This document shows, piece by piece, positions 1 to 64,000 of a stretch of 64,000 nucleotides of DNA (its first letter is position 1; each line of letters starts with the position of its first letter). The stretch covers positions 1 to 64,000 of the IMG/VR virus record IMGVR_UViG_3300042914_003164. One strand, 5' to 3'. The DNA comes from a virus. The notes beneath the pieces are model-generated. The model was not told the DNA's origin, ran no database searches, and saw only the letters and a list, made by a program, of their open reading frames with translations. Made by a program: the position numbers and the translations under genes.

Positions 1-45
1 ATCGCGCAAGAACTAAGTTTCTTTCTTAATCATTCGATCCGAGAG

Positions 46-288
46 ATGGAAGACCTGAAGCAGAGAGGCTGTATTACAGACAGGCTCTATGGACATTATT
101 GCTGGTTTTGGTTGTGGTCTGCTCACAGGCACGACTTTAGACATGAAACCCTATACAACAAACGCGGTGGCGAGTTTTACTGGCGCCGAATCAATAGGGT
201 GCAGCGCCTAGTCGAGAAGATTGGAGCCTTCAGGATGGAGTTTGACAGGAAAGACGTTCCCTTTGGACTTGGCACTTTGAACCCATGA
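46..288 (+). CDS. Hypothetical protein, 80 aa
   Basis: Small basic, aromatic-rich reading frame (many Trp, Tyr, Arg) with no domain I recognise. It is kept because its stop overlaps the start of the next gene as ATGA at 285-288, the coupling used throughout this stretch. Other frames here are broken by stops. The start could also lie further in, and the frame could be spurious. Confidence 0.4.
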   Translation: MEDLKQRGCITDRLYGHYCWFWLWSAHRHDFRHETLYNKRGGEFYWRRINRVQRLVEKIGAFRMEFDRKDVPFGLGTLNP

Positions 289-455
289 AAGACTGGAAAC
301 CCGCAAGCAAGATAGACCTTGCAGCCTTGGAGGACAGACTTCCACCCTCCAAGAAGCTTGTTACAGCTTGGATACCTGGAGTTGGTGCAGTTTACAAGGT
401 AGTTCATACAGGCCACAAGCGCAACTTTAGACGTAAACCACCCGTTGTTTATTGA
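285..455 (+). CDS. Hypothetical small protein, 56 aa
   Basis: Short frame starting in an ATGA overlap with the preceding gene and ending one base before the next start (TGACATG at 453-459). The product is basic, with a Lys/Arg-rich C-terminal third ending in PPVVY. No family is recognised. The tight packing on both sides is the main support. Confidence 0.55.
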   Translation: MKDWKPASKIDLAALEDRLPPSKKLVTAWIPGVGAVYKVVHTGHKRNFRRKPPVVY

Positions 456-456
456 C

Positions 457-615
457 ATGCCATCAACTTACGACGTTGTGAGATTGGATGACGAAGGCTG
501 CTGGCAAACCCTGTTGTCAAACGTTGACTACAACAAAGCAGACATGGAAGTTGATCGCTACACCGATCAGTTTCCTAGCGCATGTATTGACATTCTACCC
601 CACAAAGGCAAATGA
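457..615 (+). CDS. Hypothetical small acidic protein, 52 aa
   Basis: Starts one base after the previous stop and ends in an ATGA overlap with the gene at 612. The product is acidic and soluble (MPSTYDVVRLDDEGCW at the start). No domain is recognised. Coupling to both neighbours suggests one transcript with translational coupling. Confidence 0.55.
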   Translation: MPSTYDVVRLDDEGCWQTLLSNVDYNKADMEVDRYTDQFPSACIDILPHKGK

Positions 616-1088
616 CTACCAAGACTCAACAGGTTGAACTTTACGTCTTTGACCCCAAGCCTGTGACTCAACACAGCATAGGCATTTACACACAGATGAA
701 ACCTTCTGTAGGCAACCCAGAGGTTTATGTCTGCGTCTACACAGGTCAGACTCTGGAGGCTCTGGTCTCGGAAGGGGAAGTCTCGCCAGAGGCGTTCCTG
801 TGCCCCTTGGAGGAGGCTGCAGCCAAGAGTCGAGACCTTGCCCGCCAGAGGCTGTGCAAGGGACCTCAGAGGGTCACGCGGGAACGCTGGTGGGAGCTAC
901 TTGAAGTGCTGTTCCCTGCACGTTGGGAGAACACACCTGAAGGTGAAATCTTCATGGTGCCGGAATGTATCACGGGCTGTCTTTACACTTTTGGAGTTCG
1001 CATCGGTGAAGATTACTTCTCGATCACCGAAGACTGCGACATTGAAGCTGCAAAGCTGATTGCTATGTGTAAGGAGGCCATGTCGTGA
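612..1088 (+). CDS. Hypothetical protein, 158 aa
   Basis: Soluble protein with an alpha/beta-looking first half and a central Arg/Lys-rich helix followed by a Trp pair (RWWELLEVLF, near residues 92-101). Several Cys are spread through it without a clear metal-binding spacing. It overlaps both neighbours (ATGA at its start, GTGA at its end). The family is unknown; coding potential is good because competing frames give much shorter or low-complexity products. Confidence 0.75.
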   Translation: MTTKTQQVELYVFDPKPVTQHSIGIYTQMKPSVGNPEVYVCVYTGQTLEALVSEGEVSPEAFLCPLEEAAAKSRDLARQRLCKGPQRVTRERWWELLEVLFPARWENTPEGEIFMVPECITGCLYTFGVRIGEDYFSITEDCDIEAAKLIAMCKEAMS

Positions 1089-1267
1089 TACTTACTTTCA
1101 ATCCAATTAACTGTTCTTGGGAGGTTTCAGACATTGTAGGCTCAGTGCGTGTAAGCAAGACCTACTATGGCTACACGAAAGATGAAGTAATTGAAGACTT
1201 CAGAGCCTTCATTAGATATACAGAAGACCCAAGTTACGAGCCTGAAGACATTACGGTAAACAGATGA
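1085..1267 (+). CDS. Hypothetical protein, 60 aa, GTG start
   Basis: Starts with GTG inside a GTGA overlap and ends in an ATGA overlap with the gene at 1264. It is a small acidic protein with several Tyr residues (KTYYGYTKDEVIEDFRAF in the middle). No family is recognised. The double overlap is the best evidence that it is translated. Confidence 0.65.
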   Translation: MILTFNPINCSWEVSDIVGSVRVSKTYYGYTKDEVIEDFRAFIRYTEDPSYEPEDITVNR

Positions 1268-1638
1268 AACGTATCGACTTAGGTTCAGTGGAGTCTGCAG
1301 ATTCGTTCTGCAAGATGCTTGATCTTCAAGGGGTTGATTCACGTATCAAGTCTTCATCCCAAAGACTTGTTAATCGGATCAACGAGGATCTTGGCTGGAA
1401 CATCAAAGGCAAGGGTTCACAGGTCTTTGCTTTTTACTTGCATCTTCTAGCCAAGAACTTTGTTTCTTTCTGCTTGACAAGTGACGATGGGCTTAAGTCA
1501 GGTTACAAGCTGTGTGTTGAAAGCTGCTATCGAAACATTAAAGATAGTCAGCTGTTCATTGAACATGCTCACTTAATCGAACTTCCAAGCTGGATCCCTA
1601 AGTCACCTTCATTTATTCAACGACATGGAAACCGCTAG
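1264..1638 (+). CDS. Hypothetical protein, 124 aa
   Basis: Begins in an ATGA overlap. Mixed helical protein, basic, with a hydrophobic aromatic patch in the centre (FAFYLHLLAKNFVSF, about residues 55-69) too short and too charged at its flanks to be a clear membrane span. It overlaps the next gene by 14 bases. No recognised family. Confidence 0.7.
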   Translation: MKRIDLGSVESADSFCKMLDLQGVDSRIKSSSQRLVNRINEDLGWNIKGKGSQVFAFYLHLLAKNFVSFCLTSDDGLKSGYKLCVESCYRNIKDSQLFIEHAHLIELPSWIPKSPSFIQRHGNR

Positions 1639-1900
1639 AGATTACCTCCGAGACCTTGCACGTTCAACTCAGGACTTTACAACCAAGTGGATCATAGATG
1701 GGATCTTCTGGGCTGATGAATCGTGCCGCATAAGCGGAACCATGAGTCTTGCACTGCGTAACGCAGATGCTGCAGCTGGCAGGAGGTTGCTTGATCACTT
1801 GCTGGTTAGCGGTGTTGATACGCAGGCTGAAGTTCCCAGGTTCCTGAATAGATACTCTTCTACTTGCTTGAACCTTCTATCTCCTGTCGAGCAAGTCTGA
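1625..1900 (+). CDS. Hypothetical protein, 91 aa
   Basis: Helical, with an N-terminal acidic/basic helix and an Ala/Arg-rich middle (ALRNADAAAGRRLLDHLL). It starts inside the preceding gene (14-base overlap) and is followed by a 77-base gap rich in heptamer words such as CTGCACT and CTACACT. Function unknown. Confidence 0.65.
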   Translation: METARDYLRDLARSTQDFTTKWIIDGIFWADESCRISGTMSLALRNADAAAGRRLLDHLLVSGVDTQAEVPRFLNRYSSTCLNLLSPVEQV

Positions 1901-1977
1901 TCTCTGCACTTTGCCATCTTGACAGATGGTTTCCTGCAGGGCTTATTCAACCCTGTTAAACTCTACACTTCAGGTAA

Positions 1978-2448
1978 ATGGTTTCAATCTCTGGCGTCAC
2001 AAGCGATCCCGCAGACCTTACAGTTGTCAGCACGGATGGCTCTCACTTTGGAGCATCAAGCGCATACCTTGTTGACCTGACAAGTGCAACTAAATACAAG
2101 GTAGACGAGTTCGTGAAAGGGACGGACTCTGAACGTCGTGATTTTGCACACTCACACGGAGTTCGGTTGCTGGATATTCTCTCCGGCGAGGAAGCACCTT
2201 TTGTCAGCCAGGCTGTGCTTTACAAGTTTGACGGCGAAAGCTTCTTCGATGAAGATGAAGCGCACCCAGGCTACACTTACGCACTTCCAAGTTTTACTGG
2301 CAGATTCTGGGTGTGTGATTGCTGGATTGTAAACGAGCAAGGCGAGAGGCACCCGGATTACGACGTTGCACCTGTGCCTCTGACAGCTTGCAACCTTGAG
2401 CCTGTAGGTGACAACCCGTGGATCGCAAGTGTGCTGAATCAGGACTGA
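1978..2448 (+). CDS. Hypothetical protein, 156 aa
   Basis: Acidic soluble protein with a Thr/Ser-rich N-terminus and a Trp/Cys patch (FWVCDCWIVNEQGERHPDYD, about residues 110-129). The Cys pair alone is not a zinc site. The start is preceded by CACTTCAGGTAA without a real Shine-Dalgarno sequence. No family is recognised. Confidence 0.7.
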   Translation: MVSISGVTSDPADLTVVSTDGSHFGASSAYLVDLTSATKYKVDEFVKGTDSERRDFAHSHGVRLLDILSGEEAPFVSQAVLYKFDGESFFDEDEAHPGYTYALPSFTGRFWVCDCWIVNEQGERHPDYDVAPVPLTACNLEPVGDNPWIASVLNQD

Positions 2449-2597
2449 TAGCTGTAGCTGAATAGCTCAGACTTTGTAGGTTGCGGTAGGGCTGAGTTTG
2501 TGGGCTCGGCCCGCCTAACCCTGTAGGAAGCCAGCGGACTTTGCGGTTAAGCATTCCTTATGTTATGGGATCTGGGCTACTTTGTAGCGGGATTGTG

Positions 2598-2606
2598 TGC
2601 TATAAT
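2598..2606 (+). promoter_or_regulatory. Extended -10 promoter (TGC-TATAAT)
   Basis: A perfect TATAAT at 2601-2606 is preceded by TGC, giving the TGnTATAAT extended -10 form that can work without a good -35. The matching -35 position (2578-2583, TACTTT) is weak. It lies in a 227-base gap and would start a transcript about 60 bases before the gene at 2676. Confidence 0.5.
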
Positions 2607-2675
2607 TTGGGAGCTGGGGAAGTTGTAGGCTTGCCTGCCCCCAGACTTTACACTCTACACTTTACACTTGCTGCT

Positions 2676-2984
2676 ATGACAAGCGACACCTTCTACGCTC
2701 ATGCTTGCAGGATTGTTGAGAACTTCAACTTCCTCAAGGTTCAAAAGATGATGGCTGCAGTTGATTGGAACTGGGGCGGACCTTACATGAATGGAGAGTT
2801 TGGACCTCCCACTGTTGACGCTATGAAGTCCAATGCAATGCACTTACTACTTCAAGCCAAGACGCTGGACACTAACACTTCGGCTGGTGGCTTCCAAGCC
2901 TATTGGGTGAGACAGGGAGACGTTGCAGGTTACAAGGGCAACGGCTACATCGGACTTCGGTTCATTGGAGCTGAGACTTACTGA
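2676..2984 (+). CDS. Hypothetical protein, 102 aa
   Basis: The ATG at 2676 is chosen over an upstream in-frame start because the upstream part runs through the heptamer-rich leader. The product has a helical N-terminus and a Gly/Trp-rich second half (DWNWGGPYMNGEFGPPT). The start is preceded by repeated CTACACT/TTACACT words and no Shine-Dalgarno sequence. Family unknown. Confidence 0.65.
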   Translation: MTSDTFYAHACRIVENFNFLKVQKMMAAVDWNWGGPYMNGEFGPPTVDAMKSNAMHLLLQAKTLDTNTSAGGFQAYWVRQGDVAGYKGNGYIGLRFIGAETY

Positions 2985-3033
2985 GTTCATAGTCTGTAGT
3001 TCACTATCGACACCAACCCTGCACTTTACAGCA

Positions 3034-3666
3034 ATGAGCGACCTAGTTTACCTCAAAGACCTGCCAGGCTACATCAAGCCGGAACAACCGGCTGCACCTT
3101 GCAAGCCACAGCCCAAGCCTCTCTGTGAGGCACTTGCAACAGCAGAGGTTCCAGTTGAGCCGCTGCTACCTTGCACCAAATGCAAGGGAGATGGATACCT
3201 GTTCAGCGAAGGCTACAGGTACACACGAGATGATGGAACACTGAGAGTTTACGAGTCAGAGTGGAAACCCTGCATGTACTGCGATGGAGTTGGCTGGTTC
3301 CACGCACCAGACCTTGCAAGTTTGGTGAAAGCGGTTAATGGCCGCAAACCCCGTACCCTGCGGTCAAAGAGACCAGATGATACACGCGCCTACTTTGTAT
3401 GGCGTATGGCAAGGTTCCACGGTGGAAAGGATGTCTGCTTGCCGATGGCTGCAAGTTGCGACATTGCAGGTGATCCCTACGAGAACGTACTTGACCAGTT
3501 GGCAACCATCATTGCCAAAGCCTATTTCGGTAGTGGCAACGTTGGAGTTGCAAGATGGCAGCAAGCGATATATGGAAGTCACAGCTTCAAGGATGTACCT
3601 GCTGTCATTGATGGTCCTGTTTACGACAGTGACAAGCCTTTAGAAGAGATGTTGGAGGCTGTCTGA
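3034..3666 (+). CDS. DnaJ-like zinc-finger protein, 210 aa
   Basis: Two CxxCxGxG-type motifs, CTKCKGDGY and CMYCDGVGW, lie about 30 residues apart near residues 47-86. This is the spacing and sequence of DnaJ-type zinc fingers, which bind one zinc and often bind proteins or nucleic acids. No J domain is present. The N-terminus is Pro-rich; the C-terminal 100 residues are of unknown type. The ATG at 3034 is preferred to an upstream start because the latter would overlap the preceding gene by about 60 bases. Role unknown; a small RNA- or protein-binding factor is one possibility. Confidence 0.7.
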   Translation: MSDLVYLKDLPGYIKPEQPAAPCKPQPKPLCEALATAEVPVEPLLPCTKCKGDGYLFSEGYRYTRDDGTLRVYESEWKPCMYCDGVGWFHAPDLASLVKAVNGRKPRTLRSKRPDDTRAYFVWRMARFHGGKDVCLPMAASCDIAGDPYENVLDQLATIIAKAYFGSGNVGVARWQQAIYGSHSFKDVPAVIDGPVYDSDKPLEEMLEAV

Positions 3667-3673
3667 TCTAGGA

Positions 3674-3731
3674 TTGTAGTTTGCAAGAGTACCGGAAACT
3701 TGCGGCACTTTACACTCAGTTTTTTATTGCT
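3674..3731 (+). promoter_or_regulatory. 5' leader with conserved hairpin, copy 1
   Basis: The leader of the gene at 3732. It holds a stem GCAAG/CTTGC (3683-3687 and 3699-3703) closing an 11-nt loop AGTACCGGAAA, then CACTCAG, a run of six T and ATTGCTATG. The leader at 4093-4149 has the same layout and the same loop with compensatory stem changes, so the pair looks like an RNA element under selection. Confidence 0.6.
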
Positions 3732-4085
3732 ATGACTTTCCGAGTTTACGCCAACAAAGGCTTCCAGATTGTACTGCCAAACGGCTACGAGATAAGCTGC
3801 ATGTTCGGATTTCTAAACTACTGTCAACACCGCAATGATGATAGTTTGGTGCAAGGCTGCATCACTACAAACTGTGGCGAGCTGAAGTCTAAAGACTGCG
3901 AGATTGCAGTTTACGACCCGAATGGTTACAGCGTCGGAGGCTGGCCAGGCTGCTCTGCCATTGAGGGTGTTGCAGGTTGGCAGTCTGTAGATAACTTGTT
4001 GAACGTTATTGATTACGTTCGCAACCTTACGCCGCCCCGCTCAGAAGTTGTTGACACTGAAGACTACTGTGAAGAGCATTACTGA
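3732..4085 (+). CDS. Hypothetical Cys-rich protein, 117 aa
   Basis: The ATG follows the T-run and ATTGCT of the conserved leader and is identical in context to the start at 4150, which supports it. The product is beta-rich with seven Cys spread along it (for example ISCMFGFLNYC and CITTNCGELKSKDC), possibly a metal-binding or disulfide fold. No family is recognised. Confidence 0.7.
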   Translation: MTFRVYANKGFQIVLPNGYEISCMFGFLNYCQHRNDDSLVQGCITTNCGELKSKDCEIAVYDPNGYSVGGWPGCSAIEGVAGWQSVDNLLNVIDYVRNLTPPRSEVVDTEDYCEEHY

Positions 4086-4092
4086 CCAGAGT

Positions 4093-4149
4093 TTGTAGTT
4101 TACAGGAGTACCGGAAACCTGTAACATCCTGCACTCAGTTTTTATTGCT
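4093..4149 (+). promoter_or_regulatory. 5' leader with conserved hairpin, copy 2
   Basis: The leader of the gene at 4150. Its stem is TACAGG/CCTGTA (4101-4106 and 4118-4123), six pairs around the same loop AGTACCGGAAA as copy 1, followed by CACTCAG, a T-run and ATTGCTATG. Compared with 3674-3731 the stem bases differ but pairing is kept, while the loop does not change. Confidence 0.6.
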
Positions 4150-4554
4150 ATGACTACGAACACAAAGGCTAAGAGCTTAACACTGAAAATTCCAAGCGGA
4201 TTCTATGCAGTTCCGATCACGGAAGATCAATGGAGGCAGTTCATGGGTTCGGAACTTGAGGATCGTCATTGCAAGATGGAGGCCGTAGGTTATTGGTCGG
4301 TTCCCGTAAAGTACACAGCAATCGCTGTTTCCTACACTTGGAAGAATAACTTTATGGACACGATCACCTTGTATGGTGAACGCACAATGTCCAGCTTGAA
4401 ACGGTGCGGCTACGACATGGAAGGCAGAGTTTTCGTTGACGGAAAGAAGTTCAGAGGTTTTACTTCTTCTCAGTTGTTTGAACTTCCTGATGGTAGATTG
4501 CTTGACGTTGCGGTGATACACGTTTGCGCTAAAGAGCCTGAAGTTACTTTTTGA
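4150..4554 (+). CDS. Hypothetical protein, 134 aa
   Basis: Beta-rich soluble protein starting LTLKIPSGFYAVPITEDQW and rich in Tyr/Trp. No motif points to a function. It shares its leader type, but no clear protein similarity, with the gene at 3732, so the shared element is probably regulatory and not left over from a gene duplication. Confidence 0.7.
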   Translation: MTTNTKAKSLTLKIPSGFYAVPITEDQWRQFMGSELEDRHCKMEAVGYWSVPVKYTAIAVSYTWKNNFMDTITLYGERTMSSLKRCGYDMEGRVFVDGKKFRGFTSSQLFELPDGRLLDVAVIHVCAKEPEVTF

Positions 4555-4557
4555 ATT

Positions 4558-4767
4558 ATGGCAGCTTTACCTCAAGTCGAGCAACTCTCTAGCTTCAGAA
4601 AGATACTCTTTGCAGGTCAAAGGGTCACAGTTGAGAGGACGCAGCGCAGTGTTACAGGTTACTGCGTTGTAGGTTGGGAGAGTGGTCTACCTGTTGCAGC
4701 TAGGCCGATTACAGCTCAGAAGATAAAGGCTTTACTTAAAGCTTACCCAAACCACACTTTGATCTGA
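4558..4767 (+). CDS. Hypothetical protein, 69 aa
   Basis: Starts three bases after the previous stop and ends one base before the next start (TGACATG). Small basic beta/alpha protein (VTVERTQRSVTGYCVVGWES in the middle). Unknown family; tight spacing supports translation as part of the same message. Confidence 0.65.
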   Translation: MAALPQVEQLSSFRKILFAGQRVTVERTQRSVTGYCVVGWESGLPVAARPITAQKIKALLKAYPNHTLI

Positions 4768-4768
4768 C

Positions 4769-5107
4769 ATGACTATCACTATCGAAAAAAAGTTCGAGCC
4801 TTCCGACCGCTACAGGTTTGACTGTGGACTCCCACGCCACTTTGCACAGATTGACACTTGCCAAGATGCAAGTTACTACGGTAACTGGGCAAGTGCTGAA
4901 GCTCTGACTTTGATAAGTTACTGCGAGGGAGACGTGACTACAACAGTCTGCACAACAAAGGAGGAGTTTGCGGCTGAAGTCAACAAGCTCAAGGACTTCT
5001 CTAACCGTATGGATTACACCTTCAAGGGAATAGATCCAGGTTTTCATCACACAGACGAGATCCTGCAACCTTGGAGAGATTGCGGTCTAGCACACCTTAT
5101 TCACTGA
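4769..5107 (+). CDS. Hypothetical protein, 112 aa
   Basis: Acidic soluble protein with five Cys and several aromatic residues (RYRFDCGLPRHFAQIDTC near the N-terminus). A His/Asp-rich stretch FHHTDE lies near the C-terminus. No family is recognised. The next gene begins five bases after the stop. Confidence 0.7.
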   Translation: MTITIEKKFEPSDRYRFDCGLPRHFAQIDTCQDASYYGNWASAEALTLISYCEGDVTTTVCTTKEEFAAEVNKLKDFSNRMDYTFKGIDPGFHHTDEILQPWRDCGLAHLIH

Positions 5108-5112
5108 ACCCA

Positions 5113-5391
5113 ATGGACAGCACCTTCATGCCTGGAACTACTAATTTGCAGCAGGCTAATCGTAAGTGGTTGCTTGCACAGAACATTAAGGCTGCAGTTG
5201 ACATTCCAGATGGTTGCAGGAGGTTTTACATGCTAAACCCAAGGGAAAAGAGTTTGGAGGTTTGTAGGTCACATGGCGCAGATCATTGCGCCTACGAATG
5301 GGGACCACAGATTGACCCTAGATGGAATCCCAAGCAGATTGAAGCTTACATCTCTGGATACTGTAACATCGCTCTTGACTCCAATGTTTAA
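5113..5391 (+). CDS. Hypothetical protein, 92 aa
   Basis: The ATG at 5113 is preferred because an earlier in-frame start would overlap the previous gene by 37 bases. Soluble protein with CRSHGADHCAYEW in the middle; two Cys and two His within 13 residues could bind a metal, but this is only a spacing argument. It overlaps the next gene by eight bases. Confidence 0.65.
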   Translation: MDSTFMPGTTNLQQANRKWLLAQNIKAAVDIPDGCRRFYMLNPREKSLEVCRSHGADHCAYEWGPQIDPRWNPKQIEAYISGYCNIALDSNV

Positions 5392-5704
5392 GCTCTACTA
5401 CTTTGTTGATTACAAGACGGATGAAGGCGAGCCGGAACCTTATACGGTTGCCTTTGACATCGTTGAAGGTGATGCCCGACACATTGAAGATTATGTTTAC
5501 GAGGGAAGTTTCTTAACTTTGTTGGATGCACAGGATAGGATGAATAATCGAGGTAGTCGATGGTTCTTTTATCCTAATGCTTGTATTACAGAGGTTGTAG
5601 GTGACAAGGAGGTACTTGTTGGTATCTATCTTCAAAGTGGTGTTAATTACGAGTTATCACCTGAGGAGTACGAAGCTTTGAGGGAGGAAGCTGTATGTTG
5701 TTAG
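5384..5704 (+). CDS. Hypothetical acidic protein, 106 aa; last gene of the train
   Basis: Starts inside the previous gene at CCAATG. Strongly acidic, rich in Tyr and Phe, ending EALREEAVCC. Followed by heptamer words (TTGTAGA, TTAAAGT, TTGCACT) and an intrinsic terminator, so it is probably the last gene of the transcript running from the left edge. No family is recognised. Confidence 0.7.
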   Translation: MFKLYYFVDYKTDEGEPEPYTVAFDIVEGDARHIEDYVYEGSFLTLLDAQDRMNNRGSRWFFYPNACITEVVGDKEVLVGIYLQSGVNYELSPEEYEALREEAVCC

Positions 5705-5737
5705 TTTGACTTTGTAGATTAAAGTTTGCACTGTATT

Positions 5738-5765
5738 GGCCGGTGTTAATTCACTGGCCTTTTTT
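5738..5765 (+). terminator. Intrinsic terminator
   Basis: Stem GGCCGGTG / CACTGGCC (one G-T wobble) around a TTAATT loop, followed by six T. It closes the small-gene train. Confidence 0.8.
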
Positions 5766-5819
5766 ATTGCCTGTTGTAGGTCGATGTTTGTGTGTTAGAG
5801 TTAGGAGGCAATTGATCGG

Positions 5820-6668
5820 TTGTTGACCGTGCCAGAAGGGAATCAGGAGCTTCAAGGCAGTGACTTTGAAGGTGATGACTTTGAAAATAATGCCGCAGAC
5901 CTTGAAGATTCTATCGCAGATATTGAGTCTTTATTGACTGATGATCTCGGCATTGATGATGGTACTTTAGATGGTATTGATGAAAGTTTGAACCTTAATG
6001 AGTATGGAGAGATTGAAGACGAATTTGTAGTAGACACTAACGATGATAATACTGTAGATGTTAATAGTTCTAATCTTGAAGATCAAACCCCTACATTCCA
6101 AAGCACCAATATCTCACACCCTGCAAACCCAACCCAAAACCCCTCTACCTCTTCACTTGTTAAAACGTGGTCTAAAAGATCGAAACTTGCACCTAATGAG
6201 ACGGATAAAGAATTTGAGATGTTCAAAGTTTACTGTATGTATGGAAGTGGTCGTTCTCACCAATATGTATCCCAGATTACAAACTTTGGACTCAGCACAA
6301 TAAAGATTATAGCACAGCGGAACCAGTGGAGCCGTAGGTCAGGGGACTATGACAGATGGCAGCTTACCCGTAAGATAAAGGAAGCGCAAACTTCCAGGCA
6401 CGAGGAGCACATTAAGAAGCTGGAAGTTTACAGGGAGGAACAGGAAGCACTAGGGAAGCAGCTAACGTTAAACGCTGCACGTATAGCATTCTTAGCAAAC
6501 TCTACACTTGCAAAGATGCTAGACGAGGAGAAGACTCTTGACATGAGGGATGTTCCTGGTATCTTGAATACAGCAGCAAAGCTTGCAGAAGTAGGTAAGA
6601 ACTTGCAAGGTACTGCACTGGGAGTTGATCAGTTGTTAAGTGCTATAGAAGAGTCAGAGGTTGACTGA
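5820..6668 (+). CDS. Terminase small subunit-like HTH protein, 282 aa
   Basis: The first ~100 residues are very acidic (Asp/Glu/Asn) and probably disordered. Residues about 125-185 look like the DNA-binding part of phage terminase small subunits: a helix-turn-helix (YGSGRSHQYVSQI...STIKIIAQRNQW) followed by the RR-x2-DYDRW signature, then a long charged helix. The TTG at 5820 is used because AGGAGG at 5803-5808 is a fair ribosome site. The oddity is distance: the large subunit is 27 kb away, next to another HTH protein (33711). An alternative is a different HTH protein of the same fold. Confidence 0.5.
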   Translation: MLTVPEGNQELQGSDFEGDDFENNAADLEDSIADIESLLTDDLGIDDGTLDGIDESLNLNEYGEIEDEFVVDTNDDNTVDVNSSNLEDQTPTFQSTNISHPANPTQNPSTSSLVKTWSKRSKLAPNETDKEFEMFKVYCMYGSGRSHQYVSQITNFGLSTIKIIAQRNQWSRRSGDYDRWQLTRKIKEAQTSRHEEHIKKLEVYREEQEALGKQLTLNAARIAFLANSTLAKMLDEEKTLDMRDVPGILNTAAKLAEVGKNLQGTALGVDQLLSAIEESEVD

Positions 6669-6814
6669 AGAGGCTGCGCCCACTTCTAACAGCCCGAAGC
6701 CCACACATAGAACCGCTTACGCGGGATAGATTAAATCGGGTTTGTACTGACTGAGGGTTTGCGGGAAGGCACTTCGTTGTTGTAGTTTGCAGGTTGTAAG
6801 GGTTTTTCAGTGGT

Positions 6815-6835
6815 CAGCCTAACGGCTGTTTTATT
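6815..6835 (+). terminator. Weak intrinsic terminator
   Basis: Stem CAGCC/GGCTG with a TAAC loop, followed by TTTTATTT. Short stem, so moderate strength. It lies about 145 bases after the HTH gene, in a gap that also carries heptamer words (TTGTAGT, TTGCAGG). Confidence 0.5.
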
Positions 6836-6854
6836 TATAGGTTACATCTAGTAC

Positions 6855-6956
6855 ATGGATACTTCACACCTCGCAGACTGGACCCGGATTTTCGGTTTTT
6901 GGCTGTTTATTTCCGTACTTACATATATTATTAGGTATAAATGGGGACAAGGCTAG
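6855..6956 (+). CDS. Single-span membrane peptide, 33 aa
   Basis: A 33-residue frame with a polar N-terminus (MDTSHLADWTR), one hydrophobic stretch of about 17 residues (IFGFWLFISVLTYIIRY) and a short basic tail. Such peptides occur in phages as holin-like or superinfection factors, but nothing here fixes a role. There is no Shine-Dalgarno sequence, like other genes in the area. Confidence 0.4.
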   Translation: MDTSHLADWTRIFGFWLFISVLTYIIRYKWGQG

Positions 6957-7056
6957 GTAGCTTGCGCCGCAGTGCTTCTACTTTATGATCTCATAACGGA
7001 CACGTTGTATTCATCAAGGCTATGACTGCGATCTCGAAATGTAACAGAAAATAACA

Positions 7057-7094
7057 GGGTAGTTTCTACCCACCCAATCGGGTAGTTTCAACCC
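7057..7094. promoter_or_regulatory. Two tandem palindromes, probable operator
   Basis: GGGTAGTTTCTACCC (7057-7071, perfect 6-bp arms) is repeated 23 bp later as GGGTAGTTTCAACCC (7080-7094, one mismatch). They end 19 bases before the start of a winged-helix protein. A protein binding its own upstream repeats (autorepression or initiator binding) is the simple reading. Confidence 0.55.
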
Positions 7095-7113
7095 CCCACC
7101 TCAGAGGCTGCTT

Positions 7114-7599
7114 TTGACACCTTCAATCAAGCCACTTCACACCCTGATCGCCTCAGACATGCCAGGTTCACACCTGAAAATCATGTTCTTACTCGTTGAT
7201 ATGTGCAATGATTGGGGCTTTACAACAGAGTCTTATGGTTCACTATCAGAAGTATTTAACTTAAACAAGGACAACCTACGCAAGAGGGTAAACACACTTA
7301 TCAAACAAGATATGCTGAAGATCGTAAGCTACAACGGCAGGAAAGGTTTGATGGTTAATCCCATATACTGCAACGATAAACCTTTGCATCTTAAAGAATT
7401 TAGAGAAGCGCTCTGGGAGAAAGAGCTAATACTTACACGTTACAAGCCTAGACACTTCTATGGACCTCCATTCATGGAAACCCAGGAGCTAGCATTTGCA
7501 GCAGTCAAGAGATCGTACAATGGATCCAAACACCCCAAAGAAAGAACAAGACGAATTATTTGCAGGTCTTTGGAGGCAGCAAAAACACGTCAGAGTTAA
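7114..7599 (+). CDS. Winged-helix protein, possible replication initiator, 161 aa
   Basis: Residues about 15-85 read as a winged helix: KIMFLLVDMCNDWGF, then a recognition-helix region (SLSEVFNLNKDNLRKRVNTL) and a wing (MLKIVSYNGRKGLMVNP). This arrangement is common in plasmid and phage replication initiators and in repressors. The C-terminus is basic. The start is TTG at 7114, with ATG at 7159 as an alternative. Two palindromes lie just upstream; a CCATTCATG repeat lies inside the gene (7468-7476) and more follow it. That setting favours a replication or autoregulatory role; the exact family is not recognised. Confidence 0.6.
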   Translation: MTPSIKPLHTLIASDMPGSHLKIMFLLVDMCNDWGFTTESYGSLSEVFNLNKDNLRKRVNTLIKQDMLKIVSYNGRKGLMVNPIYCNDKPLHLKEFREALWEKELILTRYKPRHFYGPPFMETQELAFAAVKRSYNGSKHPKERTRRIICRSLEAAKTRQS

Positions 7600-7780
7600 A
7601 TACTTCAAACTTAAAGAGGACAGTGGAGATATTGCATCTAGGGATCAAGCATTCAGGGAGATGAACAATTTCTTCATTCATGAAGTAGATTACAGTTTCA
7701 GCCCTGAGACTTCAATCGTTGACAGATCACTTCCTAAAGGTTCAATCCTTGATGCCATACGCAAAAGTTGTAAAGATTAG
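7520..7780 (+). CDS. Hypothetical protein, 86 aa
   Basis: The ATG at 7520 is chosen; the gene overlaps the previous one by 80 bases in another frame. Hydrophilic, helical, basic N-terminal half (FAGLWRQQKHVRVKYFKLKE). It ends immediately before the CCATTCATG cluster, and one partial copy (7675-7682) lies inside it. It may be a partner of the upstream winged-helix protein. No family is recognised. Confidence 0.6.
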   Translation: MDPNTPKKEQDELFAGLWRQQKHVRVKYFKLKEDSGDIASRDQAFREMNNFFIHEVDYSFSPETSIVDRSLPKGSILDAIRKSCKD

Positions 7781-7921
7781 CCATTCATGCCTGACACTAA
7801 AGGATGCCGCGGCCATTCATGATACACATTCAACCTTGAAAGCTGCATTCATGAAAACGCCATTCATGACATGACACCAGGAGAACGCCATTCATGATAG
7901 GATGCAGATTAGCCATTCATG
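7781..7921 (+). repeat. CCATTCATG iteron-like cluster
   Basis: The 9-mer CCATTCATG occurs at 7781, 7813, 7860, 7888 and 7913, with a one-mismatch copy GCATTCATG at 7845. Spacings are 32, 32, 15, 28 and 25 bp. Another full copy is at 7468 and a partial one at 7675. All are in the same orientation. Short direct repeats next to an initiator-like gene resemble origin iterons; the uneven spacing is unlike most iteron arrays. Confidence 0.6.
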
Positions 7922-7929
7922 ATGACACC

Positions 7930-8153
7930 TTAGACGTTGCACCTTAAAGATTACAGTTTAGACATTCAACCTTAGACTTTGCACTTTATACGTTACAGCT
8001 TAGAGGCTATACATTAAAGGCTGTACCTTGAACCTTGCACTTTGCACCTTATACATTAAAGCTTGCACCTTATACATTAAAGGCTGCACTTTGTACTTTG
8101 TACTTTATAGGCTAGACTTTATAGGTTAAAGCTTGTAGGTTCAAGTTTATAGT
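7930..8153 (+). repeat. 32-unit in-register degenerate heptamer array
   Basis: These 224 bases divide exactly into 32 units of 7 bp. Every unit fits Y-T-V-N-A-S-N: position 2 is always T, position 5 always A, position 6 always C or G, while positions 4 and 7 vary freely. Typical units are TTGCACC, TTATACA, TTAAAGG and CTGCACT. No stop-free frame of useful length crosses it, so it is not a coding repeat. Confidence 0.85.
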
Positions 8154-8165
8154 TCACTATCCCGC
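8148..8165 (+). repeat. 18-bp direct repeat, copy 1
   Basis: TATAGTTCACTATCCCGC, identical to 8344-8361. It marks the end of the 32-unit heptamer array. A 12-bp core TAGTTCACTATC also occurs at 2997-3008, just after a gene. Confidence 0.8.
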
Positions 8166-8168
8166 ACG

Positions 8169-8280
8169 TTATACTTTGCAGGTTGCGCTTTGCAGTATGT
8201 AGCTCACACTATGTAGCGTCTAGTCTGAGGTTCAGGCTTTACACTTTATGGGCTGCAGGTTGCAGGCTACAGGCTAACCT
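8169..8280 (+). repeat. Second heptamer array, more degenerate, about 16 units
   Basis: After a 15-base break the 7-bp register resumes (TTATACT, TTGCAGG, ... CTGCAGG, TTGCAGG, CTACAGG). Several central units deviate from the consensus (ATGTAGC, TCACACT, GTCTAGT). From 8281 to 8640 single words remain (TTTATAG, CTGCAG) without steady register; I see no gene in that stretch. Confidence 0.65.
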
Positions 8281-8343
8281 TAAGGACCAGACTTTATAGT
8301 AAGCAAGTTATACTCCAAGGCCTGCAGATCGCAGGCTGTAAAC

Positions 8344-8361
8344 TATAGTTCACTATCCCGC
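8344..8361 (+). repeat. 18-bp direct repeat, copy 2
   Basis: TATAGTTCACTATCCCGC, identical to 8148-8165. Both copies follow heptamer words and may be boundary or binding sites. Confidence 0.8.
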
Positions 8362-8582
8362 CAGGTATAACTTAATAGGAGAGAATCAGACTTTATAGGT
8401 TCCTGCCTGCACTGACAGACTAGGTGCAGGCTTCTGTAGGTTTGCTGCCGGTAGTTTGGAGCCTGCCGGCTAACCTTAAAGGCTGGAGAATGCGCGAGCT
8501 TAGGTGATGCCAACCGCTCACACTTTGTAGGTTTGGCGGTGATAAAGCGTAGGCTTGGGTTTGCGACACTTTGCTAATTATC

Positions 8583-8638
8583 GTAGATTCTGGCCGCAGC
8601 AGCTGAGACTTTATAGGTTAACTGTCTGCAGAATCTAC
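8583..8638. repeat. 10-bp perfect inverted repeat
   Basis: GTAGATTCTG (8583-8592) and CAGAATCTAC (8629-8638) are perfect inverted copies 36 bases apart. They stand at the right edge of the heptamer-rich DNA, just left of a gene of different composition, so they could be a hairpin, an operator or a recombination end. Confidence 0.6.
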
Positions 8639-8780
8639 AATTGATCAAACCTTGAATGTTACGGTTCCGTAACAATTGGGCGGATTTGGGCTGATAGGTT
8701 GCCAGTTGGCCGACTTTGCGCTTAAGATACTTTCAAGCGATCGGACCCAAACCTTTAAACCGACCGCCCCCCCTAGGATC

Positions 8781-9419
8781 ATGACAAGCGCCAACCAAAA
8801 GCCCGCACCTAACCAAAAGGGCGGACCCGTCAAGATTGGACAAGCAGATGTTGAACTGCTGGCGTCCGGTGATTTTGCCGCCGCGCTTGCTGCCGCAGTG
8901 TGGGAGCCTCCTGCCCGTGACAAGGCCAGCAAGGGCAGCGGAGACGGCAAGCGCGCTGCGATGCCGATCCTATGGCCAGAGGCCATCAGGACCGCTGCTA
9001 ACGCCCTACAGCCCCCCATGGAACTGCCAGACCAATTCCCGAGCGGTAAGGCCAAGATGCCCGGACAATTGGCGTCGTTCCCCAGCAAGGAAGCGATCAT
9101 AAATGGTTGCCTTGATCGCCCAATTCCGGCCAAGTTGGAGAAACGAACAGACGTGCAACTAGCGCTATTGCTTGACGTTGCACATGGTAAGTACGGGGCC
9201 TTCCGTTTTCCTGCCATGTCTGAGGGTTTCAGACTTCCGCTTGCAAACTTGCTGGAGATCCTGAAGCGCCACCCCAGAACATATAAAGAGAATGTAGCGA
9301 TGCAAAAGCTGCACAACTCCGGCGCAACTTGCCTTATGGCTAAGATCGCAAAAGTTACCGGGCGGATTGTTGCCATGGATCCCGACTTCCAACTTTATCT
9401 GATAGACACTGAATCCTGA
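8781..9419 (+). CDS. Hypothetical protein, 212 aa, compositional island
   Basis: The ATG at 8781 is chosen (TAGGA just upstream); an in-frame extension back to 8676 is possible. The N-terminal third is Ala/Lys/Gly/Pro-rich and probably flexible; the rest is helical, with LALLLDVAHGKYGAFRFP and LANLLEILKRHPRTYKENVAMQKL, and may bind nucleic acid. No family is recognised. GC is higher than its neighbours, heptamer words are absent inside it, and heptamer arrays lie on both sides, so it looks like an insertion. The reverse-strand frame is Ser/Ala-biased and taken as a shadow. Confidence 0.7.
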   Translation: MTSANQKPAPNQKGGPVKIGQADVELLASGDFAAALAAAVWEPPARDKASKGSGDGKRAAMPILWPEAIRTAANALQPPMELPDQFPSGKAKMPGQLASFPSKEAIINGCLDRPIPAKLEKRTDVQLALLLDVAHGKYGAFRFPAMSEGFRLPLANLLEILKRHPRTYKENVAMQKLHNSGATCLMAKIAKVTGRIVAMDPDFQLYLIDTES

Positions 9420-9421
9420 AT

Positions 9422-9448
9422 CTATACTTTGCCCTTTGCAAGTTGCCT
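9422..9448 (+). repeat. Short heptamer run after the island gene
   Basis: CTATACT, TTGCCCT, TTGCAAG and a partial unit follow one another in register directly after the stop of the island gene. Confidence 0.5.
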
Positions 9449-9505
9449 ATGGTTTAAACTAGTGGTTTCGATAGCTTAATGGTCTGTCCAAGTAAAGAGG
9501 TTTCA

Positions 9506-9534
9506 AGGCTAGGCTTTATCGCCTGGCCTTTTTT
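9506..9534 (+). terminator. Intrinsic terminator
   Basis: Nine-bp stem AGGCTAGGC / GCCTGGCCT (one wobble), TTTATC loop, then six T. It ends the island gene's transcript. Confidence 0.8.
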
Positions 9535-9540
9535 GTGTCT

Positions 9541-9624
9541 TTATACTTTATACTTTACAGGCTACACTTTACAGGTAATAAGCTACACCTGGGGGCCTAT
9601 ACTTTGCAGGTTATATGTTATGGG
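9541..9624 (+). repeat. Heptamer array right of the island gene, 12 units
   Basis: Twelve units of 7 bp in register, starting TTATACT, TTATACT, TTACAGG, CTACACT, with three deviating units (TAATAAG, TGGGGGC, TTATATG). Same strand orientation as the left arrays. From 9625 to 9817 no gene is seen, only T-rich and G/C-rich simple tracts. Confidence 0.7.
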
Positions 9625-9666
9625 GGGTGGGGGAGATTGTGAGGTGTAGTTACTCACCCCCCACTC

Positions 9667-9744
9667 CTGAAATTTTTTTTCAATACCAGCCTCAAAGCAC
9701 TTTACAAATCATACACTTACCACTCCCCCTGAAATTTTTTTTCA
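9667..9744. repeat. Duplicated CTGAAATTTTTTTTCA
   Basis: The 16-mer CTGAAATTTTTTTTCA occurs at 9667-9682 and 9729-9744, each after a C-rich CACTCC tract. Role unknown; this gap separates the + strand block from the end of the - strand operon. Confidence 0.6.
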
Positions 9745-9817
9745 TTCCCCATCCAGAACACCTTACAACTTATTTACTTACAGCTCCCATAATTTTACTC
9801 CCTATCCCAAGCCGACA

Positions 9818-10027
9818 CTAATCAGAGATTCGCTTCCAGTTCCTTACGTTTAAGGTGTCAAGCGGAATGAACAGTCCCCATTCGACATAGGAATGACGAA
9901 ATGTACCACCAGATGGAAGATGAATGGAACAGGCAAGCCTTTGCGGACCAAGTATCTGTTCCCATCGCCGCAACTCCCACTGCTCAGGCGTGACATCGGC
10001 AGGTTTTGCAAGGTTGTCTCTTGGCAT
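9818..10027 (-). CDS. Hypothetical protein, 69 aa
   Basis: Last gene of the - strand block. The N-terminus PADVTPEQWELRRWEQILG is an amphipathic helix; the rest is beta-like with many aromatics. No family is recognised. It lies 20 bases downstream of the next gene in the same direction. Confidence 0.55.
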   Translation of the reverse strand: MPRDNLAKPADVTPEQWELRRWEQILGPQRLACSIHLPSGGTFRHSYVEWGLFIPLDTLNVRNWKRISD

Positions 10028-10047
10028 ACTGACTCAACCTATCAAGC

Positions 10048-10524
10048 TCAAAAGCCGCGCACAGTCACAGGTGGCGACTTTGCAGCAAAAGCAATAATAG
10101 CTTCAATGAACTCACTCCATTCTTCAGTTGTAAATTCCATCTCACCCATCTGCTGCCCGCTTTCACAGAGGCCGTAACCATCAAACTTGATTGGTCTGGT
10201 ATCATCACTCCACCAAGGATACCTAATGGAGGAACCCCACGAAAGCTTGCCCTGGAAAAACGGCATATTACACATAATGAGATACCACTTGTAGTCCTGC
10301 TCGTCTTTGATCAGCTCGCGAGTCGTTTTATTATTTATGGCACTACACACCTTAAGAGCGTAAAGCGCAAAGCATTCCGAAATCTCAGAATCGTATGTCG
10401 TGAAGTCGAAAACATGATCAGAAAGGAACTCCAAGCGGGAGTATTCCTCATCCTCAGACTCACGATGTTCGCGGAAAAGCCTGTATCCAGCCTCAAGGGC
10501 TGACAGATACCTCTCTTTTGTCAT
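10048..10524 (-). CDS. Hypothetical acidic protein, 158 aa
   Basis: The ATG at 10524 is chosen because it forms an ATGA overlap with the upstream gene. Acidic, helical, with an aromatic centre (YKWYLIMCNMPFF). No recognised domain. Confidence 0.7.
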   Translation of the reverse strand: MTKERYLSALEAGYRLFREHRESEDEEYSRLEFLSDHVFDFTTYDSEISECFALYALKVCSAINNKTTRELIKDEQDYKWYLIMCNMPFFQGKLSWGSSIRYPWWSDDTRPIKFDGYGLCESGQQMGEMEFTTEEWSEFIEAIIAFAAKSPPVTVRGF

Positions 10525-10697
10525 TGAACCACCCAAGAGAAAATTGAAGAAAGAAAAGACCCGTGATCATGGAAAAAAGTAAGGGCAAGGAGCACGAGCC
10601 AGGCGATGATCATCCGCTTCTGGAAGGGCTTGTCCTCGGAGGACGCCTGTGCTGTCCAAATACTCAGCACAATTAAGCAAAGATCGGAATTCGTCAT
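10521..10697 (-). CDS. Small membrane protein, 58 aa
   Basis: Two hydrophobic stretches (LCLIVLSIWTA near the start and IIAWLVLLALTFF after a basic KPFQKRM loop) suggest a short hairpin membrane protein. It overlaps the next gene by ATGA. Function unknown. Confidence 0.55.
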   Translation of the reverse strand: MTNSDLCLIVLSIWTAQASSEDKPFQKRMIIAWLVLLALTFFHDHGSFLSSIFSWVVQ

Positions 10698-10741
10698 TTG
10701 TCGTTGTAGTCGGCAAGGTCTGAAGGGGTGGTCATTGCAGC

Positions 10742-10999
10742 CTACCACGAAACCCCAAGATTGTCCGCATTGCCCCTGCAAGCGAGCGATGGCGTTTCAT
10801 GACAGAACCACTGCTTTGAGTAAGAAAGCTGCTCCTCCTTGCCAGCAAGACGCAGTGCTTCGCTGTATTGACGATAGAATCCGCAAGTAACAGCACAGTC
10901 GCCGCAGGGTTTCGCTCGAAGAGGTCGTGGATGAAGTGCTGGACGTTGACGCATCTCCTGCAAGACCTCCTGCTGCTCGGTCTCGTCAAAAATGCTCAT
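10742..10999 (-). CDS. Small Cys-rich protein, 85 aa
   Basis: Contains CGDCAVTC near residues 34-41 and another Cys-His (WFCHE) further on, a layout compatible with a small zinc or iron-sulfur site. The start MSIFDETEQQ overlaps the upstream gene as ATGA. Known family not recognised. Confidence 0.6.
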   Translation of the reverse strand: MSIFDETEQQEVLQEMRQRPALHPRPLRAKPCGDCAVTCGFYRQYSEALRLAGKEEQLSYSKQWFCHETPSLACRGNADNLGVSW

Positions 11000-11250
11000 G
11001 GTTTTGCATCCTTTTTGGTCTGGGCAGTCTTCATGTAATAGTCCAAGCATCCTGACATGGCATCTAGCGCCTCACCTGCTGTTTTATAGCCGAACCAGAA
11101 AGATTCAAATAGTGGCTTGCCGTTGCAATCGGTGACTAAAAAGGTCCATCTAGCGTGCCACTCTCCATCGCTGCGCTTTGTGGAATCCTTCAGTGTTACG
11201 CTACAGCCGGGGATTTGTTTTTTCAGTTTCTCAAGAAATTCTTCACTCAT
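10996..11250 (-). CDS. Hypothetical protein, 84 aa
   Basis: Small soluble protein, basic at both ends, with a Trp/Phe-rich beta segment (WHARWTFLVTDCNGKPLFES). Overlaps the downstream gene by ATGA and follows rtcB after 34 bases, so it is likely co-transcribed with it. Confidence 0.65.
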   Translation of the reverse strand: MSEEFLEKLKKQIPGCSVTLKDSTKRSDGEWHARWTFLVTDCNGKPLFESFWFGYKTAGEALDAMSGCLDYYMKTAQTKKDAKP

Positions 11251-11284
11251 GATTCCGTATCCTCTTGGGTTGTGTGCGTGGCGA

Positions 11285-12505
11285 TCACCCTTTTACGCAT
11301 AGCACCTGCCTAAGGGTGTGTCGAATTTCCACGAGGTCGTCTTGCGCGGCCATCACGGAATCAATGTCTTTATAGGCAGCGGGAGTTTCATCAATAACCC
11401 CTTCGTCCTTTCTGCATTCCACGCCTGCCGTGGCGGCAATGTGATCCTCTACGGTAAACCTGCGCTTCGCCTCTCTCCGGCCCATCACGCGACCAGCGCC
11501 GTGAGAGCAGGAGCAGAACGATTCGCGGTTGCCTTTACCGGCAACGATGAAGCTTTTGGCGCCCATGCTGCCGGGAATGATCCCTAGCTGACCCTTCCTA
11601 GCGGAGACGGCACCCTTGCGGGTCAGCATCACTTCAGCGCCAAAATGACACTCGCGAGCCACATAGTTGTGATGACAGTTTACAGCTTCGCAATCGCAAT
11701 GAAATGGCTTGGGAACGGCTTTTTTTAAGGCCGTGATGGCCGCCTGCATCATCAGGTAGCGATTTAGCCTGGCATAGTCCTGTGCCCAGTCAACGGCTTC
11801 AACGTAATCATCAAACAGCTCGCTTCCTTCTGCCAGGTAGGCAAGGTCGCGGTCGGGCAAGTTGATGAAGTGCCGCTCCATTTCCTTGCGGGCGCGATCA
11901 ATAAAATAGGTGCCAATGCGGTTGCCGATACCACGGCTACCCGAGTGCAGCATCACCCAGACGCGCTGATCTTCGTCAAGGCAGACCTCAACAAAGTGGT
12001 TGCCTCCGCCCAGCGTGCCGGCATGGATCGCGGCGCGGTTAGCGGCTTTTCCGATGGGTGCGTGCTTGGCAACAATGTCGCTCAGGCGCGGCTGGAGCAA
12101 AGCCACAGCGTCAAGAGCATAAGCCGGCGGATCCTTGTGGGCGCCCTGATCACCGGGTCCCCCGTCATTAGTCCTGCCATGGGGGATGGCCGCCTCGATT
12201 GCGCTGCGCAATGGTCCCAGGTCGTCAGGCAGGTCGTCAGCGGTCAGTGTTGTGCGCTGAGCGCTCATGCCACATCCAATGTCAACGCCAACCGCAGCAG
12301 GGATAATTGCACCCTTTGTGGCGATCACCGAGCCAATGGTGGCGCCCATCCCCCAGTGGACATCGGGCATGGCTGCAACGTGGTGGTGAATGAATGGCAG
12401 CTCGGCCAGATTGCGAAGTTGCTGCAGCGCCTTGTCCTCAACGGGAACACCTTGAACCCATGCCTTGATGGGGGCTCCAGACGTGGGAAAAAACAGTGGA
12501 TCCAT
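11285..12505 (-). CDS. rtcB: RtcB-type RNA ligase, 406 aa
   Basis: RtcB joins RNA ends bearing a 2',3'-cyclic phosphate or 3'-phosphate to 5'-OH ends, using GTP and manganese, and repairs or splices tRNA. All hallmark motifs are visible: GVDIGCGM (Asp75, Cys78), GGGNHF (Asn169, His170), HSGSRG (His187), the HH pair near 278-279, IPGSMG near 310-315, and SHGAGR with the guanylylated His at 335. Length matches bacterial RtcB (about 408 residues), so it should be active. There is no archease or RtcR next to it. In a phage it may repair tRNAs cut by host defence nucleases; that is inference. Confidence 0.93.
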   Translation of the reverse strand: MDPLFFPTSGAPIKAWVQGVPVEDKALQQLRNLAELPFIHHHVAAMPDVHWGMGATIGSVIATKGAIIPAAVGVDIGCGMSAQRTTLTADDLPDDLGPLRSAIEAAIPHGRTNDGGPGDQGAHKDPPAYALDAVALLQPRLSDIVAKHAPIGKAANRAAIHAGTLGGGNHFVEVCLDEDQRVWVMLHSGSRGIGNRIGTYFIDRARKEMERHFINLPDRDLAYLAEGSELFDDYVEAVDWAQDYARLNRYLMMQAAITALKKAVPKPFHCDCEAVNCHHNYVARECHFGAEVMLTRKGAVSARKGQLGIIPGSMGAKSFIVAGKGNRESFCSCSHGAGRVMGRREAKRRFTVEDHIAATAGVECRKDEGVIDETPAAYKDIDSVMAAQDDLVEIRHTLRQVLCVKG

Positions 12506-12567
12506 GATTTGCGTGTGGCGGAGTTGTGGTTATGTATTGAGTGGTGGCAGACTTGCCCCCTATCGCC

Positions 12568-12807
12568 TTAGCCGAGGTGGCGATCTGTATCAGGTGCTGA
12601 CAGGAAAAGGTATGGTGTGGCAGCCTTTGCCACCTGGCTGATTCGCTCGACCATCTCTGCTTGATGATCTAGCAGAATGCGAATGAACTCATCTTGTCTA
12701 ATGCCAGCTCTGACAGCGTTATAGGCAAAGGGATTGTTGAGATAGCGACGCGCCTCGACAGTGTTGATGGTGACGGGCGGCGATTGTTGCTCTTCGGATG
12801 GTGCCAT
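12568..12807 (-). CDS. Hypothetical protein, 79 aa
   Basis: The ATG at 12807 is used; a TTG three codons upstream is possible. Helical soluble protein (EARRYLNNPFAYNAVRAG...LLDHQAEMVERISQVAKAA). It lies 62 bases upstream of rtcB in the same direction. No family is recognised. Confidence 0.6.
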   Translation of the reverse strand: MAPSEEQQSPPVTINTVEARRYLNNPFAYNAVRAGIRQDEFIRILLDHQAEMVERISQVAKAATPYLFLSAPDTDRHLG

Positions 12808-12833
12808 GGCTGTCAATGTGTAAATCGGGTTGG

Positions 12834-13022
12834 TTAAACAGGCAGCTTGCTAATGCAGGCAAACATAGCAGAAAGAAAGACTATGGATCCAAAGAATGTG
12901 CCAACGTCAGAATCCAAAGACATTGGAATGCAAACGCAAATTGCCAGGCCAAGGAAGAAAAGAGTAGTCCACAGAAAAGCTACAGCAAAATGGACAAGAA
13001 AATCACGAATAGATTGAATCAT
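12834..13022 (-). CDS. Two-span membrane protein, 62 aa
   Basis: After MIQSIRDFLVHF come two hydrophobic spans (VAFLWTTLFFLGLAICVCI and FFGSIVFLSAMFACI) joined by a short acidic loop. This resembles holin-like small phage membrane proteins in layout only. It overlaps the upstream gene by 20 bases; a start at 13100 is less likely because of the larger overlap. Confidence 0.55.
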   Translation of the reverse strand: MIQSIRDFLVHFAVAFLWTTLFFLGLAICVCIPMSLDSDVGTFFGSIVFLSAMFACISKLPV

Positions 13023-13212
13023 TTTTAGTGGGTGGTTGGTTGACAGGAGCCCTTGTGTTTTCGGGAAGCGGCCCAGTCCATATAGTGTGAACTTCGTCAT
13101 ACTCTCGATTTAGCCGCTCCGTATCAAGCCAGTAGTCAAGGATCGTTGGATGGGTGTCAGCCCTGATCTCTCGAATCAGGATTGTCTTTTTTGCGACTGG
13201 GTAGCGAGCCAT
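13003..13212 (-). CDS. Hypothetical protein, 69 aa
   Basis: Basic N-terminus (MARYPVAKKTILIREIRAD), then acidic/aromatic. Starts four bases after the upstream gene's stop. No family is recognised. Confidence 0.6.
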   Translation of the reverse strand: MARYPVAKKTILIREIRADTHPTILDYWLDTERLNREYDEVHTIWTGPLPENTRAPVNQPPTKNDSIYS

Positions 13213-13216
13213 TAAC

Positions 13217-13909
13217 CTAGCTATCGGCGTTGAACATGATCAGTCGCGGGTGCTCGTGAGGATGTCCCGGCACGTTGACGAGAATGTTGAACTCAACAGC
13301 CCCTTCAACAAGCCCTGGCAGCTCACCCCTGTTTCTCATTTTGACAACTAAGCTCCATACTTCGGTTAACATGATTGATTGATCAACGAAAAACTCGCCA
13401 TCACTGTAATACTTGCCGCCCTGCTTGAAGTAGGTGAGCTTGACCGCTAATTTGTTTTTGCTTTCTGGTGGCACGTCCGCGCTGGCCGCATTGCGCACAT
13501 CGCTCGTAAGCAGGAGATCGCATCCGTCATCCGACTTGTTCAGCATCCACGCCTGCTTGGCGGGGTTCGTTGTCCCATCCCCATTGTCAAGCCATACCTC
13601 ATAATCCTCGCCAGCGTTGTTTTTACTTGGCAGAGAGTTGACAATTCTTTTCAGCTCGTCAACTGTTAGCCCGTTTTCTTTGCTGAATGGCCCGTCCGTG
13701 ATGCTGATAGCTGCTGACTGAGCTTCGCTGTTTTCTTGGGGTGGCGTCCAACCAAGCGCCATCAAGGCAAGCCTTATCTGTCGATCCTCGGTTTCAACGA
13801 CCTTCCTGACGGTTTGGCCGATCATGTCTGTGGTTGTTGATTGCACAATTTCCCCGCTTTTGAAAGCCTCCGTCGTAACATGAAAAGATTGGTCTTTGAA
13901 TGGATTCAT
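13217..13909 (-). CDS. Hypothetical protein, 230 aa
   Basis: Acidic soluble protein. The first 60 residues are helical and include a Thr-rich segment; the central part (LTVDELKRIVNSLPS...YEVWLDNGDG) resembles small cyanophage or cyanobacterial proteins of unknown role; the C-terminal half is beta-rich. No enzyme motif is seen. Probably a cytoplasmic accessory protein. Confidence 0.7.
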   Translation of the reverse strand: MNPFKDQSFHVTTEAFKSGEIVQSTTTDMIGQTVRKVVETEDRQIRLALMALGWTPPQENSEAQSAAISITDGPFSKENGLTVDELKRIVNSLPSKNNAGEDYEVWLDNGDGTTNPAKQAWMLNKSDDGCDLLLTSDVRNAASADVPPESKNKLAVKLTYFKQGGKYYSDGEFFVDQSIMLTEVWSLVVKMRNRGELPGLVEGAVEFNILVNVPGHPHEHPRLIMFNADS

Positions 13910-13936
13910 TTTCTTGAAATGGTGTAAATTGATTTG

Positions 13937-14305
13937 CTATGCGCCGGTTTCCGGCATCTCTGAAAGCATTCGATCGGCTACATGTAGGCTCATCTCGGAG
14001 TCCCTGATCTGACTGTTCAGTATCAAGATTCTCCGCTTTTGCCTAGCGATGTACGAAATTAGCGCTTCTCGTTTGGTTGGATGTGCAAACCGTTTTCTTG
14101 CATCTTTCAGTACAAACTTTTTGCCCATACAATATGGTTGTTTCAGCCAAACACCCTTGGGCGTGTACTTAATGACTCGATACTCAAAGCAACTGAGCCC
14201 AACGTCATAACCACAAGACTCGCTCCACTCGTTGTCAAAGATTCCGGTGCTTTCGCGGAATGCAACATAGCGATACCAGTATTCCTCGTTTGTGTTAGCA
14301 CTCAT
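13937..14305 (-). CDS. Hypothetical protein, 122 aa
   Basis: N-terminal half aromatic and beta-like (EYWYRYVAFRESTG), C-terminal half a basic amphipathic helix (ALISYIARQKRRILILNSQI) that could form a coiled coil. Overlaps the upstream gene by ATGA. No family is recognised. Confidence 0.65.
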   Translation of the reverse strand: MSANTNEEYWYRYVAFRESTGIFDNEWSESCGYDVGLSCFEYRVIKYTPKGVWLKQPYCMGKKFVLKDARKRFAHPTKREALISYIARQKRRILILNSQIRDSEMSLHVADRMLSEMPETGA

Positions 14306-14748
14306 CGGTGCAGTTCTGCATAGGGGTGGGGGGCTCCAAAAGAAACAAGCATTTCTACTTTTGCCTCGTCAAGTCGCAAAAGAGCTTCTGACCGCTGAAA
14401 GTCAATTAAGCCTTCACGGGCGGCTTTCTCCTTTTCCCAGGCTAGGGCGTACTTTGACTTGGCCTGAGCAACTTGGCGAGCTAAGTCAATTAAATCACTC
14501 ACTGCGTCGGCCTCAGATTTTTCATCTTCTGAGCGCCAAGCAGTGCGAGACGAAAGGAATTCGACAGCGCCAAAGAGCGCAGTATCAAACTCTGCGGCAA
14601 GATGGATAGCGGCTGCACGCGCTTCTCTTGGTTCGTGCATTGCATCCGCGTGCCGATTACTGGTTTCGTCACAAATCAGCTTTTGTGTAGCTGCTTCATG
14701 CAAGCGTTGCACGAGGCTGGCAACAGCTGCGGGGTGAGGGGCGGACAT
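14302..14748 (-). CDS. Hypothetical helical protein, 148 aa
   Basis: Ala/Glu/Lys-rich and almost wholly helical, with a coiled-coil-like middle (DLARQVAQAKSKYALAWEKE). Possibly structural or a protein-binding rod. No motif of known function. The 78 bases before it hold a GCCGG/CCGGC hairpin but no clear promoter. Confidence 0.65.
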   Translation of the reverse strand: MSAPHPAAVASLVQRLHEAATQKLICDETSNRHADAMHEPREARAAAIHLAAEFDTALFGAVEFLSSRTAWRSEDEKSEADAVSDLIDLARQVAQAKSKYALAWEKEKAAREGLIDFQRSEALLRLDEAKVEMLVSFGAPHPYAELHR

Positions 14749-14826
14749 GGAAGGTAGAGTACAGCGAGAACTTGCCGGTAACGACGACTAGGCGAATGCC
14801 GGATGGGCTCCGGCGGGCCGCAGGAG

Positions 14827-15186
14827 TTAGTAAAAAATCGGTCCTCCTATGTCAAAGGTAACTCCTATCCGATTCATATCTGCTATGGTCAACGCCTCTA
14901 TCAATCCATTCCTGATCCATACGCCATAAGCACTTATACCAGGACTGGTTTCAAAGTCTCTAATATACTCGGGTAAGCTTAAAAACAGCGCCAATCCTTC
15001 GCCAAACCAACGAAGAAGCTCCCTGGGCCGATCCCTGGACTGATCAGCTTTTGTCCAATACTGAATAATTTGGTCAAACACCTCCAGATCACTTTGATTT
15101 CTGAAGCTTATTAGACTCCTTGTAACAACAAGTGACTTAAAGGCCGGGTTAATCCAGTTTGGCATTGGGGATTCTGAGTTTTGCAT
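14827..15186 (-). CDS. Hypothetical protein, 119 aa
   Basis: Soluble mixed protein with a Trp/Arg-rich centre (RPRELLRWFGEGLALFLSLP). It is the first gene downstream of a clear promoter (15238-15266). Function unknown. Confidence 0.65.
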   Translation of the reverse strand: MQNSESPMPNWINPAFKSLVVTRSLISFRNQSDLEVFDQIIQYWTKADQSRDRPRELLRWFGEGLALFLSLPEYIRDFETSPGISAYGVWIRNGLIEALTIADMNRIGVTFDIGGPIFY

Positions 15187-15237
15187 GGTATGGTTGGGGT
15201 AAAGGCAGGGGGCGCCCTGAAAATCAGGATCAAGCCA

Positions 15238-15266
15238 ATCCTAACTCTTTTTTGTTAATGGGTCAA
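15238..15266 (-). promoter_or_regulatory. Sigma70-like promoter (TTGACC, 17 bp, TAGGAT)
   Basis: Read on the - strand: TTGACC at 15266-15261, a 17-bp spacer, TAGGAT at 15243-15238, and a gene start about 50 bases further. It lies in a 58-bp sequence (15247-15304) that recurs at 19053-19110, where the same boxes are also kept. Confidence 0.7.
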
Positions 15267-15314
15267 GGCTGTTGCAATGGTCCCACTGATCTCAACATGA
15301 GAATCAGTCCTTGC

Positions 15315-15518
15315 TCAGCGGTCGAGGGATGCCCTCCTGTGCAGCGCGATAACCTGCCTGGCCATCTCGATTGTTGGACTGGTATTACAGTCAGTGCCAG
15401 AGCTGCACGGGTCGCATTGCAGCCAGAATGGCGACCACCACGGCTTGAACTGGGCTTCGTAGCCAGCCCAGCGATCTGGAACTACCCTGTAGCGAGTTGA
15501 AAACAGCTTGAGTTTCAT
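15315..15518 (-). CDS. Small TRYRVV/PWWS-family protein, 67 aa
   Basis: Basic, Trp-rich small protein, paralogous to the one at 17983-18231: both begin MKL, then share TRYRVV, a Gly followed by aromatic residues, PWWS, W, CD and a C-terminal ARxI...HxRR segment. The fold looks like a small beta sheet plus helix. Function unknown. Overlaps the upstream gene by ATGA. Confidence 0.65.
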   Translation of the reverse strand: MKLKLFSTRYRVVPDRWAGYEAQFKPWWSPFWLQCDPCSSGTDCNTSPTIEMARQVIALHRRASLDR

Positions 15519-15973
15519 CGTTGTGAATTGCGGGCGGCTGCAATAGCTTCTTGTTTGCGAGCGCGGTACTCTTCAAGGCTTTGACTGCTGAAAGCCAGGC
15601 TCTGTTGCTTCTCTGCGCTTAACGGGTGGTGGTCGATCCACTTCGTTATTCGACCACTGGGCGTATTCATTGCATCCACGCATTCAACATGCCTGTCAAT
15701 CTCGTAGTAAAAACCTGGAACCTGTACCGCAAACGCTTGAACTGGGCTTCCACCCAGATGCGTTAACGTCTTAGTGGCTGATTTGCTGATAATCGGCATA
15801 CCGAGTGGCCTCCAGGCCCAGCTAGACCCCCTGCTAACTGAGCCAACCCTTGCACTAGAGAAGTTCCAATAACAACACACTCCGTTTTCAATGAAAACTT
15901 CCCCGCGATGCGGAACCGCCTTGTATTGACTTTCTGTGTGGAGCACTGCTTCTGGCATTGAAGGAGATGTCAT
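15515..15973 (-). CDS. Hypothetical protein, 152 aa
   Basis: Beta-rich first two thirds with several Trp and Cys, then a segment with FYYEIDRHVECVDAMN and a Gln/Glu/Ala-rich C-terminal helix that may be a coiled coil. Coupled to the next gene by ATGA. No family is recognised. Confidence 0.65.
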   Translation of the reverse strand: MTSPSMPEAVLHTESQYKAVPHRGEVFIENGVCCYWNFSSARVGSVSRGSSWAWRPLGMPIISKSATKTLTHLGGSPVQAFAVQVPGFYYEIDRHVECVDAMNTPSGRITKWIDHHPLSAEKQQSLAFSSQSLEEYRARKQEAIAAARNSQR

Positions 15974-16010
15974 GGTTTTACGAAAGAGAGATTGGAATTG
16001 GCGTCGGGCT

Positions 16011-16016
16011 ATTATA
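16011..16016 (-). promoter_or_regulatory. Possible -10 box (TATAAT)
   Basis: A perfect TATAAT on the - strand lies 38 bases upstream of the gene starting at 15973. No convincing -35 is present at 17 bp, so this is tentative. Confidence 0.35.
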
Positions 16017-16085
16017 AATTTTGTCTAACTACCTTGCCACATTTTTGCAGCGAAGGTGATACCAGTCGTTAACCGAGTCGCGCCC

Positions 16086-16163
16086 CTATGGCAGGCGCCC
16101 AGTTTTAATGATTTCCCATTCGTGTACGTGGCCGTAAATCAACAGCCGAAAAAGTGCGATCAT
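16086..16163 (-). pseudogene. Short remnant frame after a duplicated junction, 25 aa
   Basis: A 25-codon frame starts at the ATGA of a copied gene junction (16160-16180) that matches the junction at 16736-16756 except for one base. The reading before it still encodes the PPEENQ tail seen at the end of the gene at 16736. It looks like what is left after deletion of a neighbouring module. The rest of 15974-16190 holds no gene. Confidence 0.35.
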
Positions 16164-16190
16164 TGATTTTCCTCGGGTGGTGGGGTGAAA

Positions 16191-16739
16191 TCAAGAGTTT
16201 GCTGTTTGATCGCTTTCGGCGAGGCGGCTGCTGAGTTCGTACCGGTATCTAAGGTCGTTTACCTCTTGCTGGTTCTGCTTTATCCGACCCCGTAGCACCC
16301 TCAATCGAGACTCAATGTCATCAGCGCATTGCACTATGCCATCCCAGTCATAGGAGTCTGCCGCCTGATCGCCTTCGGCGATGCGGCTGCTGAGTTCGCA
16401 AAGAGCGTTTACCTCTTGCTGGTCCTGCTCCATCCGACCCAGTAGCAACCTCAATCGAGGCAAAATGTCGTCAGCGCACCGCACTATGCCATCCCAGTCA
16501 GAAGAGGCGCTGTTGTGCTGGTCTTGGAGGCGTTGGCGGGCTTTTGCGTAGGATCTATTAGTAGCTTCCTGGATTGCAAATCCAGCCGCCAGCACAGAAG
16601 GTATAAATACACAGGCAAATGCGGCTATTTGCACTGGCTTGTTGTCTTGGGCAAGAATTATGACAGAAAAACTGGCTATCATGCCAAAATTGATAAGCAG
16701 CAAGCGCTTGTCTAAAAAATCATACAGCTTGTCTTTCAT
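16191..16739 (-). CDS. Membrane protein with internal duplication, 182 aa
   Basis: After MKDKLYDFLDKR come two membrane spans (LLLINFGMIASFSVIIL and QIAAFACVFIPSVLAAGFAI), then a soluble helical part made of two near-copies of a ~50-residue unit, each starting DWDGIV-CADDI and running through RLRxLxGR, QQEVN and ELSSRxAE. The repeats probably form coiled coils facing the cytoplasm. The start at 16739 gives the ATGA overlap with the upstream gene. Function unknown. Confidence 0.7.
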   Translation of the reverse strand: MKDKLYDFLDKRLLLINFGMIASFSVIILAQDNKPVQIAAFACVFIPSVLAAGFAIQEATNRSYAKARQRLQDQHNSASSDWDGIVRCADDILPRLRLLLGRMEQDQQEVNALCELSSRIAEGDQAADSYDWDGIVQCADDIESRLRVLRGRIKQNQQEVNDLRYRYELSSRLAESDQTANS

Positions 16740-17047
16740 TGGTTTTCCTCGGGTGGAATAGTAGATTTGCCTAGCACGAACGGTGTCAGCCATTCGATTA
16801 CACCCTCTTCGCAGAGGGCCTTGAAAAAGTCTGGGTGGTTGTCGAAGAGTGACTTTTCTTTTGGTGTGCAAAACACAAAGCTGGTCTTGCCTTTTGCATA
16901 CGCTTCAGCGCAAAGCGTGACCAACAACATTCCGATGGTGATAGCCTCGGCCCATGTTTCTTTGCCTAACAGCACTGCCGCCCGGACCATAGCTTTTTTG
17001 TGTTCATCGGAAAAGCAAAGCTGATGCGGAAACCTGTCTTTGATCAT
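16736..17047 (-). CDS. Hypothetical protein, 103 aa
   Basis: Start MIKDRFPHQL at 17047 overlaps the upstream gene as ATGA. A helical, hydrophobic stretch (WAEAITIGMLLVTLCAEAYA) could be a membrane span or a buried helix. The tail PPEENQ encodes a GAGGAAAA ribosome site for the next gene. Function unknown. Confidence 0.65.
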   Translation of the reverse strand: MIKDRFPHQLCFSDEHKKAMVRAAVLLGKETWAEAITIGMLLVTLCAEAYAKGKTSFVFCTPKEKSLFDNHPDFFKALCEEGVIEWLTPFVLGKSTIPPEENQ

Positions 17048-17364
17048 GGTTGCACCTCTACCATTCCATCTCGGCAAATAATTAACGTCTCTGTATTTGG
17101 CCAAGCGAGGTCTATGATTTTCTGCCTCTCCCTTTCCGCTAGTTGTTCGTATCGGTGTTCACTGCTTGCTACTGGTGAATACCATTGAATGGTGGCACCA
17201 TTTTTCAGTTTAACGTAAAAGCGGCAGTAAAGCTTTTCACTTTTTTCAGTGCGTTCCCTTACTGAGTACATAGTGTCGCCCGAGACTTCGACACTAACGG
17301 AAGAGATGAGCGCTATCTCTTCTACTGGGAAACGATGACCGTTGATGTCGATAATTTTTGTCAT
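17044..17364 (-). CDS. Small beta-rich protein, 106 aa, paralogue of 21184-21468
   Basis: Begins MTKIIDINGHRFPVEEI and ends with a helix ERERQKIIDLAWPNTE. The + strand gene at 21184 has the same order: short beta strands, a charged Tyr/Phe strand, an S-E/S-RY segment, then an ERQKLIEFIWPEAE helix. A PH-like or ligand-binding fold is possible but unproven. Confidence 0.7.
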   Translation of the reverse strand: MTKIIDINGHRFPVEEIALISSVSVEVSGDTMYSVRERTEKSEKLYCRFYVKLKNGATIQWYSPVASSEHRYEQLAERERQKIIDLAWPNTETLIICRDGMVEVQP

Positions 17365-17384
17365 TGATTTAATTAACGAGCAAG

Positions 17385-17564
17385 TCAGAAAGGGCAATTG
17401 CCCAAAAGTTCATACACTTCCAGGAAATAGTCCTCGTCGAGATCCTCGTATGTGACCGAGATTGATTTGGACGTGTAATCGACGGTAACAGAAATCTTGT
17501 GATTGGCCTCCGTGTTTGAGAATATGTCGCCCAGCAGACTGAGCATTGCATCTGAAACACTCAT
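17385..17564 (-). CDS. Small acidic protein, 59 aa
   Basis: A compact frame starting MSVSDAMLSLLGDIFSNTEA, followed by alternating beta-type residues and an Asp/Glu-rich end (EDLDEDYFLEVYELLG). It overlaps the upstream gene as ATGA at 17561-17564, and its start codon lies inside the repeated GGAGGCGCAG junction. A longer overlapping frame in another phase is Arg/Ser-biased and rejected. Confidence 0.65.
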   Translation of the reverse strand: MSVSDAMLSLLGDIFSNTEANHKISVTVDYTSKSISVTYEDLDEDYFLEVYELLGNCPF

Positions 17565-17986
17565 TGCTGCGCCTCCAGTTCCTTAAGGCGTTTAAGGGCG
17601 GCGAATAGCGCGTCGTAGTGGCACTGCTTAATACAAGGCATTGACCGCAGCGCTTCCATCCCTTGCTCAGCTAGTGACGTTGATCTCGAACCATGCTCTT
17701 GTCTTAGTCCGGCAATAACTGCATGAAGTTTGCGACGGATCATCGTGTGATTGGATGACAGCCAGCCAGGCGGCGTCACGAAATTCGCGACATCCTCAAG
17801 ACACATCGCAACAATGTGAGCGATTGCCGCCTCAAGCGATGCGTGGCTTGTCTCGATTGTGATAGGCAACGTGCAGTCATCCATCGCAATGCTTATTTTG
17901 CAAAACGGATGCAAAGCTTTTATGATTTTACTGACATCAAGATTCATCGAGAAGTGGCCGGGTCTGTTCATGGTGCTGAAATTCAT
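17561..17986 (-). CDS. Hypothetical protein, 141 aa, with shared LKELEAQQ tail
   Basis: N-terminal two thirds unrecognised. The last ~40 residues (SLAEQGMEALRS... LKRLKELEAQQ) are shared with the gene at 18228-18590, with high DNA identity over the final 43 bases. Flanked on both sides by the same junction repeat, so it looks like a cassette. Confidence 0.65.
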   Translation of the reverse strand: MNFSTMNRPGHFSMNLDVSKIIKALHPFCKISIAMDDCTLPITIETSHASLEAAIAHIVAMCLEDVANFVTPPGWLSSNHTMIRRKLHAVIAGLRQEHGSRSTSLAEQGMEALRSMPCIKQCHYDALFAALKRLKELEAQQ

Positions 17987-18231
17987 TGCTGTGCCTCCAG
18001 TTCGCGGGCGGAGAATTGGGCCACGACTTGGCCGGCGGCATGACGCCGACGCCTGGCGTGATTAGCGCATATCCGGCGAGCATCCTCAAGGGTGCTGCTG
18101 GTGTTGGTGCTCTTGAACTCCAGATCGCACTCCATCCATACCAGCGACCACCACGGCCTGTATTCAGCCGTGAATCCCAGGTATTGATCCCGCACCACGC
18201 GGTAACGGGTCGGGGGGAACCTGAGTTTCAT
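17983..18231 (-). CDS. Small TRYRVV/PWWS-family protein, 82 aa
   Basis: Paralogue of 15315-15518: MKL start, TRYRVV, PWWS, W and CD in the same order. It has an added Arg-rich stretch (RRRRHAAG) and ends in the shared ELEAQQ tail, which appears to have been swapped in at the gene end. Starts in an ATGA overlap with the upstream gene. Confidence 0.65.
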   Translation of the reverse strand: MKLRFPPTRYRVVRDQYLGFTAEYRPWWSLVWMECDLEFKSTNTSSTLEDARRICANHARRRRHAAGQVVAQFSARELEAQQ

Positions 18232-18590
18232 TGCTGTGCCTCCAGTTCTTTAAGGCGTTCAAGGGCGGCGCGGATGTCCTCCTGCTCAGCAACGCTGAGA
18301 GTGCGAAAGTGCGATGGGCCTAGCGCCTTCAGCCCCTGCTCTGCCAGCGACGGCGGCTTGGGGCTCATGGCAGCGCGGAGCTTGTTGGATAGGCCCATTC
18401 CATCTTCATCGTCAAAGCCAGCGTGCCCATCAGCATTGGCCACCCAGTTACAGCACGCCTCCACGCCCCGGTCAAAGCCCCACTGGGCGCAGGCATTTGC
18501 AAAAGCAGGGTAGGGGAGCGCTTCACCGTGAGTCTGTTCCCACAGCTCGTTCAGTACGCCAGATGGCACGTACACGCGATAATCAGCCAT
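18228..18590 (-). CDS. Hypothetical protein, 120 aa, with shared LKELEAQQ tail
   Basis: The start MADYRVYVPSGV at 18590 is chosen. The N-terminal part (LNELWEQTHGEALPYPAFA...ACCNWVAN) is helical. The C-terminal ~40 residues match the tail of the gene at 17561. The GAG GCA CAG codons of the tail double as a GGAGG ribosome site for the next gene. Function unknown. Confidence 0.65.
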   Translation of the reverse strand: MADYRVYVPSGVLNELWEQTHGEALPYPAFANACAQWGFDRGVEACCNWVANADGHAGFDDEDGMGLSNKLRAAMSPKPPSLAEQGLKALGPSHFRTLSVAEQEDIRAALERLKELEAQQ

Positions 18591-19011
18591 TGTTCTTCTC
18601 GTAGTATTTAGCGGCATCTACCCAGCTTCGTATCATAAGCTTGTCAATTTCACACAAGTCACGTTCGCCACTCCAAATTCCTTCCCAGTGTTTACAACCT
18701 CCTGCTTTCTCCCAGTCGAAGGAGCTGGGAAGCGCAGAAAGGTTGCCTTCAAGCACGAGGGCTGCTTGGGCCTCATCGAAATCAATCGCCTTCAAGAACT
18801 CCTTGCTCACTGAGGGCTTCGGAGCCCCTTGGTCTTCGCTGCTATCGGAAACGGGGTCTCCTGCGGCGTAAAACTTTGCAAGCCCCTCTTCGCAAGTAGT
18901 GAGCCGCTCGTAGCACCATTCCAGTGCCTCCAAAAGCTCGGGAGCGCTCAGCACCTCAGCTGGCCGCCCTTTCCAGAACAGCCGCTTAAACGTTTTTTGC
19001 TGCAAAACCAT
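18583..19011 (-). CDS. Hypothetical protein, 142 aa; first gene of the - operon
   Basis: The start MVLQQKTFKRLFW at 19011 lies 33 bases downstream of a strong promoter, which supports it. Acidic helical protein with a Trp/Cys-containing end (GGCKHWEGIWSGERDLCEID). No family is recognised. Confidence 0.65.
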   Translation of the reverse strand: MVLQQKTFKRLFWKGRPAEVLSAPELLEALEWCYERLTTCEEGLAKFYAAGDPVSDSSEDQGAPKPSVSKEFLKAIDFDEAQAALVLEGNLSALPSSFDWEKAGGCKHWEGIWSGERDLCEIDKLMIRSWVDAAKYYEKNNG

Positions 19012-19043
19012 TTGTAAGCGGGGATACCGTAAGGTTCGGGTCA

Positions 19044-19072
19044 ATGCTAAGCCTTTTTTGTCAAGGAGTCAA
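19044..19072 (-). promoter_or_regulatory. Sigma70-like promoter (TTGACT, 17 bp, TAGCAT)
   Basis: On the - strand TTGACT (19072-19067), 17-bp spacer, TAGCAT (19049-19044). It is embedded in the 58-bp sequence shared with 15247-15304 and is divergent to the promoter at 19120-19148. Confidence 0.75.
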
Positions 19073-19110
19073 GGCTTTGGGTTGGGTCTCAGTGATCTCA
19101 ACGCAAGAAT
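19053..19110. repeat. 58-bp intergenic repeat, partner of 15247-15304
   Basis: Both copies contain CTTTTTTGT, GTCAAGGCT, a CACT/CAGT-GATCTCAAC block and AGAAT in the same order and spacing. Each carries the -35 of a - strand promoter. Conservation extends 30 bases upstream of the -35, so an activator or repressor site may be included. Confidence 0.65.
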
Positions 19111-19119
19111 GGGGGGACG

Positions 19120-19148
19120 TTGACCGGGGCGGGCTTTCAAGGTAGCAT
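19120..19148 (+). promoter_or_regulatory. Sigma70-like promoter (TTGACC, 17 bp, TAGCAT)
   Basis: TTGACC (19120-19125), a 17-bp G/C-rich spacer, TAGCAT (19143-19148), 26 bases before the start of the + strand operon. The boxes match those of the divergent promoter, giving a back-to-back pair. Confidence 0.75.
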
Positions 19149-19174
19149 TGTCAGGTCGTATATCGCCTCCAACC

Positions 19175-19411
19175 ATGGCGTCAACGCTTTCCACCATCCA
19201 AAACGACCTTTCGCTTCCCGAGGATTGCCAAGCCCTCCTGAAAGAGGCGATGAAAGACTTTGAAAGGTCCGAGCACGAGCGGGCTAAGAAGATCATCCAA
19301 GGGCGTCTTCTTGAAATCAAGCGCATGGAAGCGTGCATTGAAAGGGCGAAAGCCGATCTTGCAAAACTGCTCAACCGCAGCGTTGATGAAATTCTGATGC
19401 TTGAAGACTGA
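19175..19411 (+). CDS. Coiled-coil protein, 78 aa
   Basis: Almost wholly helical with heptad-like spacing (EHERAKKIIQGRLLEIKRME, IERAKADLAKLLNRS). First gene after the + promoter. It overlaps the next gene by one base (TGATG). Probably an oligomeric small protein; role unknown. Confidence 0.65.
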   Translation: MASTLSTIQNDLSLPEDCQALLKEAMKDFERSEHERAKKIIQGRLLEIKRMEACIERAKADLAKLLNRSVDEILMLED

Positions 19412-19758
19412 TGGGATCCATCTGGGGTAGAGGCACTCTTTTTAGCGATGGCAAGCAGCTTGCGGTTGCATGGCCGGAGCTTGAGAGCATGTTTATGTTC
19501 TCTGAGTTCCACGTAAACAACCTTGAACTAAGTGTTGACTACTATGATGTGACCAGGGTGGCTTTCGGCTCTACGGAAAGTGTCGCTGTCCGTGAAACCT
19601 GCAACATCAGTGTTGTTGCTGGTCGTCCAAAGCGGATTCCGCTAGACGAGGGAATGAAGCTGTTTCGCAGCGTTGATTCCATGTCCGTAAGTGATCTGCT
19701 TGCAGCCGCCTATCAAAAAATGGATGCTAGGTCAAGCCAAGACACTAAGATCGACTAA
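19411..19758 (+). CDS. Hypothetical protein, 115 aa
   Basis: Beta-rich first 85 residues, helical end (SVSDLLAAAYQKMDAR). Coupled to the previous gene by TGATG. No family is recognised. Confidence 0.65.
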   Translation: MGSIWGRGTLFSDGKQLAVAWPELESMFMFSEFHVNNLELSVDYYDVTRVAFGSTESVAVRETCNISVVAGRPKRIPLDEGMKLFRSVDSMSVSDLLAAAYQKMDARSSQDTKID

Positions 19759-19775
19759 CTCACCTACTGAATTCC

Positions 19776-19994
19776 ATGAAATCTTTCAAAGTCTTTTTAG
19801 GGGTGCTGCGAGAAGTCCTGCCCTACCTTGGCTTTTTTGTCGCTCTGATAGCCCTCGTTGTCGCGGTTGCTGCTCCCCTGGCCTGGCTGCAAGCCAGTCA
19901 AGAGGCTGCCGCCTTCAACCGCTTCACCACTGGCCCCAAGGCTACAGCTTGGGATGCTCTGTGGGTTGAGCTGCGCGTGGAGGCTCAGCGATGA
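19776..19994 (+). CDS. Single-span membrane protein, 72 aa
   Basis: Basic start (MKSFKVFLGVLREV), one span (YLGFFVALIALVVAVAAPLAW) and a soluble C-terminal tail, so N-in orientation is likely. Overlaps the next gene by ATGA. Function unknown. Confidence 0.65.
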   Translation: MKSFKVFLGVLREVLPYLGFFVALIALVVAVAAPLAWLQASQEAAAFNRFTTGPKATAWDALWVELRVEAQR

Positions 19995-20467
19995 GCAGCG
20001 CCAACGAATGGATCACAGACCGGCTGCCGACAGAGGCGGATGGAGACCGGGATGGGGATGTGTGGATTAGGCACGTGTCAAGCTCCGAGCACAACTTCCT
20101 CGCCCACTGGAGCCATGTCGGCCCTGGTGCCCCGTGGCAGCGCACCATCTACTGGAAGCCACCCACCGAGCCCACCCCCACCGAATCCACCCCCACCGAA
20201 CCCGACCGCATCGCCGCGCTGGAGCAACAACTAAAGGAACACATCAGAGCGCAGTCCGTGCTGGCAGCCGCCCTGGTTAAGCGACTGGAAGCGCTGGAGG
20301 GCCTTTCGCCCGATGGCGCTATTCCCGAGTGTGGGCGTGGTGTTCCGGGTGGCATCGCCGCGCTGGAGCAGCAGTTGAGGGAACTGGAAACGCTGTTCTG
20401 GGCTCACAAGCACGTTGCTCAGCCGGTCTCCATCCCCAGTAATTCTGCCCCGGAGGCACAGTCATGA
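19991..20467 (+). CDS. WITDRxPTEADGD-family protein with coiled-coil tail, 158 aa
   Basis: The N-terminal domain (residues 6-55) has the pattern W-x-DRxPTEADGD...W...V-x-x-GAPWQ...W, shared with the next gene and, more distantly, with 31094-31285. This is the layout of small phage domains often annotated DUF551-like. A Thr-Pro-Glu linker follows (about residues 57-70), then helices with repeated IAALEQQL. The end encodes the GGAGGCACAG ribosome site of the next gene. Function unknown. Confidence 0.7.
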   Translation: MSSANEWITDRLPTEADGDRDGDVWIRHVSSSEHNFLAHWSHVGPGAPWQRTIYWKPPTEPTPTESTPTEPDRIAALEQQLKEHIRAQSVLAAALVKRLEALEGLSPDGAIPECGRGVPGGIAALEQQLRELETLFWAHKHVAQPVSIPSNSAPEAQS

Positions 20468-20745
20468 CCCCCAGCAAATGGATTGCAGACCGCCCACCGA
20501 CTGAGGCGGATGGAGATCACATCGGGTCGGTGCATGTGAAGATACACCCTCGCGGCGGCAGCTTCTGCCGTATTTACTGGAGCTACGTCGCTGCCGGCGC
20601 ACCATGGCAGCACACCAGCCACTGGCAGCCACCTGCTGAGCAGCCCGACCGCATCGCCGCGCTGGAGCAGCGAGTGGCGAAGTTGGAGGCGTTTCAGCGG
20701 GCACTGACGCAGCCCTCCCCCACCCGTCAATCACTAGGGCTTTGA
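20464..20745 (+). CDS. WIADRxPTEADGD-family protein, 93 aa
   Basis: Tandem paralogue of the preceding gene: KWIADRPPTEADGD, then WSYVAAGAPWQ and W-QPP, followed by a single IAALEQRVAKLEAF helix. Lacks the long repeat linker. Overlaps both neighbours by ATGA-type junctions. Function unknown. Confidence 0.7.
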   Translation: MTPSKWIADRPPTEADGDHIGSVHVKIHPRGGSFCRIYWSYVAAGAPWQHTSHWQPPAEQPDRIAALEQRVAKLEAFQRALTQPSPTRQSLGL

Positions 20746-20972
20746 CCATGCAACAGATTCACCACTATCACTACTGCGCAAGGTGCGACCAAAAAGACGG
20801 TTCTACTGTGTTAACAGACGGAATCGTTCGTTCTTTTCACCCAGTCAATCATCCAGAGTTTTACTCTTCAATACGAAAGGTGATTGCCATTGGCTTGGGT
20901 CCAGATGTGCGATGGGACAAAGACCTAACCGTGACATCCCTTTCTCTTGTTGGAACCTCCTTTGGGCCATGA
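20742..20972 (+). CDS. Hypothetical protein, 76 aa
   Basis: Starts with a His/Tyr-rich segment (MTMQQIHHYHYCARCDQKDG) whose CxxC and His residues could bind a metal. The remainder is beta-like. Overlaps both neighbours. No family is recognised. Confidence 0.6.
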   Translation: MTMQQIHHYHYCARCDQKDGSTVLTDGIVRSFHPVNHPEFYSSIRKVIAIGLGPDVRWDKDLTVTSLSLVGTSFGP

Positions 20973-21187
20973 CTGAATCCATCCAACCGTTCATTGCCGA
21001 GTCCTACTCAATTTGCCAAGGTCTTGGCAGTACGCCTAGCTCCTGGGGTGCTTGGGCGTCTAGCGGCAATTGCACATCTCCGTTGTTTTACATTCGACGC
21101 CCGAAGTGGATCAAAGATGACGCCTGCTGGAAAAAAATTGTCGAGTCAATCAAAATTACACTTTTGGCTGGAACCGAAATCAAATGA
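20969..21187 (+). CDS. Hypothetical protein, 72 aa
   Basis: The start MTESIQPFIAES overlaps the previous stop as ATGA. Ser/Gly/Trp-rich middle and a basic C-terminal helix. No family is recognised. Confidence 0.6.
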   Translation: MTESIQPFIAESYSICQGLGSTPSSWGAWASSGNCTSPLFYIRRPKWIKDDACWKKIVESIKITLLAGTEIK

Positions 21188-21468
21188 CTACTCGCTTAAT
21201 CCAGGTAGAAGGGCAGTACCTCCCGGTTGGCGAGGTTCTGTCCATTTCAGAAACAAAAACCCAAGACACAGGAACGGAGGTTGAACACTATTTTCATGTT
21301 TATATGAGAGATGGCAGCCGCTTCCGTTGTAGAACGGCCTCTGCGTCCTCCCGCTACCCAGAACCACGGGAAACCTACAAGAGGGGCATTGAAGCCGAAA
21401 GGCAAAAGCTGATTGAATTTATTTGGCCAGAGGCCGAAATCCACATCCTTAAGAGGGTTATTAAATGA
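21184..21468 (+). CDS. Small beta-rich protein, 94 aa, paralogue of 17044-17364
   Basis: MTTRLIQVEGQYLPVGEV at the start and ERQKLIEFIWPEAE near the end match the order of the - strand gene at 17044. Its presence in both accessory operons, on opposite strands, suggests copying of gene cassettes between them. Confidence 0.7.
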   Translation: MTTRLIQVEGQYLPVGEVLSISETKTQDTGTEVEHYFHVYMRDGSRFRCRTASASSRYPEPRETYKRGIEAERQKLIEFIWPEAEIHILKRVIK

Positions 21469-21971
21469 ATGCCGAAGATCGCAAGCTGGTAAAGGAGCTG
21501 GCCGACGCCCTTGAAATGTGGCGAAATTTTATTTACAAGGATTCCCTGCTGGTTGACTGGGGCGAGAAACTTCTCAAAAAACCCATCCAAGCGCAAAGTG
21601 CATTGGTCGAAGCCGCTCGTGCAAGGCTGGCTCAGTCCGAACAGTGTGACAGAGAGTCGGTCATCGCCAGAATGATTGTACTTTCCGACGAAGTGGAAAG
21701 ACATGGCCTTGGTGATGTCTTGGTTGAACATGCGACTGGTCGCTGGGGCCGGCCATCGGAGGCCGAAGCCAAAAAGACTCGCGTACAGCTAGCCGAGCCA
21801 AAGCAGACGACCTGCAACAATGCAAGCCTTCAGGAATTGCGGGGGATGCTTGAGCGGATAATTTTCGTTGGCGCGTACTCGTCGCCCCAGGTTAGCCACG
21901 TCAGACTGGCGGATCGGCTAATGAAAGCTATCGAGGCATGGCAGCAAAAGCATTCAGGTACGCAACAATGA
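21465..21971 (+). CDS. Helical protein with EVERxxLG...WGR segment, 168 aa
   Basis: Mainly helical. The segment VLSDEVERHGLGDVLVEHATGRWGR (about residues 67-91) recurs in the next gene as QLAEEVERRELGR...WGR. A second helical part follows a linker. Overlaps both neighbours by ATGA. Function unknown. Confidence 0.65.
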   Translation: MNAEDRKLVKELADALEMWRNFIYKDSLLVDWGEKLLKKPIQAQSALVEAARARLAQSEQCDRESVIARMIVLSDEVERHGLGDVLVEHATGRWGRPSEAEAKKTRVQLAEPKQTTCNNASLQELRGMLERIIFVGAYSSPQVSHVRLADRLMKAIEAWQQKHSGTQQ

Positions 21972-22462
21972 GCAGGGCAGACCTGGGTTTAATCGAAGAG
22001 CTTGTTGCCATTGCCGACGCAATGAAAATCGGCAAGCCGCTGCTTTCTTCGCAGGGGCAGGCGATGGATGGATTTACTGCCCTTGCCCATTTTGTGGCAT
22101 TGGCTGAAAAAGCTCGCTCTCAATTAACTGGGCCAAGCCAGGCTGTGCCAACGATTATGCAGATTATCCAGCTTGCCGAAGAAGTGGAGCGGCGGGAGCT
22201 TGGCCGGGTTGACTTGGTTCGTCGGGCACTTGCTAAATGGGGCCGTCTATCGCTTAGGCCATTTCTCTTCTCGGTTCATGCGCCCACCGAAGGTGACGCA
22301 CACTTAGAGGGGAAGTGGACATGGGCCTCAGGGCCAGAAAACGATTGGGTCAAGATTAGCTGGCGTACGGACTGGAAGAATTCTTCATGGTTGTGCGTAT
22401 GGCTGCCGTACTGGTGTCTTCCTGATCCCGAGGATTCCGTCAACGAGGCACTCTCTCGATGA
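21968..22462 (+). CDS. Helical protein with EVERxxLG...WGR segment and Trp-rich end, 164 aa
   Basis: The start MSRADLGLIEEL at 21968 gives the ATGA overlap. Residues about 65-100 match the previous gene; the C-terminal part (WASGPENDW...VWLPYWCLPDP) resembles the end of the gene at 22755 (LWLPYCAMADP). It thus joins two modules seen separately in its neighbours. Confidence 0.65.
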   Translation: MSRADLGLIEELVAIADAMKIGKPLLSSQGQAMDGFTALAHFVALAEKARSQLTGPSQAVPTIMQIIQLAEEVERRELGRVDLVRRALAKWGRLSLRPFLFSVHAPTEGDAHLEGKWTWASGPENDWVKISWRTDWKNSSWLCVWLPYWCLPDPEDSVNEALSR

Positions 22463-22758
22463 ACAGCAATGAACTAACTGGGCGCACAACCCTTCAGATT
22501 GAGCGCTCTCCACCTGGCGCTACTTACGTGTGGCCGAATGCAAACTTTAATTATCCAGTTCGATTGTCTCGCCAACTGAACAGAACTGATCTCAAGTTTG
22601 TTCCGGCGTCTTGGATCCGCCGAGAAAGTTTTGCTGGTCGCCGCTCTCTTGACATTGCCATAGATCACCACGTTAGGCTTAGCAGCGAACAGTTGGAGCT
22701 TTTGCGCACTCAAGAGGGACTTGGCAGAATCAAAGTCCACCGATTTACTGAAACATGA
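22459..22758 (+). CDS. Hypothetical protein, 99 aa
   Basis: Basic protein with a beta-like first half and a helical HVRLSSEQLELLRTQEGLGR segment. Coupled to both neighbours by ATGA. No family is recognised. Confidence 0.65.
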   Translation: MNSNELTGRTTLQIERSPPGATYVWPNANFNYPVRLSRQLNRTDLKFVPASWIRRESFAGRRSLDIAIDHHVRLSSEQLELLRTQEGLGRIKVHRFTET

Positions 22759-23117
22759 CTTCTCGTGTTCTTGACCTTCTGAAGCGCCTCCGCTCTCGCG
22801 GTGGTGACGTTGCCGTTGCCATGGAGCCTGATGACGATCACGACCTGTTCTCGTCGCCCCCGCCACCTCGATCTATCCGCCCTCACTGGCTTGGCTACAG
22901 GTCCTCTCCACAGCGTCACGGGTACGCCAAGCCGGAAGGCCCCGGAGACCTAAGCCCTGAGGGCCTGTGCTGGTGGTGGGCGCTGATTGATGCTGCGGGG
23001 TCGGATCCTTCTACGTGGGGCTACGGCTGGAAGCTTGGCCGCCCCGAGGATCACCCTGGCGCCGACGCGCTCTGGCTTCCGTACTGTGCCATGGCAGATC
23101 CGGGCTCCACGTCTTGA
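22755..23117 (+). CDS. Hypothetical protein, 120 aa, Trp-rich end
   Basis: N-terminal helix (VLDLLKRLRSRGG), a Pro-rich linker (SSPPPPRSIRP), then a compact Gly/Trp/Pro-rich domain ending WLPYCAMADPG, shared in part with the gene at 21968. Last gene before a strong terminator. Confidence 0.65.
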   Translation: MTSRVLDLLKRLRSRGGDVAVAMEPDDDHDLFSSPPPPRSIRPHWLGYRSSPQRHGYAKPEGPGDLSPEGLCWWWALIDAAGSDPSTWGYGWKLGRPEDHPGADALWLPYCAMADPGSTS

Positions 23118-23149
23118 GCGGTCGCAGCCGTGTTACGATCGGCTCAGGT

Positions 23150-23187
23150 AAAGAGGGAGGGGGTGGCACTGCTGCTCCCTCTTTTTT
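23150..23187 (+). terminator. Strong intrinsic terminator
   Basis: Ten-bp stem AAAGAGGGAG / CTCCCTCTTT, 15-nt loop, T-run to 23187. It ends the + operon started at 19120-19148. A second small hairpin (AGCCG/CGGCT) precedes it. Confidence 0.85.
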
Positions 23188-23294
23188 CTTGTTAAACTCG
23201 AATACAAAGGTTTGACACTAAGGTTTCAGCTTTCGCTACAGTTTCTTCGGCTGGCTTCGCGGCCACTCAACACCCCCTGTCTTTTTTGGTCACG

Positions 23295-23534
23295 ATGTCT
23301 GTTCTTCACAGGATCTCGCTCCCTTCCAGACGGTCAAACCTGTTACCGATTCCCAGTCCACTGGGGGAATGGGAGTGCTGCGCCGACGAGGTGCATAGCT
23401 TTTATGAGCCGATGGTACAGACGACTTTGGCCATCGACGCCGATCATACGCTCCATCTGTTTTGCGAGGCAGATCAGGTAGATGCGGCCATTGAGGTTCT
23501 TAGGTTGAAGCTGGCTGAGCAGTCTAGCAATTGA
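23295..23534 (+). CDS. Hypothetical protein, 79 aa
   Basis: Soluble; central ECCADEVHSFYEPMV and an acidic amphipathic C-terminal helix (EADQVDAAIEVLRLKLAEQ). The ATG at 23295 follows a T-rich tract without a clear ribosome site. It sits alone between two terminators. No family is recognised. Confidence 0.5.
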   Translation: MSVLHRISLPSRRSNLLPIPSPLGEWECCADEVHSFYEPMVQTTLAIDADHTLHLFCEADQVDAAIEVLRLKLAEQSSN

Positions 23535-23545
23535 CGGTAGTTACA

Positions 23546-23579
23546 AGAAAGACCCGAGGCCGAAGCTCCGGGTCTTTCT
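23546..23579. terminator. Perfect 11-bp hairpin, likely bidirectional terminator
   Basis: AGAAAGACCCG and CGGGTCTTTCT pair perfectly around a 12-nt loop; A-rich and T-rich sides suit termination on either strand. It lies right after the gene at 23295 and faces the end of the - operon at 23973. Confidence 0.65.
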
Positions 23580-23972
23580 GTGATCCTTCGCGCTTGCCGA
23601 ATGGGTCGAGGGCGCAACTGTGGATCAACCAGTTCAGGGGTGATCAATCCCTGGCCTGCAAACACAGGGCTTTACCCGATGCAGAAACTGGAGACTTCCG
23701 GTCTGTGCAGAGCGGGAACACAACCCGGAGATTCCTACTATCGCGTCTAGCGCGGATTCAGAACCAAAGAGAGGGTTGTGGGCGAGGGTGGGTAGCCCGA
23801 AAGTGGCAATTTGAAATTACCGGACAGGCATCCACCCCCATTTCCGACGTTTGCTAGGTTTTCCGGTTGCAACGTTGGCCAACTCCCCGGAAACCGCCTT
23901 GCTACGAGAGCTAGGTCTTTGTTGCGGCCTACGGCCCGATGGGGGCGGGCTTTCAGTCGCAACAGAAGCGTA
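23580..23972. other. Gene-free stretch
   Basis: About 390 bases without a convincing gene on either strand; the possible frames are Arg/Ser/Pro-biased and lack starts in a sensible context. There are small inverted repeats (for example TTGCG ... CGCAA around 23924-23957) but no RNA family is recognised. Confidence 0.4.
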
Positions 23973-24221
23973 TCACGGATTGCGGGAGAAGAACACCCTC
24001 CCCCAGGTGCCTTCTTCCTGATCCGAGTTGAACCAGCGGATTCGACCAATGCAGCCCTTTTCCGGGTGAAACGCAAGCCACCATGGTCTGTCTCGGTCTG
24101 GATTGTGACTGATGACTCTTTGCGCCTCGCTTCTATTTGATGTCTGAAGCGTGAAACTTAATAGCTTGCCAATCAAGATCTTTTCTCCTTTCTTGTTTTT
24201 GAAATAGAGGGATGCGTTCAT
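23973..24221 (-). CDS. Hypothetical protein, 82 aa
   Basis: The start MNASLYFKNKKGEKILIGKL at 24221 overlaps the upstream gene as ATGA. Small basic beta-barrel-like protein (PWWLAFHPEKGCIGRIRWF). Overlapping frames on the other strand are shadows. Possibly a small nucleic-acid-binding partner of the upstream regulator, by context only. Confidence 0.65.
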   Translation of the reverse strand: MNASLYFKNKKGEKILIGKLLSFTLQTSNRSEAQRVISHNPDRDRPWWLAFHPEKGCIGRIRWFNSDQEEGTWGRVFFSRNP

Positions 24222-24946
24222 TTTGTGCTGTGATTTTGTTGATTGTCCTTGGTGGACAAGGTGACAAAGCCCGGAATCCACAGCTGAGGCAGGTAGCACT
24301 CATGCTCAGAATCCCACAGCATTGACAGCTCGTGAGAGTTGTAACTGTCGAATCCCATCAAAACATTGATGAATTTTAGTTGATCTGTCTCTGGGACGGC
24401 GGAGGCAAATTCACCAAGTAGCTCAAGTACGTTCCCGTTCGACCGTATCTTGCCGTATTGATGCAGGCGCCCCCTCAGCTCTGTGGAGATTTGCCTGGCC
24501 TGCTTTTCTGTAATCCTTGGCGGCACAGAAACTTGTAGCCAGGCTGGAACCGAAAGCAATCCGTTGTAGCACTCCCAAAAATCACTAGGCCCCCAGATCA
24601 TGCGATCTATGGTCTGGATGTGCCTTGCTTGCATCAGGCGCTGCTCCAGCTCCCTGTCTTCAGGGTTATCCCAGTCCTTTGCATGAATCCGGCGATTCTG
24701 CTCCCAGAGTTGCCAGAAGACCTTTTGCCGAAGTTCACCAGCGGTGCCCTGTTCGATAACTGAAAGGTTGCCGTAGCTGATAGCTGAAGATTCGTTGCCG
24801 GTTGCTTTTGCCCAGTTGCAGTAGGTGTACTGAGTCCAACCATTAGCCAAGCGCCAGTTGCGCAGCATTCTTCCAAATGCTTTGCGGCAGCTTAGTAGGC
24901 CGCCCTGCGCCTCTTTGTAGGTTTTTGGTAATACCATAAAAGTCAT
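24218..24946 (-). CDS. XRE-like HTH regulator with large C-terminal domain, 242 aa
   Basis: Residues about 22-75 read as a Cro/C1 helix-turn-helix: GRMLRNWRLANGWTQYTY, an insertion, then SYGNLSVIEQGTAGELRQKVFWQLWE. The C-terminal 160 residues are helical, with no peptidase or metal motif visible. The start MTFMVLPKTY at 24946 overlaps the upstream gene as ATGA. A lysogeny or accessory-operon repressor is the likely role. The odd feature is a polar insertion inside the usual HTH turn region. Confidence 0.55.
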   Translation of the reverse strand: MTFMVLPKTYKEAQGGLLSCRKAFGRMLRNWRLANGWTQYTYCNWAKATGNESSAISYGNLSVIEQGTAGELRQKVFWQLWEQNRRIHAKDWDNPEDRELEQRLMQARHIQTIDRMIWGPSDFWECYNGLLSVPAWLQVSVPPRITEKQARQISTELRGRLHQYGKIRSNGNVLELLGEFASAVPETDQLKFINVLMGFDSYNSHELSMLWDSEHECYLPQLWIPGFVTLSTKDNQQNHSTK

Positions 24947-25173
24947 TGACGAGCCAGGAAAAAGAACCCAGAGCAAGCTAAAACAAGAAAAATCAAGCCT
25001 GGTACACCTCCAAGCATGTAGACTGGATAAATAACGCAAACGGCTGCGAGCAAGATGAAGCCAATGCACGCTAAGATTGCTGCACACATTGCGACCAACT
25101 TAAATACCTTAAAAAGCATCAAGCCAAATGCCTTAAAAAGCATTAAGCCGTTTCCAGTGAATTTAACTCTCAT
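24943..25173 (-). CDS. Two-span membrane protein, 76 aa
   Basis: Basic N-terminus with an internal repeat (LMLFKAFG, LMLFKVFK), then two hydrophobic spans (AAILACIGFILLAAVCVIY and GLIFLVLACSGFFFLA). First gene after a clear - strand promoter and coupled to the HTH gene. Function unknown. Confidence 0.65.
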   Translation of the reverse strand: MRVKFTGNGLMLFKAFGLMLFKVFKLVAMCAAILACIGFILLAAVCVIYPVYMLGGVPGLIFLVLACSGFFFLARQ

Positions 25174-25208
25174 GGTAGCTGTTGGCGATTTGGCGTTTTG
25201 CCATGGCT

Positions 25209-25237
25209 ATGATACTTTTGCTATGTCTTGCGGTCAA
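25209..25237 (-). promoter_or_regulatory. Sigma70-like promoter (TTGACC, 17 bp, TATCAT)
   Basis: On the - strand TTGACC (25237-25232), 17-bp spacer, TATCAT (25214-25209), about 36 bases before the gene at 25173. Same style as the promoters at 15238, 19044 and 19120. Confidence 0.75.
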
Positions 25238-25280
25238 CACTTCTACGGTGTTGAACCTTGGACTCGACCTGAGACCTCCC

Positions 25281-25460
25281 ATGGCAACGCAGTTCGATAC
25301 AAGCCGGCTCAAGGATCGGGTCTTCCGCCAGCGGCACAGCGGCCCGGAGCGGATGCTTCAGGTGATCGCCGCAGAGATCCTTGAGCGACACCACCGGGCC
25401 TCTGCCCGCGAGATCGCCCACCTCCTGCTCGATGCTGCTGGCTTGGAGATGGAGCCTTGA
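25281..25460 (+). CDS. Small helical protein, 59 aa
   Basis: Starts MATQFDTSRLKDRVF; basic and helical (VIAAEILERHHRASAREIAHLL). Its stop overlaps the TTG start of the next gene (TTGA). Divergent from the - operon at 25173. No family is recognised. Confidence 0.6.
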   Translation: MATQFDTSRLKDRVFRQRHSGPERMLQVIAAEILERHHRASAREIAHLLLDAAGLEMEP

Positions 25461-25633
25461 TCAAGCTGCCCGATCACATTGCCCGCTGCCCAGGGATCCC
25501 GCTGGACGAGGAAGGGACGGAATGGCACGACGACTGTGAAAACTGCCTGCGCAGACTGGCCGCACCCAGTAAGTTCAAAATGCAGCCGCCCAGGATTATT
25601 GCTTTTTTCTGCGAATTTGTAATTGAGGTTTAG
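25457..25633 (+). CDS. Small Cys-containing protein, 58 aa, TTG start
   Basis: Begins at TTG in a TTGA overlap. The segment CPGIPLDEEGTEWHDDCENC holds Cys and His residues suited to a zinc site and is a type of sequence I have seen in small phage proteins. The C-terminal part (PPRIIAFFCEFVIEV) is hydrophobic. Role unknown. Confidence 0.55.
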   Translation: MIKLPDHIARCPGIPLDEEGTEWHDDCENCLRRLAAPSKFKMQPPRIIAFFCEFVIEV

Positions 25634-25650
25634 GGGCTGCACAGCTTTTG

Positions 25651-26007
25651 TCAATCACGCTGCCGCCAGTCCTCAGGCTTGTCTCGCCTGAAAAAGTCTG
25701 CAATATCTTCCGGCGAATTGAAACCCCTGACTCCCTCGGGCTTTTCTGGATCTCCAATGTCAAGCCTGTTCAGGAAATCATCCACACCACCTTCTTTCAT
25801 TTCGGAGTTTTGCTGTCTGCGGATCGCCTGCCGCAACATCCCGGCTGCAGTGGTATTCGCCTCGGCAAGCTTTGTCGCCCAGATACGCTCCTGAAGTGTA
25901 ACGGGCATGTTGCTTGCGATCTGCTCGCAGATAGCGTGCATCCTTAGCCGGTAGGAAGTCGAGAGCATCTGAGTGTCCCTTTGGATAGATGATAGGCGCT
26001 CGGTCAA
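25651..26007 (-). CDS. Hypothetical helical protein, 118 aa
   Basis: Helical first half (RLRMHAICEQIASNM...AAGMLRQAIRRQQN), acidic/Arg-rich end. The TTG at 26007 is four bases after the upstream stop; an ATG at 25968 is the alternative. No family is recognised. Confidence 0.55.
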   Translation of the reverse strand: MTERLSSIQRDTQMLSTSYRLRMHAICEQIASNMPVTLQERIWATKLAEANTTAAGMLRQAIRRQQNSEMKEGGVDDFLNRLDIGDPEKPEGVRGFNSPEDIADFFRRDKPEDWRQRD

Positions 26008-26011
26008 GAGG

Positions 26012-26584
26012 TCAGCCTAGCTTGATCCTGCCAAAAGCTGCCTCTTTACTTTTTCTTTTGCATTCTTCAATGGCCTGTGTAAAAGCCTCGCAGTGCCTTG
26101 GATTTTTAAGGTTGACAACCAGTATTCCATGTGCTTCAGCAATCCGTATTGCTTGGCCAGTGCCGCCACTTGCTTTTCCGTCTGGCGTCCAGCAAATTAT
26201 CAAATCCGCTGGAGTTTCAAGATCGGGTCCCAGTACCTGAAAAGCGTTACGAGCCATCAGCCGCCTACCAAAAGAGGAAAGCGCTGCTGGATTTGGATGG
26301 TATTCATCAACTGTTGCAAGTGCTGCCTTGAATGCTGGTAATGTGCTTGCATCAATGCAGCCACCCTGACCCGCAGCATTGTCACTGAACAGTCCACTAG
26401 GTAGATAAATACATTTATTTTTGCTTGATTTGACTCCGCGCTGAAAAGCTGCATCCATGCCTGGGGCGCCGCCACTGCGAAGCCTCCAACCACCATTTTC
26501 CATTGCGCTGGCGATCAAGCGTGCAAGCTTTAAGGCATCAGGTGGAGCCTTTCTTGAGCCGATGCCAGCGTATATTTTGCTCAT
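26012..26584 (-). CDS. SLOG-fold (DprA/LOG-like) protein, 190 aa
   Basis: The N-terminus IYAGIGSRKAPPDAL, then GWRLRSGGAPGMDAAF, and later ADLIICWTPDGKASGGTGQAIRIA, are the nucleotide-binding motifs of the SLOG superfamily (DprA, LOG and phage relatives). Such domains bind nucleotides or nucleotide-linked ligands or, in DprA, help load RecA on single-stranded DNA. No C-terminal winged helix of DprA is seen. In phages this domain is annotated as a DprA-like recombination mediator; an anti-defence role through ligand binding is also possible. Confidence 0.75.
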   Translation of the reverse strand: MSKIYAGIGSRKAPPDALKLARLIASAMENGGWRLRSGGAPGMDAAFQRGVKSSKNKCIYLPSGLFSDNAAGQGGCIDASTLPAFKAALATVDEYHPNPAALSSFGRRLMARNAFQVLGPDLETPADLIICWTPDGKASGGTGQAIRIAEAHGILVVNLKNPRHCEAFTQAIEECKRKSKEAAFGRIKLG

Positions 26585-26591
26585 TGCGCAC

Positions 26592-27152
26592 TTAGTTTTC
26601 TGGAGTCGCCAAGCAGCTGTCATGCGACCTGTCCCGTGCTTCTTGCCTCAACTCTTGAAATCTTTGGTTGCCGATTTCCTTGGTGACTAGCTCCATGAAA
26701 ATTCCAAGCTCTTGTTTCCTAGGAGAAATTGCACTGTTAATAGCTCCGTCAATCACCTTGGCGGACTCGCTCTCTGGCGTGTCATTTTCAATAAGTTTTT
26801 GCCGAAGCTCCTCCAGTAGTTCAGGCGTTTTTGAGATAAATCGAAGCCCCTTCTCTTCTTGCAGGCCGTACATGAAGGCTTTTACAGCCTTGTATTTATA
26901 GGTTACACGCTTTAGCCAAAGCTTGTCCACCCGCTCACCATTCTTAATCTTTTCGTGAGCCTCCGCTTTTACAAGACTGACTGAAACTATTGTATTCCGG
27001 CTTTCGGAAATCAAGAAGTCAATATCTTTGTCAGATAGCTCACTAACATCTGCAAGATCGTAGAGCTTTTGACGCAGATTGCTGAAAAACCTGATTTCAC
27101 GTCCGACTGCTTTGTAAGCTGGGTCTGGCACAGTTTTTGAAGCTTGTTCCAT
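26592..27152 (-). CDS. Hypothetical helical protein, 186 aa
   Basis: Almost entirely helical and charged, with possible coiled coils (LRQKLYDLADVSELSDKDID and ELVTKEIGNQRFQELRQEA). Eight bases upstream of the SLOG gene in the same direction, so probably co-expressed. No enzyme motif seen. Confidence 0.65.
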   Translation of the reverse strand: MEQASKTVPDPAYKAVGREIRFFSNLRQKLYDLADVSELSDKDIDFLISESRNTIVSVSLVKAEAHEKIKNGERVDKLWLKRVTYKYKAVKAFMYGLQEEKGLRFISKTPELLEELRQKLIENDTPESESAKVIDGAINSAISPRKQELGIFMELVTKEIGNQRFQELRQEARDRSHDSCLATPEN

Positions 27153-27175
27153 GGATTTAGCTTTTTGTATTTGTG

Positions 27176-27484
27176 TTATCTCAGTCGCTGACTAAGCGCG
27201 AGATTTTTGAGAGAGAGGTCTTGCCATTTGCCATTGATGTGCTTGACCTCGTATTCGCCGGGGTCTTTGCCATGACCCATGAGCCACGCAATTCGACTGG
27301 CGGCATAAAGCTTACCATCAATTTTGAGCACCTTGCACTTCCTGCCAATGCTCGTGGCTTTTCGACCGGGCGGTAGGCTGTCCCACCGGCCATGCGGCAC
27401 CTTCCAGGTAATCTCTCCACTAACGGGATCGTAGTGATAGCTTTCTAGCAGGTAGTCGTAGCTCGGAAGGTCAAGGTATCTCAT
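27176..27484 (-). CDS. HNH-like homing-endonuclease relative, probably degenerate, 102 aa
   Basis: Has the phage HNH pattern: YDPVSGEITWK at the start, I-DGKLYAASRIAWLMGHG, then a KHINGKWQDLSLKNL segment where active enzymes have DHxNGDxxDNRxxNL. The Asp before His is replaced by Lys and the Asn-Arg pair is changed, so nuclease activity is doubtful. The start at 27484 is used. It may be a decayed intronless HNH gene kept for DNA binding. Confidence 0.65.
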   Translation of the reverse strand: MRYLDLPSYDYLLESYHYDPVSGEITWKVPHGRWDSLPPGRKATSIGRKCKVLKIDGKLYAASRIAWLMGHGKDPGEYEVKHINGKWQDLSLKNLALSQRLR

Positions 27485-27502
27485 TAACAAGCTAGCCGCT
27501 AG

Positions 27503-27709
27503 TCAAAGCTTAGGCTCCCATCGAGGCGGATCCGTACCGGGGACTATCGCAAATTTTTTCTTTGCGGCAAACGGCATAAGACGTGCCTTGGTCTCTTCAA
27601 GCTCTTCTCTTGTGCCTGTTGCCATTGGTTCCCATGTTGGCCGGGGAGAGGGGAGGGTGCAGCTAAGCCAAAGACTGTACTCGTCTGAGCGATCAAGAGT
27701 TGCTGGCAT
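27503..27709 (-). CDS. Hypothetical protein, 68 aa
   Basis: The start MPATLDRSDEY at 27709 lies two bases after the upstream stop. Pro/Trp-rich middle followed by a Glu/Lys helix. No family is recognised. Confidence 0.55.
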   Translation of the reverse strand: MPATLDRSDEYSLWLSCTLPSPRPTWEPMATGTREELEETKARLMPFAAKKKFAIVPGTDPPRWEPKL

Positions 27710-27711
27710 TT

Positions 27712-27924
27712 TCAGGCTCCGATAAGCTTGATTTTCGTTTCCGTTGGTTTGTGATACCAAAAGCCACCGGCCTTGCGATGGTCATCAAGAACATGAAACT
27801 TGATACCACCGGACAGTATGGCATAGTTGCCGATTCGGCTTTTTACCGTTTCCATTACTTCAGGCTCACCCTCAGCCTGTGTCATTACAAAATCTTCTGG
27901 TTGAAAGATGGGTCGTTTTTCCAT
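27712..27924 (-). CDS. Hypothetical protein, 70 aa
   Basis: Small soluble protein, acidic first half, beta-like second half (IKFHVLDDHRKAGGFWYHK). Tightly spaced with both neighbours. Function unknown. Confidence 0.55.
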   Translation of the reverse strand: MEKRPIFQPEDFVMTQAEGEPEVMETVKSRIGNYAILSGGIKFHVLDDHRKAGGFWYHKPTETKIKLIGA

Positions 27925-27927
27925 GGT

Positions 27928-28164
27928 TTAACCTTCTTGAATTTGCTCACGCTCAAAGCCGACTGCCCATGGATTTCCATGTCCGACGACTTCGCAAAGA
28001 ATACCAAAAACAAGAAGCCCTGTCTCCTTTTTTAGCGGATAGCCGTATGAGCAGAGGTTTGCAAATGCCGACGTACCCAACCTTATCTTCGTGATTCTCA
28101 TCTGCATTTTTTGGCAGAACTCAATCTCCTCAAGAAGGAAATTTTTGACATCAAACTCACCCAT
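27928..28164 (-). CDS. Hypothetical protein, 78 aa; first gene of the operon
   Basis: The start MGEFDVKNFLLEEIEFC at 28164 is about 32 bases downstream of the promoter. N-terminal helix with a basic KMQMRITKIRLG segment, then a hydrophobic Gly-rich part (YPLKKETGLLVFGILCEVVG). No family is recognised. Confidence 0.6.
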   Translation of the reverse strand: MGEFDVKNFLLEEIEFCQKMQMRITKIRLGTSAFANLCSYGYPLKKETGLLVFGILCEVVGHGNPWAVGFEREQIQEG

Positions 28165-28195
28165 ACAGTAATTGCCGCTTTGGTGGAGCGTACCA

Positions 28196-28225
28196 ACCAT
28201 AGCGGCGTCCCTCAGGTTTTGTCAA
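28196..28225 (-). promoter_or_regulatory. Sigma70-like promoter (TTGACA, 18 bp, TATGGT)
   Basis: On the - strand a consensus TTGACA (28225-28220), 18-bp spacer and TATGGT (28201-28196). It would drive the seven-gene operon running down to 25651. Confidence 0.65.
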
Positions 28226-28335
28226 TAGATTTGAGTTTGATGATGTCGTGCTCTCTGGTAAACCGGAGCCTGTTCTTCTGGTCGAGTCTTTGCTAAGGTT
28301 GAGTCACCTGCTCAACCCGTACCGCGAATTGCCTG

Positions 28336-28605
28336 ATGAAAGACAGCCCGCCCGCCTCAAGAGACAGGGCCGAAGTCATGTTTCTGTCTAGGTTTGCCTC
28401 CGGTGACAGCTGCCATGTCGAGCGAATTTGTAGCCGCGTGAACTTTGTTCTCAGCAAGCAGGGCGGCTCGGCTGAAGTCTTTTCAGCTCTTTGGAGTTTT
28501 GATCACTGGAATCCATTTTACTGGATTCCCCGTCCACCTGTTATTCCGTGCTCCCTTTTGCAACTTGTAGAGCGTCGTATGAAAGGTGTTATGCCATGGC
28601 AGTGA
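28336..28605 (+). CDS. Doubtful small frame before the glycosyltransferase, 89 aa
   Basis: An open frame ending ten bases inside the glycosyltransferase gene. The product is Cys/Ser/Trp-rich and unlike its neighbours, so it may be spurious. The region 28226-28335 holds no other gene with a good start, only a short open frame in another phase. Confidence 0.25.
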   Translation: MKDSPPASRDRAEVMFLSRFASGDSCHVERICSRVNFVLSKQGGSAEVFSALWSFDHWNPFYWIPRPPVIPCSLLQLVERRMKGVMPWQ

Positions 28606-31001
28606 AACCATACCGTTGCACAGTCATCTCCTGGGATGTTAATCACAACTGCTTGGGGCGAGCACATCTAATTGCCCAGACAGCTCAAAAGCTCTACTCA
28701 CATGTCGATCTTATTGGCTTTGGCTTTACTCATATTTCGGATACGGTGTGGCAGCCGCTCGGAGAGGCTTCTGTTACGTCACTGCCTGAGCCAAAAAACA
28801 CAGAAGATTTAATTCGCATTTGTAGTCGAGTATCAAGCAAAATACAGACCGACCTAGTTATCGCTTGCAAGGCTAGACTACCTTCTTTGCTGCTTGGCTA
28901 TTGCATCAAGCGCAAGACGGGCTCTCGCCTAATTGTTGACATTGATGACTACGAACCATCTTTTGTTGCAGGCGCTCCAGAGTCGAAACTTTTTAAGCGC
29001 ATGACAGCGCTTGAGCTACTGCAAGAGCTGCCGAAGCATATAGAAGAACCTCCGTACTCACCTTTTTGGACCGTGGTTGCACAGGAAGTGATTTCCTGCG
29101 CCGATGGAATTACTACTTGCGATACCCCATTGCAATCAATGTATGGAGGCGAGGTAATACCGCATTTGCGCGATCCAAATCTTTTTGCGGAACCCCCAAA
29201 GCCCCTGCCTAGTGAACTTGAGGAGGCTCGCAAGAAAAACGGTTCAATTGTAATGTTTCTTGGGACGCCGAATCGACACAAGGGAGTCGTTGAGATCGCA
29301 AAAGCCTGCCAACAAATTGAGGGAGTTGCCCCAGTTTATATTGGAACTATTGCCGACAGGGGAGTTGAGAATGATATTACAAGATCATGCCAAAAAGCTG
29401 TTTTAATAGAGAGCCTGTCTTTTGACCTAGTGCCGTCTTGCGTAAGGCAAGCTGATCTAGTGGTTTTGCTTCAAAACGTTAAATCTGTAGCAAGTGCCTA
29501 CCAGTTGCCAGCGAAAGCCTCTGATGCGTTGGCCGCTGGCGTTCAAATTGTAGCCTCGCGCACAGAACCTATGGCAATGCTTGTTGACATGGGTTTCAAG
29601 GGGATTACTCTGATTGAGTCCGCCGATGACTTAACCCCTGCAATCAAGGCGACAATTGGCAGCCCCTTAAGCAAGGCCGACAAAGAGTACAACCTTAAAC
29701 TTTTCGCTAAAACGCTTTCATTTGATGCTGGCGCGGAAACCATGAAAAAACTGTTGTTACCACCAGTTAAGCACAGCGTTAGTGGGATTCTGGATGCCCT
29801 GCTAAATTTCAAAAAAAATTCAAGAAAAAAGATTGTTGTCGTTTTCTGGAAACAAAACGACTTCGGCGTTTTTGGTCGAAGAGTCGATATGGTAGTAAAG
29901 TATCTAGCATCCAGAAGCGACATATCTCGTGTGATCGTCATCGAGAAACCTGTTTCAACTCTTGATCTTAAGCGCTACAAAAACAGTTCAAATTCTCATT
30001 TTAGGCTAATCTATAAATTTATCCAAAAAAAACGAGCCGGTCTATTAGATACTGACAAGATTTCGGTCTGGACCCCATTGATGCCACCTGGGCTGGACTT
30101 GGCTCAGCAAAAAGATTTTATACTAAAATACTGTAAGGATGCTTTGCAAGAGGCTCTTGTGGATTTGCCTGGCTCCTTCGTTGGTGCCTGGGTTTACCCT
30201 CATTTTCGTAATGCCGTCGAAATACTGGATAGTCTGCCTTTTGATCATGTCGTGGCTGACATCGTAGACGACCATAGAGCCTGGCCCGGCACAAGTGAAG
30301 AAAAGAAGAGGGAACTTACAGAGCAGTATGCGCAAGTCCTTGGAAAAAGTGATTGCAGTGTTTACAACTGCAAGCCTGCAATGAATTCCATTGGCAAGCT
30401 GTCAAGCAAGCCGACTCACCTTGTTCCGAATGGAGTTGATGTTGACCTTATCTATAAGGGTGGCCCTAAGGTAGAGGAGTTGAGGGAGTCCTTGGTTTCA
30501 CCGGGGAACTGGCGCTACATAATTGGTTATACCGGAAATCTCGAAAGTAAAATCAACTGGCCACTTGTCGAACACGTAGCCGACAAAAACAAAGATGCCT
30601 TGGTGCTAATGATTGGCAGCACTCACATGGCGGAAAATCTGCCACAAAGGCCAAACATTAAATACATTGGCCCCGTTTCCTACATGCACCTGAAGCTGTA
30701 TTTGCAGGTTTTCGATGTTGCCATTATACCACACATAACAAATGATCTAACAGAAAACATGAATCCTCTTAAGAGCTATGTTTATGCGACACTTGGTATT
30801 CCAATAGTGGCAACAAATTGTCCGAATATGCCGCAATTGCCGCAGATTCGCATGGTTGGCCAACATGCTAGATTCGCAAAGCATGTTAGATCGGCTATAG
30901 TAAAAGATCAAAATCTTTCCGCAGAGGAGATACATGCAATAATGAAGGCCCACTCCTGGGAAAGTAGACTCAAGGATCTTGCTGATTCATTCTACAAATA
31001 A
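28596..31001 (+). CDS. Tandem GT-B glycosyltransferase, 801 aa
   Basis: Two GT4-like halves in one chain. The first (1-400) begins with DVNHNCLGRAHLIAQ, has a MFLGTPNRHKGVVEIAKAC donor-domain start and PAKASDALAAGVQIVAS near residue 310. The second (from about 410) has VPNGVDVDL, IGYTGNLESKINWPLVE and NPLKSYVYATLGIPIVAT, the last two being the usual nucleotide-sugar donor-site regions. It should move sugars from activated donors to glycan, lipid or protein. The start is the ATG at 28596. DNA is more AT-rich than its surroundings with long A-runs, suggesting recent acquisition. Surface change of the host or virion glycosylation are both possible. Confidence 0.85.
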   Translation: MAVKPYRCTVISWDVNHNCLGRAHLIAQTAQKLYSHVDLIGFGFTHISDTVWQPLGEASVTSLPEPKNTEDLIRICSRVSSKIQTDLVIACKARLPSLLLGYCIKRKTGSRLIVDIDDYEPSFVAGAPESKLFKRMTALELLQELPKHIEEPPYSPFWTVVAQEVISCADGITTCDTPLQSMYGGEVIPHLRDPNLFAEPPKPLPSELEEARKKNGSIVMFLGTPNRHKGVVEIAKACQQIEGVAPVYIGTIADRGVENDITRSCQKAVLIESLSFDLVPSCVRQADLVVLLQNVKSVASAYQLPAKASDALAAGVQIVASRTEPMAMLVDMGFKGITLIESADDLTPAIKATIGSPLSKADKEYNLKLFAKTLSFDAGAETMKKLLLPPVKHSVSGILDALLNFKKNSRKKIVVVFWKQNDFGVFGRRVDMVVKYLASRSDISRVIVIEKPVSTLDLKRYKNSSNSHFRLIYKFIQKKRAGLLDTDKISVWTPLMPPGLDLAQQKDFILKYCKDALQEALVDLPGSFVGAWVYPHFRNAVEILDSLPFDHVVADIVDDHRAWPGTSEEKKRELTEQYAQVLGKSDCSVYNCKPAMNSIGKLSSKPTHLVPNGVDVDLIYKGGPKVEELRESLVSPGNWRYIIGYTGNLESKINWPLVEHVADKNKDALVLMIGSTHMAENLPQRPNIKYIGPVSYMHLKLYLQVFDVAIIPHITNDLTENMNPLKSYVYATLGIPIVATNCPNMPQLPQIRMVGQHARFAKHVRSAIVKDQNLSAEEIHAIMKAHSWESRLKDLADSFYK

Positions 31002-31093
31002 TCTTGCTCAGTCTTGTTAGAATGCGAGCCATTAGAGGCTTTTGCTGTCCAAGTCCAGCGCTAAGCGTACTTATTCTTTTTCTCTTGTTAACG

Positions 31094-31285
31094 ATGACTG
31101 TTTGGATTAACAATCGCAAGCCAGACAAGGTTGATGGCGATATTCATGGCATGGTTTTATGGGGCAAACAAGATGGACTTTTGATGGATTGGCGAGGTGT
31201 AAGGGCTGGCGAATACTGGGCTCATTCTTCGGCCTGGCAGCAGTCAGCTAGATTGCTAGATGCAAGCCAGGGGAATCATGCCTGA
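31094..31285 (+). CDS. Small DGD/PW-family protein, 63 aa
   Basis: NRKPDKVDGDIHGMVLW...MDWRGVRAGEYWAHSSAW follows the same pattern as the PTEADGD proteins at 19991 and 20464. The ATG at 31094 gives just this domain. Starts at 31022 or 31004 would add a hydrophobic N-terminus resembling a signal or membrane anchor; which is used cannot be told. Confidence 0.6.
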   Translation: MTVWINNRKPDKVDGDIHGMVLWGKQDGLLMDWRGVRAGEYWAHSSAWQQSARLLDASQGNHA

Positions 31286-31634
31286 AAGGCCAGATTATGT
31301 TCAGTGCATAGAGAACCGCTCTACAGGAAACTCTTGGTGCGAGGATTCATCCTACGTGGGTCCGCGCTTCGCAGATGCTTCCGAAGCGCTTGAGGCGCTG
31401 GAGCCGGAGAGCCCGCTGCTGCCCTGCAGCCGCTGCCTGGGCGCCATCTTTGGCCGCCTGGTTCAGATCACCCCGCAGGCCCCGGTGGACCTCACTGAGG
31501 AGCTTGTGAGCAGCCTGCGGGGTGATGCCCCGGTCTACCGGGATGCCGGTGTCAGGCGGGAGATGTGGCTGATCAAGGAGGCGTTTGCTCGGGGCAAGGC
31601 CCGTGGCATCTGGGAGGCCCAAAGCAATGCCTAA
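31278..31634 (+). CDS. Hypothetical protein, 118 aa
   Basis: High-GC gene with CSRCLGAIFGRL in the middle and several other Cys near the start. The C-terminal half is helical. Overlaps both neighbours by 8 bases. No family is recognised; the Cys pairs may bind zinc. Confidence 0.65.
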   Translation: MPERPDYVQCIENRSTGNSWCEDSSYVGPRFADASEALEALEPESPLLPCSRCLGAIFGRLVQITPQAPVDLTEELVSSLRGDAPVYRDAGVRREMWLIKEAFARGKARGIWEAQSNA

Positions 31635-31821
31635 TCGACGACCCATGCTTGAAGAAATCGCAATTGAATCTTTCTGTCCGAATCCCTGCGAACAAGCTTG
31701 CGAAGCCTGTCTTGATAAAAGTCGGGCGATTCTAAAAAGGATCGGCACTGAGGCCAGGCTAAACAATTTTGTTTTTACTGGTCAATGGCTTGACCGTATT
31801 GCAAATCCACCAAAGTCCTAG
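31627..31821 (+). CDS. Small Cys-rich protein, 64 aa
   Basis: Contains CPNPCEQACEAC (residues about 17-28), four Cys in 12 positions, suited to zinc or an iron-sulfur cluster, followed by a basic helix. Overlaps the previous gene by eight bases. Role unknown. Confidence 0.6.
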   Translation: MPNRRPMLEEIAIESFCPNPCEQACEACLDKSRAILKRIGTEARLNNFVFTGQWLDRIANPPKS

Positions 31822-31823
31822 AC

Positions 31824-32279
31824 ATGCTTCTTTCTGCTTCGGATGGCCCGGTGCCCCCGGTGTCGCTTTTTGATGCTGATGGTGTCGAGATCAGGCACTG
31901 TATGGAAATTGACACTGAAACCGGGATTGGCATTCAATCCCCGCATTTTACGGATGAACCCCCGATCGCAGTCCCTGTCTCAATTGATTTTGCAGATGGG
32001 AATATCAATCGCGTCTTGTGTCGGTGGAAAGCGCCGATTGAGGTTCGGTCTCCATCTGGTGTCAAGATTGGCTCCCCTCTTGAGCTGTTGGCGTTTGGGA
32101 GGTTTCACAACCTGAAACTTAGAATTGACGGGAAAGGTCGCGCCATGTCGGAAAAACACAAAAAAGCTTTTGAGAAGCTGCAGAGAAGGCTTGACTATGT
32201 TAATGACAGTGTGAAGATTGCACTTTATGAGTTGCAGAACTTCACTGTCTTACCTCCAGACGATTACGAGACTCTGTGA
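31824..32279 (+). CDS. Hypothetical protein, 151 aa
   Basis: Beta-rich N-terminal 100 residues, then a charged helix (EKHKKAFEKLQRRLDYVND). Starts two bases after the previous stop. No family is recognised. Confidence 0.65.
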   Translation: MLLSASDGPVPPVSLFDADGVEIRHCMEIDTETGIGIQSPHFTDEPPIAVPVSIDFADGNINRVLCRWKAPIEVRSPSGVKIGSPLELLAFGRFHNLKLRIDGKGRAMSEKHKKAFEKLQRRLDYVNDSVKIALYELQNFTVLPPDDYETL

Positions 32280-32292
32280 GACTGTAAAAGGG

Positions 32293-32321
32293 TTGCAAAG
32301 GGTCCGTGGATCTGTTATCTT
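32293..32321 (+). promoter_or_regulatory. Probable promoter (TTGCAA, 17 bp, TATCTT)
   Basis: TTGCAA at 32293-32298, a 17-bp spacer and TATCTT at 32316-32321, 29 bases before the gene at 32351, in a 71-base gap. Confidence 0.5.
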
Positions 32322-32350
32322 GGCCTTGCCTAAACATTTAACATCGCGCC

Positions 32351-32692
32351 ATGATTGACACAGGCGGCCCTCGGCCAAACACGGATGAACTTCTCAAGGG
32401 TCTGAGAAAGCAAAAAAGTACCAAAGTTGCTATTACGGCAGCTGCTGGCTGGTCCTCCATTATCGCCTTGCTTGCGCTATTTGGTGGCGTGGTTCTGCAA
32501 AACAGAACTCTAGCCCTTTCTTCTTTGTGCTGGCTGTCTAGTGGCGCTCTTGCGGTAGCGGCATCAAAAGAGACGGAGGAACGAAACGAGATCGAAAGGA
32601 GAATCGAATTTTTGCTGAGAGCATCTGCGCTCAAGAAAGAGGTTGACGCTGTTGCTGGCATGTCTAGTGCTGGCAGGATCGGCCTTAACTGA
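32351..32692 (+). CDS. Two-span membrane protein, 113 aa
   Basis: Polar, Lys-rich N-terminus, then two spans (VAITAAAGWSSIIALLALFG and ALSSLCWLSSGALAVAA) and a charged helical tail. This is the layout of DUF-type phage membrane proteins of unknown role. First gene after the promoter. Confidence 0.65.
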   Translation: MIDTGGPRPNTDELLKGLRKQKSTKVAITAAAGWSSIIALLALFGGVVLQNRTLALSSLCWLSSGALAVAASKETEERNEIERRIEFLLRASALKKEVDAVAGMSSAGRIGLN

Positions 32693-32700
32693 AGATCGCA

Positions 32701-32967
32701 ATGGAGCCCTTATCTCTTTCGACTTCTCAAAGGTTTGAAATCGAAAGGATGGGTAGAGCGATTGATCAGGTTTCAGACATTGCAGAGCTTCGGGGTCTGT
32801 GCAAGCAGCTCCTGCAAGCCTGGATGTCTCAAAAAGCTGCAACAGCCTGGGTTATGCGACAACAGCCATCAGCACCGCCAACGATTAGAATCAGGGATGA
32901 CCAACCATGGCAGACTACTGGATCACGGTCCAGATTGACCCTCAGCGAACTCGTGACATTCGTGTAG
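32701..32967 (+). CDS. NblA-like protein, 88 aa
   Basis: The first ~52 residues align almost without gaps to NblA as I know it: LSLS, Q-x-FE, hydrophobic-x-x-(V/I)S, L-x-x-L, M and a final MRQ. NblA is a small helical adaptor that brings phycobilisomes to the Clp protease, so they are degraded. Some freshwater cyanophages carry nblA, probably to free amino acids or alter light harvesting during infection. Here a ~35-residue basic tail follows, longer than usual. The similarity is short, so another cyanobacterial family of the same shape is possible. Confidence 0.4.
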   Translation: MEPLSLSTSQRFEIERMGRAIDQVSDIAELRGLCKQLLQAWMSQKAATAWVMRQQPSAPPTIRIRDDQPWQTTGSRSRLTLSELVTFV

Positions 32968-33068
32968 ATGCGAATAGTTACATGGAGTTCGTAAGGGGAA
33001 CAAGGGAAAAACGCTACAAAGTGATAGCCGTCAGACCCTGCAACAAAGACCACTCACCCACCAACTAA
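32907..33068 (+). CDS. Small basic protein, 53 aa
   Basis: The frame starting MADYWITVQIDPQRTRDI overlaps the end of the NblA-like gene by 61 bases in another phase and ends seven bases before the next start. Basic, beta/alpha (FVRGTREKRYKVIAVRPC). Length and composition suggest a real small gene. No family is recognised. Confidence 0.55.
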   Translation: MADYWITVQIDPQRTRDIRVDANSYMEFVRGTREKRYKVIAVRPCNKDHSPTN

Positions 33069-33074
33069 AAATCA

Positions 33075-33614
33075 ATGCAAGCCTTTAGAGTTGATCCCAT
33101 CGAGCAACAGCCCTTTATTGTTATCGCAGAAGAGGGTCAAGACTTTTCTGATCTCGTCAGGAATCCCTTGTGCTTTTCTCCAGCCAACTTCAGAATCAAA
33201 GAAGTTTCCGTAGGGCAGCTAAACAGGGAGGGCGACCACCTAAAGATTCTCCTTGCTGGCGAAAACGCCAACCTCAAGGAAATTACAAAAAGTCACGCCC
33301 TTGACATTGTGGCCTCAAGTAACCAAGACGACGGCGACTACCTTGAGGGTTGCGTAGCTGGCCTTGTTGAAGCGATGCAAGAGCTTGGAATGGCCGCACC
33401 TGTATCCATTCAACTTGAGGACCAGGGGGAGGCATTAAAGATGCTTTCTGTTTTTGCCGAAAAGCTCAAAGCTGAAAGCTTTCACACCATTAAGGAGATG
33501 ATTGAGCGAGGCAGGCTTGATCACATAACTGTCAGCGGAGTTGATTTCTACTGGGAGTTCGATGGGCCGATTCCGATCACATCCGCTTTGCGTAAGCTTC
33601 TTTTTGCCGCCTAA
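33075..33614 (+). CDS. Hypothetical protein, 179 aa
   Basis: Soluble, acidic, mixed fold with helical SFHTIKEMIERGRLDH near the C-terminus. Followed by a terminator that separates it from the packaging genes. No family is recognised. Confidence 0.7.
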   Translation: MQAFRVDPIEQQPFIVIAEEGQDFSDLVRNPLCFSPANFRIKEVSVGQLNREGDHLKILLAGENANLKEITKSHALDIVASSNQDDGDYLEGCVAGLVEAMQELGMAAPVSIQLEDQGEALKMLSVFAEKLKAESFHTIKEMIERGRLDHITVSGVDFYWEFDGPIPITSALRKLLFAA

Positions 33615-33652
33615 CAAGCCTCCTATATTAAGGTAGCTTTCTCGGAGTCCTT

Positions 33653-33678
33653 AGCCCTAGCGATGCTGGGGCTTTGTA
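33653..33678 (+). terminator. Intrinsic terminator
   Basis: Nine-bp stem AGCCCTAGC / GCTGGGGCT (one wobble), GAT loop, then TTGTATTTTA. It separates the accessory and virion regions. It also argues against an ATG at 33663 as the next gene's start. Confidence 0.7.
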
Positions 33679-33684
33679 TTTTAT

Positions 33685-33693
33685 TGCTATCTT
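33685..33693 (+). promoter_or_regulatory. Extended -10 promoter candidate (TGC-TATCTT)
   Basis: TGC directly before TATCTT, placed right after a terminator and about 18 bases before the start of the packaging genes. No good -35. The same terminator-then-TGCTATxxT arrangement recurs at 44907-44943. Confidence 0.4.
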
Positions 33694-33710
33694 TGATCCC
33701 GAGGGTTTAC

Positions 33711-34028
33711 ATGAGAAGCCTGTCAGATGAAATTGTTTACAGGATTTTGACGGAGACGTGCAACAACTCTGAAATGGCAAGGAGGGTTGGCACTACAAGG
33801 CAAACGGTTCAGCAGATAAGGACTGGAAAAATCTATTCAAGTCTTTTTCCAGAAATACCCAGAAATACAGGCACTGGTAACATGAGTTGCTATAAGTGTT
33901 ATCACAGAAGGAAAAATGTTTCGGAAGGGGATCCGAATCCATGCTCCTTTGATTTTCCAGAGCCACTTATAGTTGGAGTTTTTTATGCCAGGGAGTGCAA
34001 TCTTTTTCAGTCCTCTTCTGCTGGCTAG
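33711..34028 (+). CDS. HTH and Cys-motif protein, 105 aa
   Basis: Residues about 13-40 form a helix-turn-helix (NSEMARRVGTTRQTVQQIRTGK), then a CYKCYHRR segment and two more Cys (PCSFDFPEP, ARECNLF) which may hold a zinc. I have seen this HTH-plus-Cys layout in cyanophage proteins. The position directly before the terminase large subunit makes a small-terminase or packaging-regulator role possible. The start at 33711 is chosen because the upstream ATG lies in a terminator hairpin. Confidence 0.6.
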   Translation: MRSLSDEIVYRILTETCNNSEMARRVGTTRQTVQQIRTGKIYSSLFPEIPRNTGTGNMSCYKCYHRRKNVSEGDPNPCSFDFPEPLIVGVFYARECNLFQSSSAG

Positions 34029-34052
34029 AATGCGCTATCTGTTTCCCTTGAA

Positions 34053-35456
34053 GTGCCGGGAAGAACGAGGGCGAACGCTTACATAGACAGGGCCGCAGTG
34101 AGAGGTCTTGGCCTACTTTCCGATCCAACACTGCTGCAGAAGCTAAAGCGGAGGTCGAATACCACATTCGATGTAGATGCGGCAGAAGCTCGCATGGTTA
34201 ATAACCTACTTCCCTATCAGAAAGATTTTGTATGTGACTTTGATCATAAGTATGTAGGTTTCTGTGGGGGCTATGGCTCAGGTAAGAGCTATTCCCTTGT
34301 TGTAAAACAATTACTTTTATGTTTCCGGTCTCAGGGTTTTACACATCTCTTTCTTGAGCCGACCATTCCACTGATTGATGACGTAGCGCTTCCGACTTGG
34401 AATCTTGTACTTGAGAAGTACGGGATTCCCCACTCGTTCAGGGTGTCTCCGCGTCCGGTCTTCACTCTACATCTTCCCGGCGGGGAAACCCCTGTGCTCT
34501 TGCGCTCGATGGAGAACTTTGAGCGCCTGATTGGTGTGAACGCCGCATCTATTGCATCAGACGAGACAGATACTACAAGGGCGGAAATTGCCGAAAAGGC
34601 GATGATCAAACTGCAGGGTCGTGTTCGTGTTGGCAACTGCCCTCAAATTGTAGCTGCATCTACGCCAGAAGGATATGGCTGGATGTACTCGTTTTTTGAA
34701 GAACAAAAAGCTGACAACAAAAAGCTTTACAGGGGCAAGTCTGAGGACAACCCATACCTAGATCCAGGATTCGTGGAGGATCTCAAAACGAAGTATCATC
34801 CGCAGCTGATTAAGGCGTACCTGAATGGAGAGTTTGTCAATCTTGAGTCGGCAACTGTGTTTTATGAGTTCAACCGCGAACTCCATACGACTGGTGTTTT
34901 TCTTCCAGAAAAGGGCGAAAGAATTGTATTTGGAGTTGACTTCAACGTTGGTCAGTGCCACGCTGTTTACGGAGTTGTAAGGCCGGGGCAAAAGGGTCAG
35001 CAGCTCCATTGCTTTGCGGAATCGAAAGTCGCGGACACTTTTGCTCTGGTCGCACATTTGCAAAAGACATACCCATTCCATCTGTCAAGAGGGAAAATCA
35101 CCTGCTACCCAGATGCCAGTGGATCCCACGATTCAACATCCTCTACCCAGAGTGATCATGAAATTCTCAGATCCGCTGGTATCCAGGTGGTGACTGAGCG
35201 CAGGAATCCGCCCATCGCGGAAACACTTGCACATGCCAATGTTCACATGCACCGTGGACTGGTTTTGATCAACCCGACGACATGCCAGAGCACCATAAGC
35301 GCGACCGAGCGATGGTCTTACGATTCTAAAACGCTCAAGCCCGCAAAGGGTGGTGCTACTGATTACTCACACCCAGGAGATGCTCTTAGGTATCTGATTT
35401 GGCAAGTATTCCTACGGGCTGGTGCAAGAGCTGGTCACGGTGGTCGCTGGCGTTGA
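34053..35456 (+). CDS. terL: Terminase large subunit, 467 aa
   Basis: Packages DNA into the prohead using ATP and cuts concatemers. Walker A is GGYGSGKS (about residues 72-79), Walker B with catalytic Glu is SIASDE (D170, E171), and the coupling motif is AASTPEG (201-207). The RNase H-like nuclease acidic residues are in FGVDFN (D296), YPDASG (D354) and HPGDALRYL near 443. Length is normal for siphoviruses. The start is GTG at 34053, as no ATG is in frame nearby. Followed by a structured gap and the portal gene. Confidence 0.95.
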   Translation: MPGRTRANAYIDRAAVRGLGLLSDPTLLQKLKRRSNTTFDVDAAEARMVNNLLPYQKDFVCDFDHKYVGFCGGYGSGKSYSLVVKQLLLCFRSQGFTHLFLEPTIPLIDDVALPTWNLVLEKYGIPHSFRVSPRPVFTLHLPGGETPVLLRSMENFERLIGVNAASIASDETDTTRAEIAEKAMIKLQGRVRVGNCPQIVAASTPEGYGWMYSFFEEQKADNKKLYRGKSEDNPYLDPGFVEDLKTKYHPQLIKAYLNGEFVNLESATVFYEFNRELHTTGVFLPEKGERIVFGVDFNVGQCHAVYGVVRPGQKGQQLHCFAESKVADTFALVAHLQKTYPFHLSRGKITCYPDASGSHDSTSSTQSDHEILRSAGIQVVTERRNPPIAETLAHANVHMHRGLVLINPTTCQSTISATERWSYDSKTLKPAKGGATDYSHPGDALRYLIWQVFLRAGARAGHGGRWR

Positions 35457-35473
35457 TAGAATTTTGCTGCACC

Positions 35474-35544
35474 AGCGGTTCAACCTGGGGCGGGGGCCGA
35501 CGACGCGAACCGCTGTAAAGCCTTCCGAGAAATCGGGGGGCTTT
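35474..35544 (+). other. Two hairpins between terL and portal genes
   Basis: AGCGGTT (35474-35480) pairs with AACCGCT (35508-35514). Next to it a 12-bp stem with two G-T pairs (35517-35528 with 35533-35544) is closed by a GAAA tetraloop. No T-run follows, so it is a poor terminator; it may set mRNA stability or translation of the portal gene. Confidence 0.6.
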
Positions 35545-35593
35545 GTGCTGCGGTCTGTCGCTACAATCACCGCAAGGCTTTTGGACAACTTTC

Positions 35594-37276
35594 GTGATTG
35601 ACGTTCCAAATTCTATTGTCCTAAGCGCGGATGATCTGCCGGTCCCCTTCGACCGGCGTGATCCTAATACGGAAAGTGTCTACTCGTCAGTCACAGATGT
35701 AGACGCATACTCGATTGATCAGGCCGAACAGATTTCAAGAGTCCTGCCAATCAAGTTTTGCGTGCTGCCAGAGTTTTACCTGGATGAAGCTATCAGCGAT
35801 AGCATACCGCAGGATTTTAGGGAGCACAACGACAGCTACAACGTTCGGAAGACAAGGGCGCTTTCGTGTTTTGAATCCTTCTATTCTCACTATGTTGACA
35901 TCGTTGTTGGTACTGCTCTTCGCAAAGGTGTTATCACGCCGCCAGAGGTTCCAGCTACCTGGGAGAAATTTTTCAAGAATGTAAATCTTGAAGGTAAGTC
36001 GATAACCTCTTTTACCAAGACTCTTTTCACCGAAGCCCTTAATGGTGGCATTGCCGGTTTGATGGCGGACTACCCCCGCGTTACAGATCAGGATCGGGCG
36101 GCACAGCGAAGAATGAATCTTCGGCCATATTTTACTGTTATTAAAGTAGATGACATTCTTGACTGTCGCCACGAAAATGGTCCGGTAACAATTAACGGCG
36201 TAACCTCTTACGAAACAAAAGTTATTTACCTGAGAATCAAATCAGAGATTAGACGTGCCAGCGCAACTAACGAACACTTTGAGGAGGTTGTGCCAACGGT
36301 TGTCGTCTATGACATTCCAGAACCAGAGTCAGAAGAGATTCCAAAAAGAGTTCGTGTAAGAATTTACGAAAAAAAGCTATCAAGCAATACAAATGAGTAC
36401 ATTCTTCCTCAGGAGAATATCGGTTTTCTTTCTATTGAGTATATCCCCTTTGTACCTTGTTACGGAGGGAAGGAAGAGGCTTTCTGTCGAGCGAGGCCGC
36501 TTCTATTTGACATTGCACGCCTCAATCTTCATCACTGGGCAACGTGTGCGGACCTGTCTGAAACGATTCACCTTAACGCTTCGCCAATGCTTACAGGTAC
36601 TGGTGTTAAACCAGAAGAAGAGATTTACTCTGGATCTGGTCGCAGCCTGTTCAGTCAAGACCCAAATGCAAGATTTGGTATGTTGAGACCCGGCATGGAG
36701 GGTGCCGAGACGACCCTGAAAGAGCTTGCGCGTATTGAAAGCGCAATGGACAGGCTTGCAGCAATCGCAATTGCCCCTGGTAAAACTCAGGTTGAATCCG
36801 GCTTTGCAAAGTTACTTGACAGATCGCAGTCGGATTCGCAGCTCGCTGTTCTCGTGGGCTCTTTGCAGGACTGCCTGAACCGCGCCCTTTGGTATGCCTC
36901 TGGTTACAGACCAGATGACTACCCAATCGTTGAAATCATTATTAGCAAAAACTTTATCCCTGCTAAGCTACACAGCCAACAGGTAATGGCAGTAAGCTCT
37001 CTCTATAGGGATTCTGGGGCTATCCCGATTAGGGAGTTTCTTGAAATACTGGAAGCTGGCGAAATGTTTGAAGGTATTCACGGTTTCAATGTTCCTAAGC
37101 TTCTTGAGCGCATGGGGCTGACAGGTGATGAGCGCTACGTCGAGGCGTCCCCCGAGCCCGCACGGGAGCCGACTCGCAATCCGACCATCAGGGTCCAAAA
37201 CCTGATGGAGGAGTCTGCCGGTAATTCGCTGGAAGGGGAATCGGCTGAAGGGGCCGTAGAAAATCCTGAAGGGTGA
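35594..37276 (+). CDS. Portal protein (DUF4055 type), 560 aa
   Basis: Forms the dodecameric ring through which DNA enters and leaves the head. The central part has the DUF4055 pattern PLLFDIARLNLHHWATCADLSETIHLNASPML, then a Gly-rich GTGVKPEEEIYSGSG segment and a long helix with the SAMDRLAAIAIAP and LLDRSQSDSQLAVLV region. Position after terL and size fit. The GTG at 35594 is chosen; the upstream GTG at 35543 lies inside the hairpin. Confidence 0.85.
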   Translation: MIDVPNSIVLSADDLPVPFDRRDPNTESVYSSVTDVDAYSIDQAEQISRVLPIKFCVLPEFYLDEAISDSIPQDFREHNDSYNVRKTRALSCFESFYSHYVDIVVGTALRKGVITPPEVPATWEKFFKNVNLEGKSITSFTKTLFTEALNGGIAGLMADYPRVTDQDRAAQRRMNLRPYFTVIKVDDILDCRHENGPVTINGVTSYETKVIYLRIKSEIRRASATNEHFEEVVPTVVVYDIPEPESEEIPKRVRVRIYEKKLSSNTNEYILPQENIGFLSIEYIPFVPCYGGKEEAFCRARPLLFDIARLNLHHWATCADLSETIHLNASPMLTGTGVKPEEEIYSGSGRSLFSQDPNARFGMLRPGMEGAETTLKELARIESAMDRLAAIAIAPGKTQVESGFAKLLDRSQSDSQLAVLVGSLQDCLNRALWYASGYRPDDYPIVEIIISKNFIPAKLHSQQVMAVSSLYRDSGAIPIREFLEILEAGEMFEGIHGFNVPKLLERMGLTGDERYVEASPEPAREPTRNPTIRVQNLMEESAGNSLEGESAEGAVENPEG

Positions 37277-37307
37277 GCTATAGTCTCAATAGTCTCGTTT
37301 TGACTTT

Positions 37308-38147
37308 GTGGAACTGACCCCGGAACAGGCGCTTGCCAGGCTTCAGGAAACTGAGGCCAGGCTGCAAGAGAGCCAGACCAAGCTTGAGGCTCTGGAGCGG
37401 ACGAAGACCGGCCTTCTTAACGACCTGACCAAGCGCAAAAGCGTTGAGCGGCTGGTGAGGGCTGCCGGTATCGACCTTGAGGCCGATAACCTTGAGGATC
37501 AGGTTGCCGAGGTTCTTGGTAAGCGCCCTGCTGCGCCCCCCGCTGCGCCACCGACCCCTCCCTCTGGCGATGGAGCGAATCCCGAACCGCCTGCGCCTGG
37601 CGGCAACAGCAGCGAAGAGGCGCTGAAGGCGCGTCTCGCCACGATGGAGCGAATGCTGGAGAAGATGTCGGACAAGCTTCAGCAGACGGAGAAGGAGAAG
37701 CAGCAAGAGCGCAAAGCGCGACTTGAGGAATATCAGAGGTCGGTTGTTGTTCAAGAGCTTGAAAAAGTTGGTTGCAAGCGCCCTCACCATCTCTATGAGC
37801 TGCAGAAAAGAAACTTTCGCATACTGGAGGGACCGGATGGAACCCATGAAGTGGTCTTCGGCACCGAAGAAAACCCGGTGAACGTTGCAGGTGCCGTCTC
37901 GGACTTTGAAAAGGATGACGAGTATTCGATCTACTTTCCGAGTATTGTTGCAAGTGGATCGGGACTCCCCACATCCCGCTCTTCCATGCCTGCCAGCTCC
38001 AATCCATTCACCAAGACTGGCAGCAACGGAACTGAAGCATCACGGATTATGGCAAGCGACATGGCCCTGGCCCGCAAGCTTGCACGCGAAGCTCGTGGAC
38101 GTGGTGACTTCGATCCCATCCTTTGCGGAACCGTTGACAAGCGCTGA
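37308..38147 (+). CDS. Scaffolding-type protein, 279 aa
   Basis: A Glu/Gln/Lys-rich N-terminal coiled coil ([20 protein letters not shown]), a Pro-rich linker ([11 protein letters not shown]), a second coiled coil ([20 protein letters not shown]) and a basic C-terminal part. This shape, the size and the place between portal and capsid genes fit a capsid scaffold. GTG start at 37308. A terminator follows. Confidence 0.7.
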
Positions 38148-38173
38148 GCGTTCAGCTGCACCATCTTGCATTC

Positions 38174-38195
38174 GGCCCCGAAAGGGGCCTTTTTT
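38174..38195 (+). terminator. Strong intrinsic terminator
   Basis: GGCCCC-GAAA-GGGGCC with a stable GAAA tetraloop, followed by six T. It limits read-through from the scaffold gene. Confidence 0.9.
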
Positions 38196-38217
38196 ATGGC
38201 CTACCCTTGGGGCAGCG

Positions 38218-38406
38218 ATGCCCAGACAGACCATGCCAATGAAAAAGGGCAAATCCCAGAAGACTATTTCTAAGAACGTCTCTACTCTCAGGAAAGAAGG
38301 CTATCCCGAAAAACAGGCCGTAGCAATTGCTATGAACAAGGCCGGCATGAACAAGAAAAAGCCAAAGCCAAAGGGAAAGGGTAAGAAATACGGTAAAGCA
38401 AGGTGA
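38218..38406 (+). CDS. Small Lys-rich phage protein, 62 aa
   Basis: Highly basic; the core [27 protein letters not shown] is a pattern I know from small phage proteins (DUF6496-like), followed by a Lys/Gly/Pro tail. Overlaps the next gene as GTGA. Probably nucleic-acid binding or a virion-internal protein. Confidence 0.7.
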
Positions 38407-38573
38407 AAAGGAACATCCCCACTGACAAGGCTTTGTATGCTCGGGTCAAGGCTGAAGCAAAAAGAAAATTTAAGGTCTATCCGAGTGTTTATGCAAATTC
38501 TTGGCTTGTTCGTGAGTACAAGAAACGCGGCGGCGGCTACAGAAGCCGAGAGGTGAAAGGTGGCAAAAAGTAG
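38403..38573 (+). CDS. Small basic [11 protein letters not shown]-family protein, 56 aa
   Basis: [18 protein letters not shown], then [17 protein letters not shown], is a widely seen phage and environmental-virus motif of unknown role. GTG start in a GTGA overlap. Strongly basic. It overlaps the next gene by 14 bases. Confidence 0.75.
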
Positions 38574-38823
38574 AAAGCCGAGGGGCGGCCTTGGTCGCTG
38601 GTTTGCCGAAAAGTGGATTGACGTAAAAACCGGAAAGCCATGCGGTAGACAGGCTGGCGAAAAACGCCGAAGCTACCCAGCCTGTCGGCCATCAAAGCGG
38701 GTTTCAGTCGATACCCCAAAAACAGCCGGAGAGCTATCGAAAAAAGAGAAAGAAAAGTTCAAGCGCGAAAAGACAGGCTCCAAGCGAATTGGCTATCAGC
38801 ATAAGCGCAAAAAGCGGTCCTAG
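38560..38823 (+). CDS. DUF5872-like basic protein, 87 aa, GTG start
   Basis: GLGRWFAEKWIDVKTGKPCG, then EKRRSYPACRPSKRVS and a Lys-rich end match the DUF5872 pattern seen in phages, often beside the [11 protein letters not shown] family as here. Role unknown; charge suggests nucleic-acid contact. Confidence 0.75.
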   Translation: MAKSRKPRGGLGRWFAEKWIDVKTGKPCGRQAGEKRRSYPACRPSKRVSVDTPKTAGELSKKEKEKFKREKTGSKRIGYQHKRKKRS

Positions 38824-38846
38824 CATTAGCTGGAGGCACGAGAGAA

Positions 38847-39149
38847 ATGGCCCCTCGCCCTGTCAAAAACAAGCGCCGCACTGCGGCTTACTATGCGGCT
38901 AACCCGGAAGCTCGCAAAAAGAAAGCTGCCTATGATAAGAAGTATCACTCTACGCCGGAGCGCAGAAAGTATAGAGCGGCCTTGTCTGCAGAGCGCAGGG
39001 CGAGGGGTATTGATGGCAAGGGCGGCGGTGATCTGAGTCACACAACTGGCGGGGGGTTTAAGCGAGAGAACCCGTCAACCAATCGCGCAAGAAATGGCCA
39101 TGGTGGCAGGCGCAGATTGGCCAAGAGTGGTCGCAGGCCGCGCCGCTAA
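38847..39149 (+). CDS. Small basic NPEARKKK-family protein, 100 aa
   Basis: YYAANPEARKKKAAYDKKYH, STPERRKYRAAL and a late ENPSTNRARNGHGGRRR segment. Known to me only as a phage small basic protein found in this cluster. About a third of residues are Lys or Arg. May bind DNA inside the head or RNA. Confidence 0.75.
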   Translation: MAPRPVKNKRRTAAYYAANPEARKKKAAYDKKYHSTPERRKYRAALSAERRARGIDGKGGGDLSHTTGGGFKRENPSTNRARNGHGGRRRLAKSGRRPRR

Positions 39150-39173
39150 CCTTGCGAAAAAGGAAGCAGAACC

Positions 39174-39506
39174 ATGGCAGTTCCAGAGCGCGTCAAAAGC
39201 AAAATGAAAGAGCTTGTGCTTTCTGGTGTAAACAAGCCAAAGAAAACCCCAGGCCACAAGACCAAATCACATGTTGTAATGGCCAAGGAGGGCGAGAAGT
39301 ACAAGCTGATTCGGTTTGGTCAGCAAGGAGTTGTTGGAGCTGGCAAAAAGCCAAAAACAAAAGCTGAAAAAATGCGCCGCAGACTTTACTATGAGCGCCA
39401 TAACGCTCAAGACCCAAATCCATCAAAGCTTTCGGCTCGCTACTGGAGCAATGTTACAAAATGGGCAGTTATCTTATGTTTAGCCGCCAGCCAAGTTACT
39501 ACATGA
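39174..39506 (+). CDS. Small basic LIRFGQQGV-family protein, 110 aa
   Basis: GEKYKLIRFGQQGVVGAGKK, RRRLYYERHNAQ and SARYWSNVTKW form a conserved set seen in many phages, often near the DUF5872 gene. Function unknown. Last of five adjacent small basic genes between scaffold and capsid. Confidence 0.75.
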   Translation: MAVPERVKSKMKELVLSGVNKPKKTPGHKTKSHVVMAKEGEKYKLIRFGQQGVVGAGKKPKTKAEKMRRRLYYERHNAQDPNPSKLSARYWSNVTKWAVILCLAASQVTT

Positions 39507-39561
39507 GTGCTGATTGACCGAAGATGATCACTAGAATAAAGGCGTTCCGTTTTTTCTTCAA

Positions 39562-39783
39562 ATGGCTGTCATCCTTACCGGCTCCAGCGACTCCTGCCTT
39601 GAAATCGCAAAGCGAATTGGACTTGAAGGGGTTGACCATATTTCCAGCTTTTCAATTCACTTTGACGCTGATAGCGCAGTCTATGTGAAGGCTACTTACT
39701 ACCCGGACAAGGAACAGGTCGAGGCCCTTGCTGATTTTATCGCTGAACGAAAGTTCAGGGTTTTGGAGGAGGCTGCTGAGTAA
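39562..39783 (+). CDS. Hypothetical protein, 73 aa
   Basis: Small alpha/beta protein (LEIAKRIGLEGVDHISSFSI, then EQVEALADFIAERKFRVLEE). The start follows a T-rich tract. No family is recognised. Confidence 0.6.
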   Translation: MAVILTGSSDSCLEIAKRIGLEGVDHISSFSIHFDADSAVYVKATYYPDKEQVEALADFIAERKFRVLEEAAE

Positions 39784-39805
39784 AGAAACAGGATGGCGGC
39801 AGGTT

Positions 39806-40009
39806 TCACGCATGGTCAGAATTCTCCTGACTCTTAATCCACTCTTTCAATTCAGTTACATATCTGCGAAGCTCTGCCGCTTTCAGGACGTGCCATTTCT
39901 CCCCGGTCTTAAAATACAGGGAGTTATGTAAATCTATTGCCTTCAGGCAATGATGAATTATGGGATTCCATCCCTCACGCACGGGGGTATCCCAAGTTCG
40001 CCTTTCCAT
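39806..40009 (-). CDS. Lone reverse-strand small protein, 67 aa
   Basis: The product is well composed and helical: WNPIIHHCLKAIDLHNSLYF, then EKWHVLKAAELRRYVTELKEW. The HHC and following residues give a compact His-rich face. It is the only - strand gene in the 30-kb virion region. The forward frames here are poor. It may be expressed early, before the late genes. Confidence 0.6.
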   Translation of the reverse strand: MERRTWDTPVREGWNPIIHHCLKAIDLHNSLYFKTGEKWHVLKAAELRRYVTELKEWIKSQENSDHA

Positions 40010-40037
40010 TGCCTTAGTGTTTACGGCCCAAGTCTAG

Positions 40038-40403
40038 GTGGGCAGAGGGGTTCCCACCAGCGCCCTAGACTTCGACCAGAGCCAACCCCTTGATCCAATG
40101 ACCGTCTCTGGCGTTCTCCGCACTACCACCAACATGCGTGGTATGCAGTCTGCTTCCGCAGTTGATGAGATCCTGTCTGCAATCACACTTTGCACTCGGG
40201 GCATGAAAAACTGGACTTTTGTTTTGCCCGACGCCTTTACTGCTGCTCAGTTGAATCAGCTCCTGGCTTCCGCCCCCACCGTGGCCGCGTCGCCCGCCAA
40301 GACGATCACCGCCGCTGGCACCGCTGGGTGGGCCGCCTTGTCTGCCGGTGAAAAGACCGCGATGACTGCCGCCTTCCTTGCAAAGGGTTACACCCAGAAC
40401 TAA
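40038..40403 (+). CDS. Hypothetical protein, 121 aa
   Basis: The first half is helical with TTTNMRGMQSASAVDEILSA; the second half is Ala/Thr-rich. The GTG at 40038 is assumed; ATG at 40098 is an alternative. Located just before the capsid gene, so it may be a virion or decoration component. No family is recognised. Confidence 0.55.
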   Translation: MGRGVPTSALDFDQSQPLDPMTVSGVLRTTTNMRGMQSASAVDEILSAITLCTRGMKNWTFVLPDAFTAAQLNQLLASAPTVAASPAKTITAAGTAGWAALSAGEKTAMTAAFLAKGYTQN

Positions 40404-40500
40404 GCGAATGTATTCCTTGACACAGTGAGTTTTGCTGGTCTGCAAACATTTCTTGTTTTCAGGTTCAGAAGAATTTAACTTATCACTGTCATGAGAGTTT

Positions 40501-40527
40501 GGCTGGGGGTGAGACCCCGGCCTTTTT
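40501..40527 (+). terminator. Intrinsic terminator before the capsid gene
   Basis: GGCTGGGG / CCCCGGCC (one wobble), GTGAGA loop, five T. The 126 bases from here to the capsid gene hold no gene and no Shine-Dalgarno sequence, and probably include a promoter or leader for the capsid transcript that I could not define. Confidence 0.8.
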
Positions 40528-40653
40528 CTTTGGCTACTATTTGGGGGAGAGAGGCAGTGCCTCGCAGCAAGGGCCTGAACGGTCCAGCAGCAGTGCTGTG
40601 AAGCTGAATCAACGGCGGCCTAGCCGCAGATTTATCCCCTCGCTTTCAAAACA

Positions 40654-41646
40654 ATGCTTCTCGCAGGTGTTCCCCTTATCCCTGAGCTTTTCCTTGGCTA
40701 TCAGCAGGAAGAGATCAAGGACAAAAACGCTCTCGTGACCTCTGGCCTCATGGTCACGAACGGCGCCATCCAAGAAGAATTCCAGAAAGGTGGCAAGACT
40801 ATTGACCTTCCTTTCTTCGGTGATCTCGGCGGTGATTCGGAGATTGACTCTGACACCGTGCCTTCCGTGCCCGAGGACATTGCCGGTGATCTCCAGGTTG
40901 GCGTGCGCCTGATGCGCCGGAAATCCTGGAAGTCCAGCGACCTTGCTGCTGATCTGTCCGGTTCTGACCCTGCTCAGGCAATCGCCCGTAGCACTGGTCG
41001 CTACTGGATCCGTGACATGCAGAAGAGCTGCACCAGCATCCTGCGCGGTGTGTTCGGAAGCGGCGGCCCCCTGGTCACAAGCCACTCTGTTGGCGGCACA
41101 GGCGAAGCTCTTTCGCAAAGTCTGATGGTTGCTGGTATCGCCAAGCTTGGTGACGCTGGTGATGAGCTGACCGGCGTGATGATGCACTCTCAGGTCTTCT
41201 ATGCCCTGATGAATCTGGATCTGATCGTTCCCGCCAGCCAGACCTCTCAGATCGACACCCGCCTGTCTGCTGAGGCTCTGGAGCGCCCCACCTACCTGGG
41301 CCGCCCGGTGTTTGTGGATGACAAGCTGCCCTTCGACCTGAGTGCTGGCACTGGTGGTGGTAGCGGTAAGACCGTGTATCACACCTACTTCTTCGGCCCC
41401 GGCGCTTTCGCCTATGCAACCGCTCCGGCCAAGAATCCGGTTGAAACCGATCGGGACAAGTTCCTTGGGATTGACTTCCTGATCAATCGCACCCACTACT
41501 TGGTACATCCCAACGGGATCTCTTGGACCGGCAACGCAGCCGCCAACGCTCCGAGCAACGCCGAACTGCAAACTTCTGCCAACTGGAAGAAGGTGTTCGA
41601 CGACGACCGCAACATTCGGATCACCCGAATGCTCTGCTACGTCTGA
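40654..41646 (+). CDS. Major capsid protein, 330 aa
   Basis: Position after scaffold, size and composition fit the HK97-fold coat protein. It has a helical N-terminus, a DSDTVPSVPEDIAGDLQVGV segment typical of phage coat proteins of this size, a long spine-helix region (RYWIRDMQKSCTSILRGVFG) and a Gly-rich loop. High-expression codon use and a surrounding pair of terminators suggest a separately regulated transcript. Confidence 0.8.
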   Translation: MLLAGVPLIPELFLGYQQEEIKDKNALVTSGLMVTNGAIQEEFQKGGKTIDLPFFGDLGGDSEIDSDTVPSVPEDIAGDLQVGVRLMRRKSWKSSDLAADLSGSDPAQAIARSTGRYWIRDMQKSCTSILRGVFGSGGPLVTSHSVGGTGEALSQSLMVAGIAKLGDAGDELTGVMMHSQVFYALMNLDLIVPASQTSQIDTRLSAEALERPTYLGRPVFVDDKLPFDLSAGTGGGSGKTVYHTYFFGPGAFAYATAPAKNPVETDRDKFLGIDFLINRTHYLVHPNGISWTGNAAANAPSNAELQTSANWKKVFDDDRNIRITRMLCYV

Positions 41647-41666
41647 TTGGTCACTGAAGTTCAAAT

Positions 41667-41691
41667 GCCCCGGTTCGCCGGGGCTTCAATC
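41667..41691 (+). terminator. Strong intrinsic terminator (TTCG tetraloop)
   Basis: GCCCCGG-TTCG-CCGGGGC, a very stable UUCG hairpin, followed by TTCAATCTTT. The T-run is broken, so it may also protect the 3' end of the capsid mRNA. Confidence 0.75.
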
Positions 41692-41708
41692 TTTCTGAGG
41701 ATTCAACC

Positions 41709-41981
41709 ATGAGTGCTGGTACTTTCAGGATGCGACGCGAGGCCGCCGAGCGTGCTGCTGCTGAGCGTGCTGCCCAAGAGGCCGCTTCCGCCCCCGAGCC
41801 CGCCCCCGAGCCCGCCCCGGAGCCCGCCCCGGAGACCGACGAGGAGACCGACGAGGAGGCTGCCGCTCCTGCTGCCGCTTCCGCGCCCGAGCCCGCCCAG
41901 GGGGCCGCCGCAGAGCCGAAGGCGAAACCCGCAGCTACGGTTGCCAAAGCGAAGCCGAGTACCGCTTCTCGGCCCGCCTGA
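41709..41981 (+). CDS. Low-complexity Ala/Pro/Glu protein, 90 aa
   Basis: An Arg/Glu/Ala helix, then repeats of PEPA (about residues 29-42), an acidic stretch and an Ala/Lys-rich end. Probably disordered. It lies where head-decoration or head-fibre genes often sit. The repeat DNA (CCCGAGCCCGCC-like units) may vary in copy number. Confidence 0.6.
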   Translation: MSAGTFRMRREAAERAAAERAAQEAASAPEPAPEPAPEPAPETDEETDEEAAAPAAASAPEPAQGAAAEPKAKPAATVAKAKPSTASRPA

Positions 41982-41989
41982 GGTGAGCC

Positions 41990-42646
41990 ATGGCCTTTGT
42001 CTCGACACTGGGGGCGACTGACGCCAACTCCTACCTGTCGGTAGCAGAGGCCATCGAGCTGCTTGAGGTCTTGCCTCAGAGTTTTGGTGTTGCTGCCTGG
42101 CTGGACTTCACGGAAGAGCAGCAGGAGCAAACGCTGGTAGCTGCAACGATGGCGATCAACCCTTTGCATTGGAAGGGTCAGCCATCCTCTACCGAGCAGA
42201 GTCTTGCGTGGCCCAGGCGCGTCATTGCGGACCACTACTTTGTGGCCGATGACGAGCTGCCGATTGATTTTAAGACTGCCGTTGCCTACATGGCAGCATT
42301 TCTTGGTATCAATGGTGGCTACACAGGAATCGCTAACGCAGACGGCGGCTCTAAGAGGTATCGCAATAGCGAGTATGAAGAGGTTGAGCTTGGCCGAAGT
42401 GATCTAAGGGTCAAGTTTGATAAGAGTGGGGCGCTGCAGACTGGCGCCCTCTTCATACCGCCTTTTTGCATGGACATCTTTGCGCGATACATGATTCGCG
42501 GAGAATTTAACCAGCCCAGGGTCAGAAGGGAATCGAACGCAAGGATTGGTTACAGGGGATTCGTGGCCAGGCAGAAGGCTTCTGGCGTGCGATACATCAA
42601 TGGGCAGCTCTGGCCCTATGGCGGCACCTGGAGCAATAGGTTCTGA
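41990..42646 (+). CDS. Head-tail connector (DnaT_2/adaptor-like), 218 aa
   Basis: Starts NSYLSVAEAIELLEVLPQS, then WLDFTEEQQEQTLVAATMAI and HWKGQPSS...SLAWPRR, the pattern of phage proteins placed in the DnaT-like family that act as head-tail adaptors. A C-terminal extension of ~100 residues is basic. It binds the portal ring in related phages. Confidence 0.75.
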   Translation: MAFVSTLGATDANSYLSVAEAIELLEVLPQSFGVAAWLDFTEEQQEQTLVAATMAINPLHWKGQPSSTEQSLAWPRRVIADHYFVADDELPIDFKTAVAYMAAFLGINGGYTGIANADGGSKRYRNSEYEEVELGRSDLRVKFDKSGALQTGALFIPPFCMDIFARYMIRGEFNQPRVRRESNARIGYRGFVARQKASGVRYINGQLWPYGGTWSNRF

Positions 42647-42648
42647 TC

Positions 42649-43035
42649 ATGTCTCTTGTAGATGACATTTTTGGTGACTTACCTGGCCCGTTAATTGATG
42701 AGTGGGGGATTCCTGGCGTCTACGTCAAGAAGCCTCTTGAGCCTGAGTACGATCCTGATCTGGGGACGTTTGCTGCGACAACCGCGCCTGATGCCAGGGT
42801 GAATGTGAGCATCCTGCCCTTGCAGATTCAGCCCGAAGAGGCAAAGGGTGAGGTTCAGCTTACGGACGTAAAAATCCTGATTGCTGCTGAAAAGCTTGGT
42901 GACTACTACCCCAAGGTTGCAGACTGGATTGAATACTCTCAGGCTGGTGTCACACGAGTCGCCAAAATTGTTGCGCCTACGTCCTACCGTGGAACGGGTC
43001 CAATTCTTCATGCTGTATTTGCGAGGTTGACGTAA
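42649..43035 (+). CDS. Head closure (stopper)-like protein, 128 aa
   Basis: Small beta-barrel-like protein (VNVSILPLQIQPEEAKGEVQ, KILIAAEKLGDY...DWIEYSQAG). Place between adaptor and tail-completion genes fits a stopper. Overlaps the next start by one base (TAATG). Confidence 0.65.
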   Translation: MSLVDDIFGDLPGPLIDEWGIPGVYVKKPLEPEYDPDLGTFAATTAPDARVNVSILPLQIQPEEAKGEVQLTDVKILIAAEKLGDYYPKVADWIEYSQAGVTRVAKIVAPTSYRGTGPILHAVFARLT

Positions 43036-43631
43036 TGCAAAGAGCGAATCGACCAACACCAAGAGAGTCTGACCTAAGGCGCAGGGGTAGAGGTGGCTGG
43101 GGCTCGGTTTCTGAAAGAATTAAGAATCGAGTCAACCTTGCAGCCAGACAAGCGGCAGCGAACGTAATGAACGACCTTGCCGAGGCTGGCCCCGCCTATA
43201 GCGGCAAGTTTCGTGATAGTTGGCAGGCTCGTGCGATTGCCACTGGTGCAACTTCAGCCGGTGGCTATCCATACACAACTCGCAGGATTCCTATGCTGCC
43301 GACTACAGCAAGGGAGATGGATCGTGTTGCCGTATTTGAGATTGCAAATACATCTCCTTACGCTCTCTATGCTATGGATTTAATCCCTGGCACATGGAGA
43401 AAACCAAAAGGCGTTGAGCCGCTCGGTGGTATTGATTTTGGCGTCAAATACGGCGATAGAGAAAAAGGAACAACGTTCCGCTGGGAGGTGCAACCCGGAG
43501 ATGGCGATAACGTATCAACTGCGGCGCAGGATTGGTACTCAAACTATGTTCGCGGTGGCGGACTTTCGGATGGCGTGAAAAGAGCCGTGAAGCTTGCCTT
43601 TGGTGCTGGCCCCGGCGTTAACATCAGATAG
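43035..43631 (+). CDS. Tail-completion/neck protein (HK97 gp10-like), 198 aa
   Basis: The helical segment AARQAAANVMNDLAEAGPAY, then SGKFRDSWQA and a Tyr/Pro-rich middle, fits the gp10-like neck protein group. Basic N-terminus. Context (between stopper and tail terminator) supports it; sequence alone is moderate. Confidence 0.65.
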   Translation: MQRANRPTPRESDLRRRGRGGWGSVSERIKNRVNLAARQAAANVMNDLAEAGPAYSGKFRDSWQARAIATGATSAGGYPYTTRRIPMLPTTAREMDRVAVFEIANTSPYALYAMDLIPGTWRKPKGVEPLGGIDFGVKYGDREKGTTFRWEVQPGDGDNVSTAAQDWYSNYVRGGGLSDGVKRAVKLAFGAGPGVNIR

Positions 43632-43644
43632 TTGAGGCAGTGAA

Positions 43645-44076
43645 ATGGATCACCAAAAGATATGCGCAGCGATTGAGAAACCATTTAACACCGCCTTCAA
43701 AGCGCTGACACCACCTGTCAAGATTTACTTTGATAATGTTACGGCAATGCCGCCTGATGCCCCCGGCGAGTATGTCAGGATCAATATCACATTTGGGATG
43801 ACAAGTGAAGACGCCCTTGGCTGCCTGCTTGATCGAGCAAGGGGTGCCATCATTGCCAGGATTTTTACGCCCAAGAATGCTGGCGCCGCTCGCGCAAGAC
43901 AACTTGCGACTAGCGCAAGAACTGTTCTGGAGGACCTGGCAAAGGGGCCAAAGGGTGTGTCTGGGATATTCCTAAGAACAAGAGATGTAGAGGGGCCAGC
44001 TTTCTTTGCTGATAATACCGAACCTCACTTTATGGCCCGCCTTGAGGCGACATGGCAGGCCAGTGATCTTGGCTAG
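43645..44076 (+). CDS. Tail terminator-like protein, 143 aa
   Basis: Alpha/beta protein starting with a helix (ICAAIEKPFNTAFKAL), strands around PDAPGEYVRINITFG and a C-terminal strand RLEATWQAS, typical of gpU/gp17-like tail terminators that cap the tail tube. Size and position fit. Confidence 0.7.
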   Translation: MDHQKICAAIEKPFNTAFKALTPPVKIYFDNVTAMPPDAPGEYVRINITFGMTSEDALGCLLDRARGAIIARIFTPKNAGAARARQLATSARTVLEDLAKGPKGVSGIFLRTRDVEGPAFFADNTEPHFMARLEATWQASDLG

Positions 44077-44126
44077 GATTGTGACATCGGGCAGTGCCCG
44101 CACTGCTGTTCTCCGCACCAAGGTCC

Positions 44127-44882
44127 ATGTCCTGTGAAACCACGGTACTGACCGGCTCTTCGGGCGCTTTTTGGTATAAACCTGCCAACACCGAAGCCTG
44201 TCTCACCGCCGCCGCTTTTCCCACAACTGGCGCAAACATTACGGGTCCAGCTTTCTTGGGCTTCCGTGTCAATGATCCTGTAACCCTTGCCTACCCTGTT
44301 GGTGCAACTGTCACCGGGGCAATCGCTGCTGGCAACTACTTCATCAAAACCTACGATGCTCCAACCGGGGTGATAACGCTCAGCTCCACCGCTGGTGGCA
44401 CTGCCGTTACCGCAACCGCCGCTCCCACCGGCTTTGGTGATTCGCTGGCCACCATTGTCTATCGGAGCTTTGCCCCTGTTGCTCAGACTCGGGATTGGAG
44501 CTTTGAGGTTACTCTTTCCGAGATTGATGTAACTACCATCGGTGTTCCTGCTGGTCAGTTTGCGCCTTTCCGGCGCTACCAAACCTCTTACGCTGATGGC
44601 ACTGGCACCGCAACCATCTACTTCACCGAAGATGATAGCGCCCTGGCCAACCGCCTCATTACTGACGTGATGCAGCGTAAGCAAAAGGGTGCTGCGGTGA
44701 AGCTCTACATTGATACCGTTTCATCTGGCGGCACTGTCAGTGACATCCTCAGCCGCTACATCGAAGCGCCCGTGGTGCTCACGTCCGCCAACTTCGCGGC
44801 AAACCCCGACGACGCTCTCGCTATCACCGTCAATTTCCGACCCAGCGGTAACGTGACTCTCGACTTCCTGCAGAGCGCCTGA
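44127..44882 (+). CDS. Major tail tube protein, 251 aa
   Basis: The ATG at 44127 is preferred to the GTG at 44094. Beta-rich with an N-terminal immunoglobulin-like segment (TYDAPTGVITLSSTAGG region) and a tail-tube core (DWSFEVTLSEIDVTTI, AVKLYIDTVSSGG, ALAITVNFRPSG). High GC and a strong terminator after it suit high expression. Confidence 0.8.
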   Translation: MSCETTVLTGSSGAFWYKPANTEACLTAAAFPTTGANITGPAFLGFRVNDPVTLAYPVGATVTGAIAAGNYFIKTYDAPTGVITLSSTAGGTAVTATAAPTGFGDSLATIVYRSFAPVAQTRDWSFEVTLSEIDVTTIGVPAGQFAPFRRYQTSYADGTGTATIYFTEDDSALANRLITDVMQRKQKGAAVKLYIDTVSSGGTVSDILSRYIEAPVVLTSANFAANPDDALAITVNFRPSGNVTLDFLQSA

Positions 44883-44906
44883 TTCAGCTCTCTCGATGGT
44901 CCCATG

Positions 44907-44932
44907 GCCTCCGGTTATCCGGGGGCTTTTTT
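44907..44932 (+). terminator. Intrinsic terminator after tail tube gene
   Basis: GCCTCCGG-TTAT-CCGGGGGC (one wobble) with six T. Confidence 0.85.
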
Positions 44933-44934
44933 GT

Positions 44935-44943
44935 TGCTATAGT
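44935..44943 (+). promoter_or_regulatory. Extended -10 promoter candidate (TGC-TATAGT)
   Basis: TGC then TATAGT immediately after a terminator and about 22 bases before the chaperone gene. No clear -35. It would let the chaperone and tape-measure genes be transcribed separately from the tube gene. Confidence 0.4.
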
Positions 44944-44965
44944 AGATGGGCCTCCGATTATTCAC

Positions 44966-45382
44966 ATGGCCTCCCCGAATGCGCCGATGGGCTTTGGTGC
45001 CGCTCTTGAGAAGCTCAAGAAAGTAGCGAACCTTGAGCCTGTCCGCAAGGACATCCACCTGAACGATGGTGTTACGACCCTGACAATGTATGTGACCCCC
45101 TTGGTGGCCGCAGAGCGTGATCGTGCTCGCGCAAACGCCAAGAAGGCTTCCAAGTCCGATGACGACAGCAACTGGCTAATGCACCTCTTGGTGCTGAAGG
45201 CCAAAGATGAAGACGGCAATCCGATGTTCACTTCTGGTGAAATCGAGGAGCTGAAGCGCGAAGTGCGTGACGAAGACCTGCAAAAGCTTCAGCTTGCTGT
45301 GCTTGGCAGTGACGATGACAGCATTGAAACCTCGTCAAAAAAATCGCAGACGAACTCCGGCAAGACCGCTGGACCTACCTGA
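44966..45382 (+). CDS. Tail assembly chaperone, short form, 138 aa
   Basis: The protein made without frameshifting. Helical with AAERDRARANAKKASKSDDD and an acidic ELKREVRDEDLQKLQLAVLG segment. It lies between tail tube and tape measure, the place of the G protein in lambda-like tails, which coats the tape measure while the tail is built. The end holds a run of seven A. Confidence 0.8.
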   Translation: MASPNAPMGFGAALEKLKKVANLEPVRKDIHLNDGVTTLTMYVTPLVAAERDRARANAKKASKSDDDSNWLMHLLVLKAKDEDGNPMFTSGEIEELKREVRDEDLQKLQLAVLGSDDDSIETSSKKSQTNSGKTAGPT

Positions 45383-45531
45383 AGATGGTGGTTGCCGAGA
45401 CCCTCGGCAAGTTCTATGTTGAAGTCAATTCAACGATTACGGACGAAGAACTCTTGATGTGGTCTGGATACTTTCAGATCAAGAAAGAGGATCAAGACGA
45501 GTCGATGAAGAAGGCAAAGAGGGGGCGCTAG
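44966..45531 (+). CDS. Tail assembly chaperone, -1 frameshift fusion, about 188 aa
   Basis: At 45337-45343 the sequence A-AAA-AAA is in the correct phase for a -1 slip (codons TCA AAA AAA TCG). After the slip the frame stays open to a TAG at 45529-45531, adding 62 residues with WTYLKMVVAETLGKFYVEV and LLMWSGYFQIKKEDQDE. The second part, with its W-x2-YFQI-KKE pattern, is typical of the T domain that binds the tail tube. This matches the known G/G-T frameshift of siphoviruses. No start of its own is needed. Confidence 0.85.
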
Positions 45532-45543
45532 GCCCCCCTTTTT
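45521..45543 (+). terminator. Intrinsic terminator at the end of the fusion frame
   Basis: GGGGGC-GCTAG-GCCCCC then five T. The stop codon of the frameshift product lies in the loop and stem. Confidence 0.85.
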
Positions 45544-45581
45544 CTTGGCTACGCTGGTGCTACTTGGGTCGATAGTGCGCC

Positions 45582-48500
45582 GTGGCGGTCAACAGAGAAA
45601 CGATTCAGATTCAAATATCCGGTGGCGATAGAATAAGGGATCTTGACAGGGCGCTAAGGGACGCCGCTCGTGGAGTTGACGAGCTAAATCAAAGTCTCGC
45701 TGGCGCGGAAGAGAGACTTCAAGCCCTTGGTGCAGAGCAAAGAGCATTTACACAGGGTACTCGCAGGCTTGGCACACAAGCAAGGAGAGCGCGTCAGCTG
45801 GAGATGGATCTTGGCTCTGGGGCTGGTGCGAGCCAGGCCGAGACAGCCGCAACAAGAAGCAGTCTCAGGTTAAGAGCTACGGCAATTCGCCGCGAACTGC
45901 GCGAAAGAGCCACAGAAAGGCGGCGGCTTGAGCAGAGAACTCGATCCGCAATGGAGCAAAGTGGAGTAGAGGAAACTCGCCGCACTGAACTTCGACGGCA
46001 ATTCGACAATCTTATTGACGCTCAGGGTGATTACGCGGATCAGATTCGCCAAAACGCCAATGAAATGGCGCGTCAGCTCAGGCAAACACGAAACAGGTCA
46101 GCAATAAGAACGACAAATACAAGGCGAGCTAGGTACGAAGAAGCGATAGAAAGACTTGGCACCGGGGCTGAATTTGGTGACAGGCCCACGTCTGGATTAA
46201 GGCAAAGGTTTGCCGAAATTCGCCAATCGGCTTCGCTCAGGTCTGTCGAGTTGGACAGACTTGAGGAGGCTGAGGCGGCTGTGCGTTCGGGAGCCGCTGC
46301 GCGAATAAGAATGCTGCGCGGTGAGCTTGCCTCTAGGAGAATAATGGGAGAGGTGGGCTCAGGGCGCCAAGAACCAGAGGCGCGTGCAGTCAGGGACCAG
46401 ATTAACGACATACTCAATGAAGTTGCCGCTAGATCGGGCGGCTTTCAGACGACAAGGGCCAGGCTGGTTACAGAGCAAGGCAGCCTTGCGGAGAGGTTGC
46501 GGGAGGCTCTCAGGACTGGTAGGGGTCGCAGGGAGGGATTCGATTTTTCTCGCAGGCTTGGTGAGCGACGGGATCGACTTGTAGCAGAACAAGCGATTGA
46601 ACCAAGAACCCTTGATAGGGTTAATTCTGCCCTGGAAAGGGCCGGGGCACTAAGAGATGCCGGAGACATAGAAACAGCAAAGGAGGTGTTAAAGGGTGCT
46701 GAAAGAACGATTGCCGCAAGAGAAAGAGAATTAAAACTGCAGAGAAACATCACAAGAGAGAGAGAGGGCGGACTTGACGCCGAAGTTGACAGAACCAACA
46801 AACTCAACAGCCTGCAAAGAAAGCTCAATGAGCTTCGCGGCGGCGGCGCCCGTGGCTTTGCGATTCAACGTGCTGAGGGCCTGGTGGCGAGGCTGCCTGA
46901 GCTTGAGCAAGCTGGCAATTTTGGTGAATTTAATCGCGTCAGCAAGCAGGCTTCGGATCTACTTTCTGCTACTAGCTCTGCGCTGACACGACAAAACAAA
47001 AGCACGGCGACCATCTCTCGCTTTCAGAAGGGAATCGCCAAGATTGAAGGTAAAATCGCCCAAAACAAGCAAATTACACTTGAGGAGGCTAGTCGCCTAC
47101 AAGCGTTCAACGAGGCCCAGCGTCGTGAACGCGGCCTTGGCCCTGCTCAGCTTGCTCTGCCCTCTGGCGACCCCTCTCTGCCTCGATTCAGGGGCGGCGC
47201 AAGACCCGCTGGCGAGGGCATGATTGGCAGAACCGCCGAAGAAGCATCTACCGCTCTGCGCGAGATCCAATCCGACTTCATCAAGAAGGCCGCCAAGCCC
47301 GTTGGTCAGAAGTTTGTTGAAGCACTGGCAGAGGCGAGTACAAGTGCCATCACGGGCAGGGGCATATTTGAAGCCTTCCAGGGCTTTGCCAAAGGATTTG
47401 GAAAGCTCGCTACATCACAGGGCGCTGGCGGCAAGGCTGCTACTGGGGCAATTGACCCCGCAGAGGCCCAGACTCGATTCAATAAGGCACTCAACTCCAG
47501 TCGAGCGCTTACGGAGCAACTTAACACGCTTGAGGTCGAAGGAGTCAATGTAGCGCAAGAAAGGATCAAACTGGAAGCCGCCCTCAAGGCTACCAGGAAA
47601 ACCAATTTTGAGCTGAACAGGAGTAGCCTAGAGGCGATTGAGGATCAACTTAGCAATACCCGCTCCTTTGTGAGCGCGGAAAGAGCGGTAATTACACAAG
47701 TAGCGAAGCGCAACAAGCTTGAGCAAGATGCTCTTGACGGCCAAACGGCTAGAACCAATAAACTCCTGGGCCTACAAAGAAAGCTTGGGGAGCTGACAGC
47801 CGCTGGCGTAGGCGGACCAGCCCTGCAACGCGCTCAAGGTCTCATCGGAAAACTTCCCGGCCTTGAGCAGGGCGGCAATCTAGGCGAGTTCGACCGTGTT
47901 GCTGCGCGAGCCTCTGCCTCCCTCCTTGACGCTGCCTCTGCCTCCAGGCTTCAAGCTTCGGCATCGAGAGATGTTGCCGCCGCCGACAAAGCAAGGGCCG
48001 CTGCAACCAAGGGCGCACAGGATGCCGAATTCAAGCTTCGCCAGCTCACGACAAAAGGTGTTGATCCTCGCCAGCTCGCAGCTCCTGTAGGCGGAAAAAC
48101 AACCTCCCTCCAGAAGATCATCAACCGAGCCTCCTCTGAGGCAGCTTTTGGCGACCCCGCAAGAGCCAGTGAACTGTTGGATATTGCCAATAGGCGGGTT
48201 GAGGTGCTTGGTCGAGAGCTTGGCCTTGCTAAGTCAGTTGAATCGCAGGAGAAAAAGAGAGTAAATGCCTCCAAAGCTGTTACAAGGGAAAATGAAAAGC
48301 AGAGCAAAGCAGCGGTTGCCCTTGCCTCCCAGAGGGAAGATGCGCTCGATGCGGAAGTCAGCAGAACTCTCAAGCTCGAAAAACTAGAAAGGCAGCTCAA
48401 CGAGCTTCGCGCTGCTGGAGCCAAGGGTGTCAGCTTCCAGCGGGCCGAGATGTTTATTGGCAGACTGCCCGCCCTTGAGCAGGCTGGCAATTTCCGTGAA

Positions 48501-51500
48501 TTTGAGCGTGCCGCGAAAGTGAGCGCAGAGGCGCTGGCGGCTACAAGGGCTGGAATGGCTGCCAGCAAGAAGGCTGCGGGCGGCGCAATTGACCCGGCAG
48601 AGGCTCAGACCCGACTAAGCAAGGCGCTCAATTCCAGTCGAGTGCTTCAGGAGCAGCTTAACACTCTTGAGCTGAAGGGTGTCAATGTAGCACAAACCAA
48701 GGCAAACCTGCAAAATGCGATAAACAATGCCAAACAGTCTACTTTCCAGCTTACAAGAGATAATCTGCAAGAGCTTGAGCGCGAGCTTGAGGCCGTTCGT
48801 TCCTTGGTTGCAGCCGAAAAATCTGTAACAGCAGAGCAGGAAAAGCAGTCAAAGCTCAGAAAGATTTCCGGCGAGAATCTTCCACGTATCAGGCGGGACA
48901 CTCTCTCTGGTCTTCTTGGCGATATTCGAGAGTCTGGCGGTGCCGGTCGCGTGCTGATGGGCGGCAGGAGTGCCGAAGGCGCAATTGAGCAAATCGTTCA
49001 GACCTTCAACCGCAGCGTTGGCACTGGAGCTACGGCTGGCAAGGCCGGTCAACAACTGGGCCTAAATGATCTTGCGAAAGTCTCCAAGGCTTCTACAAGA
49101 GAGCTTGAGCTGCTATCGGAAACTCTGACAATGGTTCGCGCTGGAATGCGGACTACTGACAAAGGCTTCGATCAGATCGGTGACACGATTGCTCGGGTCA
49201 ATCGCCAGATCCAAAGAACTGATCCCGATGCCGACTTCCTGACCCGCCGGTTAGGCGTCAGGGGCGGCAGGGCGGCCAGTGAGGGCCTGATTGGTGGTGC
49301 GTTCCCCCTCCTGTTCGGGCAGGGCATTGGAGCGGCTGCTGGTGGTGCTGCTGGTGGTGCTCTTGGCGGTGCTGCTGGCGGGATGCTGGGCTTCGGCCTG
49401 TCCCTGACTGGCACGGCGATTGGCACGGCGGCTGACAACTTGATGCAGGCGGCTCAGGACACGGGGGACATGCTCCGCGACCTGACGGGGAACTTTGATC
49501 AGATCAAGGAAGCTGGACTGCTTGCAAGTCGGACTCAGGAGAAGCTGGTTGAAAGCCTGATTCAAGGTGGCGAGAAAACCGCTGCATATTCGATCATTCA
49601 GGCGGAGCTGAATAGAAAACTTGGCGGAGAAGGTGTTTCCAGGCTTCGCGCCGCAGCTGACGCTGGTGATCGCATGAAGCGTGCAATGGCTGAGCTTGGT
49701 ATTCAAATCCAAGAAGCTGTTTCCGGCCCTCTTGCAGCACTGCTCAACTGGGTTTCTGGAGTTGTCGAAGAGGGCAACAAGGTCAACAGATATGGGCTCT
49801 TGTTACAGCAGCTGCCGCCAGAGAGGGCTCAACAACTTCGTCAAGAGACTCTGGGGGCTGTCGCTCAAGCAGGGCAACTCAATCCCTTCCGTGTAAGGTC
49901 TCCTCTGCTTGGCACTCAAAATCTTGAGCCAGACGAGGGAGAAGTTGCCCGCATTGCCACACTTGGCCAGCTCTCCGCAATTCTTGCCAAGTTTGAGGCT
50001 TTTGTCCCATCTACTCCCCAGACAGAGGAGGAGAAGAGGTCGGCTGCGATAAGGGAGGCCGAAGTTGAGGTCTCTCGCGCCCAGCGCGATCTCCAGGCTG
50101 TCTCCAGAGAGCTTGAAAGCATTGACATCCTGAAAGGCTTTGAGCAGCGCATTGTTGCTGCCAAGAGAGAGCAGGAAGATATTGATCGCCAAGCTTTTGA
50201 AGCCCGCCGTGACTACGAGCGTCAGATTGCGGACATTCGTGAAAGCGTAGAGAATAGGGTCTCTCAGATCAATCAAGAAAATAAGCAGAAAGAGATTGAC
50301 CTGATCGTTAAGCAGGGCGAGATCCGTCAGGCTCAATTCAGGAATGCTGCTCTTGCGATTCAGGGCGAGCTTGCTGGTGACGAGCTTGCATCCAGCCTTG
50401 CTGATGCTGTTAGCACCTATCTCGGTGCTCAGCTTTCCGCGCAAGACCAGATTGAGCAGCGCCGCGCACAGTTTGAGCTTGACCTTGCTAACCAAGAGAT
50501 TGAGATTGGTAAGTTCAAAATTGACATTGCCAAGAGTGTGTCAAGGTTAAATCTTGATACAAACGAGAAAATTCAGGCTATCAATCTGAACATCGCCAGG
50601 AGAAACGAGGACGCGGCAAAGAACACTTTTGAATTTGAGAAGAAGATTGCCTCGCTTAAGTTAAAGGCAACTACCAGGGAGCTTGTTCTTTCGCGGAGTC
50701 AGGATGAAATCGACCTTGAGGCGCTGAGAACGCGCAACGCTTCCCTGCCGAGCAACCCGGTGCTAGATGCGCAAGTAAAGGTGCTGGAAACGAGAGTTGC
50801 GGAGACCAGGAAAGCGACTGACGAAATCCTGGGCATGATCAAGGAGGTGGAGGCCATGCCCCCTCCTGCGCAAATTCGCCCTGTTGCGCCAATTTCAGCT
50901 AAATCCGTAAGCACTGCTGGCGTTGATAGGGCCTTCGCAAGGGGTGTCGCTCTTAGCAGGCAATTCCAAGAGCTTGAAGACCAGCTTGTTGCCCTAGTGA
51001 AAGCTGGGGATGCCCAAGAGTTAGTCAATCAACTTGACAGAATTGCGCTCACCGCTGGCAGGCAGCTCGCCACATCACTGTCTGATGCAGTCAAGGAATA
51101 TGGAGTGGCGGTCGGAGACCTGAAACCGATCATTGATGGCGTTGACCAATCCTACGAAGAACTTCGCAATTCCTTTGCTCGACAAAAGCGCCCAGTTACC
51201 CCAGAGCTGGAGAAGCTGCTTGAGGGATACCGCAAGGCACAGATTGCACTAGAGGAACTTGCCCCTACGCAAAGGTTCTACAACGATGCCATAAGTGGCT
51301 ACACAGGTGAGATTGATCAGCTCAAAGGCTCGATTAACGATCTCCTTGGCCCCACGTCAGCTTATGAAAAAGAACTTCAGCGTATCAATGAGTCTGGTGG
51401 CATCCAAGTCAATCCAGAACTGAATACCAGGCTTCTTGAGGCTGCGGCAAATACTGACAGGCTTAGGGAGAAGCTTGAGGCGCTCAACGCCTTGAACGAT

Positions 51501-53615
51501 CTTGCAGCTGGCTGGACTGATTCGTTCATTAGCTTCAACAAAGAGCTTCTCAAGGGTGAGGGCTTGATCAAGTCTCTTAAGACCTTCTTGGAGAGCACGG
51601 CGGATAGGGCTCTTGACTTGATCCTTGAATTTACCCTGCGTCCAATGCAGGAAAAAATGTTCAAGGACATGGCGAAGTTTCTTGGCTTTGAGGCCGAAAA
51701 GAATCCACTGCTGAAGCCCCTTGATTCAATCAACAACCTTAACGAGAAGATTTACACTGACCTCAAGGCGATAAAAGACCACTTCCTCAAGAATGCCCCA
51801 GCCGCTCTACCTGTTCAGCCGCAGGCTGCTAATGGCATCGTGCCGGGACCTGGACTAAGCGGAATTCCCGCTTCTCAGCAGATTACCCAATTCAGCAATC
51901 TCTCTCCTGTAAGCCCGGTAGGCCCCCAGAGCAGCGGTTTGCCGCCCAACTGGAACGAGGGGCTTGGTGCTGGACGTGGACATCAAGGGCGGGACGTTGG
52001 GGTGGACGTTGGCACCACGATTCACGCAATGGAGGCTGCTGTAGTCGAAAGCATTATTAGGGGCTTCGGCAAAGCTGGCGATGCAGTTGTTCTTCGTTAC
52101 GCCAACAGCGACAGGCTGGGAGTCTATGGACACATGACCCCTGGCGTAGAAGCCGGTCAGTCTGTTGCGGCTGGTCAGCAAATTGGCGTCATAACCCCTG
52201 ATATTCGGCCAGGTGGCGGGAATAACAGCCATCTTCATTATGAATGGTGGAAGCAGCAAAGAGGTCCCGCAGGAAACCTGCTCGACCCAAGCGACAGACT
52301 GCGCAAAGCGATATACGGTTCGCCTGCTTCAATGAACAGAGGTCCTCAGTCTTCCCTCCCCGGCGCCTTCACCGGGATGGGCGGACCCGATGAACTGTTT
52401 GCCGTTGAGCAGGTGCAGGGGATCCTTCCACAGGTCGTGAAGGGTGCCGTTGAGAACTACGAAAGATTTAAGGTCGCTGTCGAGAAAGACCTTAATTCGC
52501 TGAATTCACTAAAAGAGGTGGAGGGTTTTGGACTTGACGCACTGGATTGGGTCAAGAATAAAGCCCCACTGGGCGCAGTTGGACCCGCAGCAGACAAGGC
52601 AATGCGCTCTGACATGAGCGAAATTCTTGTGGAACTTGTCAACAATCGCATGAGCCAGCTTTCTACTGCTCAGCAATCCATGCCCAGCGGTGAAGGTTCG
52701 CCCCTCAACGGGATACTCAAATATGAGGGGCAGCTTAGCGAGCTTGGCTTTACGACGATTGATCTAAATGGCCAATTCTCCAAGGTTGGAGAATCTGTTT
52801 ATCAGCTCGACCAGAAGCTTCTTAGCGCATCCCAGTCCACTGAAATGTGGAATGCAAGCCTTGGCCAAAGCGCCAGCACACAGGAAAGGGCCGGATCGAC
52901 TGCGGAGAGGACAGCCAATCAAGAGTCCGAAAGGCTGAAGAAGATTGGCCAGTTCGCTGGCGCAAGCATCCAAACCCTAAGCGGTGTTGCGATGGGTATT
53001 GGCGGCGCCCAGATGATCGGCAAGGGTGGCACCTACAACACCCTGATGGGCATCGCCTCCATCTTTGGTGGCATCTCCAGCGTCGCTTCTGGCATAGGCG
53101 GCTTTGGTAACATGTTTGGCTTGAAAGGTTTTGCGGATGGTGGCAGACCTACCCCCAACGAGCCAGCCTGGATCGGGGAAGAGGGAATGGAGCTGTGGGT
53201 TCCTGATAAGCCGGGGACGATCATCTCAAACGATGACCTAGATGATCTATATGTCCCAGGACTTGATGACAAAAACAGTCCTCCGGTTCCTGCTGGCAGG
53301 TACTCTCGCAAGGAGTCTGGCGGGTTCTCTTCGGAGTCTGACTACGATCAATCTGGCGCACCTCTGTCCTATGGCCGATCCGTGCCATACCAGCGCAGTG
53401 AGACCACAAGGGAGATTGATCGCCTTGAGCGGGTCGCCGCAAACCCACGCGAGCTGCCCCCGATCAAGTATGAAACCCAGCGAGTCAATCAGTATGAGTT
53501 TGTCACCCCTGACCAGCTTGAGGAGTCCAACGCAAGGACCGCGAAGGCTGCGAGGGCGCAGACAATCCGCGAACTTGCTGATAGCCTGAAGACCCGTAAG
53601 CGCATCGGACTCTGA
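45582..53615 (+). CDS. Tape measure protein with M23 peptidase domain, 2677 aa
   Basis: Sets tail length; at about 0.15 nm per residue the tail would be roughly 400 nm. The first 1300 residues are coiled coil and carry repeats: a TNKL-LQRKL-EL...LEQ-GN block near residues 404, 724 and 927, and an AIDPAEAQTR block near 623 and 1003. A hydrophobic Gly/Ala segment near 1235-1285 (LLFGQGIGAAAGGAAGGALG) may cross the membrane on DNA entry. Near 2125-2240 lies an M23-type metallopeptidase: HQGRD, VYGHM and HLHYEWW give the zinc ligands. The end (FADGGRPTPNEPAWIGEEG) is typical of tape measures. GTG start. Confidence 0.95.
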   Translation: MAVNRETIQIQISGGDRIRDLDRALRDAARGVDELNQSLAGAEERLQALGAEQRAFTQGTRRLGTQARRARQLEMDLGSGAGASQAETAATRSSLRLRATAIRRELRERATERRRLEQRTRSAMEQSGVEETRRTELRRQFDNLIDAQGDYADQIRQNANEMARQLRQTRNRSAIRTTNTRRARYEEAIERLGTGAEFGDRPTSGLRQRFAEIRQSASLRSVELDRLEEAEAAVRSGAAARIRMLRGELASRRIMGEVGSGRQEPEARAVRDQINDILNEVAARSGGFQTTRARLVTEQGSLAERLREALRTGRGRREGFDFSRRLGERRDRLVAEQAIEPRTLDRVNSALERAGALRDAGDIETAKEVLKGAERTIAARERELKLQRNITREREGGLDAEVDRTNKLNSLQRKLNELRGGGARGFAIQRAEGLVARLPELEQAGNFGEFNRVSKQASDLLSATSSALTRQNKSTATISRFQKGIAKIEGKIAQNKQITLEEASRLQAFNEAQRRERGLGPAQLALPSGDPSLPRFRGGARPAGEGMIGRTAEEASTALREIQSDFIKKAAKPVGQKFVEALAEASTSAITGRGIFEAFQGFAKGFGKLATSQGAGGKAATGAIDPAEAQTRFNKALNSSRALTEQLNTLEVEGVNVAQERIKLEAALKATRKTNFELNRSSLEAIEDQLSNTRSFVSAERAVITQVAKRNKLEQDALDGQTARTNKLLGLQRKLGELTAAGVGGPALQRAQGLIGKLPGLEQGGNLGEFDRVAARASASLLDAASASRLQASASRDVAAADKARAAATKGAQDAEFKLRQLTTKGVDPRQLAAPVGGKTTSLQKIINRASSEAAFGDPARASELLDIANRRVEVLGRELGLAKSVESQEKKRVNASKAVTRENEKQSKAAVALASQREDALDAEVSRTLKLEKLERQLNELRAAGAKGVSFQRAEMFIGRLPALEQAGNFREFERAAKVSAEALAATRAGMAASKKAAGGAIDPAEAQTRLSKALNSSRVLQEQLNTLELKGVNVAQTKANLQNAINNAKQSTFQLTRDNLQELERELEAVRSLVAAEKSVTAEQEKQSKLRKISGENLPRIRRDTLSGLLGDIRESGGAGRVLMGGRSAEGAIEQIVQTFNRSVGTGATAGKAGQQLGLNDLAKVSKASTRELELLSETLTMVRAGMRTTDKGFDQIGDTIARVNRQIQRTDPDADFLTRRLGVRGGRAASEGLIGGAFPLLFGQGIGAAAGGAAGGALGGAAGGMLGFGLSLTGTAIGTAADNLMQAAQDTGDMLRDLTGNFDQIKEAGLLASRTQEKLVESLIQGGEKTAAYSIIQAELNRKLGGEGVSRLRAAADAGDRMKRAMAELGIQIQEAVSGPLAALLNWVSGVVEEGNKVNRYGLLLQQLPPERAQQLRQETLGAVAQAGQLNPFRVRSPLLGTQNLEPDEGEVARIATLGQLSAILAKFEAFVPSTPQTEEEKRSAAIREAEVEVSRAQRDLQAVSRELESIDILKGFEQRIVAAKREQEDIDRQAFEARRDYERQIADIRESVENRVSQINQENKQKEIDLIVKQGEIRQAQFRNAALAIQGELAGDELASSLADAVSTYLGAQLSAQDQIEQRRAQFELDLANQEIEIGKFKIDIAKSVSRLNLDTNEKIQAINLNIARRNEDAAKNTFEFEKKIASLKLKATTRELVLSRSQDEIDLEALRTRNASLPSNPVLDAQVKVLETRVAETRKATDEILGMIKEVEAMPPPAQIRPVAPISAKSVSTAGVDRAFARGVALSRQFQELEDQLVALVKAGDAQELVNQLDRIALTAGRQLATSLSDAVKEYGVAVGDLKPIIDGVDQSYEELRNSFARQKRPVTPELEKLLEGYRKAQIALEELAPTQRFYNDAISGYTGEIDQLKGSINDLLGPTSAYEKELQRINESGGIQVNPELNTRLLEAAANTDRLREKLEALNALNDLAAGWTDSFISFNKELLKGEGLIKSLKTFLESTADRALDLILEFTLRPMQEKMFKDMAKFLGFEAEKNPLLKPLDSINNLNEKIYTDLKAIKDHFLKNAPAALPVQPQAANGIVPGPGLSGIPASQQITQFSNLSPVSPVGPQSSGLPPNWNEGLGAGRGHQGRDVGVDVGTTIHAMEAAVVESIIRGFGKAGDAVVLRYANSDRLGVYGHMTPGVEAGQSVAAGQQIGVITPDIRPGGGNNSHLHYEWWKQQRGPAGNLLDPSDRLRKAIYGSPASMNRGPQSSLPGAFTGMGGPDELFAVEQVQGILPQVVKGAVENYERFKVAVEKDLNSLNSLKEVEGFGLDALDWVKNKAPLGAVGPAADKAMRSDMSEILVELVNNRMSQLSTAQQSMPSGEGSPLNGILKYEGQLSELGFTTIDLNGQFSKVGESVYQLDQKLLSASQSTEMWNASLGQSASTQERAGSTAERTANQESERLKKIGQFAGASIQTLSGVAMGIGGAQMIGKGGTYNTLMGIASIFGGISSVASGIGGFGNMFGLKGFADGGRPTPNEPAWIGEEGMELWVPDKPGTIISNDDLDDLYVPGLDDKNSPPVPAGRYSRKESGGFSSESDYDQSGAPLSYGRSVPYQRSETTREIDRLERVAANPRELPPIKYETQRVNQYEFVTPDQLEESNARTAKAARAQTIRELADSLKTRKRIGL

Positions 53616-53616
53616 A

Positions 53617-54105
53617 GTGAAAAGTGATTTTGCAATTGTTAGTTACATTCGCTTCAAGGAGCGTCGTGGAGGCCCTTATCTGCCATTCGCCTACCAGAAC
53701 TATTACATCAACGAAACAAGACAGTACCAAGGTGTAGATTACAATTTTGCCCCGCTTGGTGTCTCAGGCGGTGGCGGCAGGCAAGGGGGCGAGCGTGGCA
53801 GAGGTGCAATTGTCTGCCCCTCTAACACCCTTGTTCAGAACATTTTTTGGGAAGCGGACTCAAATAGGTGGCTGGTGGAAATCGCCTCAGTTGAGGTTGA
53901 TACACAGAGCGATCAAGAACTTGCACTGATAACCAAGCAGTTTTGGTCCTGCCGCATTGAAGGCAACATTGAAATTGGCAAGCCTGGGTATTCCGTTTTA
54001 CAGCTGTCGAGCCCTCTTGACACGGCTAATGCTATAGTTGGCGGCAGACCTCTTTCTCAGTTTATGGTTGGAGCACTGCCAACAAGCGGGACCATTAGCG
54101 TATGA
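53617..54105 (+). CDS. Minor tail protein (distal tail/gpL position), 162 aa
   Basis: GTG start one base after the tape-measure stop. Beta-rich, with a Gly/Arg-rich loop (GVSGGGGRQGGERGRG). In this order of genes it would be a tail-tip protein joining the tube to the tip (M/L position of lambda). Ends in ATGA with the next gene. The family is inferred mostly from context. Confidence 0.6.
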   Translation: MKSDFAIVSYIRFKERRGGPYLPFAYQNYYINETRQYQGVDYNFAPLGVSGGGGRQGGERGRGAIVCPSNTLVQNIFWEADSNRWLVEIASVEVDTQSDQELALITKQFWSCRIEGNIEIGKPGYSVLQLSSPLDTANAIVGGRPLSQFMVGALPTSGTISV

Positions 54106-54509
54106 GCCTGCATGACTACCTTGGGCTCAAACATGGATTTGGAGCTGACCCAAGAGACGGTAAAGCCGCAGATTGCCTCCTCCTTTGTTTTGCACTTCTT
54201 GAAGAGGGTGGTGCTTTTGCCCCAAAGCTTGACCCAAGCTGGATTGAGATGGCAAGAGCTGGCCTCTGGGGCTCTCTTGAGGCAATCTGGAACAGAATGA
54301 CGGTTGCTGTTGATGGCCCTGAGCCATTTGCAGTTACCCTCCACCGCAACAAGCCAAGACCCGATCACCCAAGACTTGGCGTTTCAACACTGATTGAAAC
54401 AGGCGGATCGCTGGGCATTGTTATGATTCATGCAAGAAAGGGTGTGATCTGGCTACCGCTATCTACACCCGGACTGCCAAAGTTTCAATTCAGGAAGTTC
54501 AAGCAGTGA
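54102..54509 (+). CDS. NlpC/P60-like tail-tip hydrolase candidate, 135 aa
   Basis: DYLGLKHGFGADPRDGKAADC at the start resembles the NlpC/P60 nucleophile region, with Cys at about residue 24. A His in IMIHARKGVIWLP lies where the second catalytic residue is expected. The order tape measure, gpL-like, this protein, gpJ-like matches lambda's K position, whose product cuts peptidoglycan peptides. The match is partial, so enzyme activity is uncertain. Coupled by ATGA to both neighbours. Confidence 0.55.
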   Translation: MSLHDYLGLKHGFGADPRDGKAADCLLLCFALLEEGGAFAPKLDPSWIEMARAGLWGSLEAIWNRMTVAVDGPEPFAVTLHRNKPRPDHPRLGVSTLIETGGSLGIVMIHARKGVIWLPLSTPGLPKFQFRKFKQ

Positions 54510-57500
54510 AGCCACATCTTCTGCCCATGCACTACCGGCTGGGGCGCCTGCTGGGCATGAGGCCGGAGGATGTCAAGCGCTTCTACTGGGAGGCCGCCAA
54601 GAAGGCCGCCGAGGGGCCTCAACCCGCTGTCGTGGCAGGCACTGGTGCCGAGACCCTGGCGATCATCGCTCTGGTCTCCTCTGCCATCAGCGTTGGCCTG
54701 ACCATCGTTGCCCAGTTCTTCCGGCCCAGTGATGCCGCTCCTGGGCGCCTGAAGCCGGTCGCCAGGGAGGGGAAGACGATCAGCGATGGCCGCCGGTATG
54801 CCCCGAGGGACGGCTTTGACGCGCTACAGGATGTTGCGCCGATTGGCGAGCGAATGCCGATTGTTTTTGCATTGCGCGAAACGATTGGTGGTGTCACTTA
54901 TGGCGGTATCAGGGTAAACACGCCGCTTCTTTGGAGCCAGATACAAACCATAAATGGCAGGCAGCTTCTTAGGCTGATTTTTCTGATTAGCGATGGGGGT
55001 GTTAGCGAAGTTGATCCAAATGGTTTTGCTATTGGCAATAACCTATTGAACGCTTACAACCTTGGCGATGGGACGCAGCTCGGTGCCTCCTATTCCGCTT
55101 ATCTGAGAGCGAATGGTGGTCGCATAAAGTCGGTCAATCGTATTGCAGGCAGGCAAGCAAACCTTGATCCAGGCAACGCTCAGAACCAAGGTGGCGGGGA
55201 TGTTTTTGAAGTTCGATCAATTGATGGTGTCCTTGCCCCCGACTTCTGCTCTGTAAGCAGGCCAGGGACAAACACGGCTTTTGGTGTTCACTCGCCAATT
55301 GGCAATAATCTTGGCTACAGAGTTAACCCTGTAATTAAGCCGAAGTACCAGGCGCAACTGGTGCCCAAGGGTGATGACGGCGATTCTAGGGTAAAATGCC
55401 AAGTCGATGAAGTTGCTGCGGCTCAAAGGCGAAAAGCAAAAGCATTCTTTTCCACTCGCTCTGGTTTTATTAGTGGCAATGCAAACGCTATTGGTAATAC
55501 GCTAACCTATGTTCTTGACAGGTCGAGCGATGTAGAAACTGACTTTGGTAAAGCCCTTGACCCTGGCGCGTGGAGTGTCGATGTTGAAGTTCAGCGTTTA
55601 TCTGGCAGTGCTACAACTGGTGTCGATTACAGTTCAACATCTTCTTCATCTTCTCTTTCTTTCGGTGCAGACGTACCGACCATAAATCAGTCTGCACTTA
55701 TTGGTGGAATTCAGTGGCTGAATGCGAGCGATAATGTTGTTTCTAGTCCAGTTGTTACAATCACTAATGTATCAAGCAGAAAGGTAGAACTTAGCACAAA
55801 ACTTCAGTACAGCGCATCAGGGTTGACAGACGCAGAAAAAGCCCAGCTCCTTTATTCAAGATTTAAGCTTACTTTTGTAAATAGCGCGGTTGATAACGAT
55901 GACGAGCCATCTGTTTTCTACAGGGTTGGCGTAAAGCAAAACAAAAATATCCCGATAAACTACGACATTGACTTTGGCAATGAAACATTTTCACTTGACT
56001 ACGGCTCAAGCACGACAGCCTATCAAGTTCAGTCCTCAGTGGATTCAAGGAAAACCGTAACCGCTCGTATCAACAAAAGCGAACTGATCAGTGAGCTGGC
56101 CGCTGACGTTGCATCTACAATTGCTGGCAAGCAAGAGCAGTGGGACGACTCTATACAACTCGGCGCTCTCTATAAATTTGGCACAGCCCTCCTTGTTTGC
56201 AGCTCTCGCAGCCCCGATGGTGAGGTTTTCTACAGCGAAGCCGGTTTTGAACAGCCGAGCGAAGAAGATCCCCCTCCAGGGCAAAGCATTACAGCAACCT
56301 TCACCGTCGTCAGGCCAGGGGTTGTCGCACTGACGAATCTTGCTGATCTTCGTGTTGATGGAAATGAAGACCAGCAGCCACAAAGATATGTGGGCACAAA
56401 CTTCCCGCATCTGTTCAGAATTGATATTGCAACTATCACAACTAATCGCCCAACGGAACTTGTTGAGCTTATTGTAAGGAGTAACCTTGGGATTAGAATC
56501 AACGGTCTTTGCAACTTCAGGGATACAATATCTTATGGAGCCGCTGACGACAAGGCTTGTCTTGACTACAAAGGAGACACAGTTTCCCCTGGTGCAACAT
56601 TAAAGCAGTATATCTATACATCGGGTGCCGTAACAACCTCTCAAATGAGGTACTCGTTTTTCAGGGTTCGCGTCCGCATTAGCGGCTCCAATGACCCATG
56701 GATTGAATTTCAGCAGTGCTACTGCTTCCGTGGCATTAGCCAGCAAAATCAGTTCAACACTATTCGCTTGCAGTTTCCGAGTGTGGCCCAATGGGAGATT
56801 GAGCTAGAGCCCCTCTCTGGCTGGGAAATCAGATCAGGCAACGCCAGCGGAACTTATGTCTTGATTGATGGGAAGCAGGAATCAAACTCAACCCTGATCA
56901 CCAAAACTCGGAACGGGGTAACGCTTCAGGTTTACGGTAGGGAGGGCAGCGGCGCTGATATTGGTGTTGGGCCGGGGAATGAGCCTTTCAGGCTTCCTGC
57001 TGTCCGCAAGGCACCAAGCCAGGGATACGGAGATTTGGGCTATGGATACACCGATGACGACGGTGATAACAGAACTCAGTTTGTGGACGTTTTTGGCGCA
57101 CTCGCTGAGACCTTTGTCTTTTCTGAAGTGACATCAACCGCTGAGGGCGGCCCCGAGCACGAGATTGTTGCAATAAATGAGATTGTCGAAAATACCACGA
57201 CTCCGCTTTATCCCGATATAGCAACAGGCGGGCTCAACATTCTTCCTGGAAATACTTTTCAGCAGCTTGGCCAGCACTCCGCTTACGTCAACGCTGGATT
57301 CCCAGACTGCAGGCGCTTAAGGAATAATTTGACACTTGGCCCCAGCCACCTATTGCCAGATATAGCGCTAGAGCTTTTAACAAATTCTATCTATGGAACT
57401 GGTGAAGACGTAAGCGATGACCAAATAGATTTTGACTCCTTCAAGGAGGCCGCAGACTGGTGCCATGCTAACAGGTATTTCTGCGACATCGGCTACACAC

Positions 57501-58381
57501 CACAAAATGTCATCGAATGGATCAGTCAAACAGCCGAACAACACCTTCTGCTGTTCCTTGAGATCGACGGAAAATTTGTGCTTAAGCCGCTTTTTCCCTA
57601 TACACCGGGTAACTACACAGACTGGAGCCAAAAAGTTGACATCAAAGGGATGTTTGGCCTGCTGCAGATCAAGTCTTTCTCGTTCGCTGCTGTTGAAGAA
57701 GAGGCTCGCAGGCCAATTCAAGCTTCGGGCAAGTGGAGAGAGGAAAGAAAGGTCAGCAACGTAACAAATCCTGGCATATTCCCGAACGAAAGAGAAGTTC
57801 TGGTCAGGGAGGCGGATCCGAAGTCTTCCGATTCCGATCCAATTCAATCGTTTGACCTTTCAGACTTCGCTACAAACGAAAAGCATTTAATTGACTATCT
57901 CAAGTACAAAGCAAGAGTTCGTCGCCTTTCAACTCATGGCTGCACGATTGAGCTTACACAGGATTCTCTTCTTTCTCCGCTTAGGCCAGGGGATTATGTT
58001 CAAATCCCCGTAGAAATGACTTTCTATAGCGAGTTTAAGACTGGAATCATCAGGAGTGACGGTGTTCTAGTTGCAACTCAAGACATAGGGCCTGGCACGT
58101 ATCCGGCCCTGGTTTGGAGTGGAACAGCCGAAGACAGCCCAGCGGAGGGAAGCATTGTTGTAGCGACTGATGGAACAGCGCAGCCAGAGGGGACTATTTT
58201 TTCCATAAAGGAAACCAGCTCAGACCTTAAAACTTACAGGATTACTGACATAAATCCCAGCGAAAACGCTGGCTTCACCCTTGATCTTATTGAATCGCCA
58301 ATTGATAGCTCGGGCAGGCTGGTTCTGTCCCAGAATTGGGGAGGGACATCATCCAACGCCAACTGGGAGATCTTAAAATGA
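54506..58381 (+). CDS. Tail-tip attachment protein (gpJ-like), 1291 aa
   Basis: Large central tail-tip protein. An N-terminal hydrophobic segment (ETLAIIALVSSAISVGLTIVAQFF, about residues 48-71) is common in gpJ-like proteins of this kind. Next come the hub-type part (GERMPIVFALRETIGGVTYGG), long beta-rich fibronectin- or carbohydrate-binding-like regions with a Ser-rich loop, and a C-terminal hub region (HANRYFCDIGYTPQNVIEWI as CHANRYF...). It binds the host receptor or holds the fibres. Followed by an overlap with the next gene. Confidence 0.8.
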   Translation: MKPHLLPMHYRLGRLLGMRPEDVKRFYWEAAKKAAEGPQPAVVAGTGAETLAIIALVSSAISVGLTIVAQFFRPSDAAPGRLKPVAREGKTISDGRRYAPRDGFDALQDVAPIGERMPIVFALRETIGGVTYGGIRVNTPLLWSQIQTINGRQLLRLIFLISDGGVSEVDPNGFAIGNNLLNAYNLGDGTQLGASYSAYLRANGGRIKSVNRIAGRQANLDPGNAQNQGGGDVFEVRSIDGVLAPDFCSVSRPGTNTAFGVHSPIGNNLGYRVNPVIKPKYQAQLVPKGDDGDSRVKCQVDEVAAAQRRKAKAFFSTRSGFISGNANAIGNTLTYVLDRSSDVETDFGKALDPGAWSVDVEVQRLSGSATTGVDYSSTSSSSSLSFGADVPTINQSALIGGIQWLNASDNVVSSPVVTITNVSSRKVELSTKLQYSASGLTDAEKAQLLYSRFKLTFVNSAVDNDDEPSVFYRVGVKQNKNIPINYDIDFGNETFSLDYGSSTTAYQVQSSVDSRKTVTARINKSELISELAADVASTIAGKQEQWDDSIQLGALYKFGTALLVCSSRSPDGEVFYSEAGFEQPSEEDPPPGQSITATFTVVRPGVVALTNLADLRVDGNEDQQPQRYVGTNFPHLFRIDIATITTNRPTELVELIVRSNLGIRINGLCNFRDTISYGAADDKACLDYKGDTVSPGATLKQYIYTSGAVTTSQMRYSFFRVRVRISGSNDPWIEFQQCYCFRGISQQNQFNTIRLQFPSVAQWEIELEPLSGWEIRSGNASGTYVLIDGKQESNSTLITKTRNGVTLQVYGREGSGADIGVGPGNEPFRLPAVRKAPSQGYGDLGYGYTDDDGDNRTQFVDVFGALAETFVFSEVTSTAEGGPEHEIVAINEIVENTTTPLYPDIATGGLNILPGNTFQQLGQHSAYVNAGFPDCRRLRNNLTLGPSHLLPDIALELLTNSIYGTGEDVSDDQIDFDSFKEAADWCHANRYFCDIGYTPQNVIEWISQTAEQHLLLFLEIDGKFVLKPLFPYTPGNYTDWSQKVDIKGMFGLLQIKSFSFAAVEEEARRPIQASGKWREERKVSNVTNPGIFPNEREVLVREADPKSSDSDPIQSFDLSDFATNEKHLIDYLKYKARVRRLSTHGCTIELTQDSLLSPLRPGDYVQIPVEMTFYSEFKTGIIRSDGVLVATQDIGPGTYPALVWSGTAEDSPAEGSIVVATDGTAQPEGTIFSIKETSSDLKTYRITDINPSENAGFTLDLIESPIDSSGRLVLSQNWGGTSSNANWEILK

Positions 58382-58788
58382 GCACCGTTGACTTTCCGTT
58401 GATAATTCCGTCATCCATGGAGTTTTCGCCTCCAGAATTTCCAATAGGCGAAGATGTAAGCATTGGAGGTGTCTATACAAGGCGCAGGTTTGGCAATCGC
58501 CCATCAGAGGGTAGACTTCAGACCGAGTTCAGTAATGTCGCAAATTCAATTGCCGCTTCTGTGCTAAAAAGTCATCTGGACTCAGGCGGCCTTGCCTCAA
58601 TCAACTTTGACTCCTCCTTTTTCTCGGGTGCGGGAGTGGAATTGCTGGTCTACTTAAACAATAGCGCCTATCAAGGGCTTTCCTGGTACTTTGCCAAGGG
58701 GTCGCCGCCACGTATCAACAGGGTAGAGGGTGGCGGGCAGCTATCAAATATGTCCATTGAGTTCGTTGCTAGGCTGGTCGCAGGCTAG
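58378..58788 (+). CDS. Tail-tip associated protein, 136 aa
   Basis: The start MSTVDFPLIIPSS overlaps the gpJ-like stop (ATGA). Beta-rich with GGVYTRRRFGNRPSEGR and a C-terminal strand pattern (MSIEFVARLV) similar to small phage minor tail proteins. Unknown role. Confidence 0.65.
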   Translation: MSTVDFPLIIPSSMEFSPPEFPIGEDVSIGGVYTRRRFGNRPSEGRLQTEFSNVANSIAASVLKSHLDSGGLASINFDSSFFSGAGVELLVYLNNSAYQGLSWYFAKGSPPRINRVEGGGQLSNMSIEFVARLVAG

Positions 58789-58813
58789 TACGCTCTTTTC
58801 CGCTGTTTCAGTC

Positions 58814-59215
58814 ATGGGTATCGCAACCGGCGCAGACGCCTATGTTTACTGGAATGGCTTCCATGTAGGAAGCTTTATCTCTGCGGAGCAGCCGACTGAA
58901 AAGCCTGCTCTTGAGACGACTCCGCTTGGTGTCTCGGACAGAACCTATGTCAGTAGCAGGCTGAGAAACAACACCTTCTCTGGCACCCTTTTCTACGATC
59001 CTCAAGACTCAACCGCTAACTCACTGATTAACGCGATTGATCAAAATAACGCAGTTGATGGCGTAATGAAGGTCGAATGGATCAAGAACACGTCTGATGG
59101 AGCCAGGGAAGGAAGTGCCATTGTTACGTCTCGCGGTGCATCGGTTTCCGTTGGGGACTTGATGCGTGTCAACATATCTATTCAGTTTACCGGAGCCGTT
59201 ACTGGCAGCTTCTAA
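58814..59215 (+). CDS. Tail-tube-like or minor tail protein, 133 aa
   Basis: A fold pattern like small tail-tube proteins: ATGADAYVYWNGFHVGSF, PLGVSDRTYVSSRLRNNTFS, then VSVGDLMRVNISIQFTGAV. Might form a ring at the tip or a second tube. Overlaps the next gene by one base (TAATG). Confidence 0.6.
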   Translation: MGIATGADAYVYWNGFHVGSFISAEQPTEKPALETTPLGVSDRTYVSSRLRNNTFSGTLFYDPQDSTANSLINAIDQNNAVDGVMKVEWIKNTSDGAREGSAIVTSRGASVSVGDLMRVNISIQFTGAVTGSF

Positions 59216-60264
59216 TGTCTGTAATCCTTGGTGCTGGCGGCGCAATTGAGTTCAGTCGTGAGTGGCCTGATCCCACTGCGCTTCCACAGTCCGCTGCCAA
59301 GCAATCCTCAATCCTTTGCCGTGAGCCAGGCTTTTGGACTGGTCAGCGAGTTTTGATCTATTCGCATCTTGGCGTCCCCCTAAAAATAAATGGCGCAGCA
59401 TACGCTCCATGTCCAGACGGCCACAGGTTCTGGGGTGACAAGGGCGTGGCTGGCCCCAGAACCCTGCACAGAGGGTCGGATTCAAAGCCCTTTTGGCGCC
59501 TCAGCGACTCTTCGTGCTTCTGGGAGGATGAATCATCGGTCGGTCTCGTAAGACTCGTTTCTGCGTATATCCATAGGAATCAAATTGATCAGATAACTTT
59601 TTATACTTCCGAGTCGCACGCTGTTAGCAAAAACCCTGCAGGCTTGGTCCCCTTCTCTCCTGTTCACTATCAAAGTCTTTTGATAGCTCCATACGATTCG
59701 TCAAACGCTTACCAGCTCAGTGTCGAAGCTCTTGGGCTTGCGCTGTTTGGAGCAGGCATAGACAAAGAAGTGCCATCCACAAATCTATTTGAAACGCCGG
59801 AGCCAATTCAAAAATCTTACGACGACCCCGAGAGAAGAGGTTGGCACTTTTTAGCAGAATGCCGTGACTGGGCGCTGCAAACTGACCCGTCCGTTCTCGA
59901 TTCAACCGCAATTGGCGAGGATTTTGGTGATAGCGTCAAGGATGTTGTGAGGGGGTCTGGCAGCTTCAACTGCTATATCCCTGTCGGCTTAAGTAGCTCT
60001 GGCAAGGTGGATGCAAAGAGCTTTGTAAGGCTTTCCTTGATGACCGAGACCGGATCCAAAGCCAGAGCGAGATTCAGGGTGCAGGAGGAGGCTTTGGGAA
60101 CCTGCGAACCGGAAGAGACCGTCTGGTTTGAATGTGACATGCTGCTTGGCCCAGGGGAAATATCTGCGTCTTTTGATGGCGCGGTGAACTACAGCGCTCA
60201 ATTCGTCGTCGTCAAAGATAAAGATGGCATGGGCATCAAGCCTGTAATAGGCGTTTTCTCCTAG
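59215..60264 (+). CDS. Minor tail protein, 349 aa
   Basis: Beta-rich protein with many Trp, Cys and Gly (LCREPGFWTGQRVLIYSH, DKGVAGPRTLHRG). Looks like a virion-surface or adhesin-associated protein placed between tip and fibre genes. No enzyme motif is recognised. Confidence 0.65.
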   Translation: MSVILGAGGAIEFSREWPDPTALPQSAAKQSSILCREPGFWTGQRVLIYSHLGVPLKINGAAYAPCPDGHRFWGDKGVAGPRTLHRGSDSKPFWRLSDSSCFWEDESSVGLVRLVSAYIHRNQIDQITFYTSESHAVSKNPAGLVPFSPVHYQSLLIAPYDSSNAYQLSVEALGLALFGAGIDKEVPSTNLFETPEPIQKSYDDPERRGWHFLAECRDWALQTDPSVLDSTAIGEDFGDSVKDVVRGSGSFNCYIPVGLSSSGKVDAKSFVRLSLMTETGSKARARFRVQEEALGTCEPEETVWFECDMLLGPGEISASFDGAVNYSAQFVVVKDKDGMGIKPVIGVFS

Positions 60265-60319
60265 CCGAATCAGTCCAGAACGGCTTGGCTAGGCTAGTGG
60301 CACGCTGTTGGGATAAAAC

Positions 60320-63300
60320 GTGCCTGCTCTCGCCCCGTCCGACTCAAGCGGTTTCATAAACGACGCCGAAGACCAAGGAGCGGTTAAAGAGCAGCTTGGC
60401 GTACTGGTTGATATGCTGCGCCAAATTGGCGGAAACGCCAATGTAGTTGCTGGTGCTCTTGAGCAAGCCGACCCCCTTTCCTCGCCTTTCACTCTTTACG
60501 TCAACCCATATATCGGCTCAGACAATTTTGTAGGCGGATCTTACAACAGCTTTGAGGCTGGCTCGACCGACGAAGAGATTATTGCGAGCAAGCTCAAAAG
60601 AATTGAAAAGCAAAGGCTTGAGTGCGGCTATACCCCATATAGACCGTTCAAGAGTATCAACAGGGCCGCAATTGAAGCAGCGATCATTACGAGCAAGGAA
60701 TGGTACACCTATTCCGATCCGAAGGCTCATGTTGACTGCGTAACGATTGTTTTAAGCGGTGGCGTTCACATTGTCTACAACAATCCCAGCAGCAGCCCTA
60801 CGGGTCTGGCGAGCTGGGGGGAGTCAAAGACACCAACGATTGAAGAGCTGATAGCTTTCAACCCTGTTACAGGTGGTGTACTTCTTCCTCGTGGCTGCTC
60901 GATGTATGGGCAGGATCTACGCAAAACAACCATTCGCCCCAACTGGGTTCCAGCTGCTGTAGACGAAGCCGCAGACTACAGCAATCGCAGGGCGATTCTG
61001 AAGGTAAGCGGAACCGGATTCTTTTTCAATGCTACCGCCATGGACAAGGTGGGGCATACGGAATCCGTTCACCTGCTTGATGTATTCCAGCCGGGGAGCA
61101 AAGCAGAGCTTGATGCCTTCTACCTGAAGATTGCATCCGCTGTTGGCTCTGGCGCTGATCTTGCAAACGGGCTTCTTGTTACCCGCCCAAGCGAGCACGA
61201 AATCGTAGGCCCCATCAATCAGGCACAAGCGCCCACCTCCAGCTGGGATACCACTGCTGGTGCATCGCCTTACATTTTCAATTTCTCTGTTCGTTCTGAG
61301 TATGGAATGGGCGGTGCATTCTGGGATGGTGACAAGATAAGCGGCTTAAAGTCAATGGTTTGCGCTAACTTCACCGGCACAAACCAGCAAAAAGACCTGA
61401 GGTGCTGGCAAGTTTACGAAGGTGGCAACTGGGTTACTCTGACAAATTCCAGCCAAGATTACCAAAAATACATTGATACTTCACCGGACAATTTAAGAAG
61501 GAATCCAGCTCGTACGACCCGTCATATCTCCGCTATCAATGATGCCTATATCCAGAAGGTATCCATCTTTGGGATTGGCCAAGGCGAAGTCACGCTGGCT
61601 GACAACGGTGGCGAGATTACAGATAACGGAGGCAATTCTACCTTTGGTGGCTGCAGCGCCATTGCCAAGGGTTACAAGCGTGCAGCTTTTGCAAAAGATA
61701 AAAACTGGACCGTAGGCCGTATCAGGGTCCCCCTTAACCTGAGCGAGAAGCTGGGGAATCTTCGCAGGATATATCTTGGTGTTGTCGCCAGCGTAAGTAG
61801 TTCGGGGATCACCCTTACCAGTGGTCTTGCAATCGACGCCAGTTCAGCGACGACCCCGGCTGTCCTGCTTGCCGATGGCTACACCCTGGCCAGTGGCTCT
61901 CGAATCTGGATCGACAACCCCAACGGCCCGGACTGGAGGGCCACGCTGACCGGCTCTGCCTGGAGCAGCTCGACGCCTGCGGTGATCAACACCACCGGAG
62001 AGCCCCTTCAGGCCACCACGAACGCCCCTGCGGGCACTGCCGCTGTTGGCAGGCGGGTCTACATTCGCCGGGTCGTTGACACCCGTTCAGTGGCCGAGCG
62101 GAGGGTGTCCCTCCTACTGAACAACACCGCCAGCGCTCGACTGCCCCAGCGCGATTCGGTGCTCCAGACGGATCCCGCTCGATCTGGTGGTGCGATCAGC
62201 CGCGTCCTCGCACCTGGCGGCGAGGAGGTTCTGATTGTTTCTGGCGTTGGCGTTGGCGAAACCCCTGGCAGCGGGGTTGCGAAAACGGCTGAGATAACAA
62301 TTCGTCGCGGCGCTCCCAGCAAAGCCTATGATACAAATGCAACTTTTTACCGGCAAGGGACTGTAGTTCGCCACCAAGGTAAGCACTGGCAAGCAAAGAA
62401 CGATCTGATCAGTTCTGGTGCATCGCCTGATCCGCGATTCTGGGGTGAAGTGTTTGTTCACATGCCAAGCGCCTTCAACCCAGAGGATCCGATCAGTCAA
62501 GAAACTCCGATTTTGGTACTCGACACAGATACCAGCGACAGCGAAGATTCGACAACCCTTGGTATCAACTGGACAACCGCATGGACGGCTGCGGGTCCAA
62601 TCCGTGACCAGTATCGGGCAAGTACCGACTACCTCGGGGCGTACGCTCTTTTGCGTGCCCTCGGCTTTACAGAATCTGCGGCGCACAACGCACTTGTGCC
62701 AAAGGTTCAGCAAGTCCGTGAGCTGGATCCCTCCAGTTCGCTTGATTTTCCTGTCGCTCCCGCTGGTGGAGCTACTACTGGACTTGGCAGCTGGGCGGTG
62801 GAGTTTAGAAGGCCGTCAACAATCCGCCTCTACAACCATCAATGGGAGTGGGCTGGATACGGAAACTACTCAAAAGCAATGCCTGCCGTCCAGCAGGACA
62901 TGAGTGAATTCAACAAATTCACCTATTACTTTACAAACGCTTTTGGCGGCAGAGTAGTTCCAAAAGGCAGTAACGAAGACGGCTACGAGGTTTCGCCGCG
63001 TGGCCTCGAAGATATTGCGACCGGATCAACCATCAGCCCAGAGGATCTTGGCGGTCTTGGTATTGACGATGCCCAAAGAACTGACTTCCCAAATGGCATC
63101 CAGGTCGGCGCAACGGCCTTAGTGCAGGATCTTGAGATAAGCGGTCTTGTAACTTATTCCGATCAATCGCTTGCGAAGACCACCAGGAATGGTGCTGTTC
63201 AGCTTGCCAGCTACGAGGAGCTAACGGAGACCACCGACATCCCCATTGCAGGCAGCGATGCCTCGATTGAGGCACTGCCTCATGTTGTGACAATTGGCGG

Positions 63301-64000
63301 CCTTAATCGTTGGACAATTACTCAAAGCCTGATCAATGCCAGCACCGATGTAATTCCTGTTTACGTTCGGCAGGGAGCGACTAACAGAAACCTTGACCAG
63401 ATGCTGGAAAATCCGCCAACTGACAAGGCATTCGCTGTTCCAACCTTGGCTAGGGCGGCTGAGTACGCCAACGCCATAATCGGAAGCGGGAATCGCACCG
63501 CAGAGATCAGGATTGCAGCCGGCCTTTACAGTCCTGGGTCGGTCTGGGAATGCAATGTCAAGTTTGTAGCATGGAACGCAGACCACACTGCGGTCAAATG
63601 GGCAAGCAACAGCCTTGGCACCAATAGTACGCCAAACAACTATTTTGATGGCACTGGTTACTACGATTTAGATGGATTCGACGACTTTACTTGTGTAAAC
63701 TTCCACTCTTTTGCGATTAGTCTTGATTCCAACTCGGAATCCGGTGGCTCGCTTCAGGTAAACTGCATTCCGCTTAACATGCGATTCGCTCGGGGTTTTG
63801 ACTTTGAGGGCGGATTTCACTTTCTTGGCCTACCGCACGTCATCCGTGCGGTAGCCGAAGGTAGGCTGGCGGCTACCGATCTTGTTTACAATTCTACTGG
63901 ATTTGTCTATCCGCCGACAAGTTCTTACACGACAAACACAACCACAAACGTAGACACCTTGCTCAATGAAATATGTAAGGCAAACAATAGGAATCCCGAC
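60320..64000 (+). CDS. Cyanophage-type tail fibre/structural protein, partial at right edge (at least 1227 aa)
   Basis: Open from a GTG at 60320 to the window end. The first ~330 residues have the block order of cyanophage structural proteins: LYVNPYIGSDNFVGG, QRLECGYTPYRPFKSINRAA, a VTIVLSGGVHIVYNNP strand, FNPVTGGVLLPRGCSMYGQD, LRKTTIRPNWVP and MDKVGHTESVHLLDVFQPGS. Near residue 670 a segment (YRQGTVVRHQGKHWQAKND...FWGEV) resembles a small carbohydrate-binding module. Later parts are beta-helix-like. Likely the main host-recognition fibre. Confidence 0.8.
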   Translation, partial: MPALAPSDSSGFINDAEDQGAVKEQLGVLVDMLRQIGGNANVVAGALEQADPLSSPFTLYVNPYIGSDNFVGGSYNSFEAGSTDEEIIASKLKRIEKQRLECGYTPYRPFKSINRAAIEAAIITSKEWYTYSDPKAHVDCVTIVLSGGVHIVYNNPSSSPTGLASWGESKTPTIEELIAFNPVTGGVLLPRGCSMYGQDLRKTTIRPNWVPAAVDEAADYSNRRAILKVSGTGFFFNATAMDKVGHTESVHLLDVFQPGSKAELDAFYLKIASAVGSGADLANGLLVTRPSEHEIVGPINQAQAPTSSWDTTAGASPYIFNFSVRSEYGMGGAFWDGDKISGLKSMVCANFTGTNQQKDLRCWQVYEGGNWVTLTNSSQDYQKYIDTSPDNLRRNPARTTRHISAINDAYIQKVSIFGIGQGEVTLADNGGEITDNGGNSTFGGCSAIAKGYKRAAFAKDKNWTVGRIRVPLNLSEKLGNLRRIYLGVVASVSSSGITLTSGLAIDASSATTPAVLLADGYTLASGSRIWIDNPNGPDWRATLTGSAWSSSTPAVINTTGEPLQATTNAPAGTAAVGRRVYIRRVVDTRSVAERRVSLLLNNTASARLPQRDSVLQTDPARSGGAISRVLAPGGEEVLIVSGVGVGETPGSGVAKTAEITIRRGAPSKAYDTNATFYRQGTVVRHQGKHWQAKNDLISSGASPDPRFWGEVFVHMPSAFNPEDPISQETPILVLDTDTSDSEDSTTLGINWTTAWTAAGPIRDQYRASTDYLGAYALLRALGFTESAAHNALVPKVQQVRELDPSSSLDFPVAPAGGATTGLGSWAVEFRRPSTIRLYNHQWEWAGYGNYSKAMPAVQQDMSEFNKFTYYFTNAFGGRVVPKGSNEDGYEVSPRGLEDIATGSTISPEDLGGLGIDDAQRTDFPNGIQVGATALVQDLEISGLVTYSDQSLAKTTRNGAVQLASYEELTETTDIPIAGSDASIEALPHVVTIGGLNRWTITQSLINASTDVIPVYVRQGATNRNLDQMLENPPTDKAFAVPTLARAAEYANAIIGSGNRTAEIRIAAGLYSPGSVWECNVKFVAWNADHTAVKWASNSLGTNSTPNNYFDGTGYYDLDGFDDFTCVNFHSFAISLDSNSESGGSLQVNCIPLNMRFARGFDFEGGFHFLGLPHVIRAVAEGRLAATDLVYNSTGFVYPPTSSYTTNTTTNVDTLLNEICKANNRNPD

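Follow-up and report, generated by a model that had tools for sequence, protein, structure and literature searches.

PeSL (promoter-early stem-loop) cassettes of T4-like phages were reportedly described by Arbiol in 2010 and Comeau in 2014. T4 also carries intercistronic CUUCGG hairpins, which have a stable UUCG tetraloop and lie between genes of polycistronic mRNAs. In integrons, a gene and the attC hairpin that trails it after the stop codon form an exchangeable cassette, the stem of attC being variable in sequence but obliged to pair. PeSLs are repeated intergenic stem-loop modules with promoter and terminator features (PMC4503421). The translational operator of gene 43 in T4 and RB69 is a leader hairpin ~40 nt before the start, with conserved loop bases that are read by a protein (PMC3014915). 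Rfam lists structured RNA motifs from marine and cyanophage mRNAs, among them manA, wcaG, and PhotoRC-II (PMC2864571).

The element described here is a hairpin module of ~31 nt, composed of GTTT and a 5-bp core stem enclosing the loop AGTNCYNGAAA. PeSLs appear to be the closest known idea to it. Both are small stem-loops repeated between genes where gene exchange is rapid and neighbors have been swapped (PMC4503421), and the new hairpin is likewise repeated between exchangeable genes of a variable region. However, by sequence criteria it lacks a promoter and a terminator-type U-run, it conserves the sequence of its loop and not of its stem, and its phages are a sipho-type, probably cyanobacterial group. 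Promoter-like matches in positions 1-9000 number 8, fewer than in shuffles (10.3), and one of them (4099-4127) falls inside hairpin B; a U-run directly past the stem occurs in no copy. The T4 CUUCGG hairpins share with it a constant loop on differing stems and an intergenic place in polycistronic mRNAs, but the new loop has 11 nt and is not a UUCG tetraloop. The gene 43 operator is likewise a phage hairpin with conserved loop bases, but it is a single site before one gene; a contig can carry as many as three of the new hairpins, and the genes next to them are unrelated. Like attC, it stands right after a stop codon, next to exchangeable genes, with a stem that varies and yet pairs; unlike attC, it is much shorter and its loop is conserved. 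An attC site has paired R and L boxes with GTT/AAC ends; in most copies of the new hairpin a GTT is paired to an AAC/AAT-like triplet further on, with no second box pair within the 31 nt, and no integron tyrosine recombinase was found among about 40 genome proteins scanned against PHROGs. With manA, wcaG, and PhotoRC-II it would share the nature of a cyanobacterial or cyanophage structured RNA, but none of the 4227 Rfam families matches it at the gathering score, nor up to an E value of 5.

The virus record is 109,690 bases long, and its first 64 kb form the window, the whole 64,000-nt stretch analyzed here. A terminase, a portal, a major head protein, and a 2677-aa peptidase M23-domain protein that is probably the tape measure point to a tailed phage. 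The closest relatives of the terminase are from Synechococcus siphoviruses (~40% identity), and the phage belongs to a sipho-type group that probably infects cyanobacteria. The phage also encodes a sigma factor, a DnaB-like helicase, a recombinase-like protein, an exonuclease, an HNH endonuclease, and a DprA-like protein. An RtcB-like RNA ligase gene (window 11285-12505, minus strand) and an 817-aa protein with two glycosyltransferase group 1 domains (window 28548-31001) are present as well.

The preliminary description of this DNA had reported two hairpins with identical loops and with stems that differ yet pair, and both were found again (Table 1). Each stem has 7 contiguous pairs, two of them G.U in hairpin A, and the loop AGTACCGGAAA, allowing up to one mismatch, occurs 3 times in the window against 0.69 expected. 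Minimum free energies of -5.1 (A) and -6.6 kcal/mol (B) are unexceptional compared to shuffles, so the evidence for the hairpin lies in comparison, not in stability. The same length and layout that had been noted for the two leaders are indeed seen but are largely due to the spacers, which look like a duplication (76% identity across 62 nt); for the same reason the T-run, CACTCAG, and ATTGCTATGAC are common to both. Inside this duplication, two stem pairs have changed in a matched way (G-C to A-U and A-U to G-C) with the loop constant. Of the features shared by the two spacers, related phages have just the hairpin and GCTATG, a common start context. The T-run is confined to the two window spacers and is not a property of the hairpin family, and ATTGCTATG is a common start context in these phages, with a hairpin or without.

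Table 1. Features of the two hairpin-bearing gene junctions in the window (SD, Shine-Dalgarno site)
Feature	Position	Strand	Remarks
Upstream gene MSDLVY...	3034..3666	+	function unassigned
Upstream TGA stop and 11-nt gap to hairpin A	3664..3677	+	gap 11-14 nt in most copies
Hairpin A	3678..3705	+	AGTTTGCAAG-AGTACCGGAAA-CTTGCGG; model R2 43.7 bits
Hairpin A parts		+	AGTTT lead-in (conserved); 5' arm TTGCAAG 3681-3687; loop AGTACCGGAAA 3688-3698; 3' arm CTTGCGG 3699-3705
SD-less stretch, hairpin A to ATG 3732	3706..3731	+	carries T-run
Small gene MTFRVY...	3732..4085	+	function unassigned
TGA stop of gene 3732-4085 and 11-nt gap to hairpin B	4083..4096	+	
Hairpin B	4097..4124	+	AGTTTACAGG-AGTACCGGAAA-CCTGTAA; model R2 45.8 bits
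Hairpin B parts		+	AGTTT lead-in; 5' arm TTACAGG 4100-4106; loop AGTACCGGAAA 4107-4117; 3' arm CCTGTAA 4118-4124
SD-less stretch, hairpin B to ATG 4150	4125..4149	+	
Downstream gene MTTNTK...	4150..4554	+	function unassigned

Sixteen distinct copies of the hairpin occur among seven related viral contigs, a small group: two in the window contig (G000), three each in G001, G003, G004, and G006, and one each in G007 and G008. The duplicate of G003 (G002) was left out of this count, and the relative G005 has no copy. Copies were gathered by pattern scans of viral contigs and by covariance model R1 run over whole records; because G006 and G008 were first reached via their proteins, their copies test the model independently. 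The preliminary description had proposed such a covariance-model search, naming as adverse outcomes a lack of further copies or loop changes with lost pairing; scans and model together returned 14 more copies in six related contigs, with pairing kept and neither adverse outcome. Model R2 scores the 16 copies at 38 to 50 bits and everything else in 511 kb, two isolates included, at no more than 16.9 bits, and the pattern read backwards as a control gives 0 matches versus 16. KBS-S-2A and S-H1, the isolates whose terminases are closest, have no copy, and among 84,980 prokaryote species there is none with convincing pairing. Scans of genome contigs gave first none and then 14 matches, none of which has all five core pairs; a Prevotellaceae contig (L119) reaches 25.8 bits with R1, with a mismatch inside the core stem. 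DNA similarity searches of sequenced phages yielded chance matches only.

The constancy of the loop and lead-in comes partly from the search design, and the copies found by covariance model (e.g., G001b, G004a, G006a-c, and G008a) retain the fixed letters of both. The core stem is extended by TT/AA, or by GTT/AAY across one bulged T; in 15 of the 16 copies, the latter register lets G2 pair as well, its partner being C or U. In the ungapped alignment of the 16 copies, 92% of the cells are paired versus 73.6% in shuffles, and double-change cells number 21 versus 6.1, distributed over five of the seven stem pairs. Since relatedness among copies survives shuffling, slid registers and decoys carry weight here. 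Pairing in slid registers reaches only 25 to 39%. Decoys came from pattern scans that required the fixed letters of the family but constrained few of the stem positions; those from other viral contigs and 14 prokaryote contigs form 1 to 4 of the 5 core pairs, versus all five in 13 of the 16 family copies and four in the other three, and these scans found pairing in this phage family only. Three orthologous sites behind one gene ('...TGWT') in G001, G003, and G004 carry three different, fully paired stems, GCGGA/TCCGC, GACAG/CTGTT, and GCAAG/CTTGC. Judged from these comparisons, the hairpin is a real structure with both pairing and loop under selection; its stems are short and weak. The original proposal that selection maintains this structure, with compensatory changes in the stems around an invariant loop, is borne out by matched changes across the 16 copies.

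Five other roles were considered and set aside. A selenocysteine or readthrough element does not fit gene 3732, which is out of frame with the preceding stop. The fourth loop base varies among A, G, and T, at odds with a bulged-G or 23S rRNA mimic, and a kissing loop through CCGG is broken by the variants CCCG, CCTG, and CCAG. The GGAG site of RegB is not conserved, and pairing between the loop and the beginning of the coding sequence is clear in hairpin A only.

The hairpin keeps a narrow range of distances to the genes on either side. An ORF ends 6 to 14 nt before AGTTT in 13 of 15 copies examined, 12 of these at 11 to 14 nt, and G008 has a TAA 17 nt ahead. In G001 and G007 the hairpin lacks a convincing upstream gene, and a GGAGG site with the two-codon ORF ATGCTCTGA places a TGA ~11 nt before the hairpin; such two-codon ORFs could be remnants of lost genes. 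Beside copy G004c, the tail of a gene that is otherwise lost persists. The next start usually follows after 18 to 35 nt, typically ~20 nt. The claim that the downstream starts lack Shine-Dalgarno sites is supported: none of 12 scored has one, compared to 18 of 73 overlapping or closely spaced genes. Spacers with a hairpin measure 57 to 78 nt, and two longer ones hold a promoter; spacers without it are often near 33 nt, with none between 57 and 73 nt. By spacer length, the hairpin is a ~31-nt insert at a near-fixed spot within an otherwise ~33-nt spacer. All copies have the coding orientation. From known ribosome footprints, this location would correspond to the gap between a terminating and an initiating ribosome.

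These phages also have a second hairpin type. It consists of GTGSTATNAT, a -10 promoter, followed in most cases 3 to 8 nt on by a stem such as CTGGGG/CCCCAG with a loop like ARGYTRYAGGCT. There are 12 matches, at window 2597-2644 and also in G001, G003, G004, G005, and G007, every one in an early region and on its coding strand, with stems that vary between copies. The GGAGG site with ATGCTCTGA follows a promoter and hairpin of this type (G001 oriented 18328, G007 oriented 16675). As a promoter with a 5' hairpin, this second module is nearer to PeSLs than the loop-conserved hairpin is. Long noncoding text at window 7927-8200 and 9530-9620 is made of degenerate heptads (A S N T T R N, e.g., ACTTTGC ACCTTAT ACATTAA), which also fill the short SD-less leaders of these phages; TAACTGA heptamer repeats that precede start codons (PMC4679880) may be compared. 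Another conserved noncoding element, TAGTTCACTATC(CCGC), lies at window 8144-8161, 8340-8357, and 2991-3008 and is found in L016 and related phages.

To which neighbor does the hairpin belong? With index copies excluded, 6 of 11 orthologues of upstream genes have the hairpin, compared to 3 of 24 orthologues of downstream genes (P = 0.015, for linkage families that are nonindependent and partly assigned by hand), suggestive of retention with the upstream more than with the downstream gene. Before G008 was added, the counts were 6/7 versus 2/19; a strict tie to the upstream gene is weakened by this later-found contig, whose upstream gene does not follow the trend, and the linkage is modest. The orthologue of gene 3034-3666 in G003 likewise has a hairpin 11 nt downstream, and in G006 the hairpin comes only beyond an extra small ORF (163 nt). 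All five orthologues of gene 4150-4554 in other contigs lack a preceding hairpin; protein searches of viral contigs returned no relatives of genes 3732 and 4150. Copy pairs are 293 to 693 bp apart in G001, G003, and G006, and genes bracketed by two copies occur in G000, G003, G004, and G006. Gene 3732-4085 has a hairpin on both sides in the window and in G004, with different outer neighbors in the two. The hairpin appears, from these arrangements, to mark places of small-gene swapping.

Another question is whether the hairpin acts in RNA or in DNA. The best reading, in which we place moderate confidence, is an intercistronic RNA hairpin, recognized by its loop, at gene junctions of the variable region, with the short repeats also aiding exchange. 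It would most likely fold in the mRNA, where a phage or host protein may recognize the loop and the stem would merely need to pair. It would fill the space separating the ribosome that finishes one small gene from the ribosome that starts the next; because it sits between the two, the junction is probably controlled or insulated, through re-initiation, processing, or decay of polycistronic early mRNA. Since its copies recur where genes turn over rapidly, the hairpin may also supply short homology through which phage recombination proteins swap adjoining genes. The main rival, possible but in our estimate somewhat unlikely, is a DNA-level site similar to attC or PeSLs, where an extruded or single-stranded hairpin would bound cassettes for recombination or processing and pairing would be selected for DNA folding. 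Consistent with this are the genes flanked by two copies in four contigs, including gene 3732-4085 in two phages with different surroundings, the hairpin unit left after gene loss in G004, and the recombinase-like protein, exonuclease, and DprA-like protein of the phage. Against it, the near-fixed stop and start gaps point to mRNA, the orientation is always coding, and no integrase or single-strand transposase was found among the proteins scanned, which represent part of the genome. The coding-strand tally falls on both sides: over all pairs, 13 G.U versus 3 A.C cells, a small count, mildly favor the mRNA strand, but in the core stem, with the invariant 5' columns removed, the tally drops to 2 versus 3, which leaves some probability to a hairpin in DNA.

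A bolder extension of the RNA reading, which we consider unlikely, is a gene-cassette system in which the loop-recognized 31-nt hairpin would serve small genes as an exchangeable end and link the termination of translation on one gene to initiation on its successor, a dedicated two-codon ORF supplying the terminating ribosome wherever no gene precedes. Also improbable is the original view of a 5' leader owned by the downstream gene, as a translational switch or repressor operator. The nearby SD-less ATG fits it, and the two-member downstream families MTFRVY and VKTIH retain the hairpin; however, most other downstream orthologues lack it, the downstream genes are mutually unrelated, and the position is bound to the upstream stop. 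An intrinsic transcription terminator or 3' end stabilizer for the upstream gene would explain a hairpin directly past stop codons that travels with that gene, but a weak 5- to 7-bp stem with an 11-nt loop and no U-run right after it makes this quite improbable; termination needs no conserved loop, and a terminator scan, which allows loops of 3 to 8 nt only, missed the hairpin. That one spacer was duplicated by chance and then drifted, with the structure unselected, would account for the similarity of the two window spacers and is contradicted by 16 copies with matched stem changes in 7 contigs, which leaves it a negligible probability.

The hairpin is a statistically solid structured element from uncultivated phages, absent from Rfam, and lies at sites of gain and loss of small genes that may serve host takeover. 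Action in mRNA would point to a new RNA-binding factor in cyanobacterial infection; action in DNA would make it a compact gene-exchange device. Either way, it can serve as an annotation marker for these phages.

Follow-up and report, generated by a model that had tools for sequence, protein, structure and literature searches.

What does a field of degenerate seven-base repeats do beside the small terminase gene of an uncultivated cyanobacterial virus, and which protein would read it? The question is raised by a window of 64,000 bases (bases 1-64000 of the 109,690-base IMG/VR virus record IMGVR_UViG_3300042914_003164). The contig carries terminase, portal and tail genes together with a cyanobacterial-type sigma factor, ThyX and RtcB, and this gene content marks its source as a cyanobacterial siphovirus. 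The TerL of the window is 40% identical to that of cyanophage KBS-S-2A, and its TerS is a distant relative of the proteins annotated as terS in S-CBS2 and PSS2, while a search of isolated phages for DNA homology to the array region (7500-8700) found none. All virus contigs compared here are fragments, and every virus record checked is classed as linear, without end repeats. Elsewhere in the window, the gene at 28548-31001, upstream of the phage head genes, encodes a protein of 817 aa that has two domains of glycosyltransferase group 1. Beyond the window, at 102820-102900 of the contig (L010), the sequence is strongly periodic at 12 bp, with self-matches of 0.66 (lag 12) and 0.70 (lag 36), probably inside a coding repeat.

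The answer proposed here, with a probability of about 0.42, is that the field is a cis-acting packaging-initiation (pac-like) track, which would be bound side by side through the deformability of its DNA. The locus comprises the following features, in window coordinates:

5820-6668, plus strand: TerS-like gene (small terminase subunit) that borders the conserved locus on the left; its product matches phrog_6299 (terminase small subunit) with E 4e-13
7114-7599, plus strand: gene for a winged-helix DNA-binding protein (phrog_428, replication initiation, E 1e-5), with its true start perhaps at ATG 7159
7781-7920 (about 140 bp), plus strand: five iteron-like CCATTCAT repeats (at 7781, 7813, 7860, 7888 and 7913), common to both clades described below
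7895-8349, plus strand: heptamer field in its full extent, 63 units interrupted by register shifts (chain score 280 bits; shuffles at most 16)
7930-8153, plus strand: core array of 32 perfect in-register YTVNASN heptamers, from unit division and from run and pattern counts
8153-8165, plus strand: TTCACTATCCCGC motif, copy 1
8349-8361, plus strand: TTCACTATCCCGC motif, copy 2
8583-8638, unstranded: GTAGATTCTG ... CAGAATCTAC, an inverted repeat at the field's right-hand edge, from direct reading
8657-8674, unstranded: palindrome TGTTACGG TT CCGTAACA, from direct reading
8781-9419, plus strand: right border gene without assigned function (in-frame ATG 8781), with homologues in the corresponding position in both clades (lowest E 1e-67)

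The right border gene gave no Pfam and no PHROG match. As the preliminary description of this DNA had it, the stretch 7930-8153 divides into exactly 32 heptamers, with T at position 2, A at position 5 and C or G at position 6 in 32 of 32 units each. Position 1 is T in 28 units and C in 4, position 3 is A in 19, G in 11 and C in 2, and position 6 is C in 19 and G in 13; positions 4 and 7, described as variable, are both near uniform in their base usage across the 32 units. The period-7 self-match is 0.590, compared with 0.270 +/- 0.032 in 2000 dinucleotide shuffles (maximum 0.378), and no in-register run of YTVNASN units in the 109,690-base contig is longer than these 32; 60 whole-contig shuffles gave at most 3. 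Three YTRNASN units in succession occur 31 times in the window, for an expectation of 0.06. The extent of 224 bp is right for the core and too short for the array, which continues with phase slips over about 7895-8349; looser heptamer units reach to about 8640. Higher-order duplications of 63 bp and 49 bp are present within the array. A coding repeat was rejected, since TAA, TAG and TGA codons occur all through it.

A TerL search returned 33 viral loci, and the contigs reaching TerS were examined. Eight relatives from eight IMG datasets (G001, G002, G003, G011, G014, G017, G021 and L317) hold a heptamer field of 29-83 units scoring 75-273 bits, downstream of TerS and always on the TerS strand; contigs not extending to the TerS region gave no heptamer matches. 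With these arrays at the matching slot in eight other metagenome assemblies, the window array is neither an assembly error nor a product of chance. The gene order in the nine heptamer phages is TerS, winged helix, CATTCAY repeats, heptamer field with TTCACTATCCCGC, and right border gene. In the five heptamer contigs that were read whole, the small outlying islands of heptamers and the TTCACTATCCCGC motif are confined to the strand of the field, and weak minus-strand runs elsewhere lie solely inside or beside arrays. When the units of eight phages are pooled, position 4 is a pyrimidine in 81% of them, so that the core of the unit becomes TRYA, followed by a three-base linker; TGCA, TACA, TATA and TGTA account for 159 of 210 cores. 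Place, strand and consensus are thus kept in eight relatives, which supports selection on part of each unit, as the earlier remark implied; it likewise supports the class of site then suggested (packaging, origin or partition). That the field belongs to a conserved cis-acting locus is, on these comparisons, well supported.

Copy 1 of TTCACTATCCCGC with its downstream context was matched five times among the viral_contigs, and 5/5 matches came from family contigs or from one family sample. The motif has what we take to be a resemblance to the CACTAT of T7/SP6 promoters; a promoter of that type was dropped as an explanation, as no single-subunit RNA polymerase was found among the scanned proteins.

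Six further loci that span the slot lack heptamers (G009/L320, L321 and L324-L327) and retain the winged-helix gene, the CATTCAY repeats and the right border gene. Their slot holds degenerate 17-bp direct repeats, with self-matches of up to about 0.5-0.63 at lag 17 and up to 0.66 at lag 34, and it starts with CATTCAY elements as in the heptamer phages. Taken together, the TerS gene adjoins the field in the window and in 14 other slot-spanning loci, all of which carry the winged-helix gene and, downstream of TerS, the CATTCAY repeats. In L324-L327, TerL follows the border gene, which places the field within the terminase module. This common slot favours the pac-like track; against it, TerL is 10-26 kb away from the field in the heptamer clade, where other genes are inserted between the two. 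The T7-like cyanophage S-SRP02 has a homologue of the winged-helix protein beside DNA maturase B, which also points towards packaging, and carries no repeats there. Less favourable to the pac-like track are the isolated marine relatives PSS2, S-CBS2, S-CRES1 and S-CRES3, in which terS is directly followed by terL, with no such array in the stretches read. A side observation concerns the TerL gene itself, which is split in L245, L249 and L256 (G009, G011 and G014): the first 80-130 residues are divergent (44-57% versus about 86%) and are followed by a gap of about 330-930 bp before the remainder, which suggests an intron, intein or homing-endonuclease insertion.

Which protein, then, would read the array? 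The winged-helix protein at 7114 had been put forward as a candidate, and its tree speaks against this role: the window protein groups with homologues from the 17-bp phages (support 100/99), although its array is of the 7-bp type. The tree is out of step with the repeat period, and the winged-helix gene has therefore been exchanged without a change of period, so that this protein is unlikely to set the heptamer period; it may instead read the CATTCAY elements, which are present in both clades. In the TerS tree the repeat period (7 or 17) changes only once, with support of 89/99 for the heptamer group. TerS, or something inherited together with it, would accordingly be the better candidate for the reader, and this agreement of period and TerS favours the pac-like track. 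TerS and the field could also merely share the history of one genome segment, and the TerL tree, being unresolved, was unusable as a backbone control.

What the two kinds of field have in common may lie in the DNA steps. The heptamer consensus retains two flexible steps, T-R and Y-A. In 220-bp windows, the density of TA, CA and TG steps taken together reaches its maximum inside the field in 11/11 sequences, that of TA alone in 10/11 and that of RR/YY in 0/11; the TA/CA/TG class was picked after the heptamer consensus had been seen, and because it was taken from the heptamers the fresh test consists only of the six sequences with 17-bp fields, which represent about three independent lineages with four close relatives among them. 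After correction for base composition the signal is weaker, with the maximum in the field in 4/11 sequences, within the top 2.3% in six others and within the top 5.2% in one. The duplex of the array is among the least stable of the contig: in a half-window scan only two 300-bp windows in 109 kb are less stable (array z +2.4), and the G+C of the field is under the locus mean in all loci but L320. For SPP1/SF6, whose pac lies at the small-terminase gene and has direct repeats only moderately conserved between relatives, it was proposed that the DNA-binding domain of the terminase selects flexible DNA and not sequence (PMC4737164). Flexible-step enrichment and low stability fit this conformational-selection model, which would explain both the partly fixed units and the changeable period.

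On this basis the following course of events may be envisaged for the pac-like track. The array would be the main part of a cis-acting direct-repeat track in the terminase module of a cyanobacterial siphovirus family, on which the small terminase would assemble side by side, perhaps with assistance from the linked winged-helix protein sitting on the CATTCAY repeats; the assembled small terminase would flag a single site for the large terminase. The track would be selected for regularly spaced deformable pyrimidine-purine steps, namely TRYA in every 7 bp here and TA-rich 17-bp units in the sister phages; under such selection only part of each unit would be fixed and the period could change between lineages. 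It is a further guess that recognition would go by bendiness instead of exact letters. More broadly, and with rather low odds in our estimate, a mechanical code might exist in which regularly spaced deformable steps define a start of packaging or replication, with letters and period (7 or 17 bp) left free and the shape read by a small-terminase ring or filament.

Packaging initiation is considered the most likely role and is ranked above a replication origin, which is possible but doubtful. In an iteron-type origin, the winged-helix protein (RepL/O-like) would bind CATTCAY, the field of low stability would melt and the helicase would be loaded. The protein indeed matches replication-initiation profiles, and it resembles replication initiators as much as anything else, which counts against the pac-like track; the RepL profile match within its family is weak (2/15 members), and an AlphaFold model of one member (pLDDT 77 with 15 homologues; a single-sequence model at pLDDT 36 was useless) is MarR/RepL-like and matched RepL or replicon-initiator models in a viral structure library. 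The CATTCAY copies lie 17-20 bp apart in L320 and L321, and the low stability and low G+C given above suit an origin as well. Iteron origins of RepL or lambda-O-like type are thus similar in their direct repeats beside a winged-helix gene, their low duplex stability and, in the sister phages, the CATTCAY spacing, but the present field is contiguous at 7 bp, and a better initiator candidate (phrog_4707, E 3e-22) adjoins DnaB at 79-82 kb of the contig. Moreover, the winged helix was exchanged while the repeat period remained unchanged. Cumulative GC skew peaks near the field in 6/6 contigs, with a sign opposite to that of a G-rich leading strand leaving an origin (a local maximum, not a minimum); it was rejected as origin evidence for this sign and because the peak follows, and is confounded with, the switch of gene strand.

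It is improbable that the heptamers are neutral, born by slippage like the STRR repeats of cyanobacteria and carried without function. In favour of such a neutral origin, the 63-bp and 49-bp duplications show slippage or recombination within the array, and degenerate heptamers are not foreign to bacteria. The preliminary description had held the known cyanobacterial heptamers to be exact, which is contradicted by heterogeneous repeats such as (GGGANTN)n in Xanthomonas and Nostoc (PMC4692102), by the degenerate heptanucleotide repeats of the cyanobacterial tRNA-Leu intron (PMC3488679) and by degenerate arrays in Moorena; as a degenerate repeat, then, the heptamer belongs to a known kind. In cyanobacteria and others, repeats of TAACTGA in as many as 43 copies have also been described (PMC4679880). 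In Moorena (G024, L331-L350), period 7 dominates, with 135 regions in 375 kb compared with 0-25 for periods 5, 6 and 8-12, in regions fetched because they held pattern matches; units with degenerate columns include GGGARYA, CCCTRYT and TTRNAGG. STRR, GGGANTN and tRNA-Leu intron P6b repeats share with the phage field a tandem 7-bp period, set degenerate positions and a mostly intergenic location. However, the cyanobacterial and Xanthomonas heptamers are dispersed over both chromosome strands, whereas in the phages the one major array has a fixed locus, keeps to one strand and mixes C and G at position 6. Among 194 cyanobacterial genomes sampled, this phage-type unit was found in one, a Chamaesiphon that had itself been retrieved earlier with the same pattern, and was absent from the other 193. 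Drift also fits poorly with two positions unchanged in 32 units while two others are saturated, and with slot, strand and consensus constant across nine phages next to a sister clade that has another period in that slot.

A pattern-selected scan of genome_contigs gave at least 120 loci, and among the matches listed most were from Prevotella and Flavobacterium, with near-exact heptamers. At L126:1305-1346, six YTVNASN heptamers form a 42-bp run shortly before the start codon of an RND efflux pump gene. This run recurs identically, with like flanks, in 13 further Flavobacterium-type loci, while the heptamers next to it vary. The run has the look of a conserved leader element, and it had no Rfam match at the gathering score.

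Besides the field, islands of 3-12 units lie on the plus strand of the left arm, many of them in intergenic leaders of left-arm genes. A further one occupies 4079-4106, and the others are as follows:

2648-2668, plus strand: three-unit island that stops 7 bp short of ATG 2676, within a 5' leader
5705-5732, plus strand: four-unit island between a stop codon and TerS
6780-6800, plus strand: three-unit island between TerS and the winged-helix gene
9541-9624, plus strand: 12-unit island past the right border gene (54-56 bits)

The last adjoins a 61-bp tandem repeat (9666-9788; 2.0 copies, 75% matches) in a convergent intergenic region. A shared left-arm cassette, seen at 2590-2690 of the window and at islands in G001, G002, G003, G011 and G017, runs from a TATAAT-like box to a start codon, with first a G-rich/C-rich inverted repeat in the 5' leader and then heptamer units in between. 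It may represent a phage promoter whose leader forms a hairpin.

The leader islands are what would be expected if a small DNA-binding protein of the phage, like omega of pSM19035, used the heptamers as its operator or centromere, with the islands as left-arm operators, a reading about as improbable as neutral repeats or slightly more so. The parS of pSM19035, bound by the ribbon-helix-helix protein omega, is similar in that its non-palindromic 7-bp units follow one another without spacing, in sites of 7-10 that overlap promoters (PMC9499535), and proteins of 158 aa (612-1088), 91 aa (1625-1900) and 69 aa (4558-4767) are restricted to the heptamer clade in the available data, in which few left arms represent the 17-bp clade. 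Its consensus, however, is WATCACW (PMC9499535) as against YTRNASN in the phages, and its 7-10 copies are of mixed orientation, whereas the phage field has tens in one orientation; 29-83 units far exceed the needs of an operator. Pfam scans of about 110 contig ORFs, which small or diverged proteins could escape, found neither a ParA-type ATPase nor a ribbon-helix-helix gene.

It is very improbable that the heptamers work at the RNA level, as parts of leaders and as a long transcript with a structural or sponge function. In favour of an RNA role, all islands are strand-biased, several lie between a TATAAT-like box and a start codon, and the tRNA-Leu intron heptanucleotide repeats fold into a hairpin (PMC3488679), but the field comes after the stop codon of the winged-helix gene and the coding strand of the window array folds no better than column-shuffled arrays (z +0.17; other phages -0.65 to -7.4). 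An RNA hairpin was rejected on this result for the coding strand; the opposite strand reached a z of -2.4, and G017 is strongly folded for reasons of its own. No Rfam RNA or tRNA was found in the window.

Among known systems, the pac of SPP1/SF6 is alike in being a single cis-acting region with direct repeats at the small-terminase gene. In SPP1, a few box repeats lie across the start of that gene, whereas the present phages have their 29-83 contiguous heptamers behind the winged-helix gene, some 1.3 kb past TerS. In the literature on phage and cyanophage repeats, as far as our incomplete coverage goes, no paper on a TerS-field locus was found, and the combination of a fixed locus with an exchangeable period in phages is new to us. 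Packaging-initiation sites are known in few phages, and it is disputed whether the small terminase recognizes sequence or shape; one locus that keeps its position and mechanics while changing its period is a natural experiment that can separate the two kinds of reading. The field also serves to mark uncultivated cyanobacterial siphoviruses, and it offers a test case for the question why bacterial genomes are so rich in 7-bp repeats.
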